A stretch of DNA of 64,000 nt from a bacterium (GTDB lineage: Bacteria; Oederibacteriota; CAKKQC01): positions 279,896 through 343,895 of the forward strand of contig CAKKQC010000006.1 of NCBI GenBank assembly GCA_919901855.1, given 5' to 3'. Below the pieces are notes generated by a model. That model worked only from the letters and a program-made list of their open reading frames with translations, did not search any database and was not told the DNA's origin. The position numbers and the translations under genes are program-made. This document shows, in pieces, positions 1-64,000 of the stretch (the stretch's first letter is position 1; every line of letters starts with the position of its first letter).

Positions 1-2
1 TC

Positions 3-932
3 CTCGGCCAACCGCACGCGGTCCGGTGCCTGACGACGGCCTCCGCCCCGGGAGCCACGGGACACGCCTACCTGTTCTACGGACCCCCGGGCGTCGGCAA
101 GCGGACGGCCGCGCTCGCGTTCGCGCGGGCGCTCAACTGCGAGAACCCCCCGGGGGTCGGCGACTGCTGCGAAAAATGTGGGCCGTGCGTCGAGATCGGG
201 AAGGGCATCTTCGCCGAGGTCCGATTCGTGGCCCCGGAGGACGACAGCGGCAAGGCGCGGACGTTCCATACGGAACAGATTTCGGACGCGATCCACTGGG
301 CGACGCGCACCGCGCACGTCAGGCGGACGAAGGTCGCGATCATGGAGGACGCCCACCTGATGTCGGCGGAGGCCGCCAATCATTTCCTCAAGATCCTGGA
401 GGAGCCGCCCGACCGGACGGTCTGGATTCTGCTCGCGCCGGACCGGGACGCGGTCCTGCCGACCCTGCGGTCGCGCTGCCTGCCGGTGCGGTTCACGCTC
501 CTGTCGCGCGAGGCGATCGAGGGGATCTTCCGGCTCCGCGAGAAGGGAGCGGCGGATACGGCGCCGATGGAGGAGGCCTCGGCTCTGTGCCTGGGCCGCC
601 TCGACGTGCCGCCGGAGGAGATCCAGGCGTCGGTTCGCGAGGCGGAGGCGTTCCTCGGGCTCGCGGAGCGGTTCGACCTCCCCTCGCTCGAGGCGCTGGC
701 GACGTCGTTCGCGCGCAAGGACGAGGCCGAGCGGCTGCCGGGGCTGCTCGACGGACTCGAGCGGGCGTGCGCGGCCCGGCTGCGCCTGCACGCGGCTGAC
801 GCGGACCGGTGGGTGGAGGCGCTCGACGCCGTGGGCCGGGCCCGGTGGCGGTGGCGGAACGGGATGGGGAAGACGATGGTGGACGCGCTCGGCGCCGAGC
901 TGTCGCTCGCGCTGAAGGCGGCGGGGACATGA
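3..932 (+). CDS. holB: DNA polymerase III delta' subunit (clamp loader), 5'-truncated
   Basis: This is the clamp-loader ATPase-fold subunit that helps load the sliding clamp at the replication fork. The reading frame is open from the first bases of the window, so the N-terminus lies upstream. A Walker A loop (GPPGVGKR, nt 81-104) is followed by a cysteine cluster CCEKCGPC (nt 165-188), which matches the zinc module of DnaX/HolB proteins. Further on come the helix-rich stretch with NHFLKILEEPP and the SRC arginine-finger motif near nt 471-479. The C-terminal part is variable, as usual for delta'. The stop overlaps the metG start (ATGA), and the order holB-metG-tatD is a classic bacterial housekeeping arrangement. 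The intact Walker A could also suggest a DnaX paralogue, but the context favours holB. Confidence 0.9.
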   Translation, partial: LGQPHAVRCLTTASAPGATGHAYLFYGPPGVGKRTAALAFARALNCENPPGVGDCCEKCGPCVEIGKGIFAEVRFVAPEDDSGKARTFHTEQISDAIHWATRTAHVRRTKVAIMEDAHLMSAEAANHFLKILEEPPDRTVWILLAPDRDAVLPTLRSRCLPVRFTLLSREAIEGIFRLREKGAADTAPMEEASALCLGRLDVPPEEIQASVREAEAFLGLAERFDLPSLEALATSFARKDEAERLPGLLDGLERACAARLRLHAADADRWVEALDAVGRARWRWRNGMGKTMVDALGAELSLALKAAGT

Positions 933-2503
933 GCCGCTTCTACGTCACCACCCCGATCTACTACTCGAATGCGCCACTGCACCTGGGCCACGCGTACTGC
1001 ACGATCGCGTGCGACGTGCTCGCGCGGTGGCACCGTCTCCGGGGGGACGACACGTTCTTCCTGACCGGGCTCGACGAGCACGGGGGGAACATCGAGAAGA
1101 TCGCGAAGGAGAGTGGCATCACCCCGCAGGAGTGGTGCGACCGCATGGCCGTGCAGGACCTCGAGTTTTACCGCGAACTCAAGGTCTCGAACGACGACTT
1201 CATCAGGACGACCGAGGAGCGGCACCGGCGGTGCACGGATGCGTTCTGGCGCGCGGCGCGGGCTAACAAGACGCCCGAGGGCCGGGACAACATCTATCTC
1301 GGGGAGTACGAGGGCTGGTACTGCCCTAAGTGCGAGGCGTACTTCGTCGAGGAGGACCTCGTCGAGGGAAACTGCCCGGTCCACGAGGTGCCGGTCGAGA
1401 AGCTGAAGGAGGAGAGCTATTTCTTCCGGCTCTCGGACTACACGGGGTTCCTCAAGGATTACCTCGCGGCGAATCCGGACTTCGTGGTGCCCGAACAGCG
1501 GAAGGCGGAGATGCTCGGCCTCCTGCGCGAGGGCCTCCGCGACATCTCGATCTCGCGGACGAAGGTGCGGTGGGGTTTCCCGGTGCCCGACGATCCCGGG
1601 CACGTGATTTACGTCTGGTTCGACGCGGTCATCAACTACCTCACCGCGCTCGGGTACCCGGACATGACGGGGCCGCGGTGGAAGTACTGGGAGGTCGTGC
1701 ACCACGTCGTCGGCAAGGAGATCCTGCGGTTCCACGCCCTCCTGTGGCCCGCGATGCTGAAGGCGGCGGGGCTGCCCCTGCCGAAGAAGGTCGTCGCCCA
1801 CGGCTGGTGGACCGTGGACGGGAAAAAGATGGGGAAGTCGATGGGGAACCAGGTCGATCCCCGCGACTACGCGAGGAAGTACGGGCTGGACGCCGTGCGG
1901 CACTACCTGCTGGCGGAGGTCTCGTTCGGGTCCGACGGCGACTTCTCGGACAAGCGGTTCATCGAGCGGTACAACACCGACCTCGCGAACGTCCTCGGGA
2001 ACCTCGCCCACCGCACCATCGCGATGGCCCACCGCTACTCGCAGGGGAAGATCGCGGCGCCCAAGGGGGAGTCGCGCTGGGAGGCCTTCGTGAAGGCCGA
2101 GTTCCCCGACCGGCGGGAGGCGATCGAGGCCGTCGCGTCCGGTCTCGGTCTTTCGTTCACCCAGGCGGCTTTCGTGACCCTGGCGGACGTCGGGCTGGGC
2201 GCCCCCGAGTTCCAGGGAACGCTCGAGCGCATCTGGCGGGTCCTCAAGGACGGCAACAAGTATCTCGACGAGCGGGCGCCGTGGAACCAGGAGCCGGCGG
2301 AGCGCGAGGAGACACTGGGGCAGGTGCTCGTCCTGCTCGAGGCCGCGTCGTGGCCCCTGCTCGCGTTCATGCCGGAGTCCGCGGGCAGGCTCCGCGAACG
2401 GCTCGGTCTGCCCGCCGACCGCCGGGCGCCCCTGCCCGATGTCTTCACCGTAATCCAGGGCGACCCCCTCTTCCCGAGGATCGACACGAAGAAGAAGGCC
2501 TGA
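929..2503 (+). CDS. metG: Methionyl-tRNA synthetase, short Thermus-type, KMGKS variant
   Basis: It charges tRNA-Met with methionine. The 524-residue protein has a HIGH motif as HLGH (residues 18-21), a single-zinc knuckle CPKC...CPVH (C132, C135, C149, H152) of the Thermus/Bacillus one-zinc type, and the signature loop KMGKS (residues 300-304), where most MetRS have KMSKS. It ends without the C-terminal EMAP-like tRNA-binding domain that longer MetRS carry. The ATG at 929 overlaps the holB stop by 4 bp. An upstream in-frame extension is only open reading inside holB. The tatD gene follows after one base, so the three genes are probably co-transcribed. Confidence 0.97.
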   Translation: MSRFYVTTPIYYSNAPLHLGHAYCTIACDVLARWHRLRGDDTFFLTGLDEHGGNIEKIAKESGITPQEWCDRMAVQDLEFYRELKVSNDDFIRTTEERHRRCTDAFWRAARANKTPEGRDNIYLGEYEGWYCPKCEAYFVEEDLVEGNCPVHEVPVEKLKEESYFFRLSDYTGFLKDYLAANPDFVVPEQRKAEMLGLLREGLRDISISRTKVRWGFPVPDDPGHVIYVWFDAVINYLTALGYPDMTGPRWKYWEVVHHVVGKEILRFHALLWPAMLKAAGLPLPKKVVAHGWWTVDGKKMGKSMGNQVDPRDYARKYGLDAVRHYLLAEVSFGSDGDFSDKRFIERYNTDLANVLGNLAHRTIAMAHRYSQGKIAAPKGESRWEAFVKAEFPDRREAIEAVASGLGLSFTQAAFVTLADVGLGAPEFQGTLERIWRVLKDGNKYLDERAPWNQEPAEREETLGQVLVLLEAASWPLLAFMPESAGRLRERLGLPADRRAPLPDVFTVIQGDPLFPRIDTKKKA

Positions 2504-2504
2504 C

Positions 2505-3272
2505 GTGGCCCTGTTCGACACCCACGTCCATCTCGCCGTGGACGGCCTGTTCGGGGACCTCGGCGGCGTGCTCGCTCGGGCCCAGGCCGCAGGGGTGACC
2601 CGGATGCTGGCCGCCTCCACCGATCTCGCGGACAGCCGAAAGGGCCTCGACATCGCGAAGGCCCACCCGGGGCAAGTGTTCGCCGCGGTCGGGATCCATC
2701 CTGAGGCGTCGGCGGACCTCCCCGTGGACTGGGAAGAGCAGTTCGAGCGGTTGATCGTCGAGGGCCGGCCAAACGCGATCGGCGAGTGCGGGCTCGACGC
2801 CTTCCACCCCGTGCCGCCGATCGAGGACCAGTACGGCGTGTTCCGATTCCAGGTCCGCATGGCCGTAAAGCACCGGCTCCCGCTCATCCTCCACTCCCGG
2901 CGCGCGGGGGAGCAGGCGCTCGCGGTCGTGAAGGAGGAGGGGGCGGAACGGGGAGTCTTCCACTGCATCGAAGGCGACGAGATCTTCGCCCGGGGCGCCA
3001 TCGCCGCCGGGTTCCACCTCGGCGTCGGCGGCACGGCCACGTTCCCGAAGAACGAGGTCCTGCGCGCCATGCTCGGGCGCCTGCCGAAGGACCGGCTGCT
3101 CCTCGAGACCGACGCGCCGTGGCTGGCTCCCCAACCGGTGCGGGGGAAGCCGAACGAGCCCGCCTGGCTCGTCCACACGGCCGAAACCGTCGCGCAGGCG
3201 GTCGGGGTGACGGCGGCCGAGCTGGCGGACCTCACGACGGCTTCCGCGCGGGCGTTGTTCAGGATAGACTAG
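2505..3272 (+). CDS. tatD: TatD-family metal-dependent DNase
   Basis: This 255-residue TIM-barrel hydrolase belongs to the TatD family (3'-5' exonuclease or deoxyribonuclease, cytoplasmic). Metal ligands are visible: DTHVH at residues 5-9, the Glu in IGECGLD, the His in ILHSR, the His in GVFHCIEG, and LLETDAPWL, followed by the family's RGKPNEP. The start is GTG, one base after the metG stop. A separate weak spot is the motif IGECGLDAF, where the family usually has IGEIGLDY. The TAG stop lies within the first bases of a palindromic repeat element that occurs again at 35457. Confidence 0.93.
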   Translation: MALFDTHVHLAVDGLFGDLGGVLARAQAAGVTRMLAASTDLADSRKGLDIAKAHPGQVFAAVGIHPEASADLPVDWEEQFERLIVEGRPNAIGECGLDAFHPVPPIEDQYGVFRFQVRMAVKHRLPLILHSRRAGEQALAVVKEEGAERGVFHCIEGDEIFARGAIAAGFHLGVGGTATFPKNEVLRAMLGRLPKDRLLLETDAPWLAPQPVRGKPNEPAWLVHTAETVAQAVGVTAAELADLTTASARALFRID

Positions 3273-3321
3273 AGCCCGTTGCGAAACTGCAACGGGCTCT
3301 GGAAGCAGCGGTAGGATCTTC
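3271..3321 (+). repeat. Repeat element copy A with perfect 12-bp hairpin
   Basis: Bases 3271-3300 form a perfect inverted repeat: arm AGAGCCCGTTGC, loop GAAACT, arm GCAACGGGCTCT. It is followed by a GCAGCGG-containing tail. The 51 bases align without gaps to 35457-35507 with 40 identical positions. The element begins inside the TAG stop of tatD (3270-3272). There is no T-tract after the hairpin, so a role as a simple intrinsic terminator is doubtful, although it sits where one would be expected. Confidence 0.75.
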
Positions 3322-3371
3322 GACTTGGAATTGGCTTCTAACCGGGTTCGATCACGGGACCAGGAGGGCAT

Positions 3372-4754
3372 ATGCGCAAGATCACGATCGTGGGCGCCGG
3401 CGGGTTCGTCTTTCCGACCCGGCTGTGCATCGACATTCTCTCGTTCCCGGAGCTACGGGATTCCCTGATCCACCTCTACGACATCAACCCGCAAGTCCTC
3501 GCCAAGAGCCGGAAGAACATCGAGACCGTCATCGAGCGCAACCGGCTCCCGACGAAGCTCGAGAGTTCGACGAACCGGCGGAAGGCGCTCGACGGCGCGA
3601 ACTACGTCATCATTGCCTTCCAGGTCGGCGGCGTGACCGCGTACAAGCCGGACGTCGAGATACCGCGGCGGTACGGGCTCGACCAGTGCGTGGGCGACAC
3701 GCTCGGCCCCGGAGGCGTATTCCGGCACCTGCGCTCCGCGGTCGCCTTCAACGCGATCGCGAAGGACATGAAGGCGCTCTGCCCGGACGCGATCATGATC
3801 CAGTACGCGAACCCGATGGCCATGAATTGCTGGGGGCTCAACCTCCAGGGCATCAAGGTAGTCGGGCTCTGCCATTCCGTGCAGGGGACGAGCTGGGAGT
3901 TGGTGCAGGCCCTTGGCCTCCCGTACGACGAGGTGACGTGGAAGTGCGCCGGCATCAACCACCAGGCGTGGTTCACGGAGTTCCGGCACGAGGGGAAGGA
4001 CGTCTACCCGCAACTGCGCGAGACCCTGTTCAAGCAGCTCCCGTCGCCGCTCGTCGTGACCGGTGGCCGGCATCCGAAAATGAAAACGATCCGCAATCGT
4101 CCGGCGACCCGGTGGCCCTGGGAGTCGGTCCGGGTCGAGCTCATGCGGTCGTTCGGGTACTTCCAGACCGAGTCGCCGCACCACGCGAGCGAATACACCC
4201 CGTGGTTCCGGAAGAACGCAAGCACGGTAAAGGCCTACATCCCCAACCGCTGGGACTACTACCGCATCTGCTGCGGGTACCAGGCGGCCGCGGACGCGGG
4301 GGCGCTCCGGAAGATGTGCGAGGGGCCGCTCGAGACCTCGAACGAGTACGGCTCCCGGATCATCTACGGGATGGAGACCGGGAACCGGCAGGTCGTCTAC
4401 GGGAACGTGCCCAACTGGGGGGCGCCCGGGAGCGATCCCCTGAAGTCGCCGTCGCACTTGATAACCAACCTGCCGCGAAACTGCTGTGTCGAGGTCGCGT
4501 GCCTCGTGGACCGCAACGGCGTCCAGCCCGTGGTCTACGGCGACCTGCCCGACGCGTGCGCGGCGATCAACCGGTCGAACATCGGCGTGCAGGAACTCGC
4601 GGTCAAGGGCGCGATGAATGGGGATCGCACGCTCGTGCACCAGGCGGTGGCGCTGGACCCGCTGACGGGGGCCCTGCTGACGCTGCCCCAGATCCGGAAG
4701 ATGGTCGACGAGATGTTCGCGGCGGAGCGCCGCTGGCTTCCTCAATTCAATTAG
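3372..4754 (+). CDS. GH4 family alpha-galactosidase-like (MelA type)
   Basis: Glycoside hydrolase family 4 enzymes are cytoplasmic, use NAD+ and Mn2+, and cleave by an oxidation-elimination-reduction route. The 460-residue protein starts with a Rossmann motif (GAGGFVFPTR) and has DTLGPGG, NPMAMN, the metal-binding Cys in GLCHSVQGT (C167) and the His in CAGINHQAW (H197). The C-terminus retains NLPRNCCVEVACLVD, all close to E. coli MelA as I recall it. That makes alpha-galactosidase the best guess; alpha-glucosidase or glucuronidase remain possible. An SD-like GGAGGG precedes the ATG. The GH78 gene follows 13 bp downstream in the same operon. Confidence 0.9.
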   Translation: MRKITIVGAGGFVFPTRLCIDILSFPELRDSLIHLYDINPQVLAKSRKNIETVIERNRLPTKLESSTNRRKALDGANYVIIAFQVGGVTAYKPDVEIPRRYGLDQCVGDTLGPGGVFRHLRSAVAFNAIAKDMKALCPDAIMIQYANPMAMNCWGLNLQGIKVVGLCHSVQGTSWELVQALGLPYDEVTWKCAGINHQAWFTEFRHEGKDVYPQLRETLFKQLPSPLVVTGGRHPKMKTIRNRPATRWPWESVRVELMRSFGYFQTESPHHASEYTPWFRKNASTVKAYIPNRWDYYRICCGYQAAADAGALRKMCEGPLETSNEYGSRIIYGMETGNRQVVYGNVPNWGAPGSDPLKSPSHLITNLPRNCCVEVACLVDRNGVQPVVYGDLPDACAAINRSNIGVQELAVKGAMNGDRTLVHQAVALDPLTGALLTLPQIRKMVDEMFAAERRWLPQFN

Positions 4755-4767
4755 CGGGAGGGACTTC

Positions 4768-7185
4768 ATGGCGCGACGCATCCTGATCGAGGGAAACCCC
4801 TTCAGCGCCCGGGACGTGGGGAAGGAATGGCTCAGCCGGGGACTCTGGCCTGCCAAGTGGATTGCCCCGCCCCCGCTGCCGCCCGAGCCCGATGGAACAA
4901 CCCCATCCTTCGTCGCCGCCTTCCGGCTCCGGTTCGACGCCGCGAAGGCGTCGACCGCGCGCATGCACGTGAGCGCGGACGAGCGCTACGAGCTCTTCGT
5001 GGACGGCGAGCGCGTGGGGCGCGGCCCCGAGCGGGGCGATGCCGAGCACTGGTTCTTCGAGACCTGGGATATCCCGTTCAGTGCGGGCGCCCACACGATC
5101 GTCGCGCGCGTCTGGGCGATGGGCGACAAGGCGCCGTTCGCGCAGATGACCATCCGTCCCGGCTTTCTGGTCGCCGCCGAAGGCGAGTGGCAGGACCAGC
5201 TCTCGACCGGGACTGCGGCGTGGGAGACCTGCCTCGTGGGCGGGTACACGTTCGTGACCCCCGATGACGCGTGGGGGACGGGGTGGAACATCGACCTCGA
5301 CGGCGCAAAGTACCCATGGGGGTTCGAGCGCGGCGACGGCCAGGGATGGTCGCCCGCGGTGGCGATGCACCAGGGCGGGTTCGCGAACGTGCGCAACGAG
5401 ACCCCGCGGAACCACATGCTCCTGCCCGCGACGCTCCCGCCGATGATGGAGGTCGAGACGACGGTGGGGAGCATCCGGCTCGTCTCGGCGCCGCCGCCGG
5501 GGGAGACGAGAGGCATTCCCATCCGCGCCGCGGACCACCTCGCGGGCGAGGCCGGCGGTTGGGAGCGGCTGATCCGCGGCGAGGCGTCGCTGACCGTGCC
5601 GGCGAAGCCCCGGCGGCGCGTGCTCGTCGATCTCGGGAACTACTACTGCGCGTACCCGGAGCTCGAGGTCTCGGGCGGCCGGGGCGCCTCGGTGCGGGTG
5701 CGGTGGGAGGAGGGCCTCTACGCGGCCGAGGGGAATCCGAAGGGCTGGATCCGGGGCCGTCACAAGGGGAACCGCAACGAGGTCGAGGGCAAGCTGTTCA
5801 TCGGCATCGGCGACACCTTCCGTCCCGAGGGGGGGGCGCACCGGATCTATTCCACGCTGTGGTGGCAGGCGGGCCGGTTCGTCGAGATCCTGGTCGAGAC
5901 GGGGGACGAAGCGCTCTTCCTTGATCGCTTCGTCCTGCGCGAGACCCGGTACCCGCTCGAGATGGAGAGCTCGTTCGACTGCGACGACGCCCGGCTGAAG
6001 GCGGTCATTCCGGTCATGGTCCGGGGGCTCCAGATGTGCTCGCACGAGACCTACATGGACTGCCCCTTCTACGAACAGCTCATGTACGTCGGCGACACCC
6101 GGCTGGAGGCGAAGACGACGCTCATGCTCACGGTGGACGACCGGCTGCCGCGCAAGGCGATCCGCATGTTCGACGCCTCGCGCATCCTCAACGGCCTCAC
6201 GCAGTCCCGGTACCCGAGCCGCATCCGGCAGATCATCCCGCCGTTCTCGATCTGGTGGACGCTCATGGTCCACGACTCCGCCCTGTGGCGCGGCGACGAG
6301 GGGTTCGTGCGGTCGTGCATGCCCGGCGTCCGCGGCGTCCTCGACTACTACCGGTCCCGGATCAACGCGGACGGGCTTGTCGCGGCTCCCGCGGGCTGGA
6401 ACTACGTGGATTGGGTGCCGGGCTGGGACGGGGGCATGCCGGTCGACGCCGACACCGGGATCAGCGGCGCCGTGAACTGGCAGTTCGTCTACGCTCTTTC
6501 GAAGATCGCGGAACTCGAACGCTGGCTGGGGGAGAAGGAGCTCTCGGATCGCAACCTCGCGCTGGCGGCGCGGCTCACGGAGCGGCTCCTGGCGGCATTC
6601 TGGGACGACGGCCGCGGCCTCCTCGCCGACGATCTCAAGAAGACGTCGTTCTCGGAGCACGTCCAGTGCCTGGCGATCCTGGGCGCGCAGGTCGAGGCCG
6701 AGCGGCTGAGGTCGCTGGAGGAGGGGCTCATGAAGGACCCCAACCTGCACCGGACCACGATCTACTTCACTCACTACCTCTTCGACACGTACCGGGTGAT
6801 GGGTCGCGCCGACGCGATCTTCGACCGGCTGAAGCTGTGGCTCGACCTGCCGGGGCAGGGGTTCAAGACGACGCTGGAATCCCCGGAGCCGACCCGCTCC
6901 GACTGCCACGCCTGGGGCGCGCATCCGCTCTACCACTACTTCGCGTCGATCCTGGGCATCCGGCCCGCGGCGCTGGGCGCGATGGAATTCTCCATTGAAC
7001 CCGAGCTGGGGCCGCTCCAGTGGGCGTCGGGGAAGCTCGTGACCCCGAAGGGGCTGATCGAGGCCGGGTTCCGGCGGGAGGGGCAGGGCCTGCGCGCGCG
7101 CATCGTCCTGCCTCCGGGGCTGACGGGCGAGTACGTGCATGCCGGGAAGCTCATGCCCCTCAAGGCCGGCTCCCAGGAGTTCTAG
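4768..7185 (+). CDS. GH78-like alpha-L-rhamnosidase
   Basis: The 805-residue protein has the layout of GH78 rhamnosidases: an N-terminal beta-sandwich region opening with LWPAKWI, further beta domains up to about residue 400, then the (alpha/alpha)6 barrel containing MDCPFYEQLMYVGDTR and WNYVDWVPGW, which in this family carries the acidic catalytic residues. It ends with a small beta-sandwich. No signal peptide is seen, so it probably acts in the cytoplasm on imported oligosaccharides. The ATG follows a good SD (GGGAGGG) 13 bp after the GH4 gene. Pairing with an alpha-galactosidase suggests a rhamnose- and galactose-containing glycan or glycoside. The exact substrate is inference. Confidence 0.85.
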   Translation: MARRILIEGNPFSARDVGKEWLSRGLWPAKWIAPPPLPPEPDGTTPSFVAAFRLRFDAAKASTARMHVSADERYELFVDGERVGRGPERGDAEHWFFETWDIPFSAGAHTIVARVWAMGDKAPFAQMTIRPGFLVAAEGEWQDQLSTGTAAWETCLVGGYTFVTPDDAWGTGWNIDLDGAKYPWGFERGDGQGWSPAVAMHQGGFANVRNETPRNHMLLPATLPPMMEVETTVGSIRLVSAPPPGETRGIPIRAADHLAGEAGGWERLIRGEASLTVPAKPRRRVLVDLGNYYCAYPELEVSGGRGASVRVRWEEGLYAAEGNPKGWIRGRHKGNRNEVEGKLFIGIGDTFRPEGGAHRIYSTLWWQAGRFVEILVETGDEALFLDRFVLRETRYPLEMESSFDCDDARLKAVIPVMVRGLQMCSHETYMDCPFYEQLMYVGDTRLEAKTTLMLTVDDRLPRKAIRMFDASRILNGLTQSRYPSRIRQIIPPFSIWWTLMVHDSALWRGDEGFVRSCMPGVRGVLDYYRSRINADGLVAAPAGWNYVDWVPGWDGGMPVDADTGISGAVNWQFVYALSKIAELERWLGEKELSDRNLALAARLTERLLAAFWDDGRGLLADDLKKTSFSEHVQCLAILGAQVEAERLRSLEEGLMKDPNLHRTTIYFTHYLFDTYRVMGRADAIFDRLKLWLDLPGQGFKTTLESPEPTRSDCHAWGAHPLYHYFASILGIRPAALGAMEFSIEPELGPLQWASGKLVTPKGLIEAGFRREGQGLRARIVLPPGLTGEYVHAGKLMPLKAGSQEF

Positions 7186-7209
7186 ACGTTCCCGAGGACG
7201 GGCACGCTT

Positions 7210-7230
7210 GGCGAAGCCTTCGGCTTCGCC
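7210..7230 (+). terminator. Hairpin after the GH4-GH78 operon
   Basis: A perfect 9-bp stem (GGCGAAGCC / GGCTTCGCC) closes a TTC triloop 25 bp after the rhamnosidase stop. There is no T-run, so it may be a weak or Rho-assisted terminator or an mRNA-stabilising hairpin. A similar TTC-triloop hairpin is at 45716-45736. Confidence 0.5.
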
Positions 7231-7255
7231 CGCCCGACTGAGGCGACCAGACGGG

Positions 7256-7284
7256 TTGACAACTTGACCACATGTGGTCATGAT
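7256..7284 (+). promoter_or_regulatory. Promoter of the Phd/VapC module with a palindromic operator in the spacer
   Basis: TTGACA (7256-7261), 17 bp, then CATGAT (7279-7284), and 6 bp to the antitoxin ATG at 7291. The spacer holds a perfect 16-bp palindrome TGACCACATGTGGTCA (7265-7280) that touches the -10 box. This is the expected position for autorepression by a toxin-antitoxin complex. The short distance to the ATG implies a leaderless mRNA. Confidence 0.8.
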
Positions 7285-7290
7285 CGAGTC

Positions 7291-7566
7291 ATGAAGACCA
7301 GCGGGGAGCCGACCGTCAAGATCGCCGCATTCAAGGCCAGACTGAGCCACTACCTCCGGCAGGTGCGGCGGGGGGAGTCCGTGACCCTCCTGGACCGTGA
7401 GACTCCGATCGCGCGCGTGACGCCCATCGAGAGGAATTCAGGAGCCCTCGTGGCTCGGGAGCCCACGATGAAATGGGAGGATATCCGGTGGCCGCCTCCA
7501 CTCAAGAACAGGAAGCGGATAGACAGCCTCAAGGTTCTCAAGGAGCTCAGGCGCGACTGGATGTGA
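7291..7566 (+). CDS. Phd/YefM-family antitoxin
   Basis: This 91-residue protein carries a typical Phd/YefM N-terminal DNA-binding fold: VKIAAFKARLSHYLRQV, then RGESVTLLDRETPIARV (residues about 10-48). The variable C-terminal half should wrap the toxin. The ATG at 7291 is chosen over an in-frame TTG at 7264 because that TTG lies inside the promoter and operator. No SD is visible. The stop overlaps the toxin GTG. Its role is to neutralise the downstream PIN toxin and repress the operon through the palindrome at 7265. Confidence 0.88.
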   Translation: MKTSGEPTVKIAAFKARLSHYLRQVRRGESVTLLDRETPIARVTPIERNSGALVAREPTMKWEDIRWPPPLKNRKRIDSLKVLKELRRDWM

Positions 7567-7979
7567 ATATCTACCTGGACGCCTCGGCGGTTCTCCGGCT
7601 GATCCTGTTGGACCCTGCGCGCATCCGTGATTGGGGCTCCTTTTCCACGAAGGTCACGAGCGCGCTCCTTGAAGTGGAGTGTCTTCGGACCTTGGACAAC
7701 CTGAAGCTGAGGGGGGCCGTCAGGGAGGATGAGCTTCCGGGCCGACGGGCCGCCCTGCACGACATCCTCTCCTCGTCAACCGTTCTGGAGGTGACAGGAT
7801 CGATACTCCTCCGTGCCTCCGAGCCGCTTCCAACTCCGCTGAGAACGCTCGACGCCATCCACTTGGCGTCCGCCATGACTTGGCGCGAGACGCATGCGGG
7901 CGACCTGACGATGGCAACGCACGATGAGGAACTGGCAAAGGCGGCTCGCGGCAAGGGGCTCGAGGTCATAGGGGTTTGA
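7563..7979 (+). CDS. VapC-type PIN-domain ribonuclease toxin
   Basis: The 138-residue PIN domain has conserved acidic residues in IYLDASAVLRL (near the N-terminus), the Glu in ALLEVECLR, the Asp in TLDAIHLASA, and the Asp in THDEELAKAARGKGLEV near the C-terminus. PIN toxins are Mg2+-dependent RNases that cut tRNA or rRNA. The GTG at 7563 overlaps the antitoxin stop, and an upstream in-frame extension lies within the antitoxin gene. The pairing of a Phd-type antitoxin with a VapC-type toxin is common. Confidence 0.88.
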   Translation: MNIYLDASAVLRLILLDPARIRDWGSFSTKVTSALLEVECLRTLDNLKLRGAVREDELPGRRAALHDILSSSTVLEVTGSILLRASEPLPTPLRTLDAIHLASAMTWRETHAGDLTMATHDEELAKAARGKGLEVIGV

Positions 7980-8018
7980 GCTTCACGGCCGGTCGGCGTA
8001 TCCCGTGGCGCCGGCGGA

Positions 8019-8027
8019 TGTGATAAT
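8019..8027 (+). promoter_or_regulatory. Extended -10 promoter before the Gfo/Idh gene
   Basis: TGTGATAAT fits an extended -10 (TGn plus GATAAT). The hexamer ends 9 bp before the ATG at 8037, and no SD is present. There is no good -35, as expected for an extended -10 promoter. The transcript would be leaderless or have a leader of two to three bases. Confidence 0.6.
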
Positions 8028-8036
8028 CTGACTCCC

Positions 8037-9134
8037 ATGAACACCACCAAGGTCGGGGTCATCGGGTGCGGGAACATCAGCGGGGCTTATTTCGGGGGGA
8101 TGAAGAAGTATCCCTTCCTCGAGGTCGCGGCGTGCGCGGACCTCATCGCGGACCGGGCCAAGGCCGCGAAGGAGAAGTGGGGCGTAGGGCGCGCGTGCAC
8201 GGTCAAGGAACTGCTCGCGGACCCCGGGATCAGGATCGTGGTCAACCTGACCATTCCCAAGGAGCACGCCAAGGTCAACGAGCTCATCCTCAAGGCGGGC
8301 AAGGTCGCGTACACGGAGAAGCCGTTCGCCGTGACCGCGGCCGACGCCAAGCGCGTGCTCGCGCTGGCGAAGAAGAAGGGCCTGCGGACGGGATGCGCGC
8401 CCGACACGTTCCTCGGGGGCGGGTTCCAGACCGGCCGCCAGCTCCTCGACGCCGGCGCGATCGGGAAGCCGGTCGCGGGCACGGCGTTCCTGCTCTGCCA
8501 CGGCCACGAGACCTGGCACCCGGACCCCGAGTTCTACTACAAGCCCGGCGGCGGGCCCATGCTCGACATGGGGCCCTACTACGTCACGGGCCTCGTGTCC
8601 CTGCTCGGGCCGGTCAAGCGCGTGGCCGGGATCACGGCCATGAGCTTCCCGACCCGGACGATCACGAGCGTCCCCAAGAACGGGACCGTGATCAAGGTCG
8701 AGACCCCGACCCACCTGGCGGGGACGCTCGAGTTCGTGAACGGCTGCATCGTGAACATCGCCACAAGCTTCGACGTGTGGCGGCACAGCATGCCCATCAT
8801 GGAGCTCTACGGCACCGAGGGGTCCATGAGCCTGCCGGACCCCAACACCTTCCTCGGGCCGGTCAAGGTCGCCAAGGCCGGGGCCAAGGACTGGACCGAG
8901 ATGCCGCTGACGCACTCGGACAAGACCAGCCGGGGGATCGGGGTGGCCGACATGGCGAGGGCGCTCGAGACGCGGCGGCCGGCCCGCGCGGCCGGCGAGA
9001 TGGCCGCGCATGTGCTCGACGTCATGCTGGCGTTCAACGAGTCGTCGAAGAGCTCGACGTACGTGAACATCGCCAGCCGGTGCAACCGGCCGGCGCCGCT
9101 TCCGCCGGGCCTGCCGCTCGGCGAGATGGACTGA
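8037..9134 (+). CDS. Gfo/Idh/MocA-family NAD(P)-dependent oxidoreductase
   Basis: A 365-residue dehydrogenase with an N-terminal Rossmann fold (VGVIGCGNISGAYF) and the family motif EKPFAVTAADAKRVL, which carries the catalytic-region Lys. The C-terminal alpha/beta domain contains MLDMGPYYV. Family members oxidise or reduce sugars, inositols or sugar acids; the substrate here is unknown. A sugar role fits the glycosidase genes upstream. It has its own extended -10 promoter, and the next gene begins 5 bp after its stop. Confidence 0.9.
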   Translation: MNTTKVGVIGCGNISGAYFGGMKKYPFLEVAACADLIADRAKAAKEKWGVGRACTVKELLADPGIRIVVNLTIPKEHAKVNELILKAGKVAYTEKPFAVTAADAKRVLALAKKKGLRTGCAPDTFLGGGFQTGRQLLDAGAIGKPVAGTAFLLCHGHETWHPDPEFYYKPGGGPMLDMGPYYVTGLVSLLGPVKRVAGITAMSFPTRTITSVPKNGTVIKVETPTHLAGTLEFVNGCIVNIATSFDVWRHSMPIMELYGTEGSMSLPDPNTFLGPVKVAKAGAKDWTEMPLTHSDKTSRGIGVADMARALETRRPARAAGEMAAHVLDVMLAFNESSKSSTYVNIASRCNRPAPLPPGLPLGEMD

Positions 9135-9139
9135 TCCGG

Positions 9140-10033
9140 ATGAAACGATCGGCGCTCCATCTTCTGTCCGCGCTGCTGGCCGCGCTCAGCCTCGCCGGGG
9201 TGACCCGGGCGGCCGACAACGGGCCTGAGGCCGCGGCCGCCCCGCCCCAGATCGACTGGGAGATCGGCCCCAAGAAGGTCTCGATCGAGAACTACGCCGA
9301 GATCGACCTGCCGGCCGGCTACTACTACACCGGGAAGAAGGGGACCGTGAAGCTCATGGAGCTCATGGGCAACCTGCTCTCGGGTACCGAGTCCGGCTTC
9401 CTCGCGCCGGGCAACATATTCGAGAAGGGCGGGGATGCGACCTGGTTCGTCGTGTTCGAGTACTCGGACGCCGGATACGTGAGCGACGCGGAGAAGTCCA
9501 AGATCGACGACGAGTTCCGGGCGTCGATGCTCGCCAGGATGAAGGAAGGCGTGAAGTCCGAGAACGAGGAGCGCAAGAAGCGCGGCTTCCCGACGATGGA
9601 AGTCACGGGATGGGCGGTGCCGCCGCACTACGACGAATCCACGCACAACCTCGAGTGGGGCCTCCTGCTCAAGTCGTCGTCGGGCTCGAACACGGTCAAC
9701 TACCAGGTCCGCTTGCTGGGCCGGAAGGGCTACATGTCGAGTATTCTCGTGCTCGGGGCGGATGAGCTCGAGGGGTCCTTGCCCGCGTTCCGGAAGGTGC
9801 TCGCGTCCTACGACTTCAAGGAGGGCCAGCGGTACGCCGAGTACCGGCAGGGGGACAAGATCGCGAAGTACGGGCTCATCGGCCTCCTCGGGGCCGGCGG
9901 GCTCGCGGTCGCGGCGAAGACGGGCCTGCTCAAGTACGTGTGGAAGTTCCTGGTCTTCGCCATCGTGGCCTTTGGCGCGTTCTTCAAGAAGATCTGGGAC
10001 CGGTTCTTCGGCAAGAAGGAGACGGTCGACTGA
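9140..10033 (+). CDS. DUF2167 exported membrane-anchored protein
   Basis: This 297-residue protein starts with a signal peptide (hydrophobic LLSALLAALSLAGV, cleavage near TRAAD). The body matches the DUF2167 family as I know it: LPAGYYYTG, WFVVFEYSDAGYVSD, VTGWAVPPHYDESTHNLEWG and NYQVRLLGRKG. A C-terminal hydrophobic segment (about residues 255-285) ends in basic residues. The family has no established function and is probably periplasmic and anchored at its C-terminus. It starts 5 bp after the Gfo/Idh stop, and the next membrane protein follows 10 bp downstream. Confidence 0.85.
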   Translation: MKRSALHLLSALLAALSLAGVTRAADNGPEAAAAPPQIDWEIGPKKVSIENYAEIDLPAGYYYTGKKGTVKLMELMGNLLSGTESGFLAPGNIFEKGGDATWFVVFEYSDAGYVSDAEKSKIDDEFRASMLARMKEGVKSENEERKKRGFPTMEVTGWAVPPHYDESTHNLEWGLLLKSSSGSNTVNYQVRLLGRKGYMSSILVLGADELEGSLPAFRKVLASYDFKEGQRYAEYRQGDKIAKYGLIGLLGAGGLAVAAKTGLLKYVWKFLVFAIVAFGAFFKKIWDRFFGKKETVD

Positions 10034-10043
10034 GTCCGGCCCG

Positions 10044-11216
10044 GTGAGCGAAGCCCAGCTCTTCTACTGCGTCGTCCTCGCCATCTACCTGAGCGAGTGC
10101 GCGACGCTCGTGCGCAGGGATTCCGTCATCCTGGTGGCCACGTGGCTGTCATCCTGGCGCATCGCGTACCCGAGCGGCCTGCTCGGGAGCGAGGCGCGCG
10201 GGCTCTTCCTTTCGAACCCGGTTCCGCCGCTGGGGGAGACCCTCGTCGCGCAGGCGTGGCCGTTCTCCCTGTCCCCCGAGGGCGCCTACGCCTACGTGGC
10301 CCTCACGACGCATCCCGAGGGCCGGGCGGCCCAGGACGGCCCGTTCCTGCCGTGGGGCGCGGTACGGAACATCGTCGTGGACGAGAAGCGCGTGATCGTG
10401 GATGGCACCGTCTTCGCGCGCGCCGATTCGGCCGCGACGGCCCGGGGGTGGGCCGAACTGCTCTCGTCGCTGGCCAAGGCGCATCCGGCCGACCGCGAGG
10501 ACATGATCCTGCGGGCGCTCCGGAAGTCCCTGGATGCGCCCGATGCCGCACGGCGCCGGACCGCGTTCGCCGACGCCTCCCGGTGGCTCCGCTGGGTCTG
10601 CGTCGCCCTCCTCGTGCACGTCTTCGCCGTCTGCCCGCTGGTCTGGATCAACGGCCCGGTCATCCAGCTCTGGCCCATCCTCGCGCTCGTCATGTTCGCT
10701 CTGACGTGGACCGTGGCCCTCATGTTCTTCCGGGCGCATCGCGAGCTCTACGGCGCGGTGTCCGGCGACCGGGGGATGGTCACGTTCATGTGCGTGACGA
10801 TGCCGCCGGAGGCGATGCGGGCCTGCGACTACCTCTCCCGCCCCCTGCTCGAGGGGGTGCATCCGCTGGCGGCCGTCCACGCGCTCCTCGACGCGGAGGG
10901 GTTCAGGAAGTACGCCCGCGCGGTCCTGCTCGATGCGCGACAGCCGATCCGGCCCGAGTGCCGGACGGACTTGCCCGAGGCGCTCCAGGCCGAGGGCTGG
11001 TACCGCTCCCGGCTGGCGGCCGAGCTCGAGGCCTTCGTCCGGGCTCGCGGTCTCGACCCGGCCGACGTGACCAAGCCCCTGCCGCCGCGGGACTCGACCT
11101 CCAAGAGCTACTGCCCCCGGTGCGACGCCCAGTACGCGCTCACCGACGGCGTCTGCTCCACCTGCGGCGACATTCCGCTGGTGCGTTTCGAGGACTCGGC
11201 GCCCCTCATTGCCTGA
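10044..11216 (+). CDS. Unknown membrane protein with C-terminal zinc ribbon
   Basis: I do not recognise a family for this 390-residue protein. Two hydrophobic segments lie around residues 190-232 (WVCVALLVHVFAVCPLVW and LWPILALVMFALTWTVALMF), giving a membrane hairpin. The N-terminal and C-terminal parts look soluble. The extreme C-terminus is a short zinc ribbon, CPRC...CSTCGD. The GTG start at 10044 lies 10 bp after the DUF2167 stop, so the two are probably co-expressed. The zinc-ribbon coding segment is duplicated at 12532-12642 beyond the neighbouring ATPase gene. Confidence 0.75.
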   Translation: MSEAQLFYCVVLAIYLSECATLVRRDSVILVATWLSSWRIAYPSGLLGSEARGLFLSNPVPPLGETLVAQAWPFSLSPEGAYAYVALTTHPEGRAAQDGPFLPWGAVRNIVVDEKRVIVDGTVFARADSAATARGWAELLSSLAKAHPADREDMILRALRKSLDAPDAARRRTAFADASRWLRWVCVALLVHVFAVCPLVWINGPVIQLWPILALVMFALTWTVALMFFRAHRELYGAVSGDRGMVTFMCVTMPPEAMRACDYLSRPLLEGVHPLAAVHALLDAEGFRKYARAVLLDARQPIRPECRTDLPEALQAEGWYRSRLAAELEAFVRARGLDPADVTKPLPPRDSTSKSYCPRCDAQYALTDGVCSTCGDIPLVRFEDSAPLIA

Positions 11217-11228
11217 AGAACCCCGGGG

Positions 11229-12470
11229 TTAGGGGAGCGCGCGAAGGAAACGGTCGGCGGAGACGACTATGATGTCGTCCTCCACTCGCAGGATGCCCGG
11301 GGTGTGGACGACCTGAACGAGGGGAATCCCGATCCGCGCGGCGATGTTCCGGAGGCCCGTGTCGACGGACGTCTCGGACCACTTGGCCTCGACGAGGACG
11401 GCCGGCTTGCCGTCGAGGACGACAAGGAAGTCGGCTTCGCGCCCCTCGAACGTGCGCACGTACCAGAGCGCGGCCTCTCCCATCCCCGCGTCCGACCACG
11501 CCAGGCACGCGCGCAACAGGATGCTCGCGAGCATGTTCTCGTGGACGCGCTGATCCTCGCCCGCGAAGGGCCAGTGGGTGAAGTAGGCTTTCTTCTCCTT
11601 GCGCAGGACCCGGCCCAGTCGGCGGCTCCACGGGCGGATGGAGAAAGTGAGCCAGAGCTTCTCGAGCTGAAGCAGGTAATTCCTCACGCTCGGATGCGTG
11701 GTCTCGAGGTCCCGCGAGAGGGCGCTGACGGAGAGGGGACTGCCAACGCGCCCGGGCAGGAGCGCGACGAGGCTCTCGACCGTGTCCACCGCCCTGATGC
11801 CGGTCGCGTCGCGCAGGTCCTCGGTGAGCAGGAGCGAGAGGTAGTCCGACTGCCATTTGCGCAGGAACCGCTCGGAGGCCCGGCTCGCTGGCTCGGGGAA
11901 TCCGCCGAACGTGAAAAGGTGGTCGTATATCGCGCGGGTACCGGCCGGCGGCGCGGTCTCCAGCTTCTTCTTCAGCGAGGCCCAGGGGGCCTTCCAGTCC
12001 GTCGCACGGCCCAGCCAGGCGTCCGCGAACGGAGCCTTCGCGAGCTCGGTCACCGACAAGGGGAGCATGTGGAAGTGCGCGTAGCGGCCGACCAGCGAGT
12101 CGCCGGACTTGCGGAACCATTCCAGCCTGGCGCTCCCGGTCACGAGGATCCTCGACGAGGGGTCGATCGAGTCGTAGATGCCCTTCAGGATGTCCTTCCA
12201 CCGGTGCCGCTTGTGAATCTCGTCGAAGATGGCGAGATAGTCCGGCGCGGAGCCCCGGTCCTTGAGGAAGAAGAACGGATCGGCGGCGTAGGCCCGCCTG
12301 ACTAGAGGATTGTCCCAGCTGAAGTAGCCGCCCTTCCGGCCGCGCGCGAGCAGTCCCCGGGCGTACGTGGTCTTCCCGACCTGGCGGGGGCCGGAGAGGA
12401 AGACCATCTTCCGTCCGATGATCTCCTCGTCCCACAGGTACTCGTCGATCTGCCGCCCTTCGATCTTCAT
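11229..12470 (-). CDS. AAA ATPase with DUF4143 C-terminal domain
   Basis: A 413-residue protein of the AAA_14/DUF4143 type. It has a Walker A in SGPRQVGKTTYA (about residues 26-37), a Walker B in AIFDEIH, a sensor in RILVTGSARLEWF, and the C-terminal domain with EADFLV...LVEAKWS, which resembles a nuclease-like fold. Such ATPases are abundant orphan genes in bacteria and archaea, often patchily distributed; their function is unknown. It lies opposite to its neighbours, between the zinc-ribbon gene and a duplicated fragment of it, which suggests it arrived as a cassette. A palindrome AACCCCGGGGTT (11219-11230) overlaps its stop. Confidence 0.88.
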   Translation of the reverse strand: MKIEGRQIDEYLWDEEIIGRKMVFLSGPRQVGKTTYARGLLARGRKGGYFSWDNPLVRRAYAADPFFFLKDRGSAPDYLAIFDEIHKRHRWKDILKGIYDSIDPSSRILVTGSARLEWFRKSGDSLVGRYAHFHMLPLSVTELAKAPFADAWLGRATDWKAPWASLKKKLETAPPAGTRAIYDHLFTFGGFPEPASRASERFLRKWQSDYLSLLLTEDLRDATGIRAVDTVESLVALLPGRVGSPLSVSALSRDLETTHPSVRNYLLQLEKLWLTFSIRPWSRRLGRVLRKEKKAYFTHWPFAGEDQRVHENMLASILLRACLAWSDAGMGEAALWYVRTFEGREADFLVVLDGKPAVLVEAKWSETSVDTGLRNIAARIGIPLVQVVHTPGILRVEDDIIVVSADRFLRALP

Positions 12471-12492
12471 GTGCCGTTGGTGTCCCGAGCAG

Positions 12493-12501
12493 ATTATACC
12501 A
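12493..12501 (-). promoter_or_regulatory. Extended -10 promoter of the AAA/DUF4143 ATPase
   Basis: On the minus strand this reads TGGTATAAT, a consensus TATAAT with the TGn extension. It lies 22 bp before the ATG at 12470. The -35 region is occupied by the palindrome at 12505-12530. Confidence 0.75.
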
Positions 12502-12504
12502 CCC

Positions 12505-12530
12505 TTTCATCTTCTCGCGAGAATATGAAA
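12505..12530. promoter_or_regulatory. 26-bp near-perfect palindrome (candidate operator)
   Basis: The core TTCTCGCGAGAA (12512-12523) is perfect, flanked by TTTCAT and ATGAAA, with a single mismatched pair in 13-bp arms. It covers the -35 position of the ATPase promoter. The segment homologous to the zinc-ribbon gene begins immediately after it, so it also marks the cassette boundary. Confidence 0.6.
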
Positions 12531-12531
12531 T

Positions 12532-12642
12532 GGGTGCGACTCCCAATACGCGCTCACCGACGGCGTCTGCTCCACCTGCGGCGACATCCCGCTCGTGCGG
12601 TTCAGCGACGGCGGGACTGAAGGCGGGCCACAGCCCGTCTGA
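12532..12642 (+). pseudogene. Orphan 3' fragment of a zinc-ribbon membrane protein gene
   Basis: Bases from 12534 onward repeat the 3' coding end of the gene at 10044-11216 (from about 11128). The frame reads CDSQYALTDGVCSTCGD then IPLVRF and runs to a TGA at 12640. Apart from one Ala-to-Ser change, the differences across this stretch are synonymous third-position changes (CAG/CAA, ATT/ATC, CTG/CTC, CGT/CGG); similarity is lost after the Phe. No start codon or upstream part of the gene remains. It is best read as the remnant of a paralogue that had been under protein-level selection before being cut off by the ATPase cassette. Confidence 0.75.
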
Positions 12643-12687
12643 CGTTCGAAACAGCCCCTCGGTGACTCCTTCACCATCCCGATAGCC

Positions 12688-12693
12688 TATAAT
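12688..12693 (+). promoter_or_regulatory. -10 box of ychF
   Basis: A perfect TATAAT lies 9 bp before the ATG at 12703. No SD and no clear -35 are seen. The mRNA is probably leaderless or nearly so. Confidence 0.65.
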
Positions 12694-12702
12694 CTGACAG
12701 TC

Positions 12703-13833
12703 ATGGCACTGGCGTGTGGAATCGTGGGACTGCCGAACGTGGGGAAGTCCACGATCTTCAACGCGCTCACGTCCGCGAAGGCCGCGGCCGCGAACTTCCC
12801 GTTCTGCACGATCGAGCCCAACACCGGCGTGGTCAAGGTGCCGGATTCGCGGCTCCAGGACATCGCCGCGCTGATCCCGCCCGAGAAGATCACACCCGCG
12901 TCGGTGACCTTCGTGGACATCGCGGGGCTGGTCAAGGGCGCGTCCAAGGGCGAGGGGTTGGGCAACCAGTTCCTGGCCCACATCCGCGAGGTGAACGCCG
13001 TGGCCCACGTGGTCCGGTGCTTTGCGGACCCGCAGGTCGTGCACGTGGCCGCCGCGCCGGCGCCGGGGCGCGATCCCCTGCCCACGGTCGACCCCGCGCG
13101 CGACGTCGGCATCATCGAGACCGAGCTCATGCTCGCCGATCTCCAGACCGTGGAAAAGGGCTACCCGACGCTGGAGAAGAGCGCGCGGGCGGGGGTCAAG
13201 GAGGCGGTGCTCAAGTTCGCCGTGCTCGCGAAGGTGCGGACGGCCCTCGAGGCCGGGAAGCCCGTGCGGTCGCTCAAGCTGGACGAGAACGACTCGCTCG
13301 AGATCCGGGACTACCACCTCATCACCGAGAAGCCGGTCCTGTACCTCGCGAACGTGGACGACGGCGACTCGGCGAACCCCGACGCGAACGTCCACGTGGC
13401 GAAGCTGAAGCAGATCGCGGCGGCCGAGGGCGCGGGCGTGGTCGCGATCTGCGGCAAGCTCGAGTCCGAGCTGGCCGAGATGTCGGCGGAGGATCGCGCG
13501 ACCTTCCTCAAGGAGCTCGGGATGGCGGAGCCGGGGCTCAACCGCGTCGTGCGCGCGACCTACGTGCTCCTGGGCCTCGAGACCTACTTCACCGCCGGCC
13601 CCAAGGAAGTCCGGGCGTGGACGGTGCGGAAGGGCGCCAAGGCCCCGCAGGCGGCGGGCGTCATCCATTCCGACTTCGAGCGCGGGTTCATCAAGGCCGA
13701 GGTCTACCACTACGACGACCTGATGCGGCTCAAGACCGAGCTGGCCATCAAGGATGCCGGGCTCCTGCGGCAGGAAGGCAAGGAGTACGTGGTCCGGGAC
13801 GGGGATCTCATGCTCTTCAAGTTCAACGTGTGA
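12703..13833 (+). CDS. ychF: Ribosome-binding ATPase YchF (Obg family)
   Basis: This near-universal 376-residue P-loop protein binds ATP rather than GTP and associates with ribosomes. The G1 motif is GLPNVGKST (residues 9-17), followed by [10 protein letters not shown], the switch motif [20 protein letters not shown], and a C-terminal TGS-like domain with VRAWTVRKG...[13 protein letters not shown], ending in LMLFKFNV. It is slightly longer than the usual ~363 residues. It is probably the first gene of a run with the two genes that follow (10-bp gap, then a 4-bp overlap). Confidence 0.97.
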
Positions 13834-13843
13834 GGAGGACCCG

Positions 13844-14947
13844 ATGAAGGGACGCAAGGTCGTGGCGGTCGAGAACGGGGTCGTCAAGGCCGAGGTCCTG
13901 CCGGGAGGCGGCCACCTCGGGGCGATCTCCCTGCTGAGCGGCGTGGGAGCCGGGATCAACCCCCTGTGGGAGGTCCCCTGGCGGTCGATGGAACCCAAGG
14001 ACTTCAGTCCCAAGGACCTCGACGAGTACGGCGGCCCGCCCGAGGGGCGTCTCCTTGCCTCGATCATGGGGCACAACCCCTGCCTGGCCTGGTTCGGGGC
14101 GCCGTCCGAGATGGACGCGGCCCGGGGTTTCACCGTCCACGGCGAGGCGCCGGTCGCGACGTGGGCCACCACGGCGGTGTCGCGGAAGCTGATCACGCGG
14201 GTGGCCCTGCCGCTCGCGGGGCTGGACGTGGAGCGGACCTATAGCCTGGGTAGCGGGTCCCCGGTCCTGCGCGTCGCGACCACGATCCAGAACATGGGCG
14301 CCGACTGCCAGTTCGGCTGGCAGGAGCACGCGACGTTCGGGCCACCGTTCGTCGAGGACGGCGTGACCGCGTTCGACACTTGCGCGACCTGGGGGGCGAC
14401 GATCGAGACGTCGACGGCGCGGCGGCACCGGCTCAAGCTCGGGGCCGAGTGGACGTGGCCGATGGCGCCGGGGGAGGACGGGCAACCCGTCGACCTCCGG
14501 GTGTTCCCGACCGGCGAGCCCTCGGGCGACTTCACGACCCAGCTCATGGACCCCGCCCGGAAGTGGGCCTGGTTCACGGCCGTTAACCCCAAGCTCCGGC
14601 TCCTGTGCGGCTACGCGTGGAAGCGCGAGGAGTCGCCGTGGCTCGGAAACTGGGAGGAGCGGCGCGACCGGCTGGCGCATCCCTGGGACGGCCGGACGAC
14701 CACGCGCGGGATGGAGTTCGGCGTGTCGCCGTTCCCGCTCGGGAACGAGGCCATGCGCAAGATGGGGAAGCTGCGGGGGACGCCGACGCTGGCGACGCTC
14801 CGGGCGGGCGGTTGGCTCGCCTCGACGTTCCTCGTCTTCGTGGCCGCGATCCCCGAGGCCTGCACGGGGGTTCGCGACGTCACCGTGGAGCCGAATGCCG
14901 TCGCGGTGAGCCTCCTGGCCGGGGAGACGCTGACCCTGAAGCGATGA
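13844..14947 (+). CDS. Galactose-mutarotase-fold protein (aldose epimerase-like / DUF4432-like)
   Basis: A 367-residue protein rich in beta-strand, with features of the galactose mutarotase superfamily: an N-terminal VENGVVKAEVLPGGGHLGAI, a central WQEHATFGPPF with a candidate His, and GYAWKREESPWLGNWEE near residue 265. No signal peptide is present. It might act on a free sugar or glycoside, but no substrate can be assigned. A strong SD (GAGGAGG) precedes the ATG 10 bp after ychF. The stop overlaps the S9 peptidase ATG. Confidence 0.7.
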   Translation: MKGRKVVAVENGVVKAEVLPGGGHLGAISLLSGVGAGINPLWEVPWRSMEPKDFSPKDLDEYGGPPEGRLLASIMGHNPCLAWFGAPSEMDAARGFTVHGEAPVATWATTAVSRKLITRVALPLAGLDVERTYSLGSGSPVLRVATTIQNMGADCQFGWQEHATFGPPFVEDGVTAFDTCATWGATIETSTARRHRLKLGAEWTWPMAPGEDGQPVDLRVFPTGEPSGDFTTQLMDPARKWAWFTAVNPKLRLLCGYAWKREESPWLGNWEERRDRLAHPWDGRTTTRGMEFGVSPFPLGNEAMRKMGKLRGTPTLATLRAGGWLASTFLVFVAAIPEACTGVRDVTVEPNAVAVSLLAGETLTLKR

Positions 14948-16830
14948 ACGGGCCGGCGCTCATCCCGCGCTCGATCCTGTTCGGAGGCAGTTGCCGCTAC
15001 GGACCGCAGGTGTCGCCGGACGGGAAGTACCTGGGGTGGATCGGGCCGGACGACCGCGCGACCGCCCAGATCTGGCTCCGCGGAATCCGCTCCGGACGCG
15101 AGCGGATGCTGACCAGGGGGGCGCGGGCCACCTACGGGTTCTCGTGGGCCTTCGACGGCCGGCACATGCTTTACCAATCCGACGCGGCGGGCCACGAGGA
15201 CACGCACATCTTCGCCCTGGACGTGCGTACAAACAGGGTCCGGGACCTGACCCCGTTCAAGGGCGTCACGGCCGAGATCGTCGCGACCTCCCCCCGCCGT
15301 CCGCACGAGCTTCTCGTCGGCATGAACCGCACGGACCGGAAGCGGGCGGACGTCTACCGGCTGGACCTCCGGACGGGGCGGAGCCGGCTCGACACCGTGA
15401 ATCCGGGCGGTGTCATGAACTGGGCCCACTACCGGGGCTGGGGCGCGGATGCGAACCTCGAGGTCCGGAGCATGATCGAGAACCGTGCGGACGGCGGGTG
15501 GGATTTCAGCGTCCGGGACGGCAGGGACTCGCCGTGGCGGAAGATCCAGGAATGGGGGCCGGACGAGCGGGGCACCGCGGCCGGATTCTCGGGGGACGGC
15601 CGGACCCTCTACCTCACGTCGAACCGCCGGGCCAACGCGACCCGGCTGGTGGCGATCGACCTGGCGACTTCGGTCCAGCGGGTCGTGGCGTCCGACCCCG
15701 AGTACGACGTGAGCAGCGTGATCGCGCACCCGCTGACGGGGAGGATCGCGGCAGTTTCCTTCTACAAGGAGAAGCTCCGGTGGCGGGCGCTCGATGCCGG
15801 CGTCGGCCGGCACCTGGCGTTCATGCACCGGTTCCGCCGGGGAGAAGTCTGGACGGGCAACCGTGACCTCGCCGGCCGGTTCTGGACCGTCGCCTACACG
15901 ACGGACGACGCCTCGCCGCGGTTCTACCTCTACGACGCGAAGCGGCGTCACATGGACCTGCTCTTCTGCATGGACCCGCGGCTGGACGACGCGCCCCTGG
16001 TGCGCCGGGCGCCCGTGACGATCCGGGCCCGCGACGGACTGGTCATGCACGGCTACTTCGCCCCGTCGGGCTGGCCGCGGCCGGGGAAGCCCCCGATGAT
16101 CCTCCTCGTCCACGGCGGCCCCTATGCCCGCGACACATGGGGGTACGAGCCATGGGCCCAGTGGCTCGCGAACCGCGGGTACGCGGTGCTCCAGGTGAAC
16201 TACCGGGGGTCGGACGGATACGGAAAGCGCTTCCTGAACGCGGGGAACCTGGAGATGGGCGGCAGGATGCAGACGGACCTCGTGGACGCGGTCCGGTGGG
16301 CCGTGCGCGAGCGCGGCGTGGATCCCCGGCGGATCGGGATCTTCGGCGGCTCTTACGGCGGTTACGCGGTCCTCGCCGGGCTGGCGTTCACGCCGCGCCT
16401 CTTCGCCGCTGGCGTGGACATCTGCGGGCCGAGCCGGCTCGTGACGTTCGTCAGGAAGCCGCCGGACCACCTGGCGGCGATGAAGGGGATGATCCGGCAC
16501 CGGATGGGCGATCCAGTCAGGGACCGGGCCCTGCTCGACGCGCGATCGCCGCTCTACCATGCATCGAAGATGCGCGCTCCGCTCCTCGTGGGCCAGGGCG
16601 AGAACGATCCCCGGGTGAGGCGGTCCGAGAGCGACCGGATCGTGGCCGCGATGCGCCGCTCCGGCCGCGCGGTCGAGTACCTCCTGTACCGCGGCGAGGG
16701 CCACGGGTTCGCGAACTTCCAGAACAACGTGCACTTCCATGCCCGGGCCGAGTCGTTCCTCGCCAGGCACCTTGGCGGCCGGTGCGAACCGGTGGGCACG
16801 ATCGAGGGCCACACCGCGGTCGAGATGTAG
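14944..16830 (+). CDS. S9 family prolyl oligopeptidase-like peptidase
   Basis: A 628-residue serine peptidase. The N-terminal part (about 1-360) is a beta-propeller with WD40-like phrases such as QVSPDGKYLGWIG. The alpha/beta hydrolase domain starts near residue 375 with LLVHGGPYARDTWGYEPW. The catalytic triad is visible: Ser470 in FGGSYGGY, Asp555 in GENDPRV, and His587 in GEGHGF. There is no signal peptide, so it is probably a cytoplasmic oligopeptidase or acylaminoacyl peptidase. The ATG overlaps the previous stop by 4 bp (ATGA). Confidence 0.92.
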   Translation: MNGPALIPRSILFGGSCRYGPQVSPDGKYLGWIGPDDRATAQIWLRGIRSGRERMLTRGARATYGFSWAFDGRHMLYQSDAAGHEDTHIFALDVRTNRVRDLTPFKGVTAEIVATSPRRPHELLVGMNRTDRKRADVYRLDLRTGRSRLDTVNPGGVMNWAHYRGWGADANLEVRSMIENRADGGWDFSVRDGRDSPWRKIQEWGPDERGTAAGFSGDGRTLYLTSNRRANATRLVAIDLATSVQRVVASDPEYDVSSVIAHPLTGRIAAVSFYKEKLRWRALDAGVGRHLAFMHRFRRGEVWTGNRDLAGRFWTVAYTTDDASPRFYLYDAKRRHMDLLFCMDPRLDDAPLVRRAPVTIRARDGLVMHGYFAPSGWPRPGKPPMILLVHGGPYARDTWGYEPWAQWLANRGYAVLQVNYRGSDGYGKRFLNAGNLEMGGRMQTDLVDAVRWAVRERGVDPRRIGIFGGSYGGYAVLAGLAFTPRLFAAGVDICGPSRLVTFVRKPPDHLAAMKGMIRHRMGDPVRDRALLDARSPLYHASKMRAPLLVGQGENDPRVRRSESDRIVAAMRRSGRAVEYLLYRGEGHGFANFQNNVHFHARAESFLARHLGGRCEPVGTIEGHTAVEM

Positions 16831-16852
16831 CTCCCGGGAGCGAGCCGAAGCG

Positions 16853-17350
16853 CTATTTCTTCTTTGTGGGGGGCGGAGGTGGAGCGAGCTTTCCGTCGAC
16901 CCAGGCCGTGATCATCTCCCGCTCGGCCTTCGTCAGTTTCGCCGACCAGTGGATCATCGTGTACCGGAACGGGGGCATCGAGCCGTCGGCCGCGATGTCC
17001 TTGAGGGCGGAGAGGTGGTCCGCGAGCGTGCCCACCCCCGTGAACGGGAATCCGTCGTTCAGGTCGAGGGCCTTCCGCGCCTTGCGGATGTCCAGGTCGA
17101 TCATGGACTTGGCCAGCGGCATCCGGTAGTACCAGGGAAAGTGGGTCTTCGCGGAATGGCAGTCGAAGCACTTGGCCTCGAACACCGGCGCGATCGACGC
17201 CTGGTATGCCTTCGCCATGGCGGCATACGCTTTGGACCCCGGCTTGGGGGCCTTGACCGCGTTCGCGGATTTGCCCGCGTCAGCGGATTGGGAGATGCCT
17301 GCTATGAGGGCGAGGGCCAGGGCGGTGAGGGCGATGCGGAGATGTGTCAT
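16853..17350 (-). CDS. Exported haem-binding cytochrome (Haem_bd type)
   Basis: The 165-residue precursor has a signal peptide (IALTALALALIAGISQSADA). It carries one c-type haem site CFDCH, followed by the PWYYRMPLAKSMIDLD and GSMPPFRYTMIHW segments typical of the Haem_bd domain. The distal Met in SMPP is a plausible axial ligand. It should be a periplasmic electron carrier or sensor. It is transcribed divergently from the cytochrome oxidase operon, which suggests a respiratory role. The C-terminus is a proline run followed by lysines. Confidence 0.85.
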   Translation of the reverse strand: MTHLRIALTALALALIAGISQSADAGKSANAVKAPKPGSKAYAAMAKAYQASIAPVFEAKCFDCHSAKTHFPWYYRMPLAKSMIDLDIRKARKALDLNDGFPFTGVGTLADHLSALKDIAADGSMPPFRYTMIHWSAKLTKAEREMITAWVDGKLAPPPPPTKKK

Positions 17351-17356
17351 GGGCCC

Positions 17357-17386
17357 AGTGTAGATGACCGCGCAAGATCGTCGCAA
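17357..17386 (-). promoter_or_regulatory. Promoter of the haem-binding cytochrome gene
   Basis: On the minus strand: TTGCGA (17386-17381), 18 bp, TACACT (17362-17357), then 6 bp to the ATG at 17350. There is no SD, so the transcript is probably leaderless. It faces the sco promoter region. Confidence 0.65.
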
Positions 17387-17416
17387 GCTTTGCGTTTGGG
17401 TAAGATGGTCCGACGG

Positions 17417-18226
17417 ATGGGGTGCCGATCGTGGATGCCGTGGGTGGCCGGGGCCGCGCTGATGGCGGCGGCGCCCGCGCGCCCGGTGGAGGCGCCGGCC
17501 GCGGTATCTACTTCCCCCGTAGACGGGGGAGAGGTCGCGATCGTCGAGCACCTGGGGGGTACCGTCCCCCTGGACGCCGTATTCCGCGACGAACAGGGGC
17601 GGCCCGTGACGCTCCGGAGCCTGATCGACCGGCCGACGATTCTGGTCCTCGTCTACTACCGCTGTCCCGGCGTCTGCTCGCCCCTCATGAGCGGCCTCGT
17701 CGAGGTGCTCGACAAGGTGGCCCGCGTGCCGGGCCGGGATTACCGGATCATCTCCCTGTCCTTCGCCGAGACCGAGAAGCCGGCGCTCGCGGCCGCCAAG
17801 AAGGCCAACTACCTCGCCGCGTTCCGCAGGCCGTTCCCGGCCGACGCCTGGCGGTTCCTGACGGGAGCGAAGGAGCCGATCCGGGCCGTGACCGATTCCA
17901 TCGGGTTCCGGTACCAGCTCGTGGACGGCGAGTACGCGCATCCCGCGGTCCTCGTCTTCCTTTCGCCGCAAGGCCGGATCGTCCGGTACATGTCGGGGCT
18001 CACGTTCCTGTCCTTCGATGTCCACATGGCGATCCTGGAAGCCGCCGCCGGGCGGATCAGCCCCTCGATCCGCGGCGCGCTCCTCTACTGTTACCGCTAC
18101 GATCCGAAGCGGCAGGCCTACGCGTTCAACATCCTGCGGGTGGCCGGCACGTCGGCGGCGGCGGGGGTTTTCCTGGTCGTCGGCGCCCTGACCTGGGTCT
18201 CCGCCCGGAGGAGCCGCCGTGGCTGA
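17417..18226 (+). CDS. SCO1/SenC-family copper chaperone with C-terminal membrane anchor
   Basis: A 269-residue protein that delivers copper to the CuA centre of cytochrome oxidase. The thioredoxin-like domain carries the copper ligands CPGVC (C83, C87) and a His (H175) in YAHPAVLVFL. It begins with a signal-like hydrophobic segment (VAGAALMAAAPA) and ends with a membrane helix (AAAGVFLVVGALTWV). An in-frame ATG at 17405 is less likely because it lies within the possible -10 TAAGAT at 17401. The stop overlaps coxA, so it leads the oxidase operon. Confidence 0.92.
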   Translation: MGCRSWMPWVAGAALMAAAPARPVEAPAAVSTSPVDGGEVAIVEHLGGTVPLDAVFRDEQGRPVTLRSLIDRPTILVLVYYRCPGVCSPLMSGLVEVLDKVARVPGRDYRIISLSFAETEKPALAAAKKANYLAAFRRPFPADAWRFLTGAKEPIRAVTDSIGFRYQLVDGEYAHPAVLVFLSPQGRIVRYMSGLTFLSFDVHMAILEAAAGRISPSIRGALLYCYRYDPKRQAYAFNILRVAGTSAAAGVFLVVGALTWVSARRSRRG

Positions 18227-19826
18227 CGCCGTCGTGACCCCCGCCGCGCCATGGCGCGGTTACCTCGACGCCCCCGACGGGCGCCGGGGGATCCGGTCCT
18301 GGATCTTCTCCACCGACCACAAGCGCATCGGGGTCCTGTACCTCTGGTCGGTGCTGGCGTTCTTCGCCGTCGGAGTCGCGCTCGGGCTGCTCATGCGGCT
18401 CGAGTCCATCGCGCCCGGCCCCACGATCATGTCGGCCAGGGCCTACAACGCCTTCTTCACGCTGCACGGCGTGATCATGATCTTCCTGTTCATCATCCCG
18501 GCCGTGCCGGCGTCGATGGGGAACTTCTTCCTCCCGCTCCAGATCGGGGCCCGGGACGTCGCATTCCCGCGGCTCAACCTGCTCTCGTGGTGGGTGTACG
18601 TGACCGGGGCGGTCCTCGCCCTGCTCGCCATGTTCGCGGGCGGGCACCCGCCCGACACCGGCTGGACGTTCTACGTGCCCTACTCGGTGCGCACGGACAC
18701 GAACGTGTCCCTGGCCGTGCTTGCGGCCTTCGTGCTCGGGTTCTCGTCGATCCTGACGGGGCTGAACTTCATCACGACCGTGCACACGATGCGGATGAAG
18801 GGCATGGGCTGGTTCCGGATCCCGCTCTTCACGTGGGGGATCTACGCCACCGCCTGGGTCCAGGTCCTGGCCACGCCCATCATCGCCGTGACCCTCCTGC
18901 TCGTCGTGCTCGAGCGCGTCGCGCACCTCGGGCTCTTCGACCCCGTCCGGGGCGGCGACCCCCTCCTGTTCCAGCACCTGTTCTGGATCTACTCGCACCC
19001 GGCGGTCTACATCATGATCATCCCGGCCATGGGCATCATCTCCGAGGTGATCCCGGCGTTCAGCGGCAAGCGGATCTACGGCTACCGGGCCATCGTGTAC
19101 TCCAGCCTCGGGATCGCGTTCGCCGGCTACCTCGTATGGGGCCACCACATGTTCACGAGCGGGATGAGCGACACCGCCCGCTGGATCTTCTCGTTCCTGA
19201 CCTTCATCGTGGCGGTGCCCAGCGGGGTCAAGGTCTTCAACTGGGTGGCCACGCTCTACAAGGGGTCCATCGACCTGTCCGCCTCCCTCCTGTACGCGCT
19301 CTCGTTCATCTTCCTGTTCTCGATCGGGGGGCTGACGGGGCTCGTCAACGGCGCGCTCGCGGTCAACGTGCACGTGCACGACACCTACTGGGTCGTCGCC
19401 CACTTCCACTACGTCATGTTCGGGGGCACGGGGTTCGCCGTGTTCGCGGGGCTCCTTTACTGGTTCCCGAAGATGACCGGGCGGATGGTCCCCAAGGCCC
19501 CGGCGATCGTGGCGTGGTTCCTCATGTTCGCGGGGTTCAACATCCTGTACCTGCCCATGTTCGTCCTCGGGTGGATGGGCATGCCCCGCCGCTACTACGA
19601 CTACCTGCCCGAGCTCCAGCCCCTGCACGTGATGGCCACGGTCGGGTCGTGGATCCTCGCGGCGGGGCTGGTCGTGCTGGCCGCGACGCTGCTGCGGGCC
19701 CTCCGCCACGGTGACCCGGCCCCCGCGAACCCCTGGGGCGCGCGCGGGCTGGAGTGGCAGACCCCGTCGCCCCCGCCCACGGAGAACTTTGAAATTGAGC
19801 CGGTTCTCGGGGATGAGCGGCCGTGA
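18219..19826 (+). CDS. ctaD: Cytochrome c oxidase subunit I, A2-type haem-copper oxidase
   Basis: The catalytic 12-helix subunit of a caa3-type oxidase, 535 residues. Haem and CuB ligands are visible: H83 (LHGVIM), H260 with the cross-linked Tyr264 in YSHPAVY, the CuB pair H309/H310 in WGHHMF, and H395/H397 in VAHFHYV. YSHPAVY replaces the XGHPEVY of A1 enzymes, so the D-channel glutamate is absent. This defines the A2 subfamily known from Thermus and Rhodothermus. The GTG start overlaps the sco stop, and the 3' end overlaps coxC. Confidence 0.97.
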   Translation: MADAVVTPAAPWRGYLDAPDGRRGIRSWIFSTDHKRIGVLYLWSVLAFFAVGVALGLLMRLESIAPGPTIMSARAYNAFFTLHGVIMIFLFIIPAVPASMGNFFLPLQIGARDVAFPRLNLLSWWVYVTGAVLALLAMFAGGHPPDTGWTFYVPYSVRTDTNVSLAVLAAFVLGFSSILTGLNFITTVHTMRMKGMGWFRIPLFTWGIYATAWVQVLATPIIAVTLLLVVLERVAHLGLFDPVRGGDPLLFQHLFWIYSHPAVYIMIIPAMGIISEVIPAFSGKRIYGYRAIVYSSLGIAFAGYLVWGHHMFTSGMSDTARWIFSFLTFIVAVPSGVKVFNWVATLYKGSIDLSASLLYALSFIFLFSIGGLTGLVNGALAVNVHVHDTYWVVAHFHYVMFGGTGFAVFAGLLYWFPKMTGRMVPKAPAIVAWFLMFAGFNILYLPMFVLGWMGMPRRYYDYLPELQPLHVMATVGSWILAAGLVVLAATLLRALRHGDPAPANPWGARGLEWQTPSPPPTENFEIEPVLGDERP

Positions 19827-20431
19827 CGGAGGAGGGCGGGCACGGAAATGCCCGGGCGTCCCGGATGGGGATGTGGCTGTTCCTCTTCACCGAGATGCTC
19901 CTCTTCGGGGGTCTCTTCCTCGTCTACGCCGTCTACCGGCGCGGCCACCCGGAGGCGTTCCACGCGGCCTCGGGGGAGCTGTCGCTCGCGTTCGGGGCGG
20001 GGAACACGATCCTCCTCCTGACCAGCAGCCTCTCGATGGCCCTCGCAGTCGCGGCCTTCGAGCGCGGTCTCATCTCCCGGGCCCTGGCCCTGATCGGGGG
20101 AACGATCGGGATGGGGCTGCTCTTCCTGGTCAACAAGGGGCTGGAGTGGTCGGTCAAGTTCGGGCACGGGCTCTACCCGGGGGCGGCCGTGCTCGAGGCC
20201 CGGGACCCGGGGGAGCGGCTGTTCTTCAGCCTCTACTTCGCGATGACGGGCCTCCACGGGCTCCACGTCCTCGTCGGCGCGGGCGTGCTGGGCGCCGTCG
20301 TCGTGCTCGTGCGCCGGTCCGGCGCGACGGCGGAGCGGCACGGCCCCCTCGTCGAGAACGCGGGGCTCTACTGGCACCTCGTGGACATCGTCTGGATCTT
20401 CCTGTTTCCGCTCTTCTACCTGATCACATGA
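19823..20431 (+). CDS. ctaE: Cytochrome c oxidase subunit III
   Basis: A 202-residue membrane subunit with five predicted helices, the short form lacking the first two helices of longer subunits III. It contains the family stretches MGMWLFLFTEMLLFGGLF, FAMTGLHGLHVLVG, and the C-terminal YWHLVDIVWIFLFPLFYL. It stabilises subunit I and may serve oxygen entry. GTG start and stop each overlap their neighbours by 4 bp. Confidence 0.96.
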   Translation: MTEEGGHGNARASRMGMWLFLFTEMLLFGGLFLVYAVYRRGHPEAFHAASGELSLAFGAGNTILLLTSSLSMALAVAAFERGLISRALALIGGTIGMGLLFLVNKGLEWSVKFGHGLYPGAAVLEARDPGERLFFSLYFAMTGLHGLHVLVGAGVLGAVVVLVRRSGATAERHGPLVENAGLYWHLVDIVWIFLFPLFYLIT

Positions 20432-20703
20432 GACCCGAAGGTCCGTCCTCGCGCGCCCTCGCTCTTGTTTGGGCGACGCTCGTGGCGCTCACGGGAGTGA
20501 CCATCGCCGTGTCGCGGCTGCGGATTCCGGGCTGGAGCGTCCCGGTCGCGCTCGGCGTCGCGGCGGCGAAGTCGTCGCTCGTGCTGGCCGTCTTCATGCG
20601 GCTGCGCGACGAGGACCGGGCGTTCAAGGTCATGCTCGGCGTCGCGGTCTTCACGATGGCCGTGATCCTCGGGCTCACCTTCACCGACGTGGCGTTCCGG
20701 TGA
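20428..20703 (+). CDS. Cytochrome c oxidase subunit IV (prokaryotic type)
   Basis: A 91-residue, three-helix membrane protein located between subunits III and II. It contains AAAKSSLVLAVFMRLRDEDR and ends in a third helix, as in CtaF/COX4_pro proteins. The ATG overlaps the subunit III stop, and its own stop overlaps the GTG of coxB. Sequence identity of such small subunits is low, so the call rests on size, topology and position. Confidence 0.85.
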   Translation: MRPEGPSSRALALVWATLVALTGVTIAVSRLRIPGWSVPVALGVAAAKSSLVLAVFMRLRDEDRAFKVMLGVAVFTMAVILGLTFTDVAFR

Positions 20704-21614
20704 ACCCCCTGGTCAGGATCCTGGGCGGTGGCTCCGCGCTCCTCGTGGACGCCACGTTCCTGTTCATCCTCGGCATCTCGTTCCTGTTCCTCGGGATCAT
20801 CACGGTCCTCATGGTCTGGTTCGTCTGGCGCTACCGGAAGAGCCGCCATCCGGTGGCCGAGGAGGTGAAGGAAAGCGTCTGGCTCGAGGTGGCGTGGACG
20901 CTCATCCCGACGGTCCTCATGCTCGCCATGTTCGAGGCCGGGTTCGAGGGGTTCCAGTGGATGCGGGCGGTGCCCGCGGACGCGATGACGGTCACGGTCT
21001 CGGCGCAGATGTGGAAGTGGACGTTCGTCTACGGGAACGGCCGGCGGTCCCCGGACCTCGTCGTGCCGTCCGACCGCCCGATCAAGCTGCTCCTGCACTC
21101 GACCGACGTCATCCACGGGTTCTACGTGCCCGCGTACCGGATCAAGGAGGACGTCGTGCCCGGCCGCGAGAACTACCTCTGGTTCCAGCCCGACACGGAG
21201 GGCACCTTCGAGATCATGTGCTCGTCCTACTGCGGGGAGCGCCATTCGTACATGCGGGCGAACCTCCGCGTGATGCCCGGCAAGGAGTTCCGCCGCTGGT
21301 ACGGGGCGAAGACCGGTAAAAGGTCCGCCCTCGGCGCGCGGGGGATCATGGAGGACGCGGGGTGCCTCGTATGCCACTCGCTCGACGGCAGCCGGGCGCC
21401 GGGCCCCACGCTCAAGGGGATCTGGGGCCGGCGCGAGACGGTGGCGAGCGATGGCGTGGAACATGCCGTCAACGTGGACGAAGCGTACATCCGCCGGGCG
21501 ATCCGCGAGCCGTCCGCCGACGTCGTCAAGGGCTTCCGGACGATCATGCCGGTGGAGGCGCTAACGGAGGAGGAACTCGCCATTCTCGTGCGCTACCTCC
21601 GGGCGCTGCGATGA
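20700..21614 (+). CDS. ctaC: Cytochrome c oxidase subunit II fused to cytochrome c (caa3 type)
   Basis: The 304-residue subunit receives electrons at the CuA site. Two N-terminal helices are followed by the cupredoxin domain with STDVIHGF and the CuA motif C174-SSY-C178-GER-H182-SY-M185. A C-terminal cytochrome c domain has CLVCH (C222, C225, H226) and a likely axial Met in RTIMPVEALTEEEL. The fusion identifies a caa3 enzyme. The GTG at 20700 overlaps the subunit IV stop. Subunit II sits last among the structural genes, whereas it is usually first. Confidence 0.96.
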   Translation: MNPLVRILGGGSALLVDATFLFILGISFLFLGIITVLMVWFVWRYRKSRHPVAEEVKESVWLEVAWTLIPTVLMLAMFEAGFEGFQWMRAVPADAMTVTVSAQMWKWTFVYGNGRRSPDLVVPSDRPIKLLLHSTDVIHGFYVPAYRIKEDVVPGRENYLWFQPDTEGTFEIMCSSYCGERHSYMRANLRVMPGKEFRRWYGAKTGKRSALGARGIMEDAGCLVCHSLDGSRAPGPTLKGIWGRRETVASDGVEHAVNVDEAYIRRAIREPSADVVKGFRTIMPVEALTEEELAILVRYLRALR

Positions 21615-22465
21615 ACCCGTCCCTCGCGCTCGCGCGCCCGGGGGTGGCCGGGCTGGCAGCGCTCGGGAGCCTGGCGGCGCACGTCGCGGCCGCCGGGAGG
21701 CTCGACGCGGCCGGCATCAAGGTGGCCGCCTGCACTGCCGCCGCGGCGGGCGGGGCGCTGGCGCTCAACCAGGTGCAGGAGCGTTTCGCCGATGCCCGCA
21801 TGCTGCGCACAAGCGGACGTCCCCTGCCCGCCGGGATGCTGTCGCCGGCGTCCGCGCGGGGCCGGGCGGCCGGTCTCCTGGTCCTGGGGCTGGCGGGGCT
21901 GGCCGCGGTGGCCGGACCGCTTCCGGCGGCCCTGGCGGGGCTGGCCGTCCTCGTCTACAACGGCGTCTACACCCCGCTCAAGCGGCGGACCGTGTTTGCG
22001 CAGCTCGCGGGCAGCGTCTCGGGTGCCCTGATTCCGGCCATCGGCTGGGCGGCTGCCGGGGGCGCGGTGGATGCCCCGCCCTTGCGTGCGCTCATGGTGT
22101 TCTTCGCGCTCTGGCAGATGCCGCACGCGTGGCTTCTCGTGCTTTCAAGGCCCGGGGATCATGAGCGCGGGGGTTTCGTGCCCCCCATGCGCGGTCTCGC
22201 GCGTTCACAGGTGGCCCGCGTCCTGCTCGTGTGGACGGCCGCGGCCGTGGTGTCGGCCGCCACGCTGCCCGCCTTCGGTCTCCTGCGCCCCCTGCCATGG
22301 GCGGCGTGCCTGGGCGCGGGAGGGTGGATGATCGTGCGGGTGCTCCGGGCCTCCGCGGAGGGGGCCGCCGACGGCGCCGCGACGCGCAAGGCCTTCGCGG
22401 CCGCGAATACGTTCGCGCTCGTGACGCTCCTGGCCATCCTTGCCGGCCCTGCCTTCCGGATCTGA
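21611..22465 (+). CDS. ctaB: Protohaem IX farnesyltransferase (haem O synthase), UbiA family
   Basis: A 284-residue prenyltransferase with about eight hydrophobic segments, making the haem O precursor for the oxidase. The first aspartate-rich motif reads N-QVQ-E-RFA-D, so the usual NxxxDxxxD has Glu in place of the first Asp. It is followed by RTSGRPLPAG. The second family segment, YTPLKRRTVFAQLAGSVSGA, is intact. The assignment to haem O synthesis rests on this segment and on its place at the end of the oxidase operon. No haem A synthase gene is seen in the window. Confidence 0.85.
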   Translation: MNPSLALARPGVAGLAALGSLAAHVAAAGRLDAAGIKVAACTAAAAGGALALNQVQERFADARMLRTSGRPLPAGMLSPASARGRAAGLLVLGLAGLAAVAGPLPAALAGLAVLVYNGVYTPLKRRTVFAQLAGSVSGALIPAIGWAAAGGAVDAPPLRALMVFFALWQMPHAWLLVLSRPGDHERGGFVPPMRGLARSQVARVLLVWTAAAVVSAATLPAFGLLRPLPWAACLGAGGWMIVRVLRASAEGAADGAATRKAFAAANTFALVTLLAILAGPAFRI

Positions 22466-24113
22466 GCCCGGGGGCCGGGGCGGTCTGCCGCCTTCGCTGG
22501 CGGTCGGCCTCCTGCTGGTCGGCGTGGCCGCGACCTTCGCGAACACCCTCTCGAACGGGTTCGTGTATGACGACCGGGTCAGCGTCCTGTCGAACACCTT
22601 CATCCGGTCCATCCGGAACGTGCCCGAGATGTTCGTCCGGGACGGCTGGCACGGCACGGGGCGGCTGAGCCAGAACTACCGTCCGGTGTCCACCGTCGGC
22701 TGGGCTCTCGATTATGCGCTGTTCGGGCTCGATCCACGGGGCTGGCACGCGACCAACGTGGCCGTGCATCTCGCCGCAGTGGCGATGGCCTTTGTGGTGG
22801 CCAGCCGGGTCCTGGGGTCCACGTGGGCCGCGGTGATGGCGGCGGGGATCTTCGGCGTGCATCCGTTGCAGACCGAGGCGGTCAACGTCGTCACGTGGCG
22901 CTGGGACGTGGTGGTCGCGTTCTTCACTCTCGCGGGGCTGGTGGCGTACGACGGCTACTCCCGCAGCGGGCGGAGACCGTCGCTGGCCGCGGCCTGGGCG
23001 TGTTTCGCCCTCGCGCTATCCTCCAAGGAGTCGGGCATGGCCATGCCCGGGGTGATGCTGGCCTGGGAATGGACGATCCGCTGCGACGGGAGCACGGGGC
23101 GGCTGGCCGGGCGGCTGTGGGGAGGGGTCCGGGCGGCCTACCTCGGGTACGCGGCGATCGCGGCGGTGTACCTGGTCGCGCGCCGGCTCGTGATGGGAAG
23201 TCTTCTGCACCGGTCGATCGACTTCCTGGACAACCCGCTGGCCTTCCAGCCGTTACTGCAACAGAAGGCGCTCGCCCTGGGCCTCTTGCCACGCTGGGGT
23301 CGTCTCCTGGTCTGGCCCGCCGCGCAGTCGGCGGACTACTCCTACCACGTTCTCCCGCTCGACCTGGGCTGGACTTCGGGATGGGTCCTCGGGGGATTCC
23401 TCATCATGGCGGCGGGCTTGGTCGTGGTCGCGCACCGGCGGCGGGTTCCGGCCGCGGCCTTCGGCGTCATGTTCGCCTTCATCACCTACGCCATGGTGTC
23501 CAGCCTGTTCTTTCCGATCCAGACCATGATGGCGGAGCGGTGGATGACCGTCCCCCTGTTCGGGATCGCGCTGGCGACGGCCTCGGGATGGGAAGCCGCC
23601 TTCCCGGAAGCGGACCGCTTGCGGCGGCGCACCGGGATCGCGCTGGGGCTGCTCGTCCTCGCGGCCTGCGCCGCGCGGACGGTCGTGCGCAACCGGGACT
23701 GGCGGGACACCCTTACCGTGACCGAGGCCGCCTTTCGGGTGGTCCCCGCGAGCGCCATCGTGAACTACAACCTCGGGCACCTCTACGACGAGGCCGGCGG
23801 CCGCCTGCCCGAGGCTGAGGCCGCCTACGCGCGCGCCATCGCGATCTGGCCCGCTTACCACGAGGCCCTGAGCGACCGGGCGCTGGTCCTGAGCGACCTC
23901 GGCCGGCACGCGGAGGCCGTCGTCTCCGCCCGCCGGGCCGTCACCGTCCGTCCTGACGACGCGCTGAGCTGGAACAACCTCGGGGTCGTGCTGTACCGGG
24001 CGGGGCGGGAAGCGGACGCGATCCGGGCCTGGCGCCGCGCGCTGGCCCTTTCTCCCGGGTTCGCGGCGGCGAGGAACAACCTCGCGGAGTGCCGGCGGGC
24101 GGCCCGGGACTGA
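22440..24113 (+). CDS. TMTC-like polytopic membrane protein with C-terminal TPR repeats
   Basis: A 557-residue protein with about ten hydrophobic segments and a C-terminal TPR region of about three repeats (roughly residues 440-555: GRHAEAVVSARRAVTVRPDD and similar). The N-terminal NTLSNGFVYDDR, the HATNVAVHLAAVAMAF stretch and FGVHPLQTEAV resemble TMTC/PMT-type GT-C glycosyltransferases, where DD is catalytic. Protein O-mannosylation is therefore possible but unproven. The TTG at 22440 overlaps the ctaB gene by 26 bp; the true start is uncertain. Its co-location with the oxidase operon may be only transcriptional. Confidence 0.75.
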   Translation: MPALPSGSEPGGRGGLPPSLAVGLLLVGVAATFANTLSNGFVYDDRVSVLSNTFIRSIRNVPEMFVRDGWHGTGRLSQNYRPVSTVGWALDYALFGLDPRGWHATNVAVHLAAVAMAFVVASRVLGSTWAAVMAAGIFGVHPLQTEAVNVVTWRWDVVVAFFTLAGLVAYDGYSRSGRRPSLAAAWACFALALSSKESGMAMPGVMLAWEWTIRCDGSTGRLAGRLWGGVRAAYLGYAAIAAVYLVARRLVMGSLLHRSIDFLDNPLAFQPLLQQKALALGLLPRWGRLLVWPAAQSADYSYHVLPLDLGWTSGWVLGGFLIMAAGLVVVAHRRRVPAAAFGVMFAFITYAMVSSLFFPIQTMMAERWMTVPLFGIALATASGWEAAFPEADRLRRRTGIALGLLVLAACAARTVVRNRDWRDTLTVTEAAFRVVPASAIVNYNLGHLYDEAGGRLPEAEAAYARAIAIWPAYHEALSDRALVLSDLGRHAEAVVSARRAVTVRPDDALSWNNLGVVLYRAGREADAIRAWRRALALSPGFAAARNNLAECRRAARD

Positions 24114-24119
24114 TATCAT
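24111..24119 (+). promoter_or_regulatory. Extended -10 promoter of nagB
   Basis: TGATATCAT (TGn plus TATCAT) ends 8 bp before the ATG at 24128 and overlaps the stop of the preceding gene. The sequence GGAG between the box and the ATG could act as a weak SD only if transcription starts upstream. Confidence 0.55.
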
Positions 24120-24127
24120 CGGAGATC

Positions 24128-24913
24128 ATGCAGGTCATCATCCGCCCCACTGAAGAGGAATCCACGCGAATCGTCGCCACGCTGGTGGCCAATGCCATCC
24201 GCGCCAACCCGGACGTCGTGCTGGGGCTCGCCACGGGCCTCACCATGGAGCGCGTCTACGCGCTGCTCGTCCGGATGCACCGGGAGGAATCCCTCGATTT
24301 CTCGCTCGTGCGGACGTTCAACCTCGACGAATACGTGGGGCTAACCGCCGAGGACGGGCGGTCGTACCACGCCTACATGACCAAGCACCTGTTCTCGGGG
24401 ATCAACATCGACCGTCGGAACACGCACCTGCTGGACGGCATGGCGAAGGACCTCGAGGCCGAGTGCCGGCGGTACGAGGACCTCATCCGGCACTGCGGAG
24501 GCATCGACCTCCAGCTCCTCGGGATCGGCCGCGACGGGCACATCGGATTCAACGAGCCGGGGTCGGCGCTCTACTCGCGCACGCGCGACAAGAGCCTTAC
24601 ACCGATGACGCGCCGGGACAACGCCAAGCACTTCGTGGACCCCTCGCAGATGCCGCACCGCGCGCTCACGATGGGCGTCGGCACCATCCTGGACAGCCGG
24701 AAGCTCCTCCTGCTCGCGACGGGGGAGAGCAAGGCGGCCGTGATCGCGAAGGCGGTCGAGGGGCCGATCACGTCGAGGATGACCGCGACGGCCATCCAGC
24801 TCCACCAGCACTGCGTCGTCGTGGCGGACGAGGCGGCGTCCTCCAGGCTCGAGGAGCAGGACTACTACCGCTGGATCTTCGACAACGAGCCCGAATGGGC
24901 GGAGTTCCGCTAG
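24128..24913 (+). CDS. nagB: Glucosamine-6-phosphate deaminase
   Basis: This 261-residue enzyme converts glucosamine-6-phosphate to fructose-6-phosphate and ammonia. Family motifs are clear: LGLATGLTMERVYALL, TFNLDEYVGL with the catalytic Asp, and the NagB signature LLGIGRDGHIGFNEPGS. MTATAIQLH lies near the C-terminus. It links amino-sugar (chitin, peptidoglycan) breakdown to glycolysis. No nagA is adjacent. It appears to have its own promoter. Confidence 0.95.
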   Translation: MQVIIRPTEEESTRIVATLVANAIRANPDVVLGLATGLTMERVYALLVRMHREESLDFSLVRTFNLDEYVGLTAEDGRSYHAYMTKHLFSGINIDRRNTHLLDGMAKDLEAECRRYEDLIRHCGGIDLQLLGIGRDGHIGFNEPGSALYSRTRDKSLTPMTRRDNAKHFVDPSQMPHRALTMGVGTILDSRKLLLLATGESKAAVIAKAVEGPITSRMTATAIQLHQHCVVVADEAASSRLEEQDYYRWIFDNEPEWAEFR

Positions 24914-24944
24914 GCCGGACGGACTGCCGGAAACCCGTGGCACC

Positions 24945-25733
24945 ATGGATCCCCAGGCGAACTACGATCGCTGTCTCGCGCTGAACCCCCGGGTCGGCGC
25001 GGCCATCCGGGGGGCGGTGGAGGCGTGCCGCCGGGCCCCGGTCCGCTCGATCATCTGTTCCGGAAGCATCCCCCTCGGCGGGTACATCCCGCGCCACAGC
25101 GATATCGACCTCCTGGTCGTCACGAGGGAGCCGCCGGAGGGGCCTGGCTGGGCCGCTCTCCTGGCCGAGCTGGGGGCGCCGTCGCTCTCCGCCGGGCTCA
25201 TCGAGGCGGGGGAGCTTGGGAAGCCCGAGCCGGTCGAGATACGGGGGCTGGCCCCGCGCCGGGATTACGTCCTCCACGCCTTCGATCTGATCCTGTTACG
25301 GAAGTACTCGGTCGTCGTGTACGGAGAGGACGTCCGGGGGAGTATGACGGATCTCAACGAGCGGGACGAGATCACCGGCATCCTCGCCCATGTCCGGGAC
25401 GTCATGGTGCCCGCCGAACTCGCCAAGCTGGCCGCGGCGGACCGGGTCGGGCTCGCGGCGACGAACATCCTGAACGTCGCCCCCGTCATGGTCCGGTGCC
25501 TGTACACGCTTCGTCATGGGACGCTGGTCTCCAAGCCCGAGGCATTGACGTGGGCAATCCGGGAGTTCGGCTCCCGGCCGGAGTCGGCGCCGTTCGTGGA
25601 ACTCTGCCGGGTGATCCTCGACCGGATGACGGCCGAATTCCCGGGTCCGGAGCGGGATCGCACGATCCCGGCGCTGTTCCGGAACGCCGTGCCCGCGTGG
25701 GTGGCGGCCGTGGCGCCGGCGCGGGAGGCGTGA
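24945..25733 (+). CDS. Nucleotidyltransferase related to aminoglycoside adenylyltransferases (ANT(3'')-like)
   Basis: A 262-residue protein with an N-terminal polymerase-beta-type nucleotidyltransferase motif, CSGSIPLGGYIPRHSDIDLL (GS...DxD, about residues 38-57). The C-terminal helical domain resembles the DUF4111 domain of AadA/Aad9 enzymes (MVRCLYTLRHGTLVSKPEAL). Resistance activity cannot be inferred, since many chromosomal homologues have unknown small-molecule substrates. It lies 31 bp after nagB without a clear SD or promoter. Confidence 0.75.
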   Translation: MDPQANYDRCLALNPRVGAAIRGAVEACRRAPVRSIICSGSIPLGGYIPRHSDIDLLVVTREPPEGPGWAALLAELGAPSLSAGLIEAGELGKPEPVEIRGLAPRRDYVLHAFDLILLRKYSVVVYGEDVRGSMTDLNERDEITGILAHVRDVMVPAELAKLAAADRVGLAATNILNVAPVMVRCLYTLRHGTLVSKPEALTWAIREFGSRPESAPFVELCRVILDRMTAEFPGPERDRTIPALFRNAVPAWVAAVAPAREA

Positions 25734-25983
25734 GCCCGCCGCTTAAGGGAACATTCGAGATGCCACGGAGGAGCTGCTAGGGGGATCGCTGGTCGCCCTT
25801 TGGCATTCGGACCAACCGCGGGACGTTATTCCGGCGTCCGCCTCGACCATCGTCACGCGCCTACTGGCCGGACGCAGCATGGTAGGCCGATAACCGCGAC
25901 CCGGGCACCGATCCGGGCAGTTAGCCCCGCTGGGAGTTCGCGAAGCGGCAGGTGTTGGTTCCAGCTTGGTGAAAGAGGGGGGC
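25734..25983. other. Intergenic region before fur, no gene seen
   Basis: 250 bases separate the nucleotidyltransferase from the fur promoter. A short open frame (25800-26003) has no SD and no family features, and its composition looks like read-through of GC-rich DNA. A weak stem (CCCGG with 8-base loop, around 25907-25919) is the only structure seen. A small RNA is possible but unsupported. Confidence 0.4.
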
Positions 25984-26012
25984 TTGACATGCGTCGGCCT
26001 TAATGGTATTGA
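25984..26012 (+). promoter_or_regulatory. fur promoter
   Basis: TTGACA (25984-25989), 17 bp, TATTGA (26007-26012), then 8 bp to the ATG at 26021. The -35 is perfect and the -10 weak. The -10 is covered by the Fur box. There is no SD, consistent with a leaderless transcript. Confidence 0.65.
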
Positions 26013-26018
26013 TTATCA
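26004..26018. promoter_or_regulatory. Fur box (7-1-7)
   Basis: TGGTATT-G-ATTATCA matches the 7-1-7 Fur consensus TGATAAT-n-ATTATCA at 12 of 14 positions, with the right half perfect. It overlaps the -10 and ends 2 bp before the fur ATG, the expected place for autorepression by Fe-Fur. Confidence 0.75.
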
Positions 26019-26020
26019 GT

Positions 26021-26464
26021 ATGAAGAAGAAGGTGCTTCTCGATAAGGCCGGGGCGGCGCTGGCGCATCACCTCAAAGACCGGATGCTCCGCCACACCAA
26101 ACAGCGAGACCTCATCCTCGACGCCTTCATGTCGGCCCGGAACCACATGACGGCGGACGAACTGTTCGAGATCGTGAGGCGCCGGGACCCCGAGATCGGC
26201 TACGCGACCGTGTGCCGGAACCTGCACCTGTTCTGCGAATGCGGGCTGGCGGACGAAATCAAGGTCGGCAGGCAAAGGACCAGGTTCGAGCAGAAAGTCG
26301 GGCATGAACACCACGACCACCTCATCTGCATCAAGTGCGGCCGGTTCATCGAGGTCCGTGACGAGAGGCTGGAAAAGCTGCAGGAAGGGCTGGCCTCCGC
26401 CAACGGGTTCACGCCGCTTCGCCACAAACTCGAGATCTACGGGATATGCAACAAGTGCCACTGA
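26021..26464 (+). CDS. fur: Fur-family metalloregulator
   Basis: A 147-residue repressor with an N-terminal winged helix (KQRDLILDAF; DEIVRR-like region followed by EIGYATVCRNLHLF) and a C-terminal metal-binding dimer domain with HEHHDHLICIKCG. A last CNKCH supplies the structural zinc cysteines. The residue pattern and the box type in its own promoter suit an iron-sensing Fur rather than Zur or PerR. An in-frame ATG at 26003 is rejected because it lies in the Fur box. The gene leads an apparent operon with an outer-membrane protein and a cytochrome lipoprotein. Confidence 0.93.
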   Translation: MKKKVLLDKAGAALAHHLKDRMLRHTKQRDLILDAFMSARNHMTADELFEIVRRRDPEIGYATVCRNLHLFCECGLADEIKVGRQRTRFEQKVGHEHHDHLICIKCGRFIEVRDERLEKLQEGLASANGFTPLRHKLEIYGICNKCH

Positions 26465-26538
26465 TTGTTACGGGCATGCCCTCGGAGTGCCAACGGATTG
26501 TCCACGGGGACGGAATGACCAGAGCAAGGAGGGAAGAC

Positions 26539-27372
26539 ATGAAGATGAGAGGGACGGAGCGGAATCGTCGGATCGCGGTAACCAGCATGACAGCGCTAAT
26601 GGCCATCGTGGCGGCGTTCACGGCGGGCGGCGCGCGGGCGAACGCCAGGCCGTTCGCCTACGGGTACGACAGCGGGACGCTGCCGGCGGGGCAGCACGAG
26701 TTCGAGCTCTGGACGACATGGCGGGTCGGCCGGAACGACGTCTATTCCCGGTTCGACCACCGGATCGAGTACGAGGCCGGCGTCACCGACACCCTCCAGA
26801 CGGCCCTGTACCTCAACTGGAGCAAGGCGAGCGCGCGCGATCCGCTGACCGGCTCCCTCGTGTCGGAAACCTCGTTCGGCGGCATCTCCAACGAGTGGAA
26901 GTGGAAGCTGTCCGATCCCGCCGCGGACCCGGTGGGATTCGCGGCCTACGCCGAACTCACGGCCGATACCGACGAGGCCGAGGTCGAGCTAAAGGCGATC
27001 GTGGACAAGCGGATCGGCGGGATGATCCTGGCGTACAACGCGACGGTGGAGCCCGAGTTCGAGTACGACGCCGGGGAGATCGAGGCGGAGAACGTGAACG
27101 TCGAGCACAACCTCGGGCTCTCGGTCCAGGTGTCTCCCGGGTTCTCCTGCGGGGTCGAGGTCTTCGAGCACTCGGCCTACACCGACGGGAAGCCCCGGTT
27201 CGCGGCGCTGTTCGCGGGACCGGTCCTGCATGTGGCATCGGGGCGGTTCTGGCTCACGGCGACCACGCTGATCCAGCTCCCCGCCCTGAAGCCGTCGGTG
27301 TCCGGTCAGCGGTTCGTGCTGGACGAGCACGAGAAGGTGAAGGCCCGGATCCTGGTCTCCCTGCCCTTGTGA
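26539..27372 (+). CDS. Putative outer-membrane beta-barrel protein in the fur operon
   Basis: A 277-residue protein with a signal peptide (hydrophobic SMTALMAIVAAFTAGGARA, mature start near NARPF). The remainder is alternating, aromatic-rich beta-strand such as HEFELWTTWRVGRNDVYSRF and HRIEYEAGVTDTLQTALYL, typical of outer-membrane barrels. I do not recognise a specific family. The ATG at 26539 has a strong SD (AAGGAGGG), which decides it over upstream in-frame starts. The position after fur suggests iron-linked expression, perhaps in metal uptake or export. The stop overlaps the next GTG. Confidence 0.7.
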   Translation: MKMRGTERNRRIAVTSMTALMAIVAAFTAGGARANARPFAYGYDSGTLPAGQHEFELWTTWRVGRNDVYSRFDHRIEYEAGVTDTLQTALYLNWSKASARDPLTGSLVSETSFGGISNEWKWKLSDPAADPVGFAAYAELTADTDEAEVELKAIVDKRIGGMILAYNATVEPEFEYDAGEIEAENVNVEHNLGLSVQVSPGFSCGVEVFEHSAYTDGKPRFAALFAGPVLHVASGRFWLTATTLIQLPALKPSVSGQRFVLDEHEKVKARILVSLPL

Positions 27373-27704
27373 GACGGGCCGGCCCGGCGGGGCGGACGGT
27401 GGTCCTGCTCGCCCTGTCAGGCTGGCTCGCGGCCTGCGCCGGGAGCATTCCGCGTCCCGCCGCCGACCAGGCGGTACGCGCGGCCGGGCGGTCGCCCGGG
27501 GTCACGTTGGAATCGTTGAGCCGCGGCAGGGCCCTCTACGTGGCGAAATGCTCGGGTTGTCATGCGCTCGAGGCGCCCGCGGCCCATCCGGAGGCGTTCT
27601 GGGCGGAGCATGTGCCGGCTATGGCCGACCGGGCCAGGCTGTCGGGGGATGAACCCGCGCTCATTCTCAGGTACCTCGAAGCCGTCCGGCCGCAGAGCCG
27701 GTAG
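27369..27704 (+). CDS. Small c-type cytochrome lipoprotein
   Basis: A 111-residue precursor with a lipoprotein signal (LSGWLAACAG, lipobox Cys) and one haem site CSGCH, preceded by LESLSRGRALYVAKCSGCHAL, as in mono-haem cytochromes c. It is probably anchored in the outer or inner membrane, facing the periplasm. The GTG overlaps the stop of the barrel protein. Together with fur and the barrel, it may be an iron- or redox-related membrane system. Confidence 0.8.
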   Translation: MRRAGPAGRTVVLLALSGWLAACAGSIPRPAADQAVRAAGRSPGVTLESLSRGRALYVAKCSGCHALEAPAAHPEAFWAEHVPAMADRARLSGDEPALILRYLEAVRPQSR

Positions 27705-27762
27705 GACGGGACCGGGGATTTTCGGGTACCATGTCGCGTATGCGACAAGAGCGGAACAACCC

Positions 27763-29265
27763 ATGAAGCGCTGGTCCGAGATTCGTACCCACCACGGGAT
27801 GGAGAAGCTGTTCGTGGACGGCGCCCCGTTCCTCGCGATCGGGATCCAGTACTGGTTCGACCGGTGCAACCGGATCAGGGATTTCGACTACCTGTTCGCG
27901 CACACCGTGCGGATGGGGCTCAACACCGTCTTTTTCCCGATCCGCTGGGCGGCCATGGAGGCGGTCGAGGGGCGGTTCGACTTCAAGCCGCTCGACCACG
28001 CCCTGCGCCGGTGCCGCAGCCACGGGCTGCGGATGTCCCTGCTCTGGTTCGGGAGCAACCAGGGGTCGTTCAACCGGCCCGTGCCCGGCTGGGTCCGGGA
28101 CGACCGGGCCCGGTTCCCGCGGGTCGTGGACGGGGAAGGCAAGGAAAGGGACACGTTGTGCCCGTCCAATCCCCGGCTGCTCGCCGCCGAGAAACGCGCG
28201 TTCGATGCCCTGCTCCGGCACATCGCCGCCGTGGACGGTAAGCGGCACACGATCATCCTCATGCAGATCGAGAACGAGCCGTGCCTCGCCATGCGCGAGA
28301 CGCGCAAGGGCAGCTTCGAGGAACTTGACGAGTGGATCCTGCGGTGCCACTGCCCGGTCTGCGGCGCGATCCACGCGCGGTCGGGGGTCAGCGACTGGGA
28401 GTCCGGCGTCCGCGCGCTCGGCGGACACATCAACGCACTCCTCGCCGACCAAAAGCGCCTCTTCCCGGTGCCCGCGTACACGAACTGGGCGCTGAGCCTG
28501 CCGTTCGCGCCGCGCCCGGGAAACGACGTCGAGCTCTACCGCCAGATCGCGCCGCGCCTCGACTTCGTGGCGCCGGACTTCTACGGCATGACGCCCGGCG
28601 ACCTGGCGTGGACGATGCGGACCTTCCGCCTGGCCGGGCACCTGCCCTTCATGGCGGAGGCGCCGACCGAGGTCGTGGGCGAGACCGACAAGGTTCTGTA
28701 CCTCTGCGTCCTCGACCATGGCGCGCAAGGATACGATCCGTGGGCCATCGACCACTCGTTCGGGTGGCGCGCGTGCCGCGACCAGGCCTTCGAGAAGCCC
28801 CCGGTCAGCCGGGATGGGACGTGGTCCGACGTGGCCGTCAGGTACGGCCGGGCGGCGCGCTCGCTCACCTCCGCCATGCGCCAGATCGCGCACGCGACCG
28901 GGTCGGCCGAGATCCGGCACTATATCTCGCACGCGGCGCCTCAGCGGCTCGAGGACCGGCTTTGGGGGCTCTTCTGGAGGTGGGAGAACGGGCGGGATGG
29001 TAAGTGGGTGATCGTGCGCACCGGGCGTGACGATCTCACGATTACGGGGATGGACTGCGTCGTCTCGGCCTATCCCGTGGATCCCCGCCGCACGTTGACC
29101 GTCGAGGCGGGACGGTGGAAGGAGAACCGCTGGATCCGGTCAGGGACGGTCCCGGTCCGGACGCTGGAGGCCCGGCGCCGGCCCGATCCCATGCCCGTCC
29201 ATGGGTTCGACCTCGCGGACGGCCGCGCCTTCCGGCTCAGGCTCGCGCGGTCCCAGGGCAGGTGA
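27763..29265 (+). CDS. Clan GH-A beta-galactosidase-like glycosidase (GH35/GH42-like)
   Basis: A 500-residue TIM-barrel glycosidase. It opens with KLFVDGAPFLAIGIQYWF and NTVFFPIRWAAMEAVEGRFD, as in GH35/DUF5597-type and GH42 beta-galactosidases. The acid/base Glu is in MQIENEPC and the probable nucleophile Glu in PFMAEAPTEV. A CxxC pair (RCHCPVCG) in the middle resembles the metal site of some GH42 enzymes. There is no signal peptide and no clear SD. The stop overlaps the next glycosidase GTG. Exact family assignment needs profile comparison. Confidence 0.75.
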   Translation: MKRWSEIRTHHGMEKLFVDGAPFLAIGIQYWFDRCNRIRDFDYLFAHTVRMGLNTVFFPIRWAAMEAVEGRFDFKPLDHALRRCRSHGLRMSLLWFGSNQGSFNRPVPGWVRDDRARFPRVVDGEGKERDTLCPSNPRLLAAEKRAFDALLRHIAAVDGKRHTIILMQIENEPCLAMRETRKGSFEELDEWILRCHCPVCGAIHARSGVSDWESGVRALGGHINALLADQKRLFPVPAYTNWALSLPFAPRPGNDVELYRQIAPRLDFVAPDFYGMTPGDLAWTMRTFRLAGHLPFMAEAPTEVVGETDKVLYLCVLDHGAQGYDPWAIDHSFGWRACRDQAFEKPPVSRDGTWSDVAVRYGRAARSLTSAMRQIAHATGSAEIRHYISHAAPQRLEDRLWGLFWRWENGRDGKWVIVRTGRDDLTITGMDCVVSAYPVDPRRTLTVEAGRWKENRWIRSGTVPVRTLEARRRPDPMPVHGFDLADGRAFRLRLARSQGR

Positions 29266-30752
29266 TCGGCCTCCTCGTCGCCGCCATAGTCGCCGCCTCC
29301 GAGCCCCTGGAAATCGTGATCGACTCCGCTCGCGTCCGCGCACCCGTGAACGTCCGCGGGCTCGGGATCAACCTCGACTACCTCGTCGACGACGATTCCA
29401 ATCGTCCAGTGGGGTCGCGCCCGCTGACCGCCGCGCTCGCGGAGATTGGCGTCCGGGTTCTCCGCTATCCCGGCGGCGACAAGTCGGACTCGTACCTCTG
29501 GTCGGTGCCGCCCTACGACCGGGCGGTCCCCGCGCTCACGGTTGCGGGCGACTGGGACTGGCCGGCGATGGACCACACGCTCCTGATGCCGGATCGCCGG
29601 ACCTGGAAGACCCACCCCCTCGACTTCGACGCGTTCATGCGGGTCGCGCGCGCCGCGGGGGTGGAGGCGACGATCGTCGTCGCCGTCGACACGGGGTTCC
29701 AGGCTGCGGACGCCCACCACGAGGCGGTCCCCATGGACATGCTGATCCGCACGGCCGCGGAATGGGTCCGGTACGCCAAGGCCAGCGGGTTTCCCGTCCG
29801 GTGCTGGGAAGTCGGGAACGAGAGCTTCTTCCACGTGGGCGCACGGCGATACGCGGACACGCTCGTCGAGTTCGCGAAGGCGATGAAGGCCGCGGACCCG
29901 GACGCCCGGATCGGGGCCGTCGGAGTCTACGGGGAGGACGTTGGGCGTGAGGATGGGAAGGCGGGGTGCCAGGACCCCTGGAACCGGGTCGTCCTCGAGA
30001 CCGCGGGGGAGTACCTGGACTACCTCATCGTCCACGACTACCCGAACTGGGGGTGGAAGTCCTACGCGGGCTACCTGGACCGGGACCCCGACTTCACCCG
30101 CGGGATCCGGAAGACGCGGGACGCGATTCTGAAATGGGCCCCCGCGGTCCCGCGGACGGGGCCGTTGTCGAATCCGACGACGGATTCGACACCCAGGAAG
30201 AGGATTCGGGTCGCGCTGACCGAGTACGGGGCGATCGACTACGAGAAGGGGAGCTGGGCGAACGTGAGCGATCTCGGGCACGCGCTCCTCCTGACGAACA
30301 TGATCGGCCAGTACCTGGCGGAACCCGCCCTGGACTTCGCGACGATGTGGAATACCCGGTGGGCGAAGCTGGAAACGCCCGCCGCCGTCCATGACGCTCT
30401 AGCGCCGGACAACGCGCTGACGCCGACGGGGCTGGCGCTCGCGGTCTGGTCGAAGTGCCTGGGCGAAGAGATGCTCGACGTCGTGGACGGCCGCCTGCTC
30501 AAGGTATTCGCCACCCGCACGCCGGCGACGGGCGTCCTGCGGATCGTGCTGATCAACAAGGCGGAGGCTGCGCGTCAGCTTCCCATCATCATCAAGGGCG
30601 CCGTCAGGGCGGCGGGTGAGCGGTGGGAGCTCTCAGGGACCGGGCCCGGCGACCTCCACCCCGCGTGGAGGAAGACCGGGCCCGTGTCGATCGAGGGCGG
30701 CCGGGTCCTCCTGGACCTGCCGCCGGTCTCGCTGACCGCGATCCTTCTCTAG
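29262..30752 (+). CDS. Clan GH-A glycosidase, GH51-type alpha-L-arabinofuranosidase-like, exported
   Basis: A 496-residue protein beginning with a short signal-like segment (VIGLLVAAIVAAS). The barrel contains RYPGGDKSDSYLW, the acid/base Glu187 in CWEVGNESFF and the nucleophile Glu321 in LTEYGAI, arranged as in GH51. A C-terminal beta-sandwich follows (LRIVLINKAEAARQLPI). The likely substrate is an arabinofuranoside in plant cell-wall polymer. GTG overlaps the previous stop by 4 bp. The convergent transporter gene begins 4 bp before its own stop. Confidence 0.78.
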   Translation: MIGLLVAAIVAASEPLEIVIDSARVRAPVNVRGLGINLDYLVDDDSNRPVGSRPLTAALAEIGVRVLRYPGGDKSDSYLWSVPPYDRAVPALTVAGDWDWPAMDHTLLMPDRRTWKTHPLDFDAFMRVARAAGVEATIVVAVDTGFQAADAHHEAVPMDMLIRTAAEWVRYAKASGFPVRCWEVGNESFFHVGARRYADTLVEFAKAMKAADPDARIGAVGVYGEDVGREDGKAGCQDPWNRVVLETAGEYLDYLIVHDYPNWGWKSYAGYLDRDPDFTRGIRKTRDAILKWAPAVPRTGPLSNPTTDSTPRKRIRVALTEYGAIDYEKGSWANVSDLGHALLLTNMIGQYLAEPALDFATMWNTRWAKLETPAAVHDALAPDNALTPTGLALAVWSKCLGEEMLDVVDGRLLKVFATRTPATGVLRIVLINKAEAARQLPIIIKGAVRAAGERWELSGTGPGDLHPAWRKTGPVSIEGGRVLLDLPPVSLTAILL

Positions 30753-32035
30753 CGCTTCCTCGCCGCGCTTCCGGTCGCGGCGGCGACCTCGGCCACCGAG
30801 GCCTCGCGGAACCAGACCCAGTGTGCGACGGCGCACAGGGACGTGATCAGCGTGGGCACGAGGAACACCCCGCGCCAGTCGATCGCGCCCCCGGGGGTGG
30901 CGTAGTTGAAGAGCCAGCCGAAGAAGTCCTGGGAGACGACGGCGCCGCCGGCGACGGTGTAGAAGTCCTGGACCTTGCCGCAGAAGAGCGAGCCGATGAA
31001 CATGCCGAGTCCGTAGGTCGCGAACGTGATCAGGCCCTGCGCGGAGCCCCGGATGTCCTTGGGCGCGACGCGATCCAGATACATGAACGCGACGATGAAG
31101 TAGAAGGCGAATCCGAACCCGTGGAGGCCCAGCGAGGCGATGATGAGCCAGAGCGGCTCCTGGAACACGAAGATCAGGTAGCGCAGGGGCCACGCGATCA
31201 GCCCGATCAGGAGGCACACGCGGATGCCGAGCACGGGGAGCAGGAGCGGCAGTCCGATCGCGAGGACTCCGATCTCGAAGCCCTGGGAGACCGTCTTCAC
31301 CGCGGGGATGTGCGCCTCCGTGACCCCGGCGAACTTCAGGAACGGGGCCGAGAGCTGGTAGAAGAACTGGAACTCGGTCGTGGCGACCATGCACAGGAGC
31401 AGGAAGAACGCCATCTTCGGGTTCCGGAACATCTTGAGCGCCTCGAGGAAGGCGTACGGATTCCCGGTGGCCCGGCTCGGAGGGGTGTTAGGCAGGAGGA
31501 AGCAGAAGAGCCCGAGCGCGAGCGAGCACGCGGCGGCGAGGGCCAGCGAATCGATGTGGCCCGGGAGGTGCAGAAGGTCCGGGTGGACCCGCCACGCGGT
31601 CAGGGTCAGTCCCGCCACGATCCAGCCGATGGTGCCCATCGTCCGGATGATGGGGAAGTCCCGGTCGGAGTTCCGGAGGTGGATGAAGCAGATAGAGTTC
31701 GTGAATGCCATCGTGGGCGCGAACAGGATCGACCAGATGAGCATGTGAACCATCATCGGCGGGAAGGTCGTCTGGGCCGACATCAGCCAGAGGAAGACGG
31801 CGCCCAGCAGGTGCGCGATGCCGAGGAAGATCTGGGTCGGCATCCACCGGTCCACGAACTGGCCGCCGATCAGGGGCGCGATCATACAGCCGAGCGGCAG
31901 GGCGCCGTAGAGCCAGCCCACCTGCATCCCCGTGAACCCGAAATGCGCGACGTCCTGGGTCAGGATCGGGGTCCACGCTCCCCAGATCGCGTATTCGAGG
32001 AACATCATGATTCCCAACTGGATACTCACGAGCAT
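30749..32035 (-). CDS. MFS transporter, nucleoside:H+ symporter (NupG-like) family
   Basis: A 428-residue, 12-helix permease. MFLEYAIWGAWTPIL at the N-terminus and FPIIRTMGTIGWIVAGL after helix 4 are typical of the nucleoside/H+ symporter group. Many environmental members next to sugar genes probably carry sugars or sugar derivatives rather than nucleosides. A strong SD (GGGAGGTG) precedes the ATG, and a TACACT -10 lies at 32075-32070. It is divergent from the trans-sulfuration gene and convergent with the GH51-like gene, overlapping it by 4 bp. Confidence 0.88.
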   Translation of the reverse strand: MLVSIQLGIMMFLEYAIWGAWTPILTQDVAHFGFTGMQVGWLYGALPLGCMIAPLIGGQFVDRWMPTQIFLGIAHLLGAVFLWLMSAQTTFPPMMVHMLIWSILFAPTMAFTNSICFIHLRNSDRDFPIIRTMGTIGWIVAGLTLTAWRVHPDLLHLPGHIDSLALAAACSLALGLFCFLLPNTPPSRATGNPYAFLEALKMFRNPKMAFFLLLCMVATTEFQFFYQLSAPFLKFAGVTEAHIPAVKTVSQGFEIGVLAIGLPLLLPVLGIRVCLLIGLIAWPLRYLIFVFQEPLWLIIASLGLHGFGFAFYFIVAFMYLDRVAPKDIRGSAQGLITFATYGLGMFIGSLFCGKVQDFYTVAGGAVVSQDFFGWLFNYATPGGAIDWRGVFLVPTLITSLCAVAHWVWFREASVAEVAAATGSAARKR

Positions 32036-32123
32036 CGGTGCACCTCCCGAGGCGTTGTCGATCCCCGACAGTGTAACGCATTGGGCAGGGGGCCGGCTCT
32101 TTGCCTGTTACCATATAACGGCG

Positions 32124-33245
32124 ATGGAGATGAAAGCGGAAGATTACGCGGGTTACGGATTCGGCACGCGGGCGGTCCACGCGGGGCGGAACCCCGACCT
32201 GTCCTCGGTGCCGATCACGATGGCGGTCACTGGCGAGTACGGCTACGCCCGGGACGGCAATCCCACGATCGACGCCATGGAGGCCGCCGTCGCGAGCCTC
32301 GAGGGGGCGAGCCACGGGGTGGCCTTCGCCTGCGGCATGTCCGCGATCACGCAGACCTTCTATGCCCTGCTCAGGAGCGGAGACCGGGTCGTCTGCGACG
32401 CGTCGGTCTACGGCCTCACTAGGTCGTTCCTCGAAAAGGGGCTGGCGAAGTTCGGGGTGAGCTGCGATGTCGCGGACTTCAGGGACCCGGACGCGCTTTC
32501 GGCCGTGCTGTCGGACAGAGCCGGGCCCCCCGCGAAGCTCGTCTACTGCGAGCCGCTGTCGAACCCCGGCCTCCACGTCGTGGACCTCAAGTGGACGGCC
32601 CAGCTCGTGCACGCGGCGGGGGGGCGCCTGATCGTGGACTCCACGTTCCTGTCTCCCTCGCTACTCCGTCCGCTCGAGCTCGGCGCCGACTACGTCATCC
32701 ACGCGGCGCCGAAGTACCTGTGCGGCCACGGGGACGCGCTCGGCGGAATCGTGCTCGCGGATTCGTTCGCGCTCGTGGAGCCGGTCATGGAGGAGCGGCA
32801 CCTGACCGGGGGGCCGATCAGCCCGTTCAACGCGTGGCTCATCCTCCGCGGGCTCGTGACCATGCCGCTCCGGATGCGCCGCCACTGCGAGAACGCGATG
32901 CGGATAGCGGAATTCCTGGCAACCCACCCGGCCGTCACGGACGTCCGGTATCCGGGGCTGGCGTCCGACCCGGGTCACGGGATCGCCAAGGCGCAGTGGG
33001 CGGGATTCGGCGGGCTCGCGGGGTTCACCCTCAAGGGGGGGAAGCCGGCGCTGGACGCCTTCCGGTCGTCGGTCAAGCTCTGCAAGCCCTGGTTCAGCCT
33101 CGGGGACTCCGAGACCCTGCTTCTGTGCCAGGATGCCGATCCTGCCCGGGGGGTTCCGGAGGGGCGGATCCGGGTCTCGGCCGGGCTCGAGGACCCGGAG
33201 GACATCATCGCGGACCTCGACGGAGCCTTGCGCCGGGCCCAATAG
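32124..33245 (+). CDS. Cys/Met-metabolism PLP enzyme (cystathionine gamma-synthase/lyase family)
   Basis: A 373-residue fold-type I PLP enzyme. It has GTRAVHAGRNPD at the N-terminus, GYARDGNPT, the phosphate-binding AFACGMSA, the Asp in IVDSTFLSP, and the PLP lysine in HAAPKYLCGHGDALGG (near residue 197), where the usual motif is SxTKYxxGH. C-terminal RVSAGLEDPEDII is intact. Cystathionine gamma-synthase, lyase and methionine gamma-lyase cannot be separated by eye. A second ATG at 32130 fits the -10 box (TATAAC at 32114) better if the transcript is leaderless. Confidence 0.9.
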   Translation: MEMKAEDYAGYGFGTRAVHAGRNPDLSSVPITMAVTGEYGYARDGNPTIDAMEAAVASLEGASHGVAFACGMSAITQTFYALLRSGDRVVCDASVYGLTRSFLEKGLAKFGVSCDVADFRDPDALSAVLSDRAGPPAKLVYCEPLSNPGLHVVDLKWTAQLVHAAGGRLIVDSTFLSPSLLRPLELGADYVIHAAPKYLCGHGDALGGIVLADSFALVEPVMEERHLTGGPISPFNAWLILRGLVTMPLRMRRHCENAMRIAEFLATHPAVTDVRYPGLASDPGHGIAKAQWAGFGGLAGFTLKGGKPALDAFRSSVKLCKPWFSLGDSETLLLCQDADPARGVPEGRIRVSAGLEDPEDIIADLDGALRRAQ

Positions 33246-33294
33246 TCACGGTCCCCCTTGCGTTGGGGCTATGATGAAGGCGGAGGGTAAGACG

Positions 33295-34356
33295 ATGGCG
33301 AGAGACGGAATGGAAGAGCTGGCGCGGCTCGGGCAAAGCGTCTGGCTGGACAACATCAACCGGTCGCTCATCGCCTCGGGACGGCTTCGCGCGCTCGTGA
33401 GCCAGGGCCTCCGCGGCCTCACCTCCAATCCCTCCATCTTCGACGCGGCGGTCGCGTCCGGGAAGGATTACGATTCCCTGATCGCGTCGCTCAAGGGCAA
33501 GACCGCCTTCGAGGTCTACGATGCTCTCTCGATTCGGGACATCCGGGACGCCGCGGACGCGTTCTCCGCCGTGCACCGGTCGTCGAACGGGCTCGACGGC
33601 TACGTCAGCCTCGAGATCGATCCGCGGCTCGCGCGGGACACGTCGGGTACGGTGGCGGAGGGGCTTCGCCTCGTGGCCGCCGTGGGCCGGCCGAACCTGA
33701 TGGTCAAGGTCCCCGCGACGGACGAGGGCTTCCCCGCGATCGAGCGGCTGATCGCGCAGGGGATCAACGTCAACGTCACGCTCATCTTCTCGCTCGAGCA
33801 GTACGAGCGTTGCGCCCGCGCTTACCTCGACGGCGTCAAGAAGTGCTCGCGCGACCCGCGGAGCGTGCGGTCGGTCGCGAGCGTTTTCGTGAGCCGGATC
33901 GACACGGCCGCGGACCCGCTGCTGGCCGCGCACCCGGAGCTCAAGGGGACCGCCGCGATCGCGAACTCCGCCGTCATCTACGCCCGGTACCGGGAGCTGT
34001 TCTTCGGGACCGGGTGGGGCGAGCTCGCGCGGGGCACGAACCCCCAGCGCGTGCTCTGGGGGTCGACGGGGACCAAGGACCCCGCGTACCCGGATACGAA
34101 GTACGTGGCCGGACTGGCGGCCAAGGACACGATCAACACGATTCCCGAGAAGACCCTCCAGGCATTCCTCGACCACGGCGTGGCGGTGGCGGCGCTCGGG
34201 CCGGATGCGACGGAGGCCAGGGCGGCGCTGGCGAAGATCGCGGCCGCCGGGGTGGACATCGACGCGATCACGGCCAAGCTCCTCGCGGACGGCGTCGCGG
34301 CATTCGTGAAATCCTTCGAGCACCTGCTCGCCACGATCGAGGCGAAGGCGCAGTAG
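33295..34356 (+). CDS. tal: Transaldolase
   Basis: A 353-residue pentose-phosphate enzyme that transfers dihydroxyacetone units from sedoheptulose-7-phosphate. It has QSVWLDNINRSLI and GLTSNPSIF near the N-terminus, the Schiff-base Lys138 in NLMVKVPATDEG, and GINVNVTLIFS. This is the long actinobacterial/plant-type subfamily. The ATG at 33295 has an SD (GGAGGG) and follows a TATGAT -10 at 33270, so upstream ATGs at 33271/33274 within that box are disfavoured. Confidence 0.95.
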   Translation: MARDGMEELARLGQSVWLDNINRSLIASGRLRALVSQGLRGLTSNPSIFDAAVASGKDYDSLIASLKGKTAFEVYDALSIRDIRDAADAFSAVHRSSNGLDGYVSLEIDPRLARDTSGTVAEGLRLVAAVGRPNLMVKVPATDEGFPAIERLIAQGINVNVTLIFSLEQYERCARAYLDGVKKCSRDPRSVRSVASVFVSRIDTAADPLLAAHPELKGTAAIANSAVIYARYRELFFGTGWGELARGTNPQRVLWGSTGTKDPAYPDTKYVAGLAAKDTINTIPEKTLQAFLDHGVAVAALGPDATEARAALAKIAAAGVDIDAITAKLLADGVAAFVKSFEHLLATIEAKAQ

Positions 34357-34364
34357 CCCGAAGG

Positions 34365-34393
34365 TTGACCCCGGCTCCCAGCCGGGGCATACT
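34365..34393 (+). promoter_or_regulatory. Promoter of the YghZ-like aldo/keto reductase, hairpin in spacer
   Basis: TTGACC (34365-34370), 17 bp, CATACT (34388-34393), then 6 bp to the ATG at 34400. A perfect 8-bp inverted repeat (CCCCGGCT / AGCCGGGG, loop CCC, 34369-34387) spans the end of the -35 and the whole spacer. It could be the transaldolase terminator or an operator, or both. Confidence 0.7.
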
Positions 34394-34399
34394 GGCCGC

Positions 34400-35458
34400 A
34401 TGGCAAAGAAGACCTCATCCGCGAAGACCCCCTCGTTCAAGGCCGACCGCTACGACGCCGTGCCGAAGGGCTGGTTCCGCCCGTGCGGCCGCTCCGGGCT
34501 CAAGCTCCCGGCGATCAGCCTCGGGTGCTGGCACAACTTCGGCGGGGCCGGCACCGGCGCCTCCGGCATCAAGGCGGAGAAGCCGTTCCACGACCACTGC
34601 CGCGCCATGCTCCGCACGGCCTTCGACCTCGGGATCACGCACTTCGACCTCGCGAACAACTACGGGCCTCCGGCGGGCGCGGCCGAGGAGCGCGTGGGGC
34701 GGATCCTCGCCGACGACTTCCGCGCGCACCGCAACGAGCTCGTGATCTCGTCCAAGGCGGGCTGGGGGATGTGGCCGGGCCCGTACGGCGACCTGGGATC
34801 GCGCAAGTACCTGATCGCGAGCCTCGACGAGTCGCTCAAGCGCCTGCGCGTCGACTACGTCGACATCTTCTACCACCACCGGCCGGACCCCGACACGCCG
34901 ATCGAGGAGACGATGTCCGCGCTGGACACCGCGATCCGGCAGGGCAAGGTCCTGTACGGCGGGATTTCGAGCTACAGCGGCGCCGAGACCCGGAAGGCGG
35001 TCGAGGCGTGCGAGAAGAACGGGTTCTTCAAACCGATCATTCACCAGCCCTCGTACAGCATGCTCGACCGGTGGATCGAGCCGGACCTCCTTCCCGTTAC
35101 GGAAAAGCTCGGGCTGGGCGTGATCGCGTTCTGCCCGCTCGCGCAGGGCAAGCTCACGGGGAAGTACCTCAAGGGCATCCCCAAGGATTCCCGCGCCGCG
35201 TCGGACTCGCCGTTCCTCGGCAAGGACTCGGTGACGGGAAAGGCCATGGAGCAGGTGCGCCGGCTCAACGAAGTCGCGGCCGCGCGCGGCCAGACGCTGG
35301 CGCAGATGGCGCTGGCCTGGGTCGTGCGGACGGGCGCCGCGACCTCCGCGCTCATCGGCGCCAGCCGGCCGGAGCAGATCGTCGAGAACGTACAGGCGCT
35401 GAAGAACGTCAAGTTCAGCGCGGACGAGCTGAAGAAGATCGACGCGATCGTCAGGTAG
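34400..35458 (+). CDS. Aldo/keto reductase, YghZ/MgrA type
   Basis: A 352-residue NADPH-dependent TIM-barrel reductase. It has ISLGCWHNFGG, the catalytic Asp/Tyr segment FDLANNYGPP, the catalytic Lys in ISSKAGWGMWPGPYGDLGSRK, and SSYSGAE. The WGMWPGPYG phrase marks the YghZ (L-glyceraldehyde-3-phosphate reductase) group. It may detoxify methylglyoxal or reduce triose phosphates next to transaldolase. The TAG stop lies inside the second copy of the repeat element. Confidence 0.92.
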   Translation: MAKKTSSAKTPSFKADRYDAVPKGWFRPCGRSGLKLPAISLGCWHNFGGAGTGASGIKAEKPFHDHCRAMLRTAFDLGITHFDLANNYGPPAGAAEERVGRILADDFRAHRNELVISSKAGWGMWPGPYGDLGSRKYLIASLDESLKRLRVDYVDIFYHHRPDPDTPIEETMSALDTAIRQGKVLYGGISSYSGAETRKAVEACEKNGFFKPIIHQPSYSMLDRWIEPDLLPVTEKLGLGVIAFCPLAQGKLTGKYLKGIPKDSRAASDSPFLGKDSVTGKAMEQVRRLNEVAAARGQTLAQMALAWVVRTGAATSALIGASRPEQIVENVQALKNVKFSADELKKIDAIVR

Positions 35459-35507
35459 AGTCCGTTGCCAAAGCGCAACGTCCTCTGCGAGCAGCGGAAT
35501 GATCATC
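35457..35507 (+). repeat. Repeat element copy B
   Basis: This copy aligns ungapped with 3271-3321 (40 of 51 identical). The hairpin core CCGTTGC / GCAACG is kept but the outer stem is degraded. The GAGCAGCGG tail is conserved. Like copy A, it begins inside the TAG stop codon of the preceding gene (35456-35458). Confidence 0.75.
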
Positions 35508-35539
35508 TAACGAGGCCTCGTGGCTCGTAGGGGGGACGC

Positions 35540-36379
35540 GTGAAGCCGAAGTTGGAGAGCTGGATGGAACGGGCCGTGCCCGGACGGGGCGCGGTCATGC
35601 TTTGGCCGGGCCGTCCGCCGGCCTCCGCTCCCGGCAGCGAGTTCCGTCCGTGGCTGGACCCAGTCCTGGTCAAGGGGACACGGCGTCGCGGGCTTGTGGT
35701 CGTCTGCCCGGGCGGCGGCTACGTCGCGCGCGCGAAGCACGAGGGCCGGCCGATCGCGAAGATGTTCAACCGGATGGGTCTCCACGCCGTCGTACTCCAC
35801 TACCGGGTCAAGCCGAACCGGCACCCGGCGCCGCTCATGGATGTCGCGCGCGCCGTGCGGATCGCCCGCCACCGGGCGAAGGCGTGGCACGTGGACCCCA
35901 GGCGCGTGGCGGTATGCGGGTTCTCGGCGGGCGGGCATCTGGCCGGGAGCATCGGCGTGCTCTGGCGGCTGGCCCCGGCCGGTGTCCGTGACGCGATCTC
36001 GCGGCAGTCCTGCCGGCCGGACGCCCTGGTGCTCTGCTACGCCGTGCTCTCTTCCGGGGCCTCCGGTCACCGCGGCAGTTACCTGAACCTGCTGGGTCCG
36101 CGCCCCCCGCGGTCGCTCCTGGCGAGGATGTCCCTGGAGCGCCAGGTTCGCAAGGACACGCCGCCGGCCTTCCTTTGGACCACGGTCGAGGACGCGGCGG
36201 TGCCAATCGAGAACAGCCTGCTGTTCGCCGCGGCCCTGCGTGCCCACGGCGTGCCGTTCGAGATCCACGTGTACCCCAAGGGCCAGCACGGCCTCGGGCT
36301 GGCTCCCGGCGACCCGCACCTGGCCACCTGGCCCAAACTCTGCGCCGGCTTCATGCGCGCGATCGGCTTCATCGACTGA
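35540..36379 (+). CDS. Alpha/beta hydrolase, acetyl-xylan-esterase-like
   Basis: A 279-residue esterase of the BD-FAE/xylan esterase type. It has the oxyanion segment VVCPGGGYVARAKHEG, the nucleophile Ser in GFSAGGHLAGS, the Asp region near DAAVPIENSLLFA, and the catalytic His in YPKGQHGLGL. No signal peptide is seen. It could deacetylate imported oligosaccharides. The start GTG at 35540 follows a purine-rich AGGGGGGACGC, a plausible SD. A CCCCCCGGGGGG palindrome follows the stop. Confidence 0.82.
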   Translation: MKPKLESWMERAVPGRGAVMLWPGRPPASAPGSEFRPWLDPVLVKGTRRRGLVVVCPGGGYVARAKHEGRPIAKMFNRMGLHAVVLHYRVKPNRHPAPLMDVARAVRIARHRAKAWHVDPRRVAVCGFSAGGHLAGSIGVLWRLAPAGVRDAISRQSCRPDALVLCYAVLSSGASGHRGSYLNLLGPRPPRSLLARMSLERQVRKDTPPAFLWTTVEDAAVPIENSLLFAAALRAHGVPFEIHVYPKGQHGLGLAPGDPHLATWPKLCAGFMRAIGFID

Positions 36380-36411
36380 GAGGCCCCCCGGGGGGACTTG
36401 GACTCCGGGTG

Positions 36412-36417
36412 TATGCT
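36412..36417 (+). promoter_or_regulatory. -10 box of the DUF11/PorV operon
   Basis: TATGCT lies 6 bp before the GTG at 36424. No SD and no -35 consensus are visible. The spacing is the same as at other leaderless starts in the window. Confidence 0.45.
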
Positions 36418-36423
36418 GGTGAC

Positions 36424-39393
36424 GTGGAGATAGGTCAGGTCGATCGCGTCCTTCCCGGCCGTGAGAATCGCAATATTGAAAGAACGTCCCTCTCGTTGCT
36501 GGCCGCGGTCTGCATCCTCCTGATCCCGGCTGCCACTCAGGCAGTCACCGCCCTGTCCGTCCAGAAGAATCAGTTCCCGGCGTCCGGATCGATCCTGAAT
36601 GCCGGCGACGCGATCCGGTATCAGATCGTGGTGGCCAATGTCGGGGACGCGACTATCACCGACCTCAGAGTGACCGACACGCTGGCGGCCGAGGTGACCC
36701 AGTTGACGACCGCCCAGGACGACACGCGGTTCACGGTGGCGGTCACGCAGGCGCCCGGCGGCGGCACGCGGTACGTGTGGAGCAACACCGTTGCGCAGGG
36801 CCTGGCTCTTGAGCCGGGGCAGGTCTTCACCTTTACGGTGACTGGAGTCGCCGGAAGCGTATGCACCGCGATCCCGCGCGAGAACACTGCCGTCGCCGAC
36901 GGACGGAGTTGGTCGATTGTGGCGCCGATGGTCGTGAGCCCGGCCGTCTCGTTCACGGGCCAGCCCCACGCGGTCGGCGTCTCGATCGTGAAGAGCCAGC
37001 TCCTGCCGCTGACGGCGACGGTGAGCACGGGCGTGCCCGTCAGGTACCAGATCGTGGTCACGAACACGGGCGCGGCGACGCTGAGCGATCTCATCGTGGT
37101 CGACACGCTCCAGGTCGAACTCGAGGCCGTGACGGCGACGGCGCCCGGGCTGGTGGTCGGCCTGCCGACCAACCTCGCGGGCGGCGGCACGCGTTGGGTG
37201 TGGGGCGGGGCCGGGCTGGCGTTCCTGCCGGGGACAACGATGACGATAACGATCGATGCGAAGACGGGATCCGTCGCCGGGCTGAGAAGCGTGAGCAACA
37301 CGGCTTTCGTGGCGGCGGCTAATGCATGCGGGCTCGTTGCGACCGGGACCTCCTCGCCCGCGACCGGGTTCGACATCGATCCGGCGAATCCCACGGTCGC
37401 GGTCGCCGTGATTCAGACGCCTCCGTCTGGATCGATCCTCCAGTTGGGCGACAAGATCGTCTACACGATCGTCGTGGTCAACACGAGCGGGGCAACGCTG
37501 GACAACATCACCGTGACCGACACGATCGCGGCCGAGGTGACCCTGCAGAGCGCGCAGCAGGATAGCAGCCTCTTCGCTGTTGCCGCCACGAGCGTCGCGA
37601 GTGGCACGCGGTACGAGTGGCGCAACATCATCGCGGGCGGGCTGACCTTCGGGCCGGGGCAGACCTTCAGCTTCACCGTGACCGGGTACGTCGGCCACGT
37701 CTGCTCGTCTACCGTGCGGGACGACTACGCGGTGGCCGAGGGGTCGAGCCTGGGCGTGACGGCGCCGACGGTGGTAAGCCCTCTGGCCCGGCTCCGCTCG
37801 AACCCGCTGGTTCCGGGCGTGACCGTCGTCCACACCGTCTCGCCCGCCTTGCCGCTGAGCGGAGGCCCGGTCAACTACTCGATCATGGTCACGAACACCG
37901 GGGCTGAGACGCTCTCGAACCTGGAGCTGACGGATACGATCCCTCCCGTGGCCCAGTTCACGGCCACGCAGACAGGCGGCGACGTGGTCCCGGTGGTCGC
38001 GGGGAGCCTCTATGACTGGACCCTCGGGGCCCTGGTGCCGGGGGAGACGAGGACATTGTCCATCTCCGGCGTGGCCGGCGACTGCTACACCGGGATCGTG
38101 TCCAGCACCGCGATGCTGACAGGCGACACGCCATGCTCCTACCGGATCACGCAGCTGGCGACCGCATTCTTCCCGCTTCAGGCACCCGCGCCGAACCTGA
38201 CGGTGTGGGCGGACTTCTTCGCGGACGATCCCACGCGGACGCTGCACACGCAACTGCCGCAGATGGGGATGCCAATTTACTGGAAGCTGGTCGTAGCGAA
38301 CACGGGTGGGAAACCTGCTGACGACATCATCATCGTGGATTCCCTGCCCTCGCTTGACGCGTCGATAGACAAGATCGAGATCCCGGCGAACGGAATGCCC
38401 GCGAGTCTGGCGTATCCGACCCCGGTCCTGGCGGACTCGGCGCCAACCTCGACGGTGTTCTTCACCACGACAGGAACGGGCGGCCTCCTCCTCGCCGTGC
38501 TCGGCGGTAGCGGGTTCTCGCTTCAGCCGGGCGAGTCGGTGACGCTGTACATGGACATGACGCTGAAGATCTCAGACGTAGGTTCCAGATACGTGGTCAA
38601 CGCCGTTCAGGCAACAATCACGAACCCGTGCACCGGATCGAGGCTGGCGACTCCTCCCATTCTGACAGTGATCGGCTGGGGCGGGTGTGGGGTCACGGTG
38701 ACAGTCAAGGTCTCCAATACGTCAGGAGAGATCGTGCGGAGGTTCGATCCATTCTGTGTCAGCCGACCGCCGTCCCGCCTGGATTTCGGCTACACGGCAA
38801 CGGGCTCGTGCGCGTCGTGGACCGGGGACCTCACCGAGCCCTTCTCGCCAGACGGAGACTGCCATAATGACCTCCTCAAGTTCGTGTTCCCGGAGCTATT
38901 CATCGTGTTCGGCCAGCCGTTCGACCGCATCTGGTGGGACGGGAAGAACAACCAAGGATACATCGTGCCGAACGGTACGTACACCGTCAACGTGGATTCC
39001 GTTGACATCCAGACGGGGGCGCCCATCATCCTCCAGCGAACCATCGAGGTCCTCGTGGGGCCGAGTCCGCGCGTGGACGGCTGGAAGGTGCCATATGGCA
39101 AGCTCGTCATCGCCCCCAACGTCCTTGACCGCCGGTCGATCCAGCCTAACGTCCAGTTCGGGATGCGGGGGAAGGCGAACGGTACGGTCGAGATCAGGAT
39201 CTGGGACGAAGCCGGATCGCCCGTCCGCACGATCGCGGTCACGCTGGACGGGCAGGGGGCGGGGGTCGTGCTCTTCGATGGCCGGGGCGTCGGGGGGGCG
39301 GTGCTGGGACCCGGTCTCTACTGGGTGACTGCTACCGGTTCGGGCGTATCGGACCGGCAGGGCTTCATGGTCGCAGGGAGGCGTGGGAGATGA
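36424..39393 (+). CDS. Large secreted protein: DUF11-like repeats plus gliding/FlgD-like C-terminal domains
   Basis: A 989-residue protein with a signal peptide (LSLLAAVCILLIPAATQA). It carries about five DUF11-like beta modules starting near residues 41, 184, 323, 463 and 589. Each has a variant of IRYQIVVANVGDATITDL and several have GGTRYVWSN. Then comes a segment with FSPDGDCHNDLLKF, like the calcium-binding SPDGDGxND of gliding-motility (CHU_C-like) domains. The last ~80 residues (NVQFGMRGKANGTVEIRIWD...LYWVTATGSGVSD) resemble a FlgD-Ig domain. It is probably surface-exposed. The stop overlaps a shorter paralogue. Confidence 0.75.
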   Translation: MEIGQVDRVLPGRENRNIERTSLSLLAAVCILLIPAATQAVTALSVQKNQFPASGSILNAGDAIRYQIVVANVGDATITDLRVTDTLAAEVTQLTTAQDDTRFTVAVTQAPGGGTRYVWSNTVAQGLALEPGQVFTFTVTGVAGSVCTAIPRENTAVADGRSWSIVAPMVVSPAVSFTGQPHAVGVSIVKSQLLPLTATVSTGVPVRYQIVVTNTGAATLSDLIVVDTLQVELEAVTATAPGLVVGLPTNLAGGGTRWVWGGAGLAFLPGTTMTITIDAKTGSVAGLRSVSNTAFVAAANACGLVATGTSSPATGFDIDPANPTVAVAVIQTPPSGSILQLGDKIVYTIVVVNTSGATLDNITVTDTIAAEVTLQSAQQDSSLFAVAATSVASGTRYEWRNIIAGGLTFGPGQTFSFTVTGYVGHVCSSTVRDDYAVAEGSSLGVTAPTVVSPLARLRSNPLVPGVTVVHTVSPALPLSGGPVNYSIMVTNTGAETLSNLELTDTIPPVAQFTATQTGGDVVPVVAGSLYDWTLGALVPGETRTLSISGVAGDCYTGIVSSTAMLTGDTPCSYRITQLATAFFPLQAPAPNLTVWADFFADDPTRTLHTQLPQMGMPIYWKLVVANTGGKPADDIIIVDSLPSLDASIDKIEIPANGMPASLAYPTPVLADSAPTSTVFFTTTGTGGLLLAVLGGSGFSLQPGESVTLYMDMTLKISDVGSRYVVNAVQATITNPCTGSRLATPPILTVIGWGGCGVTVTVKVSNTSGEIVRRFDPFCVSRPPSRLDFGYTATGSCASWTGDLTEPFSPDGDCHNDLLKFVFPELFIVFGQPFDRIWWDGKNNQGYIVPNGTYTVNVDSVDIQTGAPIILQRTIEVLVGPSPRVDGWKVPYGKLVIAPNVLDRRSIQPNVQFGMRGKANGTVEIRIWDEAGSPVRTIAVTLDGQGAGVVLFDGRGVGGAVLGPGLYWVTATGSGVSDRQGFMVAGRRGR

Positions 39394-41036
39394 CTGCGAT
39401 GCGCAGATTCCCGATATCCCTGATACAGGTCTTCGTCTTGGCAGGCCTTACCCTTCTGCCGTCTGTTGCCCCGTCTGCTCCGGCCGTTTCCGTGGCGATT
39501 GTTCAGGCTCCGGCGTTCGGCTCGCCGCTGAAGCCGGGTGCCTCGATTCGGTACATGATCGTCGTCGAGAACACGGGCGACGTCCCGATCACGGATCTCA
39601 CCTTGACTGACACGGTGGCGGCCGAGGTCGTTCAGCAGGTCCCGGCACAAGACGATGCGCAGTTCACGCTTGCGGTCACCCAGTTGTCCGCAGGCGGCAC
39701 GCGGTACGTCTGGAGCAACAGCACCCCGGGTGCGCTGACACTGGCACCCGGCCAGTCGTTCACGTTCACGCTCACGGGCTTGAGCGCGACCTTGTGCGAC
39801 TTGTTCACTTGCGTCAATGCCGCCGTCGCGGAAGGTGCAAGCACCGGCACGCCGACGCCGACTGTGACGTCCAACTCGGTGGCCGCCACTTTCTACAATC
39901 CCCCGGACCTGACGATTGTCACTCGCGTCTCGCAAGTGAGCTCGACCCTCTTCTCCACGATCATCCTCGCGAATGTCGGCACGGTGGCCGTCGACGATAT
40001 GAGCATCATGATTCCGCCGATGCTCCACATGAGCATTCCGCCTGGCGGGGCACCTTCGGGAGCGGTCTGGGCGGCGGTCGTGCCCATGACGGTGACAGCC
40101 AACGGAATGGTGTCGGTTGGCGGTCCGGGAATCCTGCTGGAGCCGGGACAATCGGTGACGGTCCTTACGGACATGGCTCTCAGCCCCGATCCAGGAGGAT
40201 GCCTGGGGTCGCCGCCTCCGGGGCCGTGGAGCGGCTACGCCTACCTTGTCGCCAGGAACCCGTGTTCGGGATCCTACCGGGGATACATGCCGCCTCCCGG
40301 TTCCCTCATCCATCCAACCGATTCATGGGATACGGCAGGAACGATGACGGTGACGATTGCAGATGCGAACGGCCATATCGTGAGGCGCCTCGGGCCGGTC
40401 ACGATCCGCTGTGAGCCGGGGGAGATGCAGTTCAGCTACACGGCGGCCGGGACATGCGGAACATGGACGAGCGACCCGTCGGCGCCATTCTCTCCGGACG
40501 GCGACTGTCACAACGATATCCTCAAGGTCGTCTTCCCGGGCTTCCTGCCGAACAACCAGCCGTTCGATGGCCTGTGGTGGGACGGCAGGGATGACTCGGG
40601 CCACTTCGTGCCCAACGGCACCTACACCCTCGCGGAGGAGCCGGCTGGGCTCGCGATCTGGCGGGTCGAGCCCGCCCGGCGATCCGTCGAGGTGGCCATG
40701 GGGGCGGCATACGATGTGGCGCGGTGGCGCGTTCCCTACGGCAAGCTAGTGATCGCGCCGAATTCTATCGACCGAACGGCGGCCGGGCCGCCGATCCAGT
40801 TCGGGATGCGGGGGAAGGCGGGCGGGAGCGTGGACGTCAGGATCTGGAACGAGGCGGGGGAACCCGTGCGCTCGTTCCAGGTCACGCTGGATGGGCAGGG
40901 CGCCGGGGTCGTAACGTTCGACGGCCGGAACGGGGCCGGCAAGGCGCTGGGGCCGGGCTTGTACTGGGTGACGGCGAAGGGATCGGGCGTGGCCGACCGC
41001 AAGGGCTTCATGGTCGCCGGGAGGAGGAGGCAATGA
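39390..41036 (+). CDS. Shorter paralogue of the DUF11/FlgD-like secreted protein
   Basis: A 548-residue protein with a signal peptide (FVLAGLTLLPSVAPSAPA), one clear DUF11-like module (about residues 30-170, including AGGTRYVWSNS), and the same C-terminal pair as its neighbour: FSPDGDCHNDILKVVFPG and QFGMRGKAGGSVDVRIWNEAG...GLYWVTAKGSGVADRKGFMVAG. It looks like a tandem duplicate that has lost or never gained the extra modules. ATGA overlaps occur on both sides, so stoichiometric expression with the PorV-like protein is likely. Confidence 0.75.
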   Translation: MTAMRRFPISLIQVFVLAGLTLLPSVAPSAPAVSVAIVQAPAFGSPLKPGASIRYMIVVENTGDVPITDLTLTDTVAAEVVQQVPAQDDAQFTLAVTQLSAGGTRYVWSNSTPGALTLAPGQSFTFTLTGLSATLCDLFTCVNAAVAEGASTGTPTPTVTSNSVAATFYNPPDLTIVTRVSQVSSTLFSTIILANVGTVAVDDMSIMIPPMLHMSIPPGGAPSGAVWAAVVPMTVTANGMVSVGGPGILLEPGQSVTVLTDMALSPDPGGCLGSPPPGPWSGYAYLVARNPCSGSYRGYMPPPGSLIHPTDSWDTAGTMTVTIADANGHIVRRLGPVTIRCEPGEMQFSYTAAGTCGTWTSDPSAPFSPDGDCHNDILKVVFPGFLPNNQPFDGLWWDGRDDSGHFVPNGTYTLAEEPAGLAIWRVEPARRSVEVAMGAAYDVARWRVPYGKLVIAPNSIDRTAAGPPIQFGMRGKAGGSVDVRIWNEAGEPVRSFQVTLDGQGAGVVTFDGRNGAGKALGPGLYWVTAKGSGVADRKGFMVAGRRRQ

Positions 41037-41938
41037 GATACAGGGCACTGGGAATCATGGTCGCGGGGCTGGCCGCCATGCCGGCGGCCGCGGAGGTGAC
41101 GACGGGGGCGGCCTTTCTCAACCTGCCGCTGAGCGTGCGCCAGACCGGGATGGGCGGCGTGGCGCCAGGGGGGCAGGATGTGATGCGCGCCTGGTCGAAC
41201 CCGGCCATGCTCGCGGGCCAGCGGACGCGGGGGGAACTCGCGATCGACGGGGCCTCCATGTTCGGCGGGCACGAGAGCACGCTGGCGGCGGGCGCGGGAT
41301 GGGTGCCGATATCCCCCTGGACGATCGGCATCTTCGCGTGCGCCTACACGGCCAGCCTCCCTGAGGTCAACGGCGCGGGCGACCGGCTGGACACGAGCCT
41401 CGACCGGAGCCTGACGGCCGGCGGGATCGCGGGCGCTTTCCAGTCCGGCCGGGTGCGGGCCGGCATGCTTCTCAAGGGCATGACGGACCAGGTATTAGCC
41501 GACCGGGCCTCGACGGTCGCCATCGACGTCGGATGGGTGGCGGCGTTGGGGCCGTTCGAGCTGGGTGCCGCCGCCCGGAATCTCGGGTTGAGCCTGGACC
41601 GGGCCACCGGCGCCTATGCCGGCGGCGTCGAGCTTCCGGTCGAGGCGAGAGGCGGGCTGGCATGGCGGGAACCTGACTGGCATCTCACCGTGGTGGCGGA
41701 GTTTGTCCAGATCCGTGGCCGGAGGGCAAGAACTGCAGCGGGTGCCGAATGGATGACGCTCGACCGGTTCGCCCTGCGGACGGGCTTCGAGGACGCCGAA
41801 GACATCACCGGGCGCTTCACGCTCGGACTCTCGGCCTCGTTCAGCGACTTTGGTCTCGACTACGCGATGGCGGCCCACCCCATCGGCCCGTCGCACCGGC
41901 TGAGCCTCACGTACGCGTTCGGGCCTGCCGGCCGGTAA
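41033..41938 (+). CDS. PorV/PorQ-like outer-membrane protein
   Basis: A 301-residue protein with a signal peptide (LGIMVAGLAAMPAAAE). It has the PorV/PorQ family opening: SVRQTGMGGVAPGGQDVMRAWSNPAML, in which early-gene products place the GMGG and NPA motifs in a FadL-like barrel. The rest is beta-strand such as GAFQSGRVRAGMLLKG, ending in LSLTYAFGPAGR. In Bacteroidota, PorV shuttles type IX secretion substrates, so its coupling to two large secreted proteins with C-terminal domains is meaningful. Whether the rest of a type IX system exists is not visible here. Confidence 0.8.
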   Translation: MRYRALGIMVAGLAAMPAAAEVTTGAAFLNLPLSVRQTGMGGVAPGGQDVMRAWSNPAMLAGQRTRGELAIDGASMFGGHESTLAAGAGWVPISPWTIGIFACAYTASLPEVNGAGDRLDTSLDRSLTAGGIAGAFQSGRVRAGMLLKGMTDQVLADRASTVAIDVGWVAALGPFELGAAARNLGLSLDRATGAYAGGVELPVEARGGLAWREPDWHLTVVAEFVQIRGRRARTAAGAEWMTLDRFALRTGFEDAEDITGRFTLGLSASFSDFGLDYAMAAHPIGPSHRLSLTYAFGPAGR

Positions 41939-41944
41939 CCGATT

Positions 41945-42367
41945 TCAATCGAACTTATGGATGGCCAGGAACTCCGCGGGAGATAGGACCGTCACCGGAG
42001 CGCGGGGGAAGTGGCCGGGATCGCGGGAGATGATGCACGGGACCTGGGCGTGCACGGCGGAGTGGAACTGGATGGCGTCCTCGAAGTCGGCGATCCCCGA
42101 GTCGATGGCCTGGGTCAGGATCTGCGACGTCAGATCCACGGGCTTGAAGACGTCGCGGAGGAGTCGCACGGCCTTCTCGGCGGCTGGCCGGCCCCCGTAC
42201 CTGCGAACGATGTAGTAGCAGTTGGTGAAGCTGATCGCCGCGACATGCCCTTCGATCTTGCCGGATTCGGCGAGGGTCCAAATGCGCATTGCGTCGGCGT
42301 AGAAGCTCTTGCGTTCAGCCAGGACATCGAGCAGGACGTTGGTATCGAGCAGGGCTTTCGTCGTCAC
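41945..42367 (-). CDS. VapC-type PIN-domain toxin (second module)
   Basis: A 140-residue PIN protein with ALLDTNVLLDVLAER at the N-terminus, the Glu/Asn-bearing SFTNCYYIVRRY, ADFEDAIQFHSAV and the C-terminal Asp in CIISRDPGHFP. It is a probable Mg2+-dependent RNase toxin. The GTG start overlaps the antitoxin stop. The gene converges with the PorV-like gene, the stops being 6 bp apart. Confidence 0.88.
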   Translation of the reverse strand: MTTKALLDTNVLLDVLAERKSFYADAMRIWTLAESGKIEGHVAAISFTNCYYIVRRYGGRPAAEKAVRLLRDVFKPVDLTSQILTQAIDSGIADFEDAIQFHSAVHAQVPCIISRDPGHFPRAPVTVLSPAEFLAIHKFD

Positions 42368-42615
42368 CGACCGGAGCGTCCGGAGAGGGCTTCCTCGAGC
42401 AGTTCGCGGTCGGTCTTGTTCGACGGCAGTTTGACGAGCCCGGATGCGCGACGCGTGACGGGACCGGGTTGGTCCTTGTCCCGGCGGCCGGTGAGGGTGG
42501 CGCCGAGGAAGCGCGAGAACATCGACGAGAGGGAAGTGCCTTCCTCCTTGGCAAACTTCTTCGCCTCCCTGAGGAGGTCCTTGTCAGCGCTAAGGGTCAG
42601 TTTCGTCGTGCGCAT
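42364..42615 (-). CDS. VapB-type antitoxin (DUF6364-like)
   Basis: An 83-residue protein with an N-terminal ribbon-helix-helix-like stretch: MRTTKLTLSADKDLLREAKK, then AKEEGTSLSSMFSRFL. The C-terminal tail is polar and basic. This matches DUF6364-type antitoxins paired with PIN toxins. The ATG at 42615 has an SD (GGAGGA) just upstream. It should neutralise the downstream VapC and repress the operon through the repeated GTACGTAT sites. Confidence 0.82.
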   Translation of the reverse strand: MRTTKLTLSADKDLLREAKKFAKEEGTSLSSMFSRFLGATLTGRRDKDQPGPVTRRASGLVKLPSNKTDRELLEEALSGRSGR

Positions 42616-42628
42616 GCCGGTTCCTCCG

Positions 42629-42677
42629 ATACGTACTGTCTGATTACGATTATACGTACAGGGAGGCGTCTTGGCAA
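42629..42677 (-). promoter_or_regulatory. Promoter and repeated operator of the second VapBC module
   Basis: On the minus strand: TTGCCA (42677-42672), 17 bp, TATAAT (42654-42649). Two exact GTACGTAT repeats lie at 42659-42652, overlapping the -10, and 42636-42629, spaced 23 bp apart, about two helical turns. Each contains the palindrome TACGTA. This arrangement fits cooperative binding by a ribbon-helix-helix repressor. Confidence 0.78.
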
Positions 42678-42738
42678 CCGTCATCGCGGCCGCGGAGGAC
42701 CCTCATCCGGGTCATCGGGGGCGGACTGGACGAGCAGC

Positions 42739-45021
42739 TCAAGCTCCTGGTGCGTTGACCCTCAGCGCCCGTGCCGGCTTCAGCGTCGCGGGCTTTCCGA
42801 AGAGTATGGCCTCCGTGGCCGCTTTCCCCTCATTGCGGACGGTGACGGAGCCGGGGCGGGCGGTGACGCGCAAGAGGGCGCCGTGCCAGCGGAGGGAGTA
42901 GCGGAGCGACTTCCAGGCGCGGGGCACCCGGGGGCTGATCGAGAGCTGTCCGTCCCGGATCGCGACGCCGCCGAAGCCGCGAATCAGGCACTGCCAGTTC
43001 CCGCCACAAGAGGCCGTGTGGATGCCCTTGTCGGTCGTGCCCTGGACATCGTTCAGGTCGGTGAAGAGCGAGGGCGTGAAGTAGCGGAGGGCGTACTCCT
43101 TGATCCCGAACTCGAGGCCCGCGAGCGCGGTCATGCAGGCTGAGAGCGTGGAGACATGCAGGGTGCGGCGGTCGTAGTACTCGAAGTTCTTCCGCTTCTG
43201 CTCGGCCGTGAACCGGTCGGGAAACATGAGCATCGTGAGGACGACGTCCGCCTGCTTGTTGAGCTGGGTCTTGAACGCATCGTCCTCCTTGACGCCCTTC
43301 GGCCACGCGGGCATCCCGTGCTCGTTGCGCTTCGTGATTGGGACGTCCCTGCGTTTGAAGTAGCCGTCGAACTGCTCGATGATACCGGCCCTTCCGGGAT
43401 TGGTCTTCTCGATCCGGGACGCGACGTACCGCCACTCGGCCAGCTCGGCGCCCGTCAGCCTCAGTCGGGCGAAGAGGAGCTCGCCCTTGACCGCATCGCG
43501 GGTGGAGAAATCCGAGAGCATCCGTGCCGCATACTCGAGGTTCCACCGGGCCAGGAAGTTCGTGTAGACGCTGTTGTCCACGTCCGGGTGGTACTCGTCC
43601 GGCCCCATCGCGCCCTTGATCTCGTACCGGCCGGAGCGCTTGCTGAATACGACCCGGCTGGCCCAGAACCGGGCGGTCTCGGCGAGGAGTTCGAGCCCGC
43701 CCGTCCGCATGACCGAATCATCGCCCGTGACCGTTAGGTAGGTCATGAGCCCGTATGCGACGTCGGCCGTGATGTGGTGCTGGTACTTGCCGGTGTCGAA
43801 GACGTACAGGGAGCGGTCGGCGAGCGGGAAGTACGGGGTGACGTCGACGCCCGTGCGGCCGGACTCCCAGGGGAAGAGGGCGCCGCGGAACCCGCGATTG
43901 GCCGCGCTCCGCTTGGCGGTCTCGAGCCGGTCGAGCCGATACCGGACGAGCTGGCGGGCCATCGCGGGCTGGCTGAAGGAGTAGAAGGGAAGCGTGTAGA
44001 TCTCGGTATCCCAGAACGAGTGGCCGCGGTAGCCCTCGCCCGAGAGCGACTTGGCCGCGATGCCCGCGGGGGTTCCCCACGCGGTGCCGCAGGCGAGCAG
44101 GTGGTAGATGCTGAACCGGGCGGCATGCTCGAGCTTGGGAGCGCCGGGGATGCGGACGTCCGAGACGTCCCAGAGCCGCTCCCAGGCCCTCTCGTGGCCG
44201 GCCAGGAGCCGGGGGACACCGCGGCGAAGGGCCGCGGCCAGCCCGCGCTCGCAGGTGCGGCGGAGGTCGGCGGGCGGCACGATGTCCACGGACGACGCCG
44301 CGGAGACGATCCGGGTGACGCACACGGTCCGCCCCTTCCGGAGCCGGACCGAAACGGGCTCGGTCACGGGCCGCCCGTCCAGCGAGGTCGTCCACGCGTA
44401 CCCGACGCGGATGCCGCTTTCGGGGGTCCGCGCCAGCATCCAGGACCGCGGGCCGGTCGCGACCTCGTCGATGCCGTAGTGGCGCTTGTGGCCTTCCCAG
44501 TCGCCCTCGGTGTTGTAGGCGCCTAGGCCGAAGTCGCCGGTCACGAGCAGGTCGGCATCGCCTTCCAGGGCCGTGAGCCACGCGCGCAGGACGGCGATGC
44601 AAGGCATCGCCCGCGACACGAACCGCTCGGTCCGCAGCTCGTAGCGTCCTTGGAGCCCGCCGAGGAAGACGGTCCGGCGCGAGAGGACACCGCGGCGCAT
44701 GTCGAGGATGCGCTCATGGGCGGCGACGCGGAGTCCGTCGGGGGAGAGCCGCTGGCTGTCCACGAAGAGCCGGAGCTCGAAGAAGTTGGGCAGGTTGACG
44801 ATGTCGTCCACGATCGACCCCGCGGCGTCGTAGACCCCGGCGAGAAAGGTGCCGGGGGTCGCTGCCTGCGGCGCCTCCTCGAGGATCGATCTGGCGCCGA
44901 TCGTGCCGTTGCCGAGGGCCAGGATTGTGGCGAAGTGGTTCTGGCGGCCGTGTTGCCACCCGGTCTCCCGGACCAGCCACGGCTCGGGAGAGAGCCGGCT
45001 ACCGGAAGAGAGCTTCGACAT
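42739..45021 (-). CDS. GH65-family glycoside phosphorylase/hydrolase
   Basis: A 760-residue GH65 protein. The N-terminal beta-sandwich opens with NHFATILALGNGTIGARS. The (alpha/alpha)6 barrel contains SFWDTEIYTLPFY and the catalytic acid Glu476 in GAMGPDEYHPDVDNSVYTN, and HTASCGGNWQCLIRGFGG lies near the end. GH65 enzymes phosphorolyse alpha-linked disaccharides such as maltose, trehalose, kojibiose or nigerose, giving beta-glucose-1-phosphate. It overlaps by 23 bp the beta-phosphoglucomutase gene, which would consume that product. No signal peptide is present. Confidence 0.92.
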   Translation of the reverse strand: MSKLSSGSRLSPEPWLVRETGWQHGRQNHFATILALGNGTIGARSILEEAPQAATPGTFLAGVYDAAGSIVDDIVNLPNFFELRLFVDSQRLSPDGLRVAAHERILDMRRGVLSRRTVFLGGLQGRYELRTERFVSRAMPCIAVLRAWLTALEGDADLLVTGDFGLGAYNTEGDWEGHKRHYGIDEVATGPRSWMLARTPESGIRVGYAWTTSLDGRPVTEPVSVRLRKGRTVCVTRIVSAASSVDIVPPADLRRTCERGLAAALRRGVPRLLAGHERAWERLWDVSDVRIPGAPKLEHAARFSIYHLLACGTAWGTPAGIAAKSLSGEGYRGHSFWDTEIYTLPFYSFSQPAMARQLVRYRLDRLETAKRSAANRGFRGALFPWESGRTGVDVTPYFPLADRSLYVFDTGKYQHHITADVAYGLMTYLTVTGDDSVMRTGGLELLAETARFWASRVVFSKRSGRYEIKGAMGPDEYHPDVDNSVYTNFLARWNLEYAARMLSDFSTRDAVKGELLFARLRLTGAELAEWRYVASRIEKTNPGRAGIIEQFDGYFKRRDVPITKRNEHGMPAWPKGVKEDDAFKTQLNKQADVVLTMLMFPDRFTAEQKRKNFEYYDRRTLHVSTLSACMTALAGLEFGIKEYALRYFTPSLFTDLNDVQGTTDKGIHTASCGGNWQCLIRGFGGVAIRDGQLSISPRVPRAWKSLRYSLRWHGALLRVTARPGSVTVRNEGKAATEAILFGKPATLKPARALRVNAPGA

Positions 45022-45655
45022 TGGACAGGCCGATCTCGCCGAGGTCCTGGACCACGAGATCCGCCTTCGCGAGCCTGGCGGGGTCGCCGTGCCGGTCGAT
45101 GCCGATGCACTTCATCCCGCCGCGCTTCGCGGCCTCGACGCCCTGGGTCGCGTCTTCAATCACCACGCACCGGGCCGGGGTCATCTTCACCCGCTCGGCG
45201 GCCATGAGGAAGACCTGGGGGTCGGGCTTGCCCTTGGTGACCTCGGTGCCGGTCACGATCGCGTCCCAGATGTCCTCGACGCCCGCGGACTTGATGATGC
45301 GGGGAAGGTTCCTGCTCGAGGAGATGAGGGCGGCTTTCCGCCCCGAGCCGCGGATGGACTTGATCAGGTTCACGGTGCCCGGGTAGGCCGGGATCTTCTC
45401 CCGGTCCAGCATCTCGAGGAAGTACCCCTGCTTGATGTCGCAGGCGCGCTCGATCCCGGCGTCGTCGAGCCCGGTCAGGATTGCGCGGGCGCCGTCGCGC
45501 CGCGGGATGCCGTCGACCTTCGCCTTGTAGTCGTCGAACGTGAACGGCACCCCATGCTCCTCGAACACGCGCTTCCAGGCCTTGAAATGGAGCCCGACGG
45601 TGTCGACGACGACCCCGTCCATGTCGAAGATGGCGGCCCAGTCGCTGAGCGGCAT
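44999..45655 (-). CDS. pgmB: Beta-phosphoglucomutase (HAD superfamily)
   Basis: A 218-residue HAD enzyme that turns beta-glucose-1-phosphate into glucose-6-phosphate. The nucleophile and acid/base Asp pair are in FDMDGVVVDT (residues 10-19), followed by the cap region with DGIPRRDGARAIL. Motif II is ALISSSRN, the Lys is in EVTKGKPDPQVFL, and the metal Asp in CVVIEDATQGVEAA. It precedes the GH65 gene in the same operon. It could alternatively act as another sugar phosphatase, but the pairing is classic. Confidence 0.93.
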   Translation of the reverse strand: MPLSDWAAIFDMDGVVVDTVGLHFKAWKRVFEEHGVPFTFDDYKAKVDGIPRRDGARAILTGLDDAGIERACDIKQGYFLEMLDREKIPAYPGTVNLIKSIRGSGRKAALISSSRNLPRIIKSAGVEDIWDAIVTGTEVTKGKPDPQVFLMAAERVKMTPARCVVIEDATQGVEAAKRGGMKCIGIDRHGDPARLAKADLVVQDLGEIGLSNVEALFR

Positions 45656-45661
45656 GGCGAC

Positions 45662-45691
45662 ATTGTGCGGTCAGGGGGCGTGCCCAGTCAA
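45662..45691 (-). promoter_or_regulatory. Promoter of the pgmB-GH65 operon
   Basis: On the minus strand: TTGACT (45691-45686), 18 bp, CACAAT (45667-45662), then 6 bp to the ATG at 45655. No SD. The twin hairpins at 45694-45736 lie immediately upstream. Confidence 0.7.
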
Positions 45692-45693
45692 TG

Positions 45694-45736
45694 ATCGGCC
45701 GAAGACGGCCGATTTCGCCCAGCCTTCGGCTGGGCG
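45694..45736. promoter_or_regulatory. Twin hairpins between divergent operons
   Basis: First hairpin: ATCGGCCG-AAGA-CGGCCGAT (45694-45713), 8-bp perfect stem. Second: CGCCCAGCC-TTC-GGCTGGGCG (45716-45736), 9-bp perfect stem. They are separated by two bases and lie between the -35 of pgmB and the -10 of the oxidoreductase gene, so they may be protein-binding palindromes rather than terminators. Confidence 0.55.
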
Positions 45737-45746
45737 GGGCGCGTGT

Positions 45747-45755
45747 TGGTAGCAT
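45747..45755 (+). promoter_or_regulatory. Extended -10 promoter of the double-FAD oxidoreductase gene
   Basis: TGGTAGCAT (TGn plus TAGCAT) ends 6 bp before the ATG at 45762. No SD is present. Confidence 0.5.
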
Positions 45756-45761
45756 GGACGA

Positions 45762-48700
45762 ATGAAGGTCGCGATCCGCCGGCTGCCGCCCGTCGACGTC
45801 CTCGTGGTCGAGGGGACTCTCCATGCCTGCTGGCTCGCCCTCAGGATGCGGCAAGCGGGGCTCGACGTCGCGCTCGTCATGAGCGGCACCTCGCCCTGCC
45901 ACGAGGCGGTCGGGTGCCTGCGGCCCTGGGTCCAGACGCGGCGGCTGGACGCCGTCCCCGAGCAGTTCCGGGCCGTGTTCGCGAAGGCCGCGCGGGACGA
46001 GGGGGCCGGACCCGGCGAGACCCACCTCCATTCGTCCGACCTCGTGATCGGGATCGAGGACCTCCTGCTCGACGCCGGGGTCCGGCTCAGCTACACGGCG
46101 CGGCCGGCCGCGGCGCTCATGGCCGGCGGGCGGCTGGCGGGCGTCGTGTTCGGCGGCAAGTTCGGACTCGTTGCCATCGAGGCGGGGTTCGTCGTGGACG
46201 CGTCCCCGGCGGCCTCCGTGGCCCGGGTCGCGGGCGCGGCCTTCGCCCCGCGGGAGGGCGAGCCCCACGTCTCCGAGGTGAGCTGGACGGCGCAGGTGCG
46301 GCAGGCGCCACCGCTCCGGGTCGCACTCGAGGGCTTCAAGGAGTTCTCGGGGACGCTCAACCCCCGGGGCCGGTACGCGGAGTTCGTGCTCAAGATCCGG
46401 TCCGACGTCTCAGGGGCACTCGGGGTGGCGCGGACGCTCTCCGCGGTGCAGTCCGCGGTGGCGGAGTCGGCCGAGCGGCTCAAGGAGATGACTCCGCCCG
46501 CCACCCTCAACATCTTCCGCGGGGCCGACGCGATGCAGTGGACCCCGAAGGACGCGATAGTCTGCGAGTCCGGCAAGGCGGCGGTGGAAGCCTGCCGGCC
46601 GAAGGGGTTCCCGGCCCTGGCGGTCACGGGGCCGTGCGCGGCGCTGCCCGGGTGCCACGCGCTCGCGTTCCAGGGGGACATGACCCGGCTTTTCGACGGC
46701 GCGCCGGGGCTCGACGAGGCCCTGGTCGCGCTGGCGAAGTCCTCGCCCCGGACGCCCGCGGAGGGGTTCGTCATGCAGGCCGCCTCGGGGGGCGGGATCG
46801 TCGAGGGGCTCGAGTACTCGTTCACGGACCCCGGGTACCGGGAGCCGGACGCGACGCCGCTCGAGGTCGAGCTCGACGCGGACACCCTCCTCCTCGCGAA
46901 GGAGGTCATCGTCGCGGGCGGCGGCACGAGCGGGGCGCCCGCCGCGATCGCGGCGGCGGAGGCGGGGCTCGACACGATCCTGCTCGAGGCGCACGGCGGA
47001 CTCGGCGGCACGAACACGCTCGGCGGCGTCTCCCGCCCGTGGTTCGGCCGGTGGACGCCCGGGGTCTCGGACCTCTGGGCGCGCGTCTACCGCATGGTCC
47101 GGGACCGTGGCGTCTGCGCCTCGCTCGGACTGCACGCCGTCGCCCGCGAGCGCGGCGCCGAGGTGCTCTATGGCACGCCTGTCTGCGGCGTCGCCCGGCG
47201 GGGGTCGATCATTCGCCGGGTCTTCGTCGTGACCGCGCACGGGCTGGCCTCGGTGGAGGGGACCCACGTCGTCGACGCGACGGGGGACGGCGACCTCGCC
47301 GCCTGGGGGCACGCGCCGTATGTATGGGGATCCGAGCGGGACGACATCACGCTCTGGTACTCGTTCGGCCGGTTCCACCACGGCCAGGACGAGGGCAGCC
47401 GCCACTTCCTCTCGGTAGCGGATCTGCGCAGCCTGGCCGACGCCTCCCGCGCCGTGATCGTCGGACGCCGGCAGGCGGGCGTCTTCGGCGCCGCGGAATA
47501 TCCGCAATACCTGGTCACGCCCCGCGAGTCGCGGCACATCGTGGGCGGACGGACCGTGACCTACCTCGACATGCTCATGAACCGGCGCTGGGACGACACC
47601 GTTACGGTCGCGCGATCGAACATCGACATCAAGGGAATGGCGTCCAGCGATGCCGCCATGTCGGGGTTCGCGGAAGGCGAGTTCCTCGAGAATTACTGGT
47701 GCGGGATCCCGTACGCGGCGCTGTTGCCGCAGGGGCTCGACAACATCCTGGTCGTGGGGAAGGCATGGTCGGCGACGCACGACGCCGAGGGGATGGCCCG
47801 GATGCAGGCGGACCTGGCGGGGCTCGGGATGGTCGCGGGGCTGGCGGCCCGGGTCGCCCGGGACTTCGGGACCACGCTCCGGGCCGCGGACGTGCCCGTC
47901 CTCCAGGAGCGCGCGATCGCGGCCGGCCTGCTGTTCCGATCCGACCTGGAGGCCAGCGACCACGTGCGCGACGTGCCGGACCGGGAGGAGATGTACATGC
48001 TGGGGCGGCGGATCGCGGAGGGGCCCATGCTGCTGCCCGAGGTGGCCTCAATGCTGTCCAACCCGCAAGCCGCCCGGCCCGTGCTCGAGGCCGAGTTCTT
48101 CGACGGGATGTTCTACAGCGCGAAGCCCATGGCGCGAATGCTCTGCCTCCTCGGGAGCACGCGCGGGGCGGACTACCTCCTGGCCGGGCTCGAGGGGAGC
48201 ATAGGGGGCGCCGCGCTCTCGCCGCCGCCCCCGAAGTGGCTCTTCGACCTGCCCGACCACGGGTGGGCTCCGGACCCGGTCTTCTCGATCAACGCGCTCG
48301 CCCAGATCCGCGAGCCGCGGCTCGTGCCCCTGCTGGGAAAGCTGGCGGCCAAGCTCGCCCTGGACCCCGCGAAGTCCGACTGGCGGTTCGCGTACGTGCA
48401 CGCGGTCAGCTACGCGTGCGAGCGGATCGCGAGCCGCGACGCGGTCCCCGTCCTCCGCCGGGTGATGGCCGACCCTCCGCTCCAGGGCCGGGACCTGCCG
48501 CGCGGGAGCGATTCCCGGAAGGGCACGGATGTCGCGGGCGAGCGGTTCGCCTACCTCGAGCTCTGCCTCGGCCGGGCGCTGGCCCGGTGCGGCGAGGCCG
48601 ACGGGTACCGGGTGCTGGCGCGGTACACGGGCGACCTGCGCATGTTCCTCGCCCGGAGCGCGCTCCGCGAACTGGCCGACCTCACGGGCGAGGACCGGGG

Positions 48701-48785
48701 GTTCGACCGCGGCTCGTGGGAGGGGTGGATCGCCGCCAACCCCAGGCGGATCGGACCCCGCCCCTTCGACCGCAGACTCGCCTGA
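45762..48785 (+). CDS. FAD-dependent oxidoreductase with a degenerate second FAD domain
   Basis: A 1007-residue protein. The N-terminal ~380 residues start like an FAD Rossmann fold (VDVLVVEGTLHACWLALRMR) but lack the glycine-rich GxGxxG. A second copy at about residue 381 is intact (VIVAGGGTSGAPAAIAAAEA), with GGLGGTNTLGG, then VVDATGDGDLAAWG and LDNILVVGKAWSATHDAEGM, as in the FAD_oxidored family. The C-terminal ~200 residues are helical and HEAT-like. Family members are often found with glycan genes and have mostly unknown substrates. It precedes the GH30-like gene. Confidence 0.8.
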   Translation: MKVAIRRLPPVDVLVVEGTLHACWLALRMRQAGLDVALVMSGTSPCHEAVGCLRPWVQTRRLDAVPEQFRAVFAKAARDEGAGPGETHLHSSDLVIGIEDLLLDAGVRLSYTARPAAALMAGGRLAGVVFGGKFGLVAIEAGFVVDASPAASVARVAGAAFAPREGEPHVSEVSWTAQVRQAPPLRVALEGFKEFSGTLNPRGRYAEFVLKIRSDVSGALGVARTLSAVQSAVAESAERLKEMTPPATLNIFRGADAMQWTPKDAIVCESGKAAVEACRPKGFPALAVTGPCAALPGCHALAFQGDMTRLFDGAPGLDEALVALAKSSPRTPAEGFVMQAASGGGIVEGLEYSFTDPGYREPDATPLEVELDADTLLLAKEVIVAGGGTSGAPAAIAAAEAGLDTILLEAHGGLGGTNTLGGVSRPWFGRWTPGVSDLWARVYRMVRDRGVCASLGLHAVARERGAEVLYGTPVCGVARRGSIIRRVFVVTAHGLASVEGTHVVDATGDGDLAAWGHAPYVWGSERDDITLWYSFGRFHHGQDEGSRHFLSVADLRSLADASRAVIVGRRQAGVFGAAEYPQYLVTPRESRHIVGGRTVTYLDMLMNRRWDDTVTVARSNIDIKGMASSDAAMSGFAEGEFLENYWCGIPYAALLPQGLDNILVVGKAWSATHDAEGMARMQADLAGLGMVAGLAARVARDFGTTLRAADVPVLQERAIAAGLLFRSDLEASDHVRDVPDREEMYMLGRRIAEGPMLLPEVASMLSNPQAARPVLEAEFFDGMFYSAKPMARMLCLLGSTRGADYLLAGLEGSIGGAALSPPPPKWLFDLPDHGWAPDPVFSINALAQIREPRLVPLLGKLAAKLALDPAKSDWRFAYVHAVSYACERIASRDAVPVLRRVMADPPLQGRDLPRGSDSRKGTDVAGERFAYLELCLGRALARCGEADGYRVLARYTGDLRMFLARSALRELADLTGEDRGFDRGSWEGWIAANPRRIGPRPFDRRLA

Positions 48786-48795
48786 TCCCGGACGG

Positions 48796-48804
48796 TGGGA
48801 TAAT
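48796..48804 (+). promoter_or_regulatory. Extended -10 promoter of the GH30-like gene
   Basis: TGGGATAAT (TGn plus GATAAT) ends 9 bp before the GTG at 48814. There is no SD in front of that GTG. Confidence 0.55.
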
Positions 48805-48813
48805 GGTGGCCAG

Positions 48814-50421
48814 GTGGTGAAACACCCGATCCAGGCGTTCACGGCCCTCCTCGTGCTGGGGCTTGTCGTTCCGGCTTGCGCGGGCGAGCCCGTCCACGGC
48901 GACACCGGGCTCTTGGTTGGCCCGCCTCCCGGGGCCACCCTCGTCGGCACGGAGGCGGAAGTGGAGGCGGAGGGCGCGACCCCGGTGGCGCCGGGCGCGA
49001 CGGTCGGGATGCTCGCGGCCGGCCAGGGCGGACCGGAGGCCGGGGCGGGCGGGGCACCGGACCTGCCGAAGGGCGTCGTGAGCGTCGACCCGGCGGTCCA
49101 GTTCCAGACCGTCCGGGGATTCGGCGGGCAGGCCGACTACCAGCTCCTGGGGCCCCCGGGCCGCGCCGACGGGGTGACCAGGGCCGACTACGATCACGTG
49201 CTCCGCGAGTGCGTCGTCAACGGGGTCACGTGGGCCCGCGTGGGCCTGCCGTCGTGGGAGGATCGCAACGACGACGGCGCGTCCGGCACCGCCGACCATG
49301 CCTACTTCGAGGAGCAGTTCGCCTACCATTACCCCGGGCTGGTCGAGCACCTGACCGGACTGCGGAACGCCGGGATCGAGCCGCTCGTCGTCTTCTGGGG
49401 ATTCCCGGACTGGATGTTCGGGCCCGACGGGAAGCTCAAGCCCGGCATCCTGCCCGAGCTGGTCGAGAACTGCGCCGTCCTGCTCGCGATGCTCCAGGTC
49501 AGGGGCGTGCCCGTCCGGTATTTCAGCCTCGTCAACGAGCCGCCGTGGGGGAAGACCATCGGCGACCCGGACACGTTCGCCGAGGCCGTGGCGCTGCTCG
49601 GGGCCCGCCTCAAGGAGATGAAACTCGACATGCACATCGTCGCGCCGGACCTTGCGGGTGACATCCGGCGCCTGGCGGGCGGCTGGGTCGAGCCGTTGCT
49701 GACGAAGGCGGCTCCGTACGTCGACGCGCTCGCGTTCCACGGCTACCAGTTCTCCATGGAGGCGAAACCGGAGGACCTCGTGCCGTTCCACGCGGCCCTG
49801 CGCGGCCAGATCGAGAATCGCGGCGCGGGGGGGCGCACCCCCGAGATCTGGTACACGGAGTACAACGGGCACTGGTTCGGCAACGCGGACGAGGACCGGC
49901 GGGCGGAGAACGGGCCGTGCGACAGTTGGGAGCACGGGATCAAGGTCGCGGAGCTCACGCACTACCTGCTGGCGAGCGGCGTGAGCCTTTCCCTGCTCTG
50001 GGAGCTCTACGACGTCCGCCGCGCGGTCGAGGAGCGGGTCCCCAAGCGCTGGGGCACCATGAAGTACAAGACCGAGGAGTGGGCCAAGCGGCCCGAGTAC
50101 CAGACGTTCGGCATGTACTCCCGGTTCATCCGGCCGGGCTACCGGATCGTGGGTTGCCGGGCCAGCCGGGCGGGCGCGCCCCTGGCCGTCGCGGCGCTGG
50201 GACCCGGTGAACTCGTCGTGGTGCTGACCAACCCCCGCACCGCCCCGGACACCGCGGACATCGTGGCCGGCGTGGAGCCCGCGGGCGCCACCGCCGAGGT
50301 CTGGCTCACGACGCGCCGGGTGCCCTTCGCCGTGTCGTACCGCCCCATCCGGACGGGCCGCATCTGGGTGGACCTGCCGCCGTTGAGCATGGCGACCGTG
50401 CGCGTGCCCCTCAAGCGATAA
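48814..50421 (+). CDS. Exported clan GH-A glycosidase (GH30-like), possible lipoprotein
   Basis: A 535-residue protein with a signal peptide ending in a possible lipobox (VVPAC-AG). A low-complexity Ala/Gly linker follows. The barrel opens with FQTVRGFGGQADY, a GH30-like phrase, and carries the acid/base Glu242 in SLVNEPPWG and the nucleophile Glu349 in IWYTEYNGHWF. The C-terminal beta-sandwich contains LVVVLTNPRTAPDTADI. The start is one of two adjacent GTGs (48814, 48817). It is probably surface-anchored and acts on beta-linked polymer. Substrate is unknown. Confidence 0.75.
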   Translation: MVKHPIQAFTALLVLGLVVPACAGEPVHGDTGLLVGPPPGATLVGTEAEVEAEGATPVAPGATVGMLAAGQGGPEAGAGGAPDLPKGVVSVDPAVQFQTVRGFGGQADYQLLGPPGRADGVTRADYDHVLRECVVNGVTWARVGLPSWEDRNDDGASGTADHAYFEEQFAYHYPGLVEHLTGLRNAGIEPLVVFWGFPDWMFGPDGKLKPGILPELVENCAVLLAMLQVRGVPVRYFSLVNEPPWGKTIGDPDTFAEAVALLGARLKEMKLDMHIVAPDLAGDIRRLAGGWVEPLLTKAAPYVDALAFHGYQFSMEAKPEDLVPFHAALRGQIENRGAGGRTPEIWYTEYNGHWFGNADEDRRAENGPCDSWEHGIKVAELTHYLLASGVSLSLLWELYDVRRAVEERVPKRWGTMKYKTEEWAKRPEYQTFGMYSRFIRPGYRIVGCRASRAGAPLAVAALGPGELVVVLTNPRTAPDTADIVAGVEPAGATAEVWLTTRRVPFAVSYRPIRTGRIWVDLPPLSMATVRVPLKR

Positions 50422-50475
50422 CGGAGAGGGGCGGACGCGGTAATATGCTTGCGTGACCGTTCGTTATTCACCCAC

Positions 50476-52812
50476 ATGATCGAGCCGCTGGCCGATCTCT
50501 CCGGGGTCGCCCCCAAGCATGGCACCGTGTCGACCACGCCCGCCACCGCCTGGGAGCACGCGTTCGTGTCCGGGAACGGCAGGATGGGCGCGATGGTGTT
50601 CGGCGATCCCGCGAACGAGCTGATCATCGCCAACCACTCCCGCCTCTTCCTGCCGCTGGGCACGCGCGAGATCATTCCCGATCTGGCGAAGGTGCTCCCG
50701 GAGACGCGGAATCTGATCCGGGACGAGGGCTACGAGGCCGCGCTCGACTCCATGATCGCGAAGGCGCGGGAGCAGGGCTTTCCCGGATTGAGCTGGACCG
50801 ACCCCTTTCACCCGGGATTCGAGCTGTCGATCAGGGAGGCCGTCCGGGCGCCGGCGAAGGGATACGTCCGCACGACCGACTTCCAGACCGGCGAGGTGGC
50901 GACCCGGTGGCAGGAGGGGGGCGAGGACCGGGTCCGGTGCCTGTTCGTGTCCCGCCGTGACAACGTCATCGTGCTGTCCGAGACCGCCCGGTCGCCCGGC
51001 GCGGTCACGCTGGACCTCGAGCTGATCCCGATCGACCACCCCCTGATCCGTTCGGAGGTCGATCCCGGGAAGGAATGGTTCCTGGTCCAGAACACGTACG
51101 CGAAAGGCAAGGGCGGGTACGACGCCGCGATTCGCATCGTCGCCAAGGGGGGCAAGCTCACCTTCGCGGAGCAGACCCTGCGGGTCGAGGGCGCCGACGA
51201 ACTCCTCCTGCTCATGCGCATCGTGCCGTGGAAGACGGAGGGGGAGACCTCGCCGAAGAAGCTCATGGCCGACCTCGAGGTACTGCCTGCGAGCTACGAC
51301 GCGCTCATGAAGCCGCACGCCGTGACCCACGGCGGTCTTTTCAGCCGCGTGCAGCTCGATCTGCGGGGAGGCCGGGATCGCGCGCTGGCGACCGGCGTCC
51401 TGCTCGAACGCGCGGCGGCGTCGCAGGCGTTGGCCCCGGCCCTGGTCGAGCGGATGTACGACGCCGGACGGTACGTCATCCTCTCGTCCACGGGGGACCT
51501 GCCCCCCAATCTCCAGGGGATATGGACCGGGACGTGGGAGCCGGCCTGGTCCGGCGATTTCACCCTCGACACCAACCTCCAGCTCGCGGTCGCGCACCTG
51601 CTGTCGTGCAACACGCCGGAGCTGCTGGATCCCCTGTTCCGGCTCACGGAGTCCATGATGCCGGCCTTCCACGAGAACGCGGTGAAGTACTACGGCTGCC
51701 GCGGCATCCTGGTCCCGCCGCGCGTGTCCAACACCGGGCTGCACCTTCACTGGGACGAGAGCTTCCCCGGCATCTTCTGGACCTGCGGGGCGGGCTGGCT
51801 CGCGCACTGGTTCCACGACTACTGGCTGCATACCGGGGACGAGGCCTTCCTGCGCGCGCGGGCCTTCCCCTTCATGAAGGAGGTCGCGCTCTTCTACCGC
51901 GACTTCCTGTTCCAGGATGTTGACGGCCGGGTCCGGTTCTCGCCCTCCTACTCGGCGGAGAACGGGATGGCGGACAACGCCACGATGGATGTCGCGGTGG
52001 CGAAGGAACTGCTGACGAATTTCCTCGGCACGTGCGAGGCGCTCGAGCTCGAAGCCGATGGGAAACCGGTCCTCCAGACCATCCTCGACCGGCTCCCGCC
52101 CTACCTCGTGGACGAGGGGGGGGCGCTGAAGGAATGGGCGGTGCGCGAGCAGGGCGAGCACTACGATCACCGGCACTCGTCCCATCTCTACCCCGTCTGG
52201 CAGAGCTACGAGTTCGATCCCGGCGAGACGCCCGACCTTTGGCGCGCCGCGCGGATCGCGCTGGAGCGTAGGGTCGAGTTCTCCAGGGAGACCTCGTCGC
52301 ACGGACGGATGCACCAGGCGCTGGCGGCCACGCGCCTGCGCATGGCGGAGGTCGCGCTCGACCGGCTGACGGTCATGGTGACGGGGAAGTCCATGTACGA
52401 GAGCCTCGTCACCTCCCACGAGCCGGGCCAGCGGATCTTCAACGTCGACGCCAACGGGGCGATCCCCGAGATCGTCAACACCATGCTCGTCTTCTGCTGG
52501 AAGGGCGTTCTCGATCTGCTCCCGGCCTGCCCGGAGTCGTTCCAGGAGGGCTACATTTCCGGCCTGCTCTGCCGCGGCGGCATCATCGTCGATGCCTTCG
52601 ACTGGAACCTGAAGACGCGCCGGATCGAGCTCGATCTCACGTCCGCGTTCGCCCAGTTCCTGACCCTCCGGCTGCCGAACGCGAAGCGGATCGTGTCCAT
52701 GCGGTCCACGGGCGAGGGGTTCCAGGTCGCCGAGGTGCCCGGCATCCCCAACGCCCGCCGCCTCGACCTCCCCGCCAACAGCCCCGTCAGCCTCGAACTC
52801 GGGTTCGAGTAG
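50476..52812 (+). CDS. GH95-family alpha-L-fucosidase-like protein
   Basis: A 778-residue GH95 protein. It has the N-terminal domain with WEHAFVSGNGRMGAMVFGDP, the barrel with DLPPNLQGIWTGTWEPAWSG and DTNLQLAVAHLL, and the HRHSSHLYPVWQSYEF segment. GH95 enzymes release alpha-L-fucose or alpha-L-galactose with inversion. No signal peptide is found, so it may be cytoplasmic or exported by another route. The ATG at 50476 is chosen; an upstream in-frame TTG at 50449 lies 2 bp after a possible -10 (TAATAT at 50441). Confidence 0.88.
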   Translation: MIEPLADLSGVAPKHGTVSTTPATAWEHAFVSGNGRMGAMVFGDPANELIIANHSRLFLPLGTREIIPDLAKVLPETRNLIRDEGYEAALDSMIAKAREQGFPGLSWTDPFHPGFELSIREAVRAPAKGYVRTTDFQTGEVATRWQEGGEDRVRCLFVSRRDNVIVLSETARSPGAVTLDLELIPIDHPLIRSEVDPGKEWFLVQNTYAKGKGGYDAAIRIVAKGGKLTFAEQTLRVEGADELLLLMRIVPWKTEGETSPKKLMADLEVLPASYDALMKPHAVTHGGLFSRVQLDLRGGRDRALATGVLLERAAASQALAPALVERMYDAGRYVILSSTGDLPPNLQGIWTGTWEPAWSGDFTLDTNLQLAVAHLLSCNTPELLDPLFRLTESMMPAFHENAVKYYGCRGILVPPRVSNTGLHLHWDESFPGIFWTCGAGWLAHWFHDYWLHTGDEAFLRARAFPFMKEVALFYRDFLFQDVDGRVRFSPSYSAENGMADNATMDVAVAKELLTNFLGTCEALELEADGKPVLQTILDRLPPYLVDEGGALKEWAVREQGEHYDHRHSSHLYPVWQSYEFDPGETPDLWRAARIALERRVEFSRETSSHGRMHQALAATRLRMAEVALDRLTVMVTGKSMYESLVTSHEPGQRIFNVDANGAIPEIVNTMLVFCWKGVLDLLPACPESFQEGYISGLLCRGGIIVDAFDWNLKTRRIELDLTSAFAQFLTLRLPNAKRIVSMRSTGEGFQVAEVPGIPNARRLDLPANSPVSLELGFE

Positions 52813-52852
52813 CCCGGCCAGCCTTCGCCGGACGTTGCCTCCGAAGCGGAGG

Positions 52853-52858
52853 TACTAT
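52853..52858 (+). promoter_or_regulatory. -10 box of the GH9 gene
   Basis: TACTAT lies 6 bp before the ATG at 52865, directly after a small perfect hairpin (CCTCCG-AAG-CGGAGG, 52838-52852). No SD. Confidence 0.45.
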
Positions 52859-52864
52859 AGCGGC

Positions 52865-55273
52865 ATGAAGCGGGGCATCCGTTTGGCTTTCGTCGCGATC
52901 GTTCTGGTCGGAACATCGGCGGCGGCCGGGCCGAAGCGCGAGGTCGGCGGGCTGATCGTCCAGGGGCCTTATCTGGTGTGTGGCGATGAGGGCGCCATGC
53001 TGCACATCCTCTACCGCGACCGGCCCATGATCCACGGTATGGGGGTCTTCTCGGGGCTCAACGGGTACACGAAGCCCGACGACCTCGAGAAGATCTCCTA
53101 CACGAAGAAGAAGGGCGAGGTTACGTACCGGGGCAGGGTCAGGGGCACCGGCATCGTCTTCGAGCAGACGGCCACGATCGCGGGCGGCCGCATCCGGGTC
53201 AGGATTCGCCGGGAAGGGGCGTGGCCGAAGGACGCCTGGTGCGGGTTCCAGATCAACCTGCCCGTAGCCGACTACGGGGGGGCCGAGTACCTGGCCGACG
53301 GCCATCGGTTCATCTACCCGGCCGGGTACGCCAAGGACTGGAAGTTCCCGAACGGGATCAAGCGGCTCGAGTGCCACCTGGGGGTGCCGTCCCGGAACAT
53401 CGTCTTCGAGTACGCGGACGGCCTCTCGATCGAGGACCACCGGCGGTTCGACGCGCCCAATCTCGTCGTCAGCATCGGCCTGCCGGAGGACGGGCGGGAG
53501 ATCGAGTTCTTCATCACGCTGCCGGACCTGCAGGACGAGCCGCCGCTGCGGGCCGTGCGCTGGTCCCGTATCGGGTATCCCGCGGCAGGCGAGAAGGTCG
53601 TGGTGCTCGAGTGGCCGAAGGGCTCGACGCCGCCCGGCGACGGGGTCCGGATCGAGGACCGCTCGGGCCGCGTAGTGAAGCAGGGCCGGTTCGGGAAGAC
53701 GCAGGTCGTGGACTATATGCAGGACAGCTTCGCCACGTTCGACTTCTCGGACGTGAAGGAGCCCGGCGAGTACCGGATCGTCTGGTCAGGCGGGGAGACG
53801 GACTGGTTCCCCATCCGGGCTTCGGTCTTCGAGGACCGGCTCTGGCATCCGACGCTGGACACCTTCATTCCGTTCGAGATGTGCCATGCCTCCGTTACAT
53901 TCCCGGACGGCGTGACCGGGCATGGGGCCTGCCACCTCGACGACGGCTCGCGTATCGCGGCGCACTTCACGGGGCCCGACGGCTTCGTTTCGTACGAGTG
54001 CGAGGGGACGCCCTTCAAGGCGGGGGAGCACATTCCGCTCGGCACGGGCGGCTGGCACGACGCCGGCGACTTCGACCTCAACGTACCGGCCCAGTCGTTC
54101 GTGGTCTGGACGCTCGCGCTGGCGTGGGAGGAGTTCCACCTCGACCGCGACGTCGCCACGCTGGATACGGTCTCGGGATCGTTCGCGGCGGGCAAGCCCG
54201 ACGGGGCGCCCGACATCCTCCAGCAGGTCGAGTGGGGGGTGACGTGGCTCCTCCGGATGCAGCAGGCGGACGGCCGCGTGTGGAACGGCGTCTGCGAGCA
54301 GGCGGGCCGGAGGTCCGGGAAACCCGTGGACCGGATGACGGACGGCGTGGCCGGCAACGAAGACGACCGCCAGGTCTACGTCGACTACCACGCGGACACC
54401 CAGTTGAACTTCGTCATCGCGACGGCGGCGGCCAGCCGGGCCTTGGCCGGCCTGTGGCCCGAGCTGGCGGGGCGGTGCCTCACGGCGTCGCGCCAGGCCT
54501 TCGAGTACTTCCGGGGGCACCCGGAGGTCTACCGGCCGGGGTCGTACGCGGCCGCGGGCGTGAAGGGCAGGGAGCGCGACGGGTCGGTCATGGCGGCGGC
54601 GACCGAGCTCTACCTCACCACGACCGACACCGGCTATCTCGCGGTCATCGAGGGGCTGGCCGGTGCGCTGGCCGACCCCGGGTTCCTCAAGTTCGAGTGG
54701 CCGCTCCCGCGGGACACGCAGGCCGGGGGCTTCCGGTACGCGCCGCCGTTCCTGGCCCGGCTCCATCCCCGGCTGTCCGCGGGCCCGCTCAGGAACGCCG
54801 TCGCCACGGTCTGCCGCCGGGCGGCGAGGCGGATCGCGGCCCGCGCCGCGATGCGGCCGTGGCCGCTCGAGACCTGGGAGTTCGGGCAGTGGGGCAACAG
54901 CCCGACCGCCTACGCGCGCGCGTTCGACGTCTACTGGCTGACGCGCGTCGTCCCGGACGTCGTGCCGCCCTCGACGGCCCTGCGGAACATGCTCTGGGTA
55001 TTCGGCCTGCACCCGACCTGCGATACGGTTTTCGTCGCCGGGCTCGGCTACCCGGAGCCCCGGTACCTCTACAACTGCCACCTGCACGCCATGCACGGGT
55101 TCGCGCCCGCGAGCATCCCGGGCGCGGTCATTCCCGGCATGGGCGGGTTCTGGTACTCGGGCGTCGTCTGCTACATCGACGAGTACGGCTGGTACGGTAA
55201 CAACGAGGCCTGCATCTACACGGCGGCCCAGTACATATTCGCGGTCAATGCGATGCGGGCGATGGGATACTAG
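52865..55273 (+). CDS. Exported GH9-family glycosidase with N-terminal Ig-like domain
   Basis: An 802-residue protein with a signal peptide (LAFVAIVLVGTSAAA). An extra N-terminal beta-rich region (to about 240) comes before an Ig-like CelD_N domain (VRWSRIGYPAAGEKVVVLEW). The (alpha/alpha)6 barrel has GGWHDAGDFDLNV with the catalytic Asp pair (D399, D402) and the proton donor Glu781 in NNEACIYTAAQYI. GH9 contains endoglucanases and exo-glucosaminidases. The long N-terminal addition is unusual for plain cellulases. It is followed 5 bp later by an aldo/keto reductase gene. Confidence 0.88.
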   Translation: MKRGIRLAFVAIVLVGTSAAAGPKREVGGLIVQGPYLVCGDEGAMLHILYRDRPMIHGMGVFSGLNGYTKPDDLEKISYTKKKGEVTYRGRVRGTGIVFEQTATIAGGRIRVRIRREGAWPKDAWCGFQINLPVADYGGAEYLADGHRFIYPAGYAKDWKFPNGIKRLECHLGVPSRNIVFEYADGLSIEDHRRFDAPNLVVSIGLPEDGREIEFFITLPDLQDEPPLRAVRWSRIGYPAAGEKVVVLEWPKGSTPPGDGVRIEDRSGRVVKQGRFGKTQVVDYMQDSFATFDFSDVKEPGEYRIVWSGGETDWFPIRASVFEDRLWHPTLDTFIPFEMCHASVTFPDGVTGHGACHLDDGSRIAAHFTGPDGFVSYECEGTPFKAGEHIPLGTGGWHDAGDFDLNVPAQSFVVWTLALAWEEFHLDRDVATLDTVSGSFAAGKPDGAPDILQQVEWGVTWLLRMQQADGRVWNGVCEQAGRRSGKPVDRMTDGVAGNEDDRQVYVDYHADTQLNFVIATAAASRALAGLWPELAGRCLTASRQAFEYFRGHPEVYRPGSYAAAGVKGRERDGSVMAAATELYLTTTDTGYLAVIEGLAGALADPGFLKFEWPLPRDTQAGGFRYAPPFLARLHPRLSAGPLRNAVATVCRRAARRIAARAAMRPWPLETWEFGQWGNSPTAYARAFDVYWLTRVVPDVVPPSTALRNMLWVFGLHPTCDTVFVAGLGYPEPRYLYNCHLHAMHGFAPASIPGAVIPGMGGFWYSGVVCYIDEYGWYGNNEACIYTAAQYIFAVNAMRAMGY

Positions 55274-55278
55274 GGCGG

Positions 55279-56253
55279 ATGCAGTACACGGAGGTCGGGC
55301 GCACGGGTATCCGGGTCTCGCGGCTCTGCTTCGGCACGATGTCCTTCGGCGGCGACGCGGACGAGGCGATGTCCGCGAAGCTGTTCAAGCGGTGCCGCGA
55401 CGCCGGGATCACGTTCTTCGACTGCGCCAACGTCTACTCGCACGGCCGGGCGGAAGAGATCCTGGGGAAACTGATGAAGGGCTCGCGGGACGAGCTTGTC
55501 ATTACGACCAAGGTCTTTGGGAAGATGGGCGACGGGCCCGAGGACTCCGGGCTCTCCCGTCCCGCTATCGTGAAGGCTATCGACGATAGCCTCCGGCGGC
55601 TGGGCACCGACCACGTGGACTTCTACTTCTGCCACATGTTCGATCCGGCCGTGCCGATGGAGGAGACGCTTCGCGCCATCGACGACCTCGTGCGCGAGGG
55701 CAAGGTCCGCCACCCCGCGATCTCGAACTGGGCCGCGTGGCGGATCGAGAAGGCGCTGGGTGTGTGCGCCCTCCGCAAGTATGCGCGGGTCGCGCTGCTT
55801 CAACCCATGTACAGCCTGGTGAAGCGGCAGGCCGAGACCGAGATCCTGCCGATGGCCCTCGACGAGGGGCTGGGTGTGATCCCGTACAGCCCGCTGGCCG
55901 GCGGCCTGCTCTCGGGCAAGTACGCGGGGGGCACGAAGCCCGCAGCGGGGCGGTTCAACACCAACGCCATGTACGAGAAGCGGTACGGCGAGGCCTGGGT
56001 GCACGACACGGCGGCCAGGTTCGCGGAGCACGCGCGGGGTGCGGGGCACCACCCGGTCGCCCTCGCGAACGCCTGGGTGATGTCGCACCCGGCCGTCACC
56101 GCCCCCATCATCGGGGCGCGGAACCTGGACCAGCTCGAGCCCGCGCTCGGGGCCGTGGACATCCCGATGACGGAGACGCTTCGGCGGGAGATCTCGGCGC
56201 TGTCGCGCGAGCCCGCCGTCGCGACCGACCGGACCGAGGAGCGGACGAACTGA
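55279..56253 (+). CDS. Aldo/keto reductase
   Basis: A 324-residue NADPH-dependent reductase: LCFGTMSFGGDADE, the catalytic segment FDCANVYSHGRAEE (Asp and Tyr), ITTKVFGKMGDGP with the catalytic Lys, and the C-terminal PIIGARNLDQLEPAL. Members of this clade act on aldoses and ketones. The TGgGATACT at 55263-55271, within the end of the GH9 gene, could be an extended -10 lying 7 bp before its ATG. Its stop reads CTGA at the border with the next gene. Confidence 0.92.
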   Translation: MQYTEVGRTGIRVSRLCFGTMSFGGDADEAMSAKLFKRCRDAGITFFDCANVYSHGRAEEILGKLMKGSRDELVITTKVFGKMGDGPEDSGLSRPAIVKAIDDSLRRLGTDHVDFYFCHMFDPAVPMEETLRAIDDLVREGKVRHPAISNWAAWRIEKALGVCALRKYARVALLQPMYSLVKRQAETEILPMALDEGLGVIPYSPLAGGLLSGKYAGGTKPAAGRFNTNAMYEKRYGEAWVHDTAARFAEHARGAGHHPVALANAWVMSHPAVTAPIIGARNLDQLEPALGAVDIPMTETLRREISALSREPAVATDRTEERTN

Positions 56254-56279
56254 AGGCCCGCGACGAGCTGCTCGCCCGG

Positions 56280-58223
56280 ATGCGGGCCCGGCCGGACGAT
56301 CCGTGGCCGCGCGGCGAGGGCCACGTCATCCTCGCGGTGCCCGGGAGCCGGGAGGAGGACAAGGGCTATCACGAGCCGGGCGGAAGCCTGAGCCCCGGCG
56401 TCGGCACGTTCGGGGTCTCGGTCTGGGCCCTGGACCGGGAAGGCCGCCCGGTCGCCACCGGCGAGGGGATGCCGCTCGGAGACATCGTCCAGCGGTTCGT
56501 CCGGGCCGGAAGCGGGAACGTGCCGGGCATTGAGACCGTGACGCCTCACTTCCGCGCCTGCTGGACCGTCGAGCGGCGCGGCCGGTGGCGGCTCGCGGTG
56601 ACCCCGGGCACGAGCGCGCCGCCCCGGCTCGCGATCGTCGTCCGGAGTCCCGGGCCGGCCGGGGGCCCCGTGACGAGCCTGGTCCGTGACGGCCGGCGGC
56701 TGGTCGTCAACGGCCGGTGGTCCGTCACGGTGACCCCGGACCCCCTGGCCGTGGCTGTCGGCGAGGAGGGGCGCGAGGGGTGGACACACGAGCGCGCGGA
56801 AGCGCTCCGGTGGGATGGCGACGCGGGATGGGGCTACGCGCGGATCGAGCTGGGGGGGAGGCACGAGTCCGTGGTCGAGATAGCGGGGCCCGCTCCCGAT
56901 CCGGAACCGGAACTCGCCGGCGCCCCGTGCCGGCCGGTCCTCCGGCTCGACCTTCCCGACGCCCAATTCACGGCGTGCCTCGAGGCCCAGGTCGCGCACC
57001 TCATGATGGGACTCGTGGGGCGGGAGACGCGGCCCGGGGATCCGACCAACTACCCCCTCCCATGGCTGCGCGACGGCGCCCACGTGCTGGCGGCCCTCGC
57101 CGGCGCGGGAATGCTCGAGTCGGCGAAGGTGCTGGCGGAGAAGTTCGCCTCCGACGACTTCTTCGGCGGATTCGGCGCGGAAGGGGACTCGCCGGGGCTC
57201 GCGATCTGGGCGCTCGACGAGGTGAGCGTGCGGCTGCGGGATCAGGGCTTCGACCGCTGGCTTTTGCCCCACGTCAGGCGGAAGGCCGGGTGGATCGTGG
57301 AGATGGCCCACTCCCTGGAAACGATCAACATGCCGTTCTCCGGCCCGATCGTGCCGCTGCACCGGGAGCGCCCCGACCTCGACGTGATCGCCCAGCCGAC
57401 GCGCGACGGGCTCGTGGTGGGACGCATGGACAACCACTACCCCCTCCTCTTCGTGAACGCCGTGTGCTACACGGCGCTCAACCGGGCGGCGAGGCTCGCG
57501 GACCGCGTGGGCGAGGGCGCGGACGCGAACCGGTGGCGGCAGGAGGCCGGCGGGATAATGAACGCGTGGGCCCGCTGCCTCGACACGGACGAGGCGCGGA
57601 ACGAGCGGACCTACATCTTCAGCCTGTGGCCGTCGGGGGTCGCCGCGCGCGTGCCCGCGCCTTTCCGGCGGAGGCTGGAGGAACGCTGGGACCAGGTGCG
57701 GACGCGGGAGCTGGGGTTCGTCGGGCCGCGGCTGTGGACCTACTTCGACTTCGCGGAGGCGCACCAGTGGCTCTTCCTCGGCGAGCCGGACCGGGCCCGG
57801 TCGACCCTGCGCTGGTACCTCGACCACCAGACCTCGCCGGGGCTTTTCACCTGGTGGGAAGGCGACGGCGAGGAGAACACGTTCCACCGCTGGGAGGACG
57901 TGCGGGGCTGGGTGACCCCGAAGCACGTGACGCCGCACTACTGGACCGCCGCGCAGGCCCTGGCTCTCCAGCTGGACATGCTGGTCCATGTCGCGCCCGG
58001 AGCACAGGGCCCCGTGCTCGTCATCGGGGCGGGGGTGCCGTCCGAGTGGCGGGAACGCGCGCACGGCGTCGAGCGCCTGCCGACGGCGGCGGGGGATGTG
58101 GATTGGCGGTGGGAATCGGGTAGGATGCGGGTACGCGTTCGGAGAGGGGGCAAGCCGGCCGTCCGGCTGGGGCCGGCGTATCCTGCGGGCGCGAAGGTCG
58201 AGGTCGAATACACGGAATCATGA
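56280..58223 (+). CDS. (Alpha/alpha)6-barrel glycosidase-like protein, family uncertain
   Basis: A 647-residue protein. An N-terminal beta-rich domain (about 1-230) is followed by a six-hairpin barrel containing NYPLPWLRDGAHVLAALAGA, DSPGLAIWALDEV, FVGPRLWTYFDFAEAHQW and VTPKHVTPHYWTAAQ. This resembles GH15/GH63-type glucoamylases in architecture, but I cannot place the catalytic residues with certainty. There is no signal peptide. The ATG at 56280 is the first standard start. A CTG at 56250 overlaps the previous stop (CTGA) after a GAGGAG and would add 10 residues. Confidence 0.65.
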   Translation: MRARPDDPWPRGEGHVILAVPGSREEDKGYHEPGGSLSPGVGTFGVSVWALDREGRPVATGEGMPLGDIVQRFVRAGSGNVPGIETVTPHFRACWTVERRGRWRLAVTPGTSAPPRLAIVVRSPGPAGGPVTSLVRDGRRLVVNGRWSVTVTPDPLAVAVGEEGREGWTHERAEALRWDGDAGWGYARIELGGRHESVVEIAGPAPDPEPELAGAPCRPVLRLDLPDAQFTACLEAQVAHLMMGLVGRETRPGDPTNYPLPWLRDGAHVLAALAGAGMLESAKVLAEKFASDDFFGGFGAEGDSPGLAIWALDEVSVRLRDQGFDRWLLPHVRRKAGWIVEMAHSLETINMPFSGPIVPLHRERPDLDVIAQPTRDGLVVGRMDNHYPLLFVNAVCYTALNRAARLADRVGEGADANRWRQEAGGIMNAWARCLDTDEARNERTYIFSLWPSGVAARVPAPFRRRLEERWDQVRTRELGFVGPRLWTYFDFAEAHQWLFLGEPDRARSTLRWYLDHQTSPGLFTWWEGDGEENTFHRWEDVRGWVTPKHVTPHYWTAAQALALQLDMLVHVAPGAQGPVLVIGAGVPSEWRERAHGVERLPTAAGDVDWRWESGRMRVRVRRGGKPAVRLGPAYPAGAKVEVEYTES

Positions 58224-58249
58224 CCGGAAGGTCGCAAGAGGAGGCACCG

Positions 58250-59302
58250 ATGGACGCGTTCAAGGACATGCTGGGATTGGGAAGCCTGCCGATGCTGTCG
58301 GGGGCGCAGAGCCGGTCGATCTCGGCCGAGAACCCGAAGGGCGAGGTTGGCGGCGGCGCGAAGGCGGTACCAGACGCCGGGAACGCGGGAGCCAAGCTGG
58401 GTACCGGGTGGAAGATTCGTCCCTGCATCACCCTCCCCAGGGGGTCCACGACGACGCTGGCCGAGATCGAAGGTCCGGGGGCGATCACGCACATCTGGAT
58501 CACGTGCGACCAGAAGTCGTACCGGTCCTGCGTCCTGCGCATGTACTGGGACGGCGAGGCGGCGCCGTCGGTCGAGGTCCCGGTCGGCGACTTCTTCGCC
58601 TGCGGCCACGCTCTCCGGTACAAGGTGAACTCGATCCCGGTGGCCGTGAACCCGTCCGGGGGCTTCAACTCCTATTGGCCGATGCCGTTCCGGAAATCGT
58701 GCAAGATCACGATCGAGAACCAGGGGCTCGAGGACCTCGGCGGGTTCTTCTACCAGGTCAGCTACGAGCTCCGCGACATCCCGGAGGAGGCGGCGTCGTT
58801 CCACGCCCAGTGGCGGCGGAGCATGACGACGCGGGAGAAGCCCGAGCACGTGCTCGTGGAAGGCATCAAGGGGACGGGGCACTACGTCGGCACGTTCCTC
58901 GCGTGGACCCAGTTCTCGAACGGCTGGTGGGGCGAGGGCGAGATGAAGTTCTTCATGGACGGCGACGGCGCCAACCCCACGATCTGCGGCACGGGCACCG
59001 AGGACTACTTCGGCGGCGCCTGGTGCTTCGGCGACACTTTCTCGACCGCGTTCCTGGGCTACCCCCTGTGGCGCCGCGAAGCGGAGGAAGTGCCCAAGCA
59101 CGCCCTGTACCGCTGGCACATCCTGGACCCGATCAGGTTCAGGAAGGATCTCAAGGTCACGATCCAGGCCCTCGGTTGGTGGCCCGGCGGCAAGTACGAG
59201 CCGCTGACGGACGACATCGCGTCGGTGGCGTACTGGTACCAGCGCGAACCGCACGCCGCGTTCCCGGCGTTCCCGCCGGTCGAGGCGCGCTGGCCGAGGT
59301 AG
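58250..59302 (+). CDS. GH172 (former DUF2961) glycosidase
   Basis: A 350-residue protein of the DUF2961 family, now GH172, whose characterised members act on alpha-D-fructofuranosides or alpha-D-arabinofuranosides. Typical stretches are SRSISAENPKGE, ITHIWITCDQ, RMYWDGEAAPSVEVPVGDFF, NSYWPMPFRKSCKITIEN, and GTGTEDYFGGAWCFG, where the acidic catalytic residues lie. The ATG at 58250 has a strong SD (AGAGGAGG) and is preferred over the ATG at 58220 that overlaps the previous stop. No signal peptide. It ends the glycan-degradation run. Confidence 0.9.
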   Translation: MDAFKDMLGLGSLPMLSGAQSRSISAENPKGEVGGGAKAVPDAGNAGAKLGTGWKIRPCITLPRGSTTTLAEIEGPGAITHIWITCDQKSYRSCVLRMYWDGEAAPSVEVPVGDFFACGHALRYKVNSIPVAVNPSGGFNSYWPMPFRKSCKITIENQGLEDLGGFFYQVSYELRDIPEEAASFHAQWRRSMTTREKPEHVLVEGIKGTGHYVGTFLAWTQFSNGWWGEGEMKFFMDGDGANPTICGTGTEDYFGGAWCFGDTFSTAFLGYPLWRREAEEVPKHALYRWHILDPIRFRKDLKVTIQALGWWPGGKYEPLTDDIASVAYWYQREPHAAFPAFPPVEARWPR

Positions 59303-59321
59303 CCGTCACGTTCCGCCGGGC

Positions 59322-59327
59322 TATGAT
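59322..59327 (+). promoter_or_regulatory. -10 box of the GNAT acetyltransferase gene
   Basis: TATGAT lies 6 bp before the ATG at 59334. No SD is present and no -35 consensus is found. Confidence 0.45.
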
Positions 59328-59333
59328 GACAGC

Positions 59334-59861
59334 ATGGAGATTGAGACCGAGCGGCTGCTGATACGCGAGTTCAGGGAGACGGACTTCCTGACGACTCACG
59401 AATACGGGTCCGATCTGGAGACCACCCGCTACACGCTGTTCGGGCCGAACGAGGAGAAGGACACCCGCGACTTCCTCGCGCGGGTCGTGGCGGAGCAGGG
59501 ATCGGAAGCGAGGACGGGCTTCGACCTCGCCATCGAGCTCAAAGCCGGGTCCCGGCACATCGGCGGAATCACGCTGTGGATCAGGGGCAAGGAGACGGGC
59601 GAGATCGGGTACGTGATCCACAAAGACTACTGGGGCAAGGGCTATGTTCCGGAGGCGGCCCGGGCGCTCGTGAACCACGCGTTCCGGACGCTCAAGCTCC
59701 ACCGTGTGTATGCCCGGTGCCACACGGACAACGCCGGCTCGGTTCGCGTCATGGAGAAGCTCGGGATGCGGAGAGAAGGGCATCTCCGCAAGGACCTCTG
59801 GATGAAGGGCTATTGGCGGGACTCATACCTCTACGCCATCCTCGACGAGGAATGGCGCTGA
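59334..59861 (+). CDS. GNAT acetyltransferase, RimJ/RimL-like
   Basis: A 175-residue acetyl-CoA transferase. The opening IETERLLIREFRETDF is typical of the Acetyltransf_3 group. GEIGYVIHKDYWGKGYVPEA contains the acetyl-CoA binding loop and YARCHTDNAGSVRVMEKLGM the helix beyond. Substrate may be a ribosomal protein N-terminus or a small amine. It stands alone with its own apparent promoter. Confidence 0.9.
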   Translation: MEIETERLLIREFRETDFLTTHEYGSDLETTRYTLFGPNEEKDTRDFLARVVAEQGSEARTGFDLAIELKAGSRHIGGITLWIRGKETGEIGYVIHKDYWGKGYVPEAARALVNHAFRTLKLHRVYARCHTDNAGSVRVMEKLGMRREGHLRKDLWMKGYWRDSYLYAILDEEWR

Positions 59862-59935
59862 CCGCATCGCTCTGGTCGGAGCCGATGGGGCGGGTGTGTG
59901 CGAGAATGGGGGCAGGACGAGGAAGGTGGTAACGG

Positions 59936-60157
59936 ATGGCGAAATCGGTTGACAAGCTCGCAAAAGAGATTCGCGTTCTGCCGGACAAGGAGAAGCTCCG
60001 GCTCGTGGACGTGATTCTCGCCGGCCTGGACAGGCCTGATCCCGTGGTCGATCGCGTGTGGGCGGCCGAGGCCCGGAAGCGGTGGGTTGCACACAAGTCA
60101 GGTCGGGCTCCGGCGGTTCCGTATTCCACCGTCATGGCGAAGCATCGCCCATCTTGA
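59936..60157 (+). CDS. Addiction-module antitoxin (TIGR02574-like)
   Basis: A 73-residue protein matching the 'putative addiction module component' family: an N-terminal helix with EIRVLPDKEKLRLVDVILAG, then VVDRVWAAEARKRWVAHKSG. It precedes a RelE/ParE toxin, the standard pairing for this family. The ATG has an SD (GGAAGGTGG, spacing ~6). The stop overlaps the toxin TTG. Confidence 0.82.
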   Translation: MAKSVDKLAKEIRVLPDKEKLRLVDVILAGLDRPDPVVDRVWAAEARKRWVAHKSGRAPAVPYSTVMAKHRPS

Positions 60158-60444
60158 ACGTTCGGTTCCTGGCCATCGCCCAACGGGAAACTGATGATGC
60201 GGTGACGTGGTACAACGAGCAGCTTGACGGCCTCGGGCAGGACTTCCTTGACGAGTTGGATCGGACTGTACGCCGGACGGTTGCATTCCCGCTCTCTTGC
60301 GGCGAGATCGAGCCCGGTCTTCGCCGTTGTCTGATGGCCCGGTTCCCCTACGGGGTTATTTACGGCATCGATGGAGACGCGCTGGTCGTGATCGCCGTTG
60401 CCCACCTGCATCGTGAGCCCCAATACTGGATTGACCGGACATGA
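60154..60444 (+). CDS. RelE/ParE-family toxin
   Basis: A 96-residue small toxin with AQRETDDAVTWYNEQLDGLG, FLDELDRTVRRTVAFP and the C-terminal RFPYGVIYGIDGDALVVIAV, the usual ParE/RelE core. The target (gyrase or ribosome-bound mRNA) cannot be told by eye. Start TTG at 60154 overlaps the antitoxin stop (TTGA). The stop overlaps an HD-domain gene, which is unusual. Confidence 0.85.
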   Translation: MNVRFLAIAQRETDDAVTWYNEQLDGLGQDFLDELDRTVRRTVAFPLSCGEIEPGLRRCLMARFPYGVIYGIDGDALVVIAVAHLHREPQYWIDRT

Positions 60445-60944
60445 GAACCGGTAGCTTGGAGGCCAGGCTGACGGCGGCGATGAGGGGGGTGTTCGGCGCC
60501 GACACAGGACGGATCGGGCACGCCCTGACCGTCTGGGGCCACGCTCGGGAGTTGATGGCAGGCGAGTCAGTGGACCGCGATGTGGTCACGGCGGCTGCGA
60601 TCCTGCACGACATCGGGATCGCCGAAGCCGAGCGGAAGCACGGCTCCGCGGACGGCAAGTGGCAGGAGCTCGAGGGGCCGCCGATCGCCCGCCGGATCCT
60701 CGAGGCGGACGGCATGGACCAACCACGCATCGAGCACGTGTGCCGGATCATCGCGAATCACCACTCCGCCCGTGACATCGACACGCCCGAGTTCAGGATC
60801 ATCTGGGACGCGGACTGGCTCGTAAACCTGCCCGACGTCTTTCCGAAGGCTGAATCAGGAGAGCTTGCGAGGCACATCGGCCGAATATTCAGGACACCTG
60901 CGGGGGCGGCCGCAGCCCGGAGGCTGTTCCTGAAGGAGGATTGA
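60441..60944 (+). CDS. HD-domain metal-dependent phosphohydrolase
   Basis: A 167-residue HD-superfamily protein: the first His in IGHALTVWGHA, the HD pair in AAILHDIGIAEAE, a His in RIIANHHSARD and the last Asp in WDADWLVNL. Substrates in this family include nucleotides and alarmones. The ATG overlaps the ParE-like toxin stop by 4 bp, so it is translationally coupled to the toxin-antitoxin pair. A link to nucleotide signalling would be inference. Confidence 0.85.
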   Translation: MRTGSLEARLTAAMRGVFGADTGRIGHALTVWGHARELMAGESVDRDVVTAAAILHDIGIAEAERKHGSADGKWQELEGPPIARRILEADGMDQPRIEHVCRIIANHHSARDIDTPEFRIIWDADWLVNLPDVFPKAESGELARHIGRIFRTPAGAAAARRLFLKED

Positions 60945-61243
60945 CGAGGAAGGGGGGCCCCAATTGGGGGGACGGCGCGGGCCACCATTCGGGCGGGGGA
61001 TCTGACACCGTCCCGCACCCCGCCCCGGCCTTGCGCGCCGCCCCCGTGATCGTCCACTTTCGCGAACCACCACTGTGAGCCGAGAGAGTCATTTGTCTGG
61101 CGCTCTCAGAACTTCTTGCGCCATCATCGGCACTGTGGCCGTTTTCTCGCCCTCTCGCTCTCTATCTGTACAACGCAGGGCAACCCCCAATTGTTCCCGT
61201 TGGTCCGCCCATCATGCCATGACATTGGGCTATCCTTGAGATC
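60945..61243. other. Non-coding region with a palindrome and a GTGTCAGATC-type motif
   Basis: 299 bases without a supported gene. They include CCCCAATTGGGG (60958-60969) and a GATCTGACACCGTCCC string that resembles REP-type sequences seen in many GC-rich genomes. From about 61090 onward the composition is visibly richer in C and T than elsewhere, ending with the -10 (TATCCT, 61231) of the methyltransferase gene. It may be a decayed repeat or transferred fragment. Confidence 0.4.
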
Positions 61244-61915
61244 ATGGCCATGGACAAGGCGCAGGCGCGGGCGGCGACGAGAAAGATGGTGAGGAAGGCC
61301 CTCGCCCGCGGAGATGCATATTCCTGGAATGACGTCCTCTACCGGAAGGCCGCCCGCAAGCCTGACGCGATTCCCTGGGCCGAATGCGTGGCCAACCCGA
61401 ATCTCGGGGCCTGGCTGGCCGGGCGGAACCTGGATGGATACCGGAAGGACGCTCTCGTGGTCGGGTGCGGGCTGGGGGACGACGCGGAACTGCTTGCGGC
61501 GCATGGCTTTCATGTGAACGCCTTCGATGTCTCGCGCACGGCGATCGAGTGGTGCCGGGAGCGATTCCCGGGGTCCCCGGTGCAATACCGGGCGGCGGAC
61601 CTGTTCGCGCCACCGGCCGAGTGGGCGCCGGGGTTCGGGTTCGTGCTCGAAAGCTACACGCTCCAGACCCTTCCGGTCGCCCTGCGGCAGAAGGCCATGC
61701 GCGCCGTCGCGGGACTCGTGGCGCCGGGCGGGAGCCTGCTCGTGATCGCCCGGGGCCGGAATCCCGAGGAGCCCGAGGGCGAGTTCCCCTGGCCGCTGAC
61801 GCGGCGCTCGCTCGATCCCTTCGAGGGGGCCGGGCTGCTGGAGGTCGCGTTCGAGGACTTCATGGACCGGGAGGTACCGCCGGTCCGCCGGTTCCGGGTC
61901 GAGTATCGTAGGTAG
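61244..61915 (+). CDS. Class I SAM-dependent methyltransferase
   Basis: A 223-residue Rossmann-fold methyltransferase. Motif I is ALVVGCGLGDDAELLAAHG, followed by VNAFDVSRTAIEWCRERFPG (motif II with Asp) and a later VAPGGSLLVIAR. It belongs to the general Methyltransf_25/thiopurine-like group, substrate unknown. The ATG at 61244 follows a TATCCT -10 by 7 bp. The next gene begins 9 bp after the stop, so the two may be co-expressed. Confidence 0.88.
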   Translation: MAMDKAQARAATRKMVRKALARGDAYSWNDVLYRKAARKPDAIPWAECVANPNLGAWLAGRNLDGYRKDALVVGCGLGDDAELLAAHGFHVNAFDVSRTAIEWCRERFPGSPVQYRAADLFAPPAEWAPGFGFVLESYTLQTLPVALRQKAMRAVAGLVAPGGSLLVIARGRNPEEPEGEFPWPLTRRSLDPFEGAGLLEVAFEDFMDREVPPVRRFRVEYRR

Positions 61916-61924
61916 ACGCCAGCA

Positions 61925-62692
61925 ATGAGCCTCCCGAAGCGGTACATCGAGCCTGCGGCCCTCGTCCGGCACCGGTTGGGTGGGCGACCGGCGCCCCGGT
62001 GGCGCACCGCCCTGATCGCGTTCCGGGACCATCACGGCACGACCATGCTCGCGCGGGCCTTCCGGGGCAAGCCGTGGCGGAACCGCATGCTGGGCGGCGG
62101 CTGCCAGGTCAAGTCGCGGTTCGACGCGTTCGAGGGACGGCTGGGACGCGAGCGGGTCGGGATCGTCGGCTACTGCGGGTGGGGCGGACCGCAGGCGGCG
62201 ATCATGGTGGAGGAGCTCGCCGCGATCGGCGTCAAGAGAATCGTCGGGTACGGGGCGTGCGGGGGACTGGCGACAGGCCTGCCGCGGGGCGCCGTCGTGG
62301 TGGCGGACCGGGCCCTCCTCACGGATGGGACGAGCCGGGCCTACACGCGCGGGACGTGCCGGGCGGATCCGGCGCTCCTGGCGATCGCCGTTCGCGAAGC
62401 CCGGACGCTGGGGATTTCGCTGGGCGTCGAGACCTGCGCCACCGTGGACGCGCTGTACCGCGAGACGCCCGCCGCCGTGCGCCGGTGGCGCCGGATGGGC
62501 GCCGGGATCATCAACATGGAGACGACGCCGTTCTACGCCGCCGCCCGGACGTGCGGCGTTCAGGCGCTCTGGCTTGGATTCGTCAGTGACCGGCTCCTGG
62601 GCGGTTCGTGGGAGAACTGGTACCTGAGCGGCCGGGGCGGGCCCGCTCTCGCGGCGAAGCTGTGCCTGGCCGTGGCGAAGGCGGCGGACTGA
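61925..62692 (+). CDS. Nucleoside phosphorylase family protein
   Basis: A 255-residue PNP/UDP phosphorylase-fold protein. It has VGIVGYCGWGGPQAAIMVEEL (phosphate-binding area), IGVKRIVGYGACGGLA (the family GTCG/GTAG-like turn), and GAGIINMETTPFYAAA, matching the metal/ribose-binding METxxxY motif. It would cleave purine or uridine nucleosides with phosphate. There is no clear SD before the ATG. The next gene starts with GTG immediately after the stop codon. Confidence 0.88.
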   Translation: MSLPKRYIEPAALVRHRLGGRPAPRWRTALIAFRDHHGTTMLARAFRGKPWRNRMLGGGCQVKSRFDAFEGRLGRERVGIVGYCGWGGPQAAIMVEELAAIGVKRIVGYGACGGLATGLPRGAVVVADRALLTDGTSRAYTRGTCRADPALLAIAVREARTLGISLGVETCATVDALYRETPAAVRRWRRMGAGIINMETTPFYAAARTCGVQALWLGFVSDRLLGGSWENWYLSGRGGPALAAKLCLAVAKAAD

Positions 62693-63373
62693 GTGAAGAT
62701 CCTCGCGCTGGTCGTGCTTGGTCTGCTCGGCGCACCGGGGTACGCGGACGAGACCCCGGGGGCGGCGCAGGACCAGGTCGCGGCCATCAGGCGGCCGTAC
62801 GACGAATACCGTTGGCGGATCGAGTTGATGTTGGGCTCGTGGTCCGGGATGTGGGCCTTCCAGTACCGGGCGTGGCTGCACAGCGGAATCGGAATCGCCC
62901 TCGTCGGCGTCGAGCCGCGTGGCGCCAGGGATGACGACACCGGGACCGGCGACTGCCTGCACAACGCGCTGGCGCTCCAGGGCTGGACCGAGCGGACGAT
63001 GCGGCTCATGCCGGCGATGGCAGGACTGCGATTCCAGGCAGGTCCGATGTGGTCGGAGTACCTCGTCGACACCGGAGAGAGCGTGGTGGCTTCGGGAACG
63101 GGCGTCATGGCGGAGCTGGCCGGCTACTTCATCCTCCCGTTTTCCAGCGTCCTGGCGGACCGGCCGAAGAGCGCGTGGTGGCCGCATCTCGTGCTCGAGA
63201 GCAGTATCCTGTTCGTGTGGGACGGCCGGATGAAGACCCGGCTTGACCTTGATCTGGATCACGACGGCATGGTGGATCACACGAAGGGGGAGGTATTCCG
63301 GGATTCCCGGTGGCGTCGCAGGACGCTTCTGCCGGTCGTGCTGCCCCGCGCCGGGCTCGTGTGGATCTTCTGA
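62693..63373 (+). CDS. Exported protein of unknown function
   Basis: A 226-residue protein with a signal peptide (ILALVVLGLLGAPGYA). I recognise no family. The middle has ELMLGSWSGMWAFQYRAWLH and AELAGYFILPFSSVLADRP, and the C-terminal part holds DLDLDHDGMVDHTKGEVF, an acidic loop (DLDHDGMVD) that resembles a single calcium-binding dockerin/EF-hand motif. It is coupled to the phosphorylase gene (GTG one base after... the TGA is 62690-62692). Function is unknown. Confidence 0.6.
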   Translation: MKILALVVLGLLGAPGYADETPGAAQDQVAAIRRPYDEYRWRIELMLGSWSGMWAFQYRAWLHSGIGIALVGVEPRGARDDDTGTGDCLHNALALQGWTERTMRLMPAMAGLRFQAGPMWSEYLVDTGESVVASGTGVMAELAGYFILPFSSVLADRPKSAWWPHLVLESSILFVWDGRMKTRLDLDLDHDGMVDHTKGEVFRDSRWRRRTLLPVVLPRAGLVWIF

Positions 63374-63391
63374 GCCCCCGCCGCTCACGGC

Positions 63392-64000
63392 TCAGGCCTC
63401 CTCCGGGTTGACGCCGGGGACCGGCGGGGACCGGCGGCCGGACGGGGCCGACCGCAGGAACCACGCGCCCGCCGCCGCGCAGATCGCGCCGCCGACGGCG
63501 ACCGTCGCGGGGGCGCCGAACCGGGCGGCGCCGGCGCCCGCGAGGAGCGCGCCGAACGGCGCCACCCCGATGAACATCATGCCGTGCAGGCTCATGACCC
63601 GGCCGCGCATGTCGTCCGAGGTCAGCGCCTGGAGCAGCGTGTTCGTGCCCGCGAGCGCGCTCACCATCCCGTACCCCATGAGCGCGAGCAGGGCCATGCT
63701 GAGCGGGAGGCTGCGCGAGAGCGCGAAGAGGACGAGAGTCGAGCCGAAGAGCGCCGTAGAGAGCCCCACGATCCGGCCGAGCCCCTTCGGGCTCTCGCGA
63801 CGGGCCAGGGCGAAGGCCCCGACGACGGCCCCGATCCCGATCGAGGACATGAGAGTGCCCAGCGCCCTCGGCCCCCCGTGGAGGATGTCGCGGGCGAACA
63901 CGGGCATGAGGACGGCGTAGGGGAATGCGACGAGGCTCATAAGGCCGACGTTCACGAGCGGCCGGCTGATGGCGGGGCGGGAGCGGACGTACGCAAGGCC
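63392..64000 (-). CDS. MFS transporter, truncated by the window edge
   Basis: The frame is open to the end of the window and encodes the C-terminal ~200 residues of a 12-helix major facilitator of the EntS-like/MFS_3 type: YVRSRPAISRPLVNVGLMSL, then FPYAVLMPVFARDILHGGP, IGIGAVVGAFALARR and GRVMSLHGMMFIGVAPFGALL. The GTG within the window (63955) is internal, not the start. It may export a siderophore or drug. It converges with the exported protein gene, 18 bp apart. Confidence 0.88.
   Translation of the reverse strand, partial: GLAYVRSRPAISRPLVNVGLMSLVAFPYAVLMPVFARDILHGGPRALGTLMSSIGIGAVVGAFALARRESPKGLGRIVGLSTALFGSTLVLFALSRSLPLSMALLALMGYGMVSALAGTNTLLQALTSDDMRGRVMSLHGMMFIGVAPFGALLAGAGAARFGAPATVAVGGAICAAAGAWFLRSAPSGRRSPPVPGVNPEEA

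Follow-up and report, generated by a model that had tools for sequence, protein, structure and literature searches.

A probable type IX-like secretion unit of two cargoes and a barrel, among about 55 such units in a candidate-phylum genome

The three-gene locus described here lies in a window of 64,000 nucleotides (the whole stretch of DNA that was analysed) and belongs to a set of about 55 units in its genome, each joining cargo to a barrel, that probably serve a T9SS-type (type IX secretion system) system. With an SprA translocon gene, these predicted cargo-plus-PorV units make up a large and, as far as we found, undescribed set, in which the window locus is an ordinary member. Based on homology, gene order, and numbers, the set is a variant of type IX secretion, to which export, recognition, and anchoring of the cargoes may be ascribed. 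For the locus itself, we consider it probable that its genes form such a unit within a type IX-like secretion system, and its cargoes would be exported, recognized, and anchored in this way. The host lineage is a Firestonebacteria/Goldiibacteriota-like candidate phylum, outside the groups with a reported T9SS.

The three-gene locus

The locus encodes two putative surface proteins (cargoes) followed by an outer-membrane barrel:

36424..39393, + strand: cargo 1, 989 aa; a signal peptide followed by five DUF11-type modules, an SPDGDCHND/FlgD-like segment, and at the C-terminus a T9SS/FlgD_ig-like domain (GTG start at 36424, exact start uncertain)
39082..39390, + strand: C-terminal sorting-type domain of cargo 1
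39390..39393, + strand: ATGA start-stop overlap of cargo 1 and cargo 2
39390..41036, + strand: cargo 2, 548 aa; a single DUF11-type module, then the two-domain C-terminal region also seen in cargo 1
40725..41033, + strand: C-terminal sorting-type domain of cargo 2, a 7-strand sandwich in the model
41033..41036, + strand: ATGA start-stop overlap of cargo 2 and the barrel
41033..41938, + strand: outer-membrane barrel, 301 aa; PorV/PorQ-like, modelled with 14 strands

The first-pass annotation had described three genes coupled by ATGA overlaps, and indeed all three frames are open on the + strand and both overlaps are present. It also had the two cargoes differing in the number of DUF11 modules, which agrees with five stretches in cargo 1 and a single weak one in cargo 2 by Pfam. 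Pfam places FlgD_ig in both cargoes, and both begin with signal peptides, as judged by eye. The cargoes do share their C-terminal two domains, the last of which forms the very end of each, though the description "almost completely" was somewhat overstated: identity is 57% over 232 aa and 72% over the last 100 aa. This likeness is far above chance (BLASTP E=3e-105), and the two are mutual nearest relatives by signal domain. The two window cargoes are thus a duplication inside the unit, with one barrel in common. The structure model of the upstream SPDGDCHND segment is too poor for use (pLDDT 30-46).

Cargo-barrel pairs across the genome

The genome searched is a 4.68-Mb draft, 93% complete. With the 231-aa C-terminal region of cargo 2 as query, 46 places in the genome were matched, and an iterated profile matched 68 genes, 59 of which carry the domain within 12 residues of the C-terminus (genes called around the matches). 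The first-pass annotation had proposed looking for further proteins with this ending and had named, as the case against its reading, a domain confined to the two proteins and a genome with no secretion apparatus; instead, at least 59 proteins end in the domain and an SprA gene is present. These cargoes are diverse, including Kelch, subtilase, fn3, NHL, and DUF11 proteins, with sizes up to more than 5000 aa.

The NCBIfam model PorV_fam has 68 matches in the genome, corresponding to 58 genes with at least 15 over the cut-off, while the sole match in 14 control genomes was in a Bacteroides and below the cut-off. Paralogue profiles add 8 divergent barrels, for at least 66 in the genome. Most of the 58 (48) have a gene with this ending as their immediate same-strand predecessor; in 38 cases the ending was recognized by profile, and in 10 it is of a second class with YPNP/APGVYL motifs. 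The cargo/barrel overlap is exactly 4 nt in 24 of the 48 pairs, a count that took a later start for the window barrel, the true overlap of which is 4 nt too. Two further barrels are separated from a cargo by one gene. The 8 extra divergent barrels are all directly behind a gene ending in the domain as well, so 56 of 66 barrels are paired in total; with less than one pair expected by chance, chance pairing of cargo and barrel was rejected. Given at least 66 barrels, of which 56 come immediately after a cargo, a dedicated barrel for each cargo or small cargo group (two cargoes at this locus) appears to be the rule in this lineage.

Unpaired barrels, which could serve as a general PorV, also exist in the genome. 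Among the 18 cargoes first counted as lacking their own barrel, 8 have a divergent barrel directly behind them. The idea that cargoes without their own barrel are one separate signal class was weakly supported (9 versus 4.5 expected, a result reached in about 4% of permutations). Deeper sampling of two distant genomes in the phylum placed 16/25 and 11/23 of the sampled barrels behind a cargo (27/48 by profile), a lower rate because unpaired conserved barrels exist there. In other genomes, pairing is less frequent among the top-scoring barrels (16/40).

Identity of the barrel

The match of the window barrel to PorV_fam spans the whole model and scores 54 bits (E=1.8e-14), where the curated cut-off is 90. 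A profile of 26 paralogue barrels finds as its best PDB match the PorV of the SprA-PorV complex (1.5e-26), with FadL-type channels much later (TbuX at 3e-7, others weaker). In the structure model (pTM 0.75), the window barrel has 14 strands, and its best fold matches are the PorV chains 8gl6_F and 6h3i_F (Z 27.8 and 26.8), with FadL nearly tied (Z 26.4). Its 14 strands and SNPA motif recall FadL-type small-molecule transporters, which are 14-stranded barrels with an NPA motif in an N-terminal hatch, but PorV has this fold too. No match to the PorP/SprF family (PF11751, TIGR03519) was found for the window barrel in Pfam or NCBIfam. Both profile and predicted fold therefore uphold the earlier assignment of the third protein as PorV-like; several barrels match PorQ.

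Additional C-terminal domains distinguish many of the barrels. Most window-class barrels have a CsgG/LpoB-like C-terminal domain and the window barrel is without one: its CsgG/LpoB/DUF3280-like domain is lost or was never present. In the window-class barrels that have it (e.g. L082:9828-11246), the CsgG/LpoB/DUF3280-like end carries a conserved EKANMDKVLAEQAFQQ motif. Other barrels bear OmpA, TPR, or fn3 domains, with OmpA on two and TPR on another. In L087:11693-14044 and L070:6390-8423, PorV-like barrels are fused to a C-terminal OmpA peptidoglycan-binding domain, and one of the two also has FlgD_ig. By analogy, the OmpA fusions suggest anchoring to the cell wall; PorE has been proposed to anchor PorP to the cell wall (PMC9143113).

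Identity of the C-terminal domain

A profile of 29 signal domains matches FlgD Ig domains first (5e-10). The PorZ (4.4e-5) and PorU (1e-4) signal domains come next, and HBP35 and RgpB match weakly; WD-40 and related entries on this list reflect repeat composition, with no single stretch that is significant. The flagellar hook cap FlgD itself was rejected as an identity, as the Ig-like domain alone matches, far below the FlgD equivalog cut-off. In the model of the cargo 2 domain, the confident part (residues 152-225) is a sandwich of seven strands, counting a short preceding strand, and known T9SS signals are seven-strand Ig-like sandwiches (PMC11285876). Its best VIA-align matches are the C-terminal domains of PorU and PorZ (Z 9.9 and 9.8), with many Ig-like domains close behind (Z of unrelated rows 9.5). 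Of the second signal class, with YPNP and APGVYL motifs, 11/12 signals match TIGR04183, below its cut-off. One cargo of the genome exceeds the Pfam PF18962 cut-off. The suggestion that the shared domain may be a sorting signal thus gained ground, in that profile and predicted fold relate it to the PorU/PorZ signals; a sorting role would follow from this relationship.

An SprA homologue and its spread across lineages

The genome encodes an SprA homologue of 1951 aa that exceeds the TIGR04189 cut-off of 200 (263.5 bits, 2.9e-78) and matches Flavobacterium johnsoniae SprA (6h3i) in the PDB at E=8e-19 in a single-sequence search. The first-pass annotation had listed sprA among the homologues to look for, and directly behind the gene found here is a cargo-PorV pair: the next two genes encode a 709-aa cargo ending in the domain and then a PorV-like barrel, with a 4-nt overlap. 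The order SprA-cargo-barrel is repeated in the nearest named relative (L159).

Within the phylum, SprA was found in 40/45 genomes and PorV_fam in 45/45. One member (G040, 99% complete) has 28 PorV_fam matches and no SprA at 1e-10, from loss, an assembly gap, or a missed match. Among named relatives, the closest SprA is in a bin labelled Coatesbacteria (65% identity); Firestonebacteria, Goldiibacteriota, and FCPU426 follow in that order, and after these Elusimicrobia, Aerophobetes, Cloacimonadota, and others. In Firestonebacteria, SprA has cargo-barrel pairs beside it, and contigs of Aerophobetes and Elusimicrobia also have such pairs near SprA. The cargo-PorV pair on the SprA contig of Aerophobetes (L180:6952-9784) is a better model case than the window locus: its signal domain is closer to the PorZ model (4e-16), and its barrel is over the Pfam PorV cut-off.

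T9SS has been described as restricted to Bacteroidota (PMC10202324, PMC4793230), or as possibly present in other FCB phyla and absent elsewhere (PMC11285876). In the literature on PorV with FlgD, PorV in candidate phyla, and T9SS in Elusimicrobia, we found no such units described. The earlier proposal of a secretion route not described for this lineage therefore holds as far as we found, with secretion, sorting, and shuttling predicted.

Motor, ring, and sortase components

Searches for the remaining core parts had no known carrier genome among their controls. With that reservation, GldM was not found in the genome itself, GldL and GldN were over the cut-off in 0/45 genomes of the phylum, and GldL was found in 0/28 other SprA-bearing genomes. 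These are the porL/M/N homologues that the first-pass annotation had proposed looking for. A C25 peptidase, as in the PorU sortase, was not found in the genome, again with no positive control, and matches to PorU are to its signal domain alone. Because no known carrier genome served as positive control, absence of the motor parts and of C25 is not proven.

Correlation between signals and barrels

Across 47 pairs, distances among signals correlate strongly with distances among barrels (Mantel r=0.67, against at most 0.14 in 5000 permutations), and the correlation for distant pairs alone is 0.54. All 13 window-class signals go with one barrel cluster, and all 11 APGVYL-class signals with another. 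Two other genomes each give r=0.62; between these two, r=-0.09, and this cross-genome correlation thus gave no sign of a universal signal-barrel code across the phylum. As the correlation is found within but not between genomes, units expand within lineages and stay together, and duplication of whole units explains the correlation without any specificity. The data are compatible with matched recognition or simple co-duplication alike.

Comparison with known systems

The system resembles the Bacteroidota T9SS in its SprA homologue over the TIGR04189 cut-off, in barrels whose best solved relative is the PorV bound to SprA, in a 7-strand cargo end related to the PorU/PorZ signal domains, and in one signal subclass with the YPNP...GVY motif of TIGR04183. 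It differs in scale and parts: in place of one or two barrels there are at least 66, most of them paired with a cargo gene, and GldL, GldM, GldN, and the PorU protease were not detected here (no positive control). Most type A cargoes in Bacteroidota share one PorV, whereas the barrels here appear to be dedicated.

The closest parallel is SprB, which has its own PorP-like SprF, one of 10 PorP-like proteins in F. johnsoniae (PMC9143113). In both SprB-SprF (type B) and the units described here, the cargo gene adjoins its own FadL-type barrel gene, several pairs occur per genome, and collection from SprA with anchoring is proposed. However, the units here have a PorV-like barrel and a FlgD_ig/type A-like signal in place of the CHU_C type B one, and pairs are about five times more numerous. 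PorZ-PorQ of Porphyromonas gingivalis is also similar, in that the signal domain of PorZ ranks with the best matches and PorQ is matched by several barrels; the uncleaved C-terminal domain of PorZ, a surface protein, stays bound to its own PorV-like barrel (PMC10202324). PorZ-PorQ is, however, one component pair of an attachment complex and not a genome-wide cargo scheme.

Proposed mechanism and alternative explanations

In the mechanism we propose, the two DUF11 proteins and the barrel precursor would enter the periplasm via Sec, given their signal peptides. The C-terminal Ig-like domain would act as a sorting signal, taking each cargo to the single SprA-type translocon encoded elsewhere in the genome; homology indicates both signal and translocon, and the two would presumably interact. 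The PorV-like barrel would bind the cargo C-terminal domain at the SprA side opening and draw the cargo out. By comparison with PorV and SprB-SprF, the barrel would most likely stay on the cargo as its outer-membrane anchor. A bolder version of this reading is a motor-less type IX-like system (no GldLM motor, no GldKN ring), in which each surface protein has its own PorV-like barrel, one SprA serves dozens of matched pairs, and the arrangement is widespread in candidate phyla outside the Bacteroidota group; we put this forward tentatively, as possible but somewhat doubtful.

Several findings count against a type IX reading: the parts known to power and process T9SS export are missing or unrecognised, T9SS signals match the C-terminal domain no better than FlgD Ig domains do by profile, the C-terminal fold is a common Ig-like one, the window barrel is below the PorV_fam cut-off, FadL fits almost as well, the signal-barrel correlation is absent between genomes, and the nearly complete G040 has PorV matches with no SprA match. 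The barrel could serve solely as a surface anchor that later holds its own cargo in the outer membrane, as SprF does for SprB, with the cargo passing SprA alone or with a general PorV, for which the unpaired barrels are candidates; the OmpA, TPR, and CsgG/LpoB-like barrel ends would then tie the cargo to the cell wall or periplasm. Type B cargoes are indeed held by PorP-like barrels, with sprB adjacent to sprF (PMC9143113), and such ends do occur: CsgG/LpoB-like on most window-class barrels, OmpA on two barrels, and TPR on another. However, the barrels group with PorV and not PorP/SprF by sequence and fold, and the window barrel itself lacks a cell-wall domain, which makes this account unlikely.

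We regard as highly unlikely a generic FlgD/Ig fold with no sorting role beside FadL-type small-molecule channels, the pairing being a co-duplicated surface-protein/channel operon. FlgD_ig as best Pfam match, the closeness of FadL structures to PorV in score, and the lineage-specific signal-barrel correlation all fit such an operon, yet Kelch, subtilase, NHL, and DUF11 cargoes have only this end and the following barrel in common, the same pair is behind the SprA gene here and in the nearest relative, and the signal domain reaches PorU and PorZ by profile and fold. The barrels might instead be export pores for their own cargo, as a two-partner system with SprA serving few clients; one barrel per cargo, overlapping genes, and the many PorV matches retained in G040 without an SprA match would suit this. 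Barrels of the FadL/PorV fold, with 14 strands and an N-terminal hatch, do not, however, leave room for folded cargo, and the gene order SprA-cargo-PorV agrees with a PorV mode, so that export through the barrels themselves appears most improbable.

Implications and neighboring genes

The presence of SprA, PorV, and signals across a separate candidate phylum, and of SprA also in Elusimicrobia, Aerophobetes, and others, would make T9SS older than so far assumed and would show which of its parts are essential. If the motor is really missing, the power source of T9SS export becomes testable. The about 55 matched signals and barrels in one genome would also be a natural set for learning PorV cargo recognition.

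Elsewhere in the window, a VapBC-like pair (PIN-domain toxin and small antitoxin) is predicted directly downstream of the barrel gene, at 41945-42684 on the - strand. A putative heme-copper oxidase gene cluster at 18219-21614 suggests aerobic respiration.
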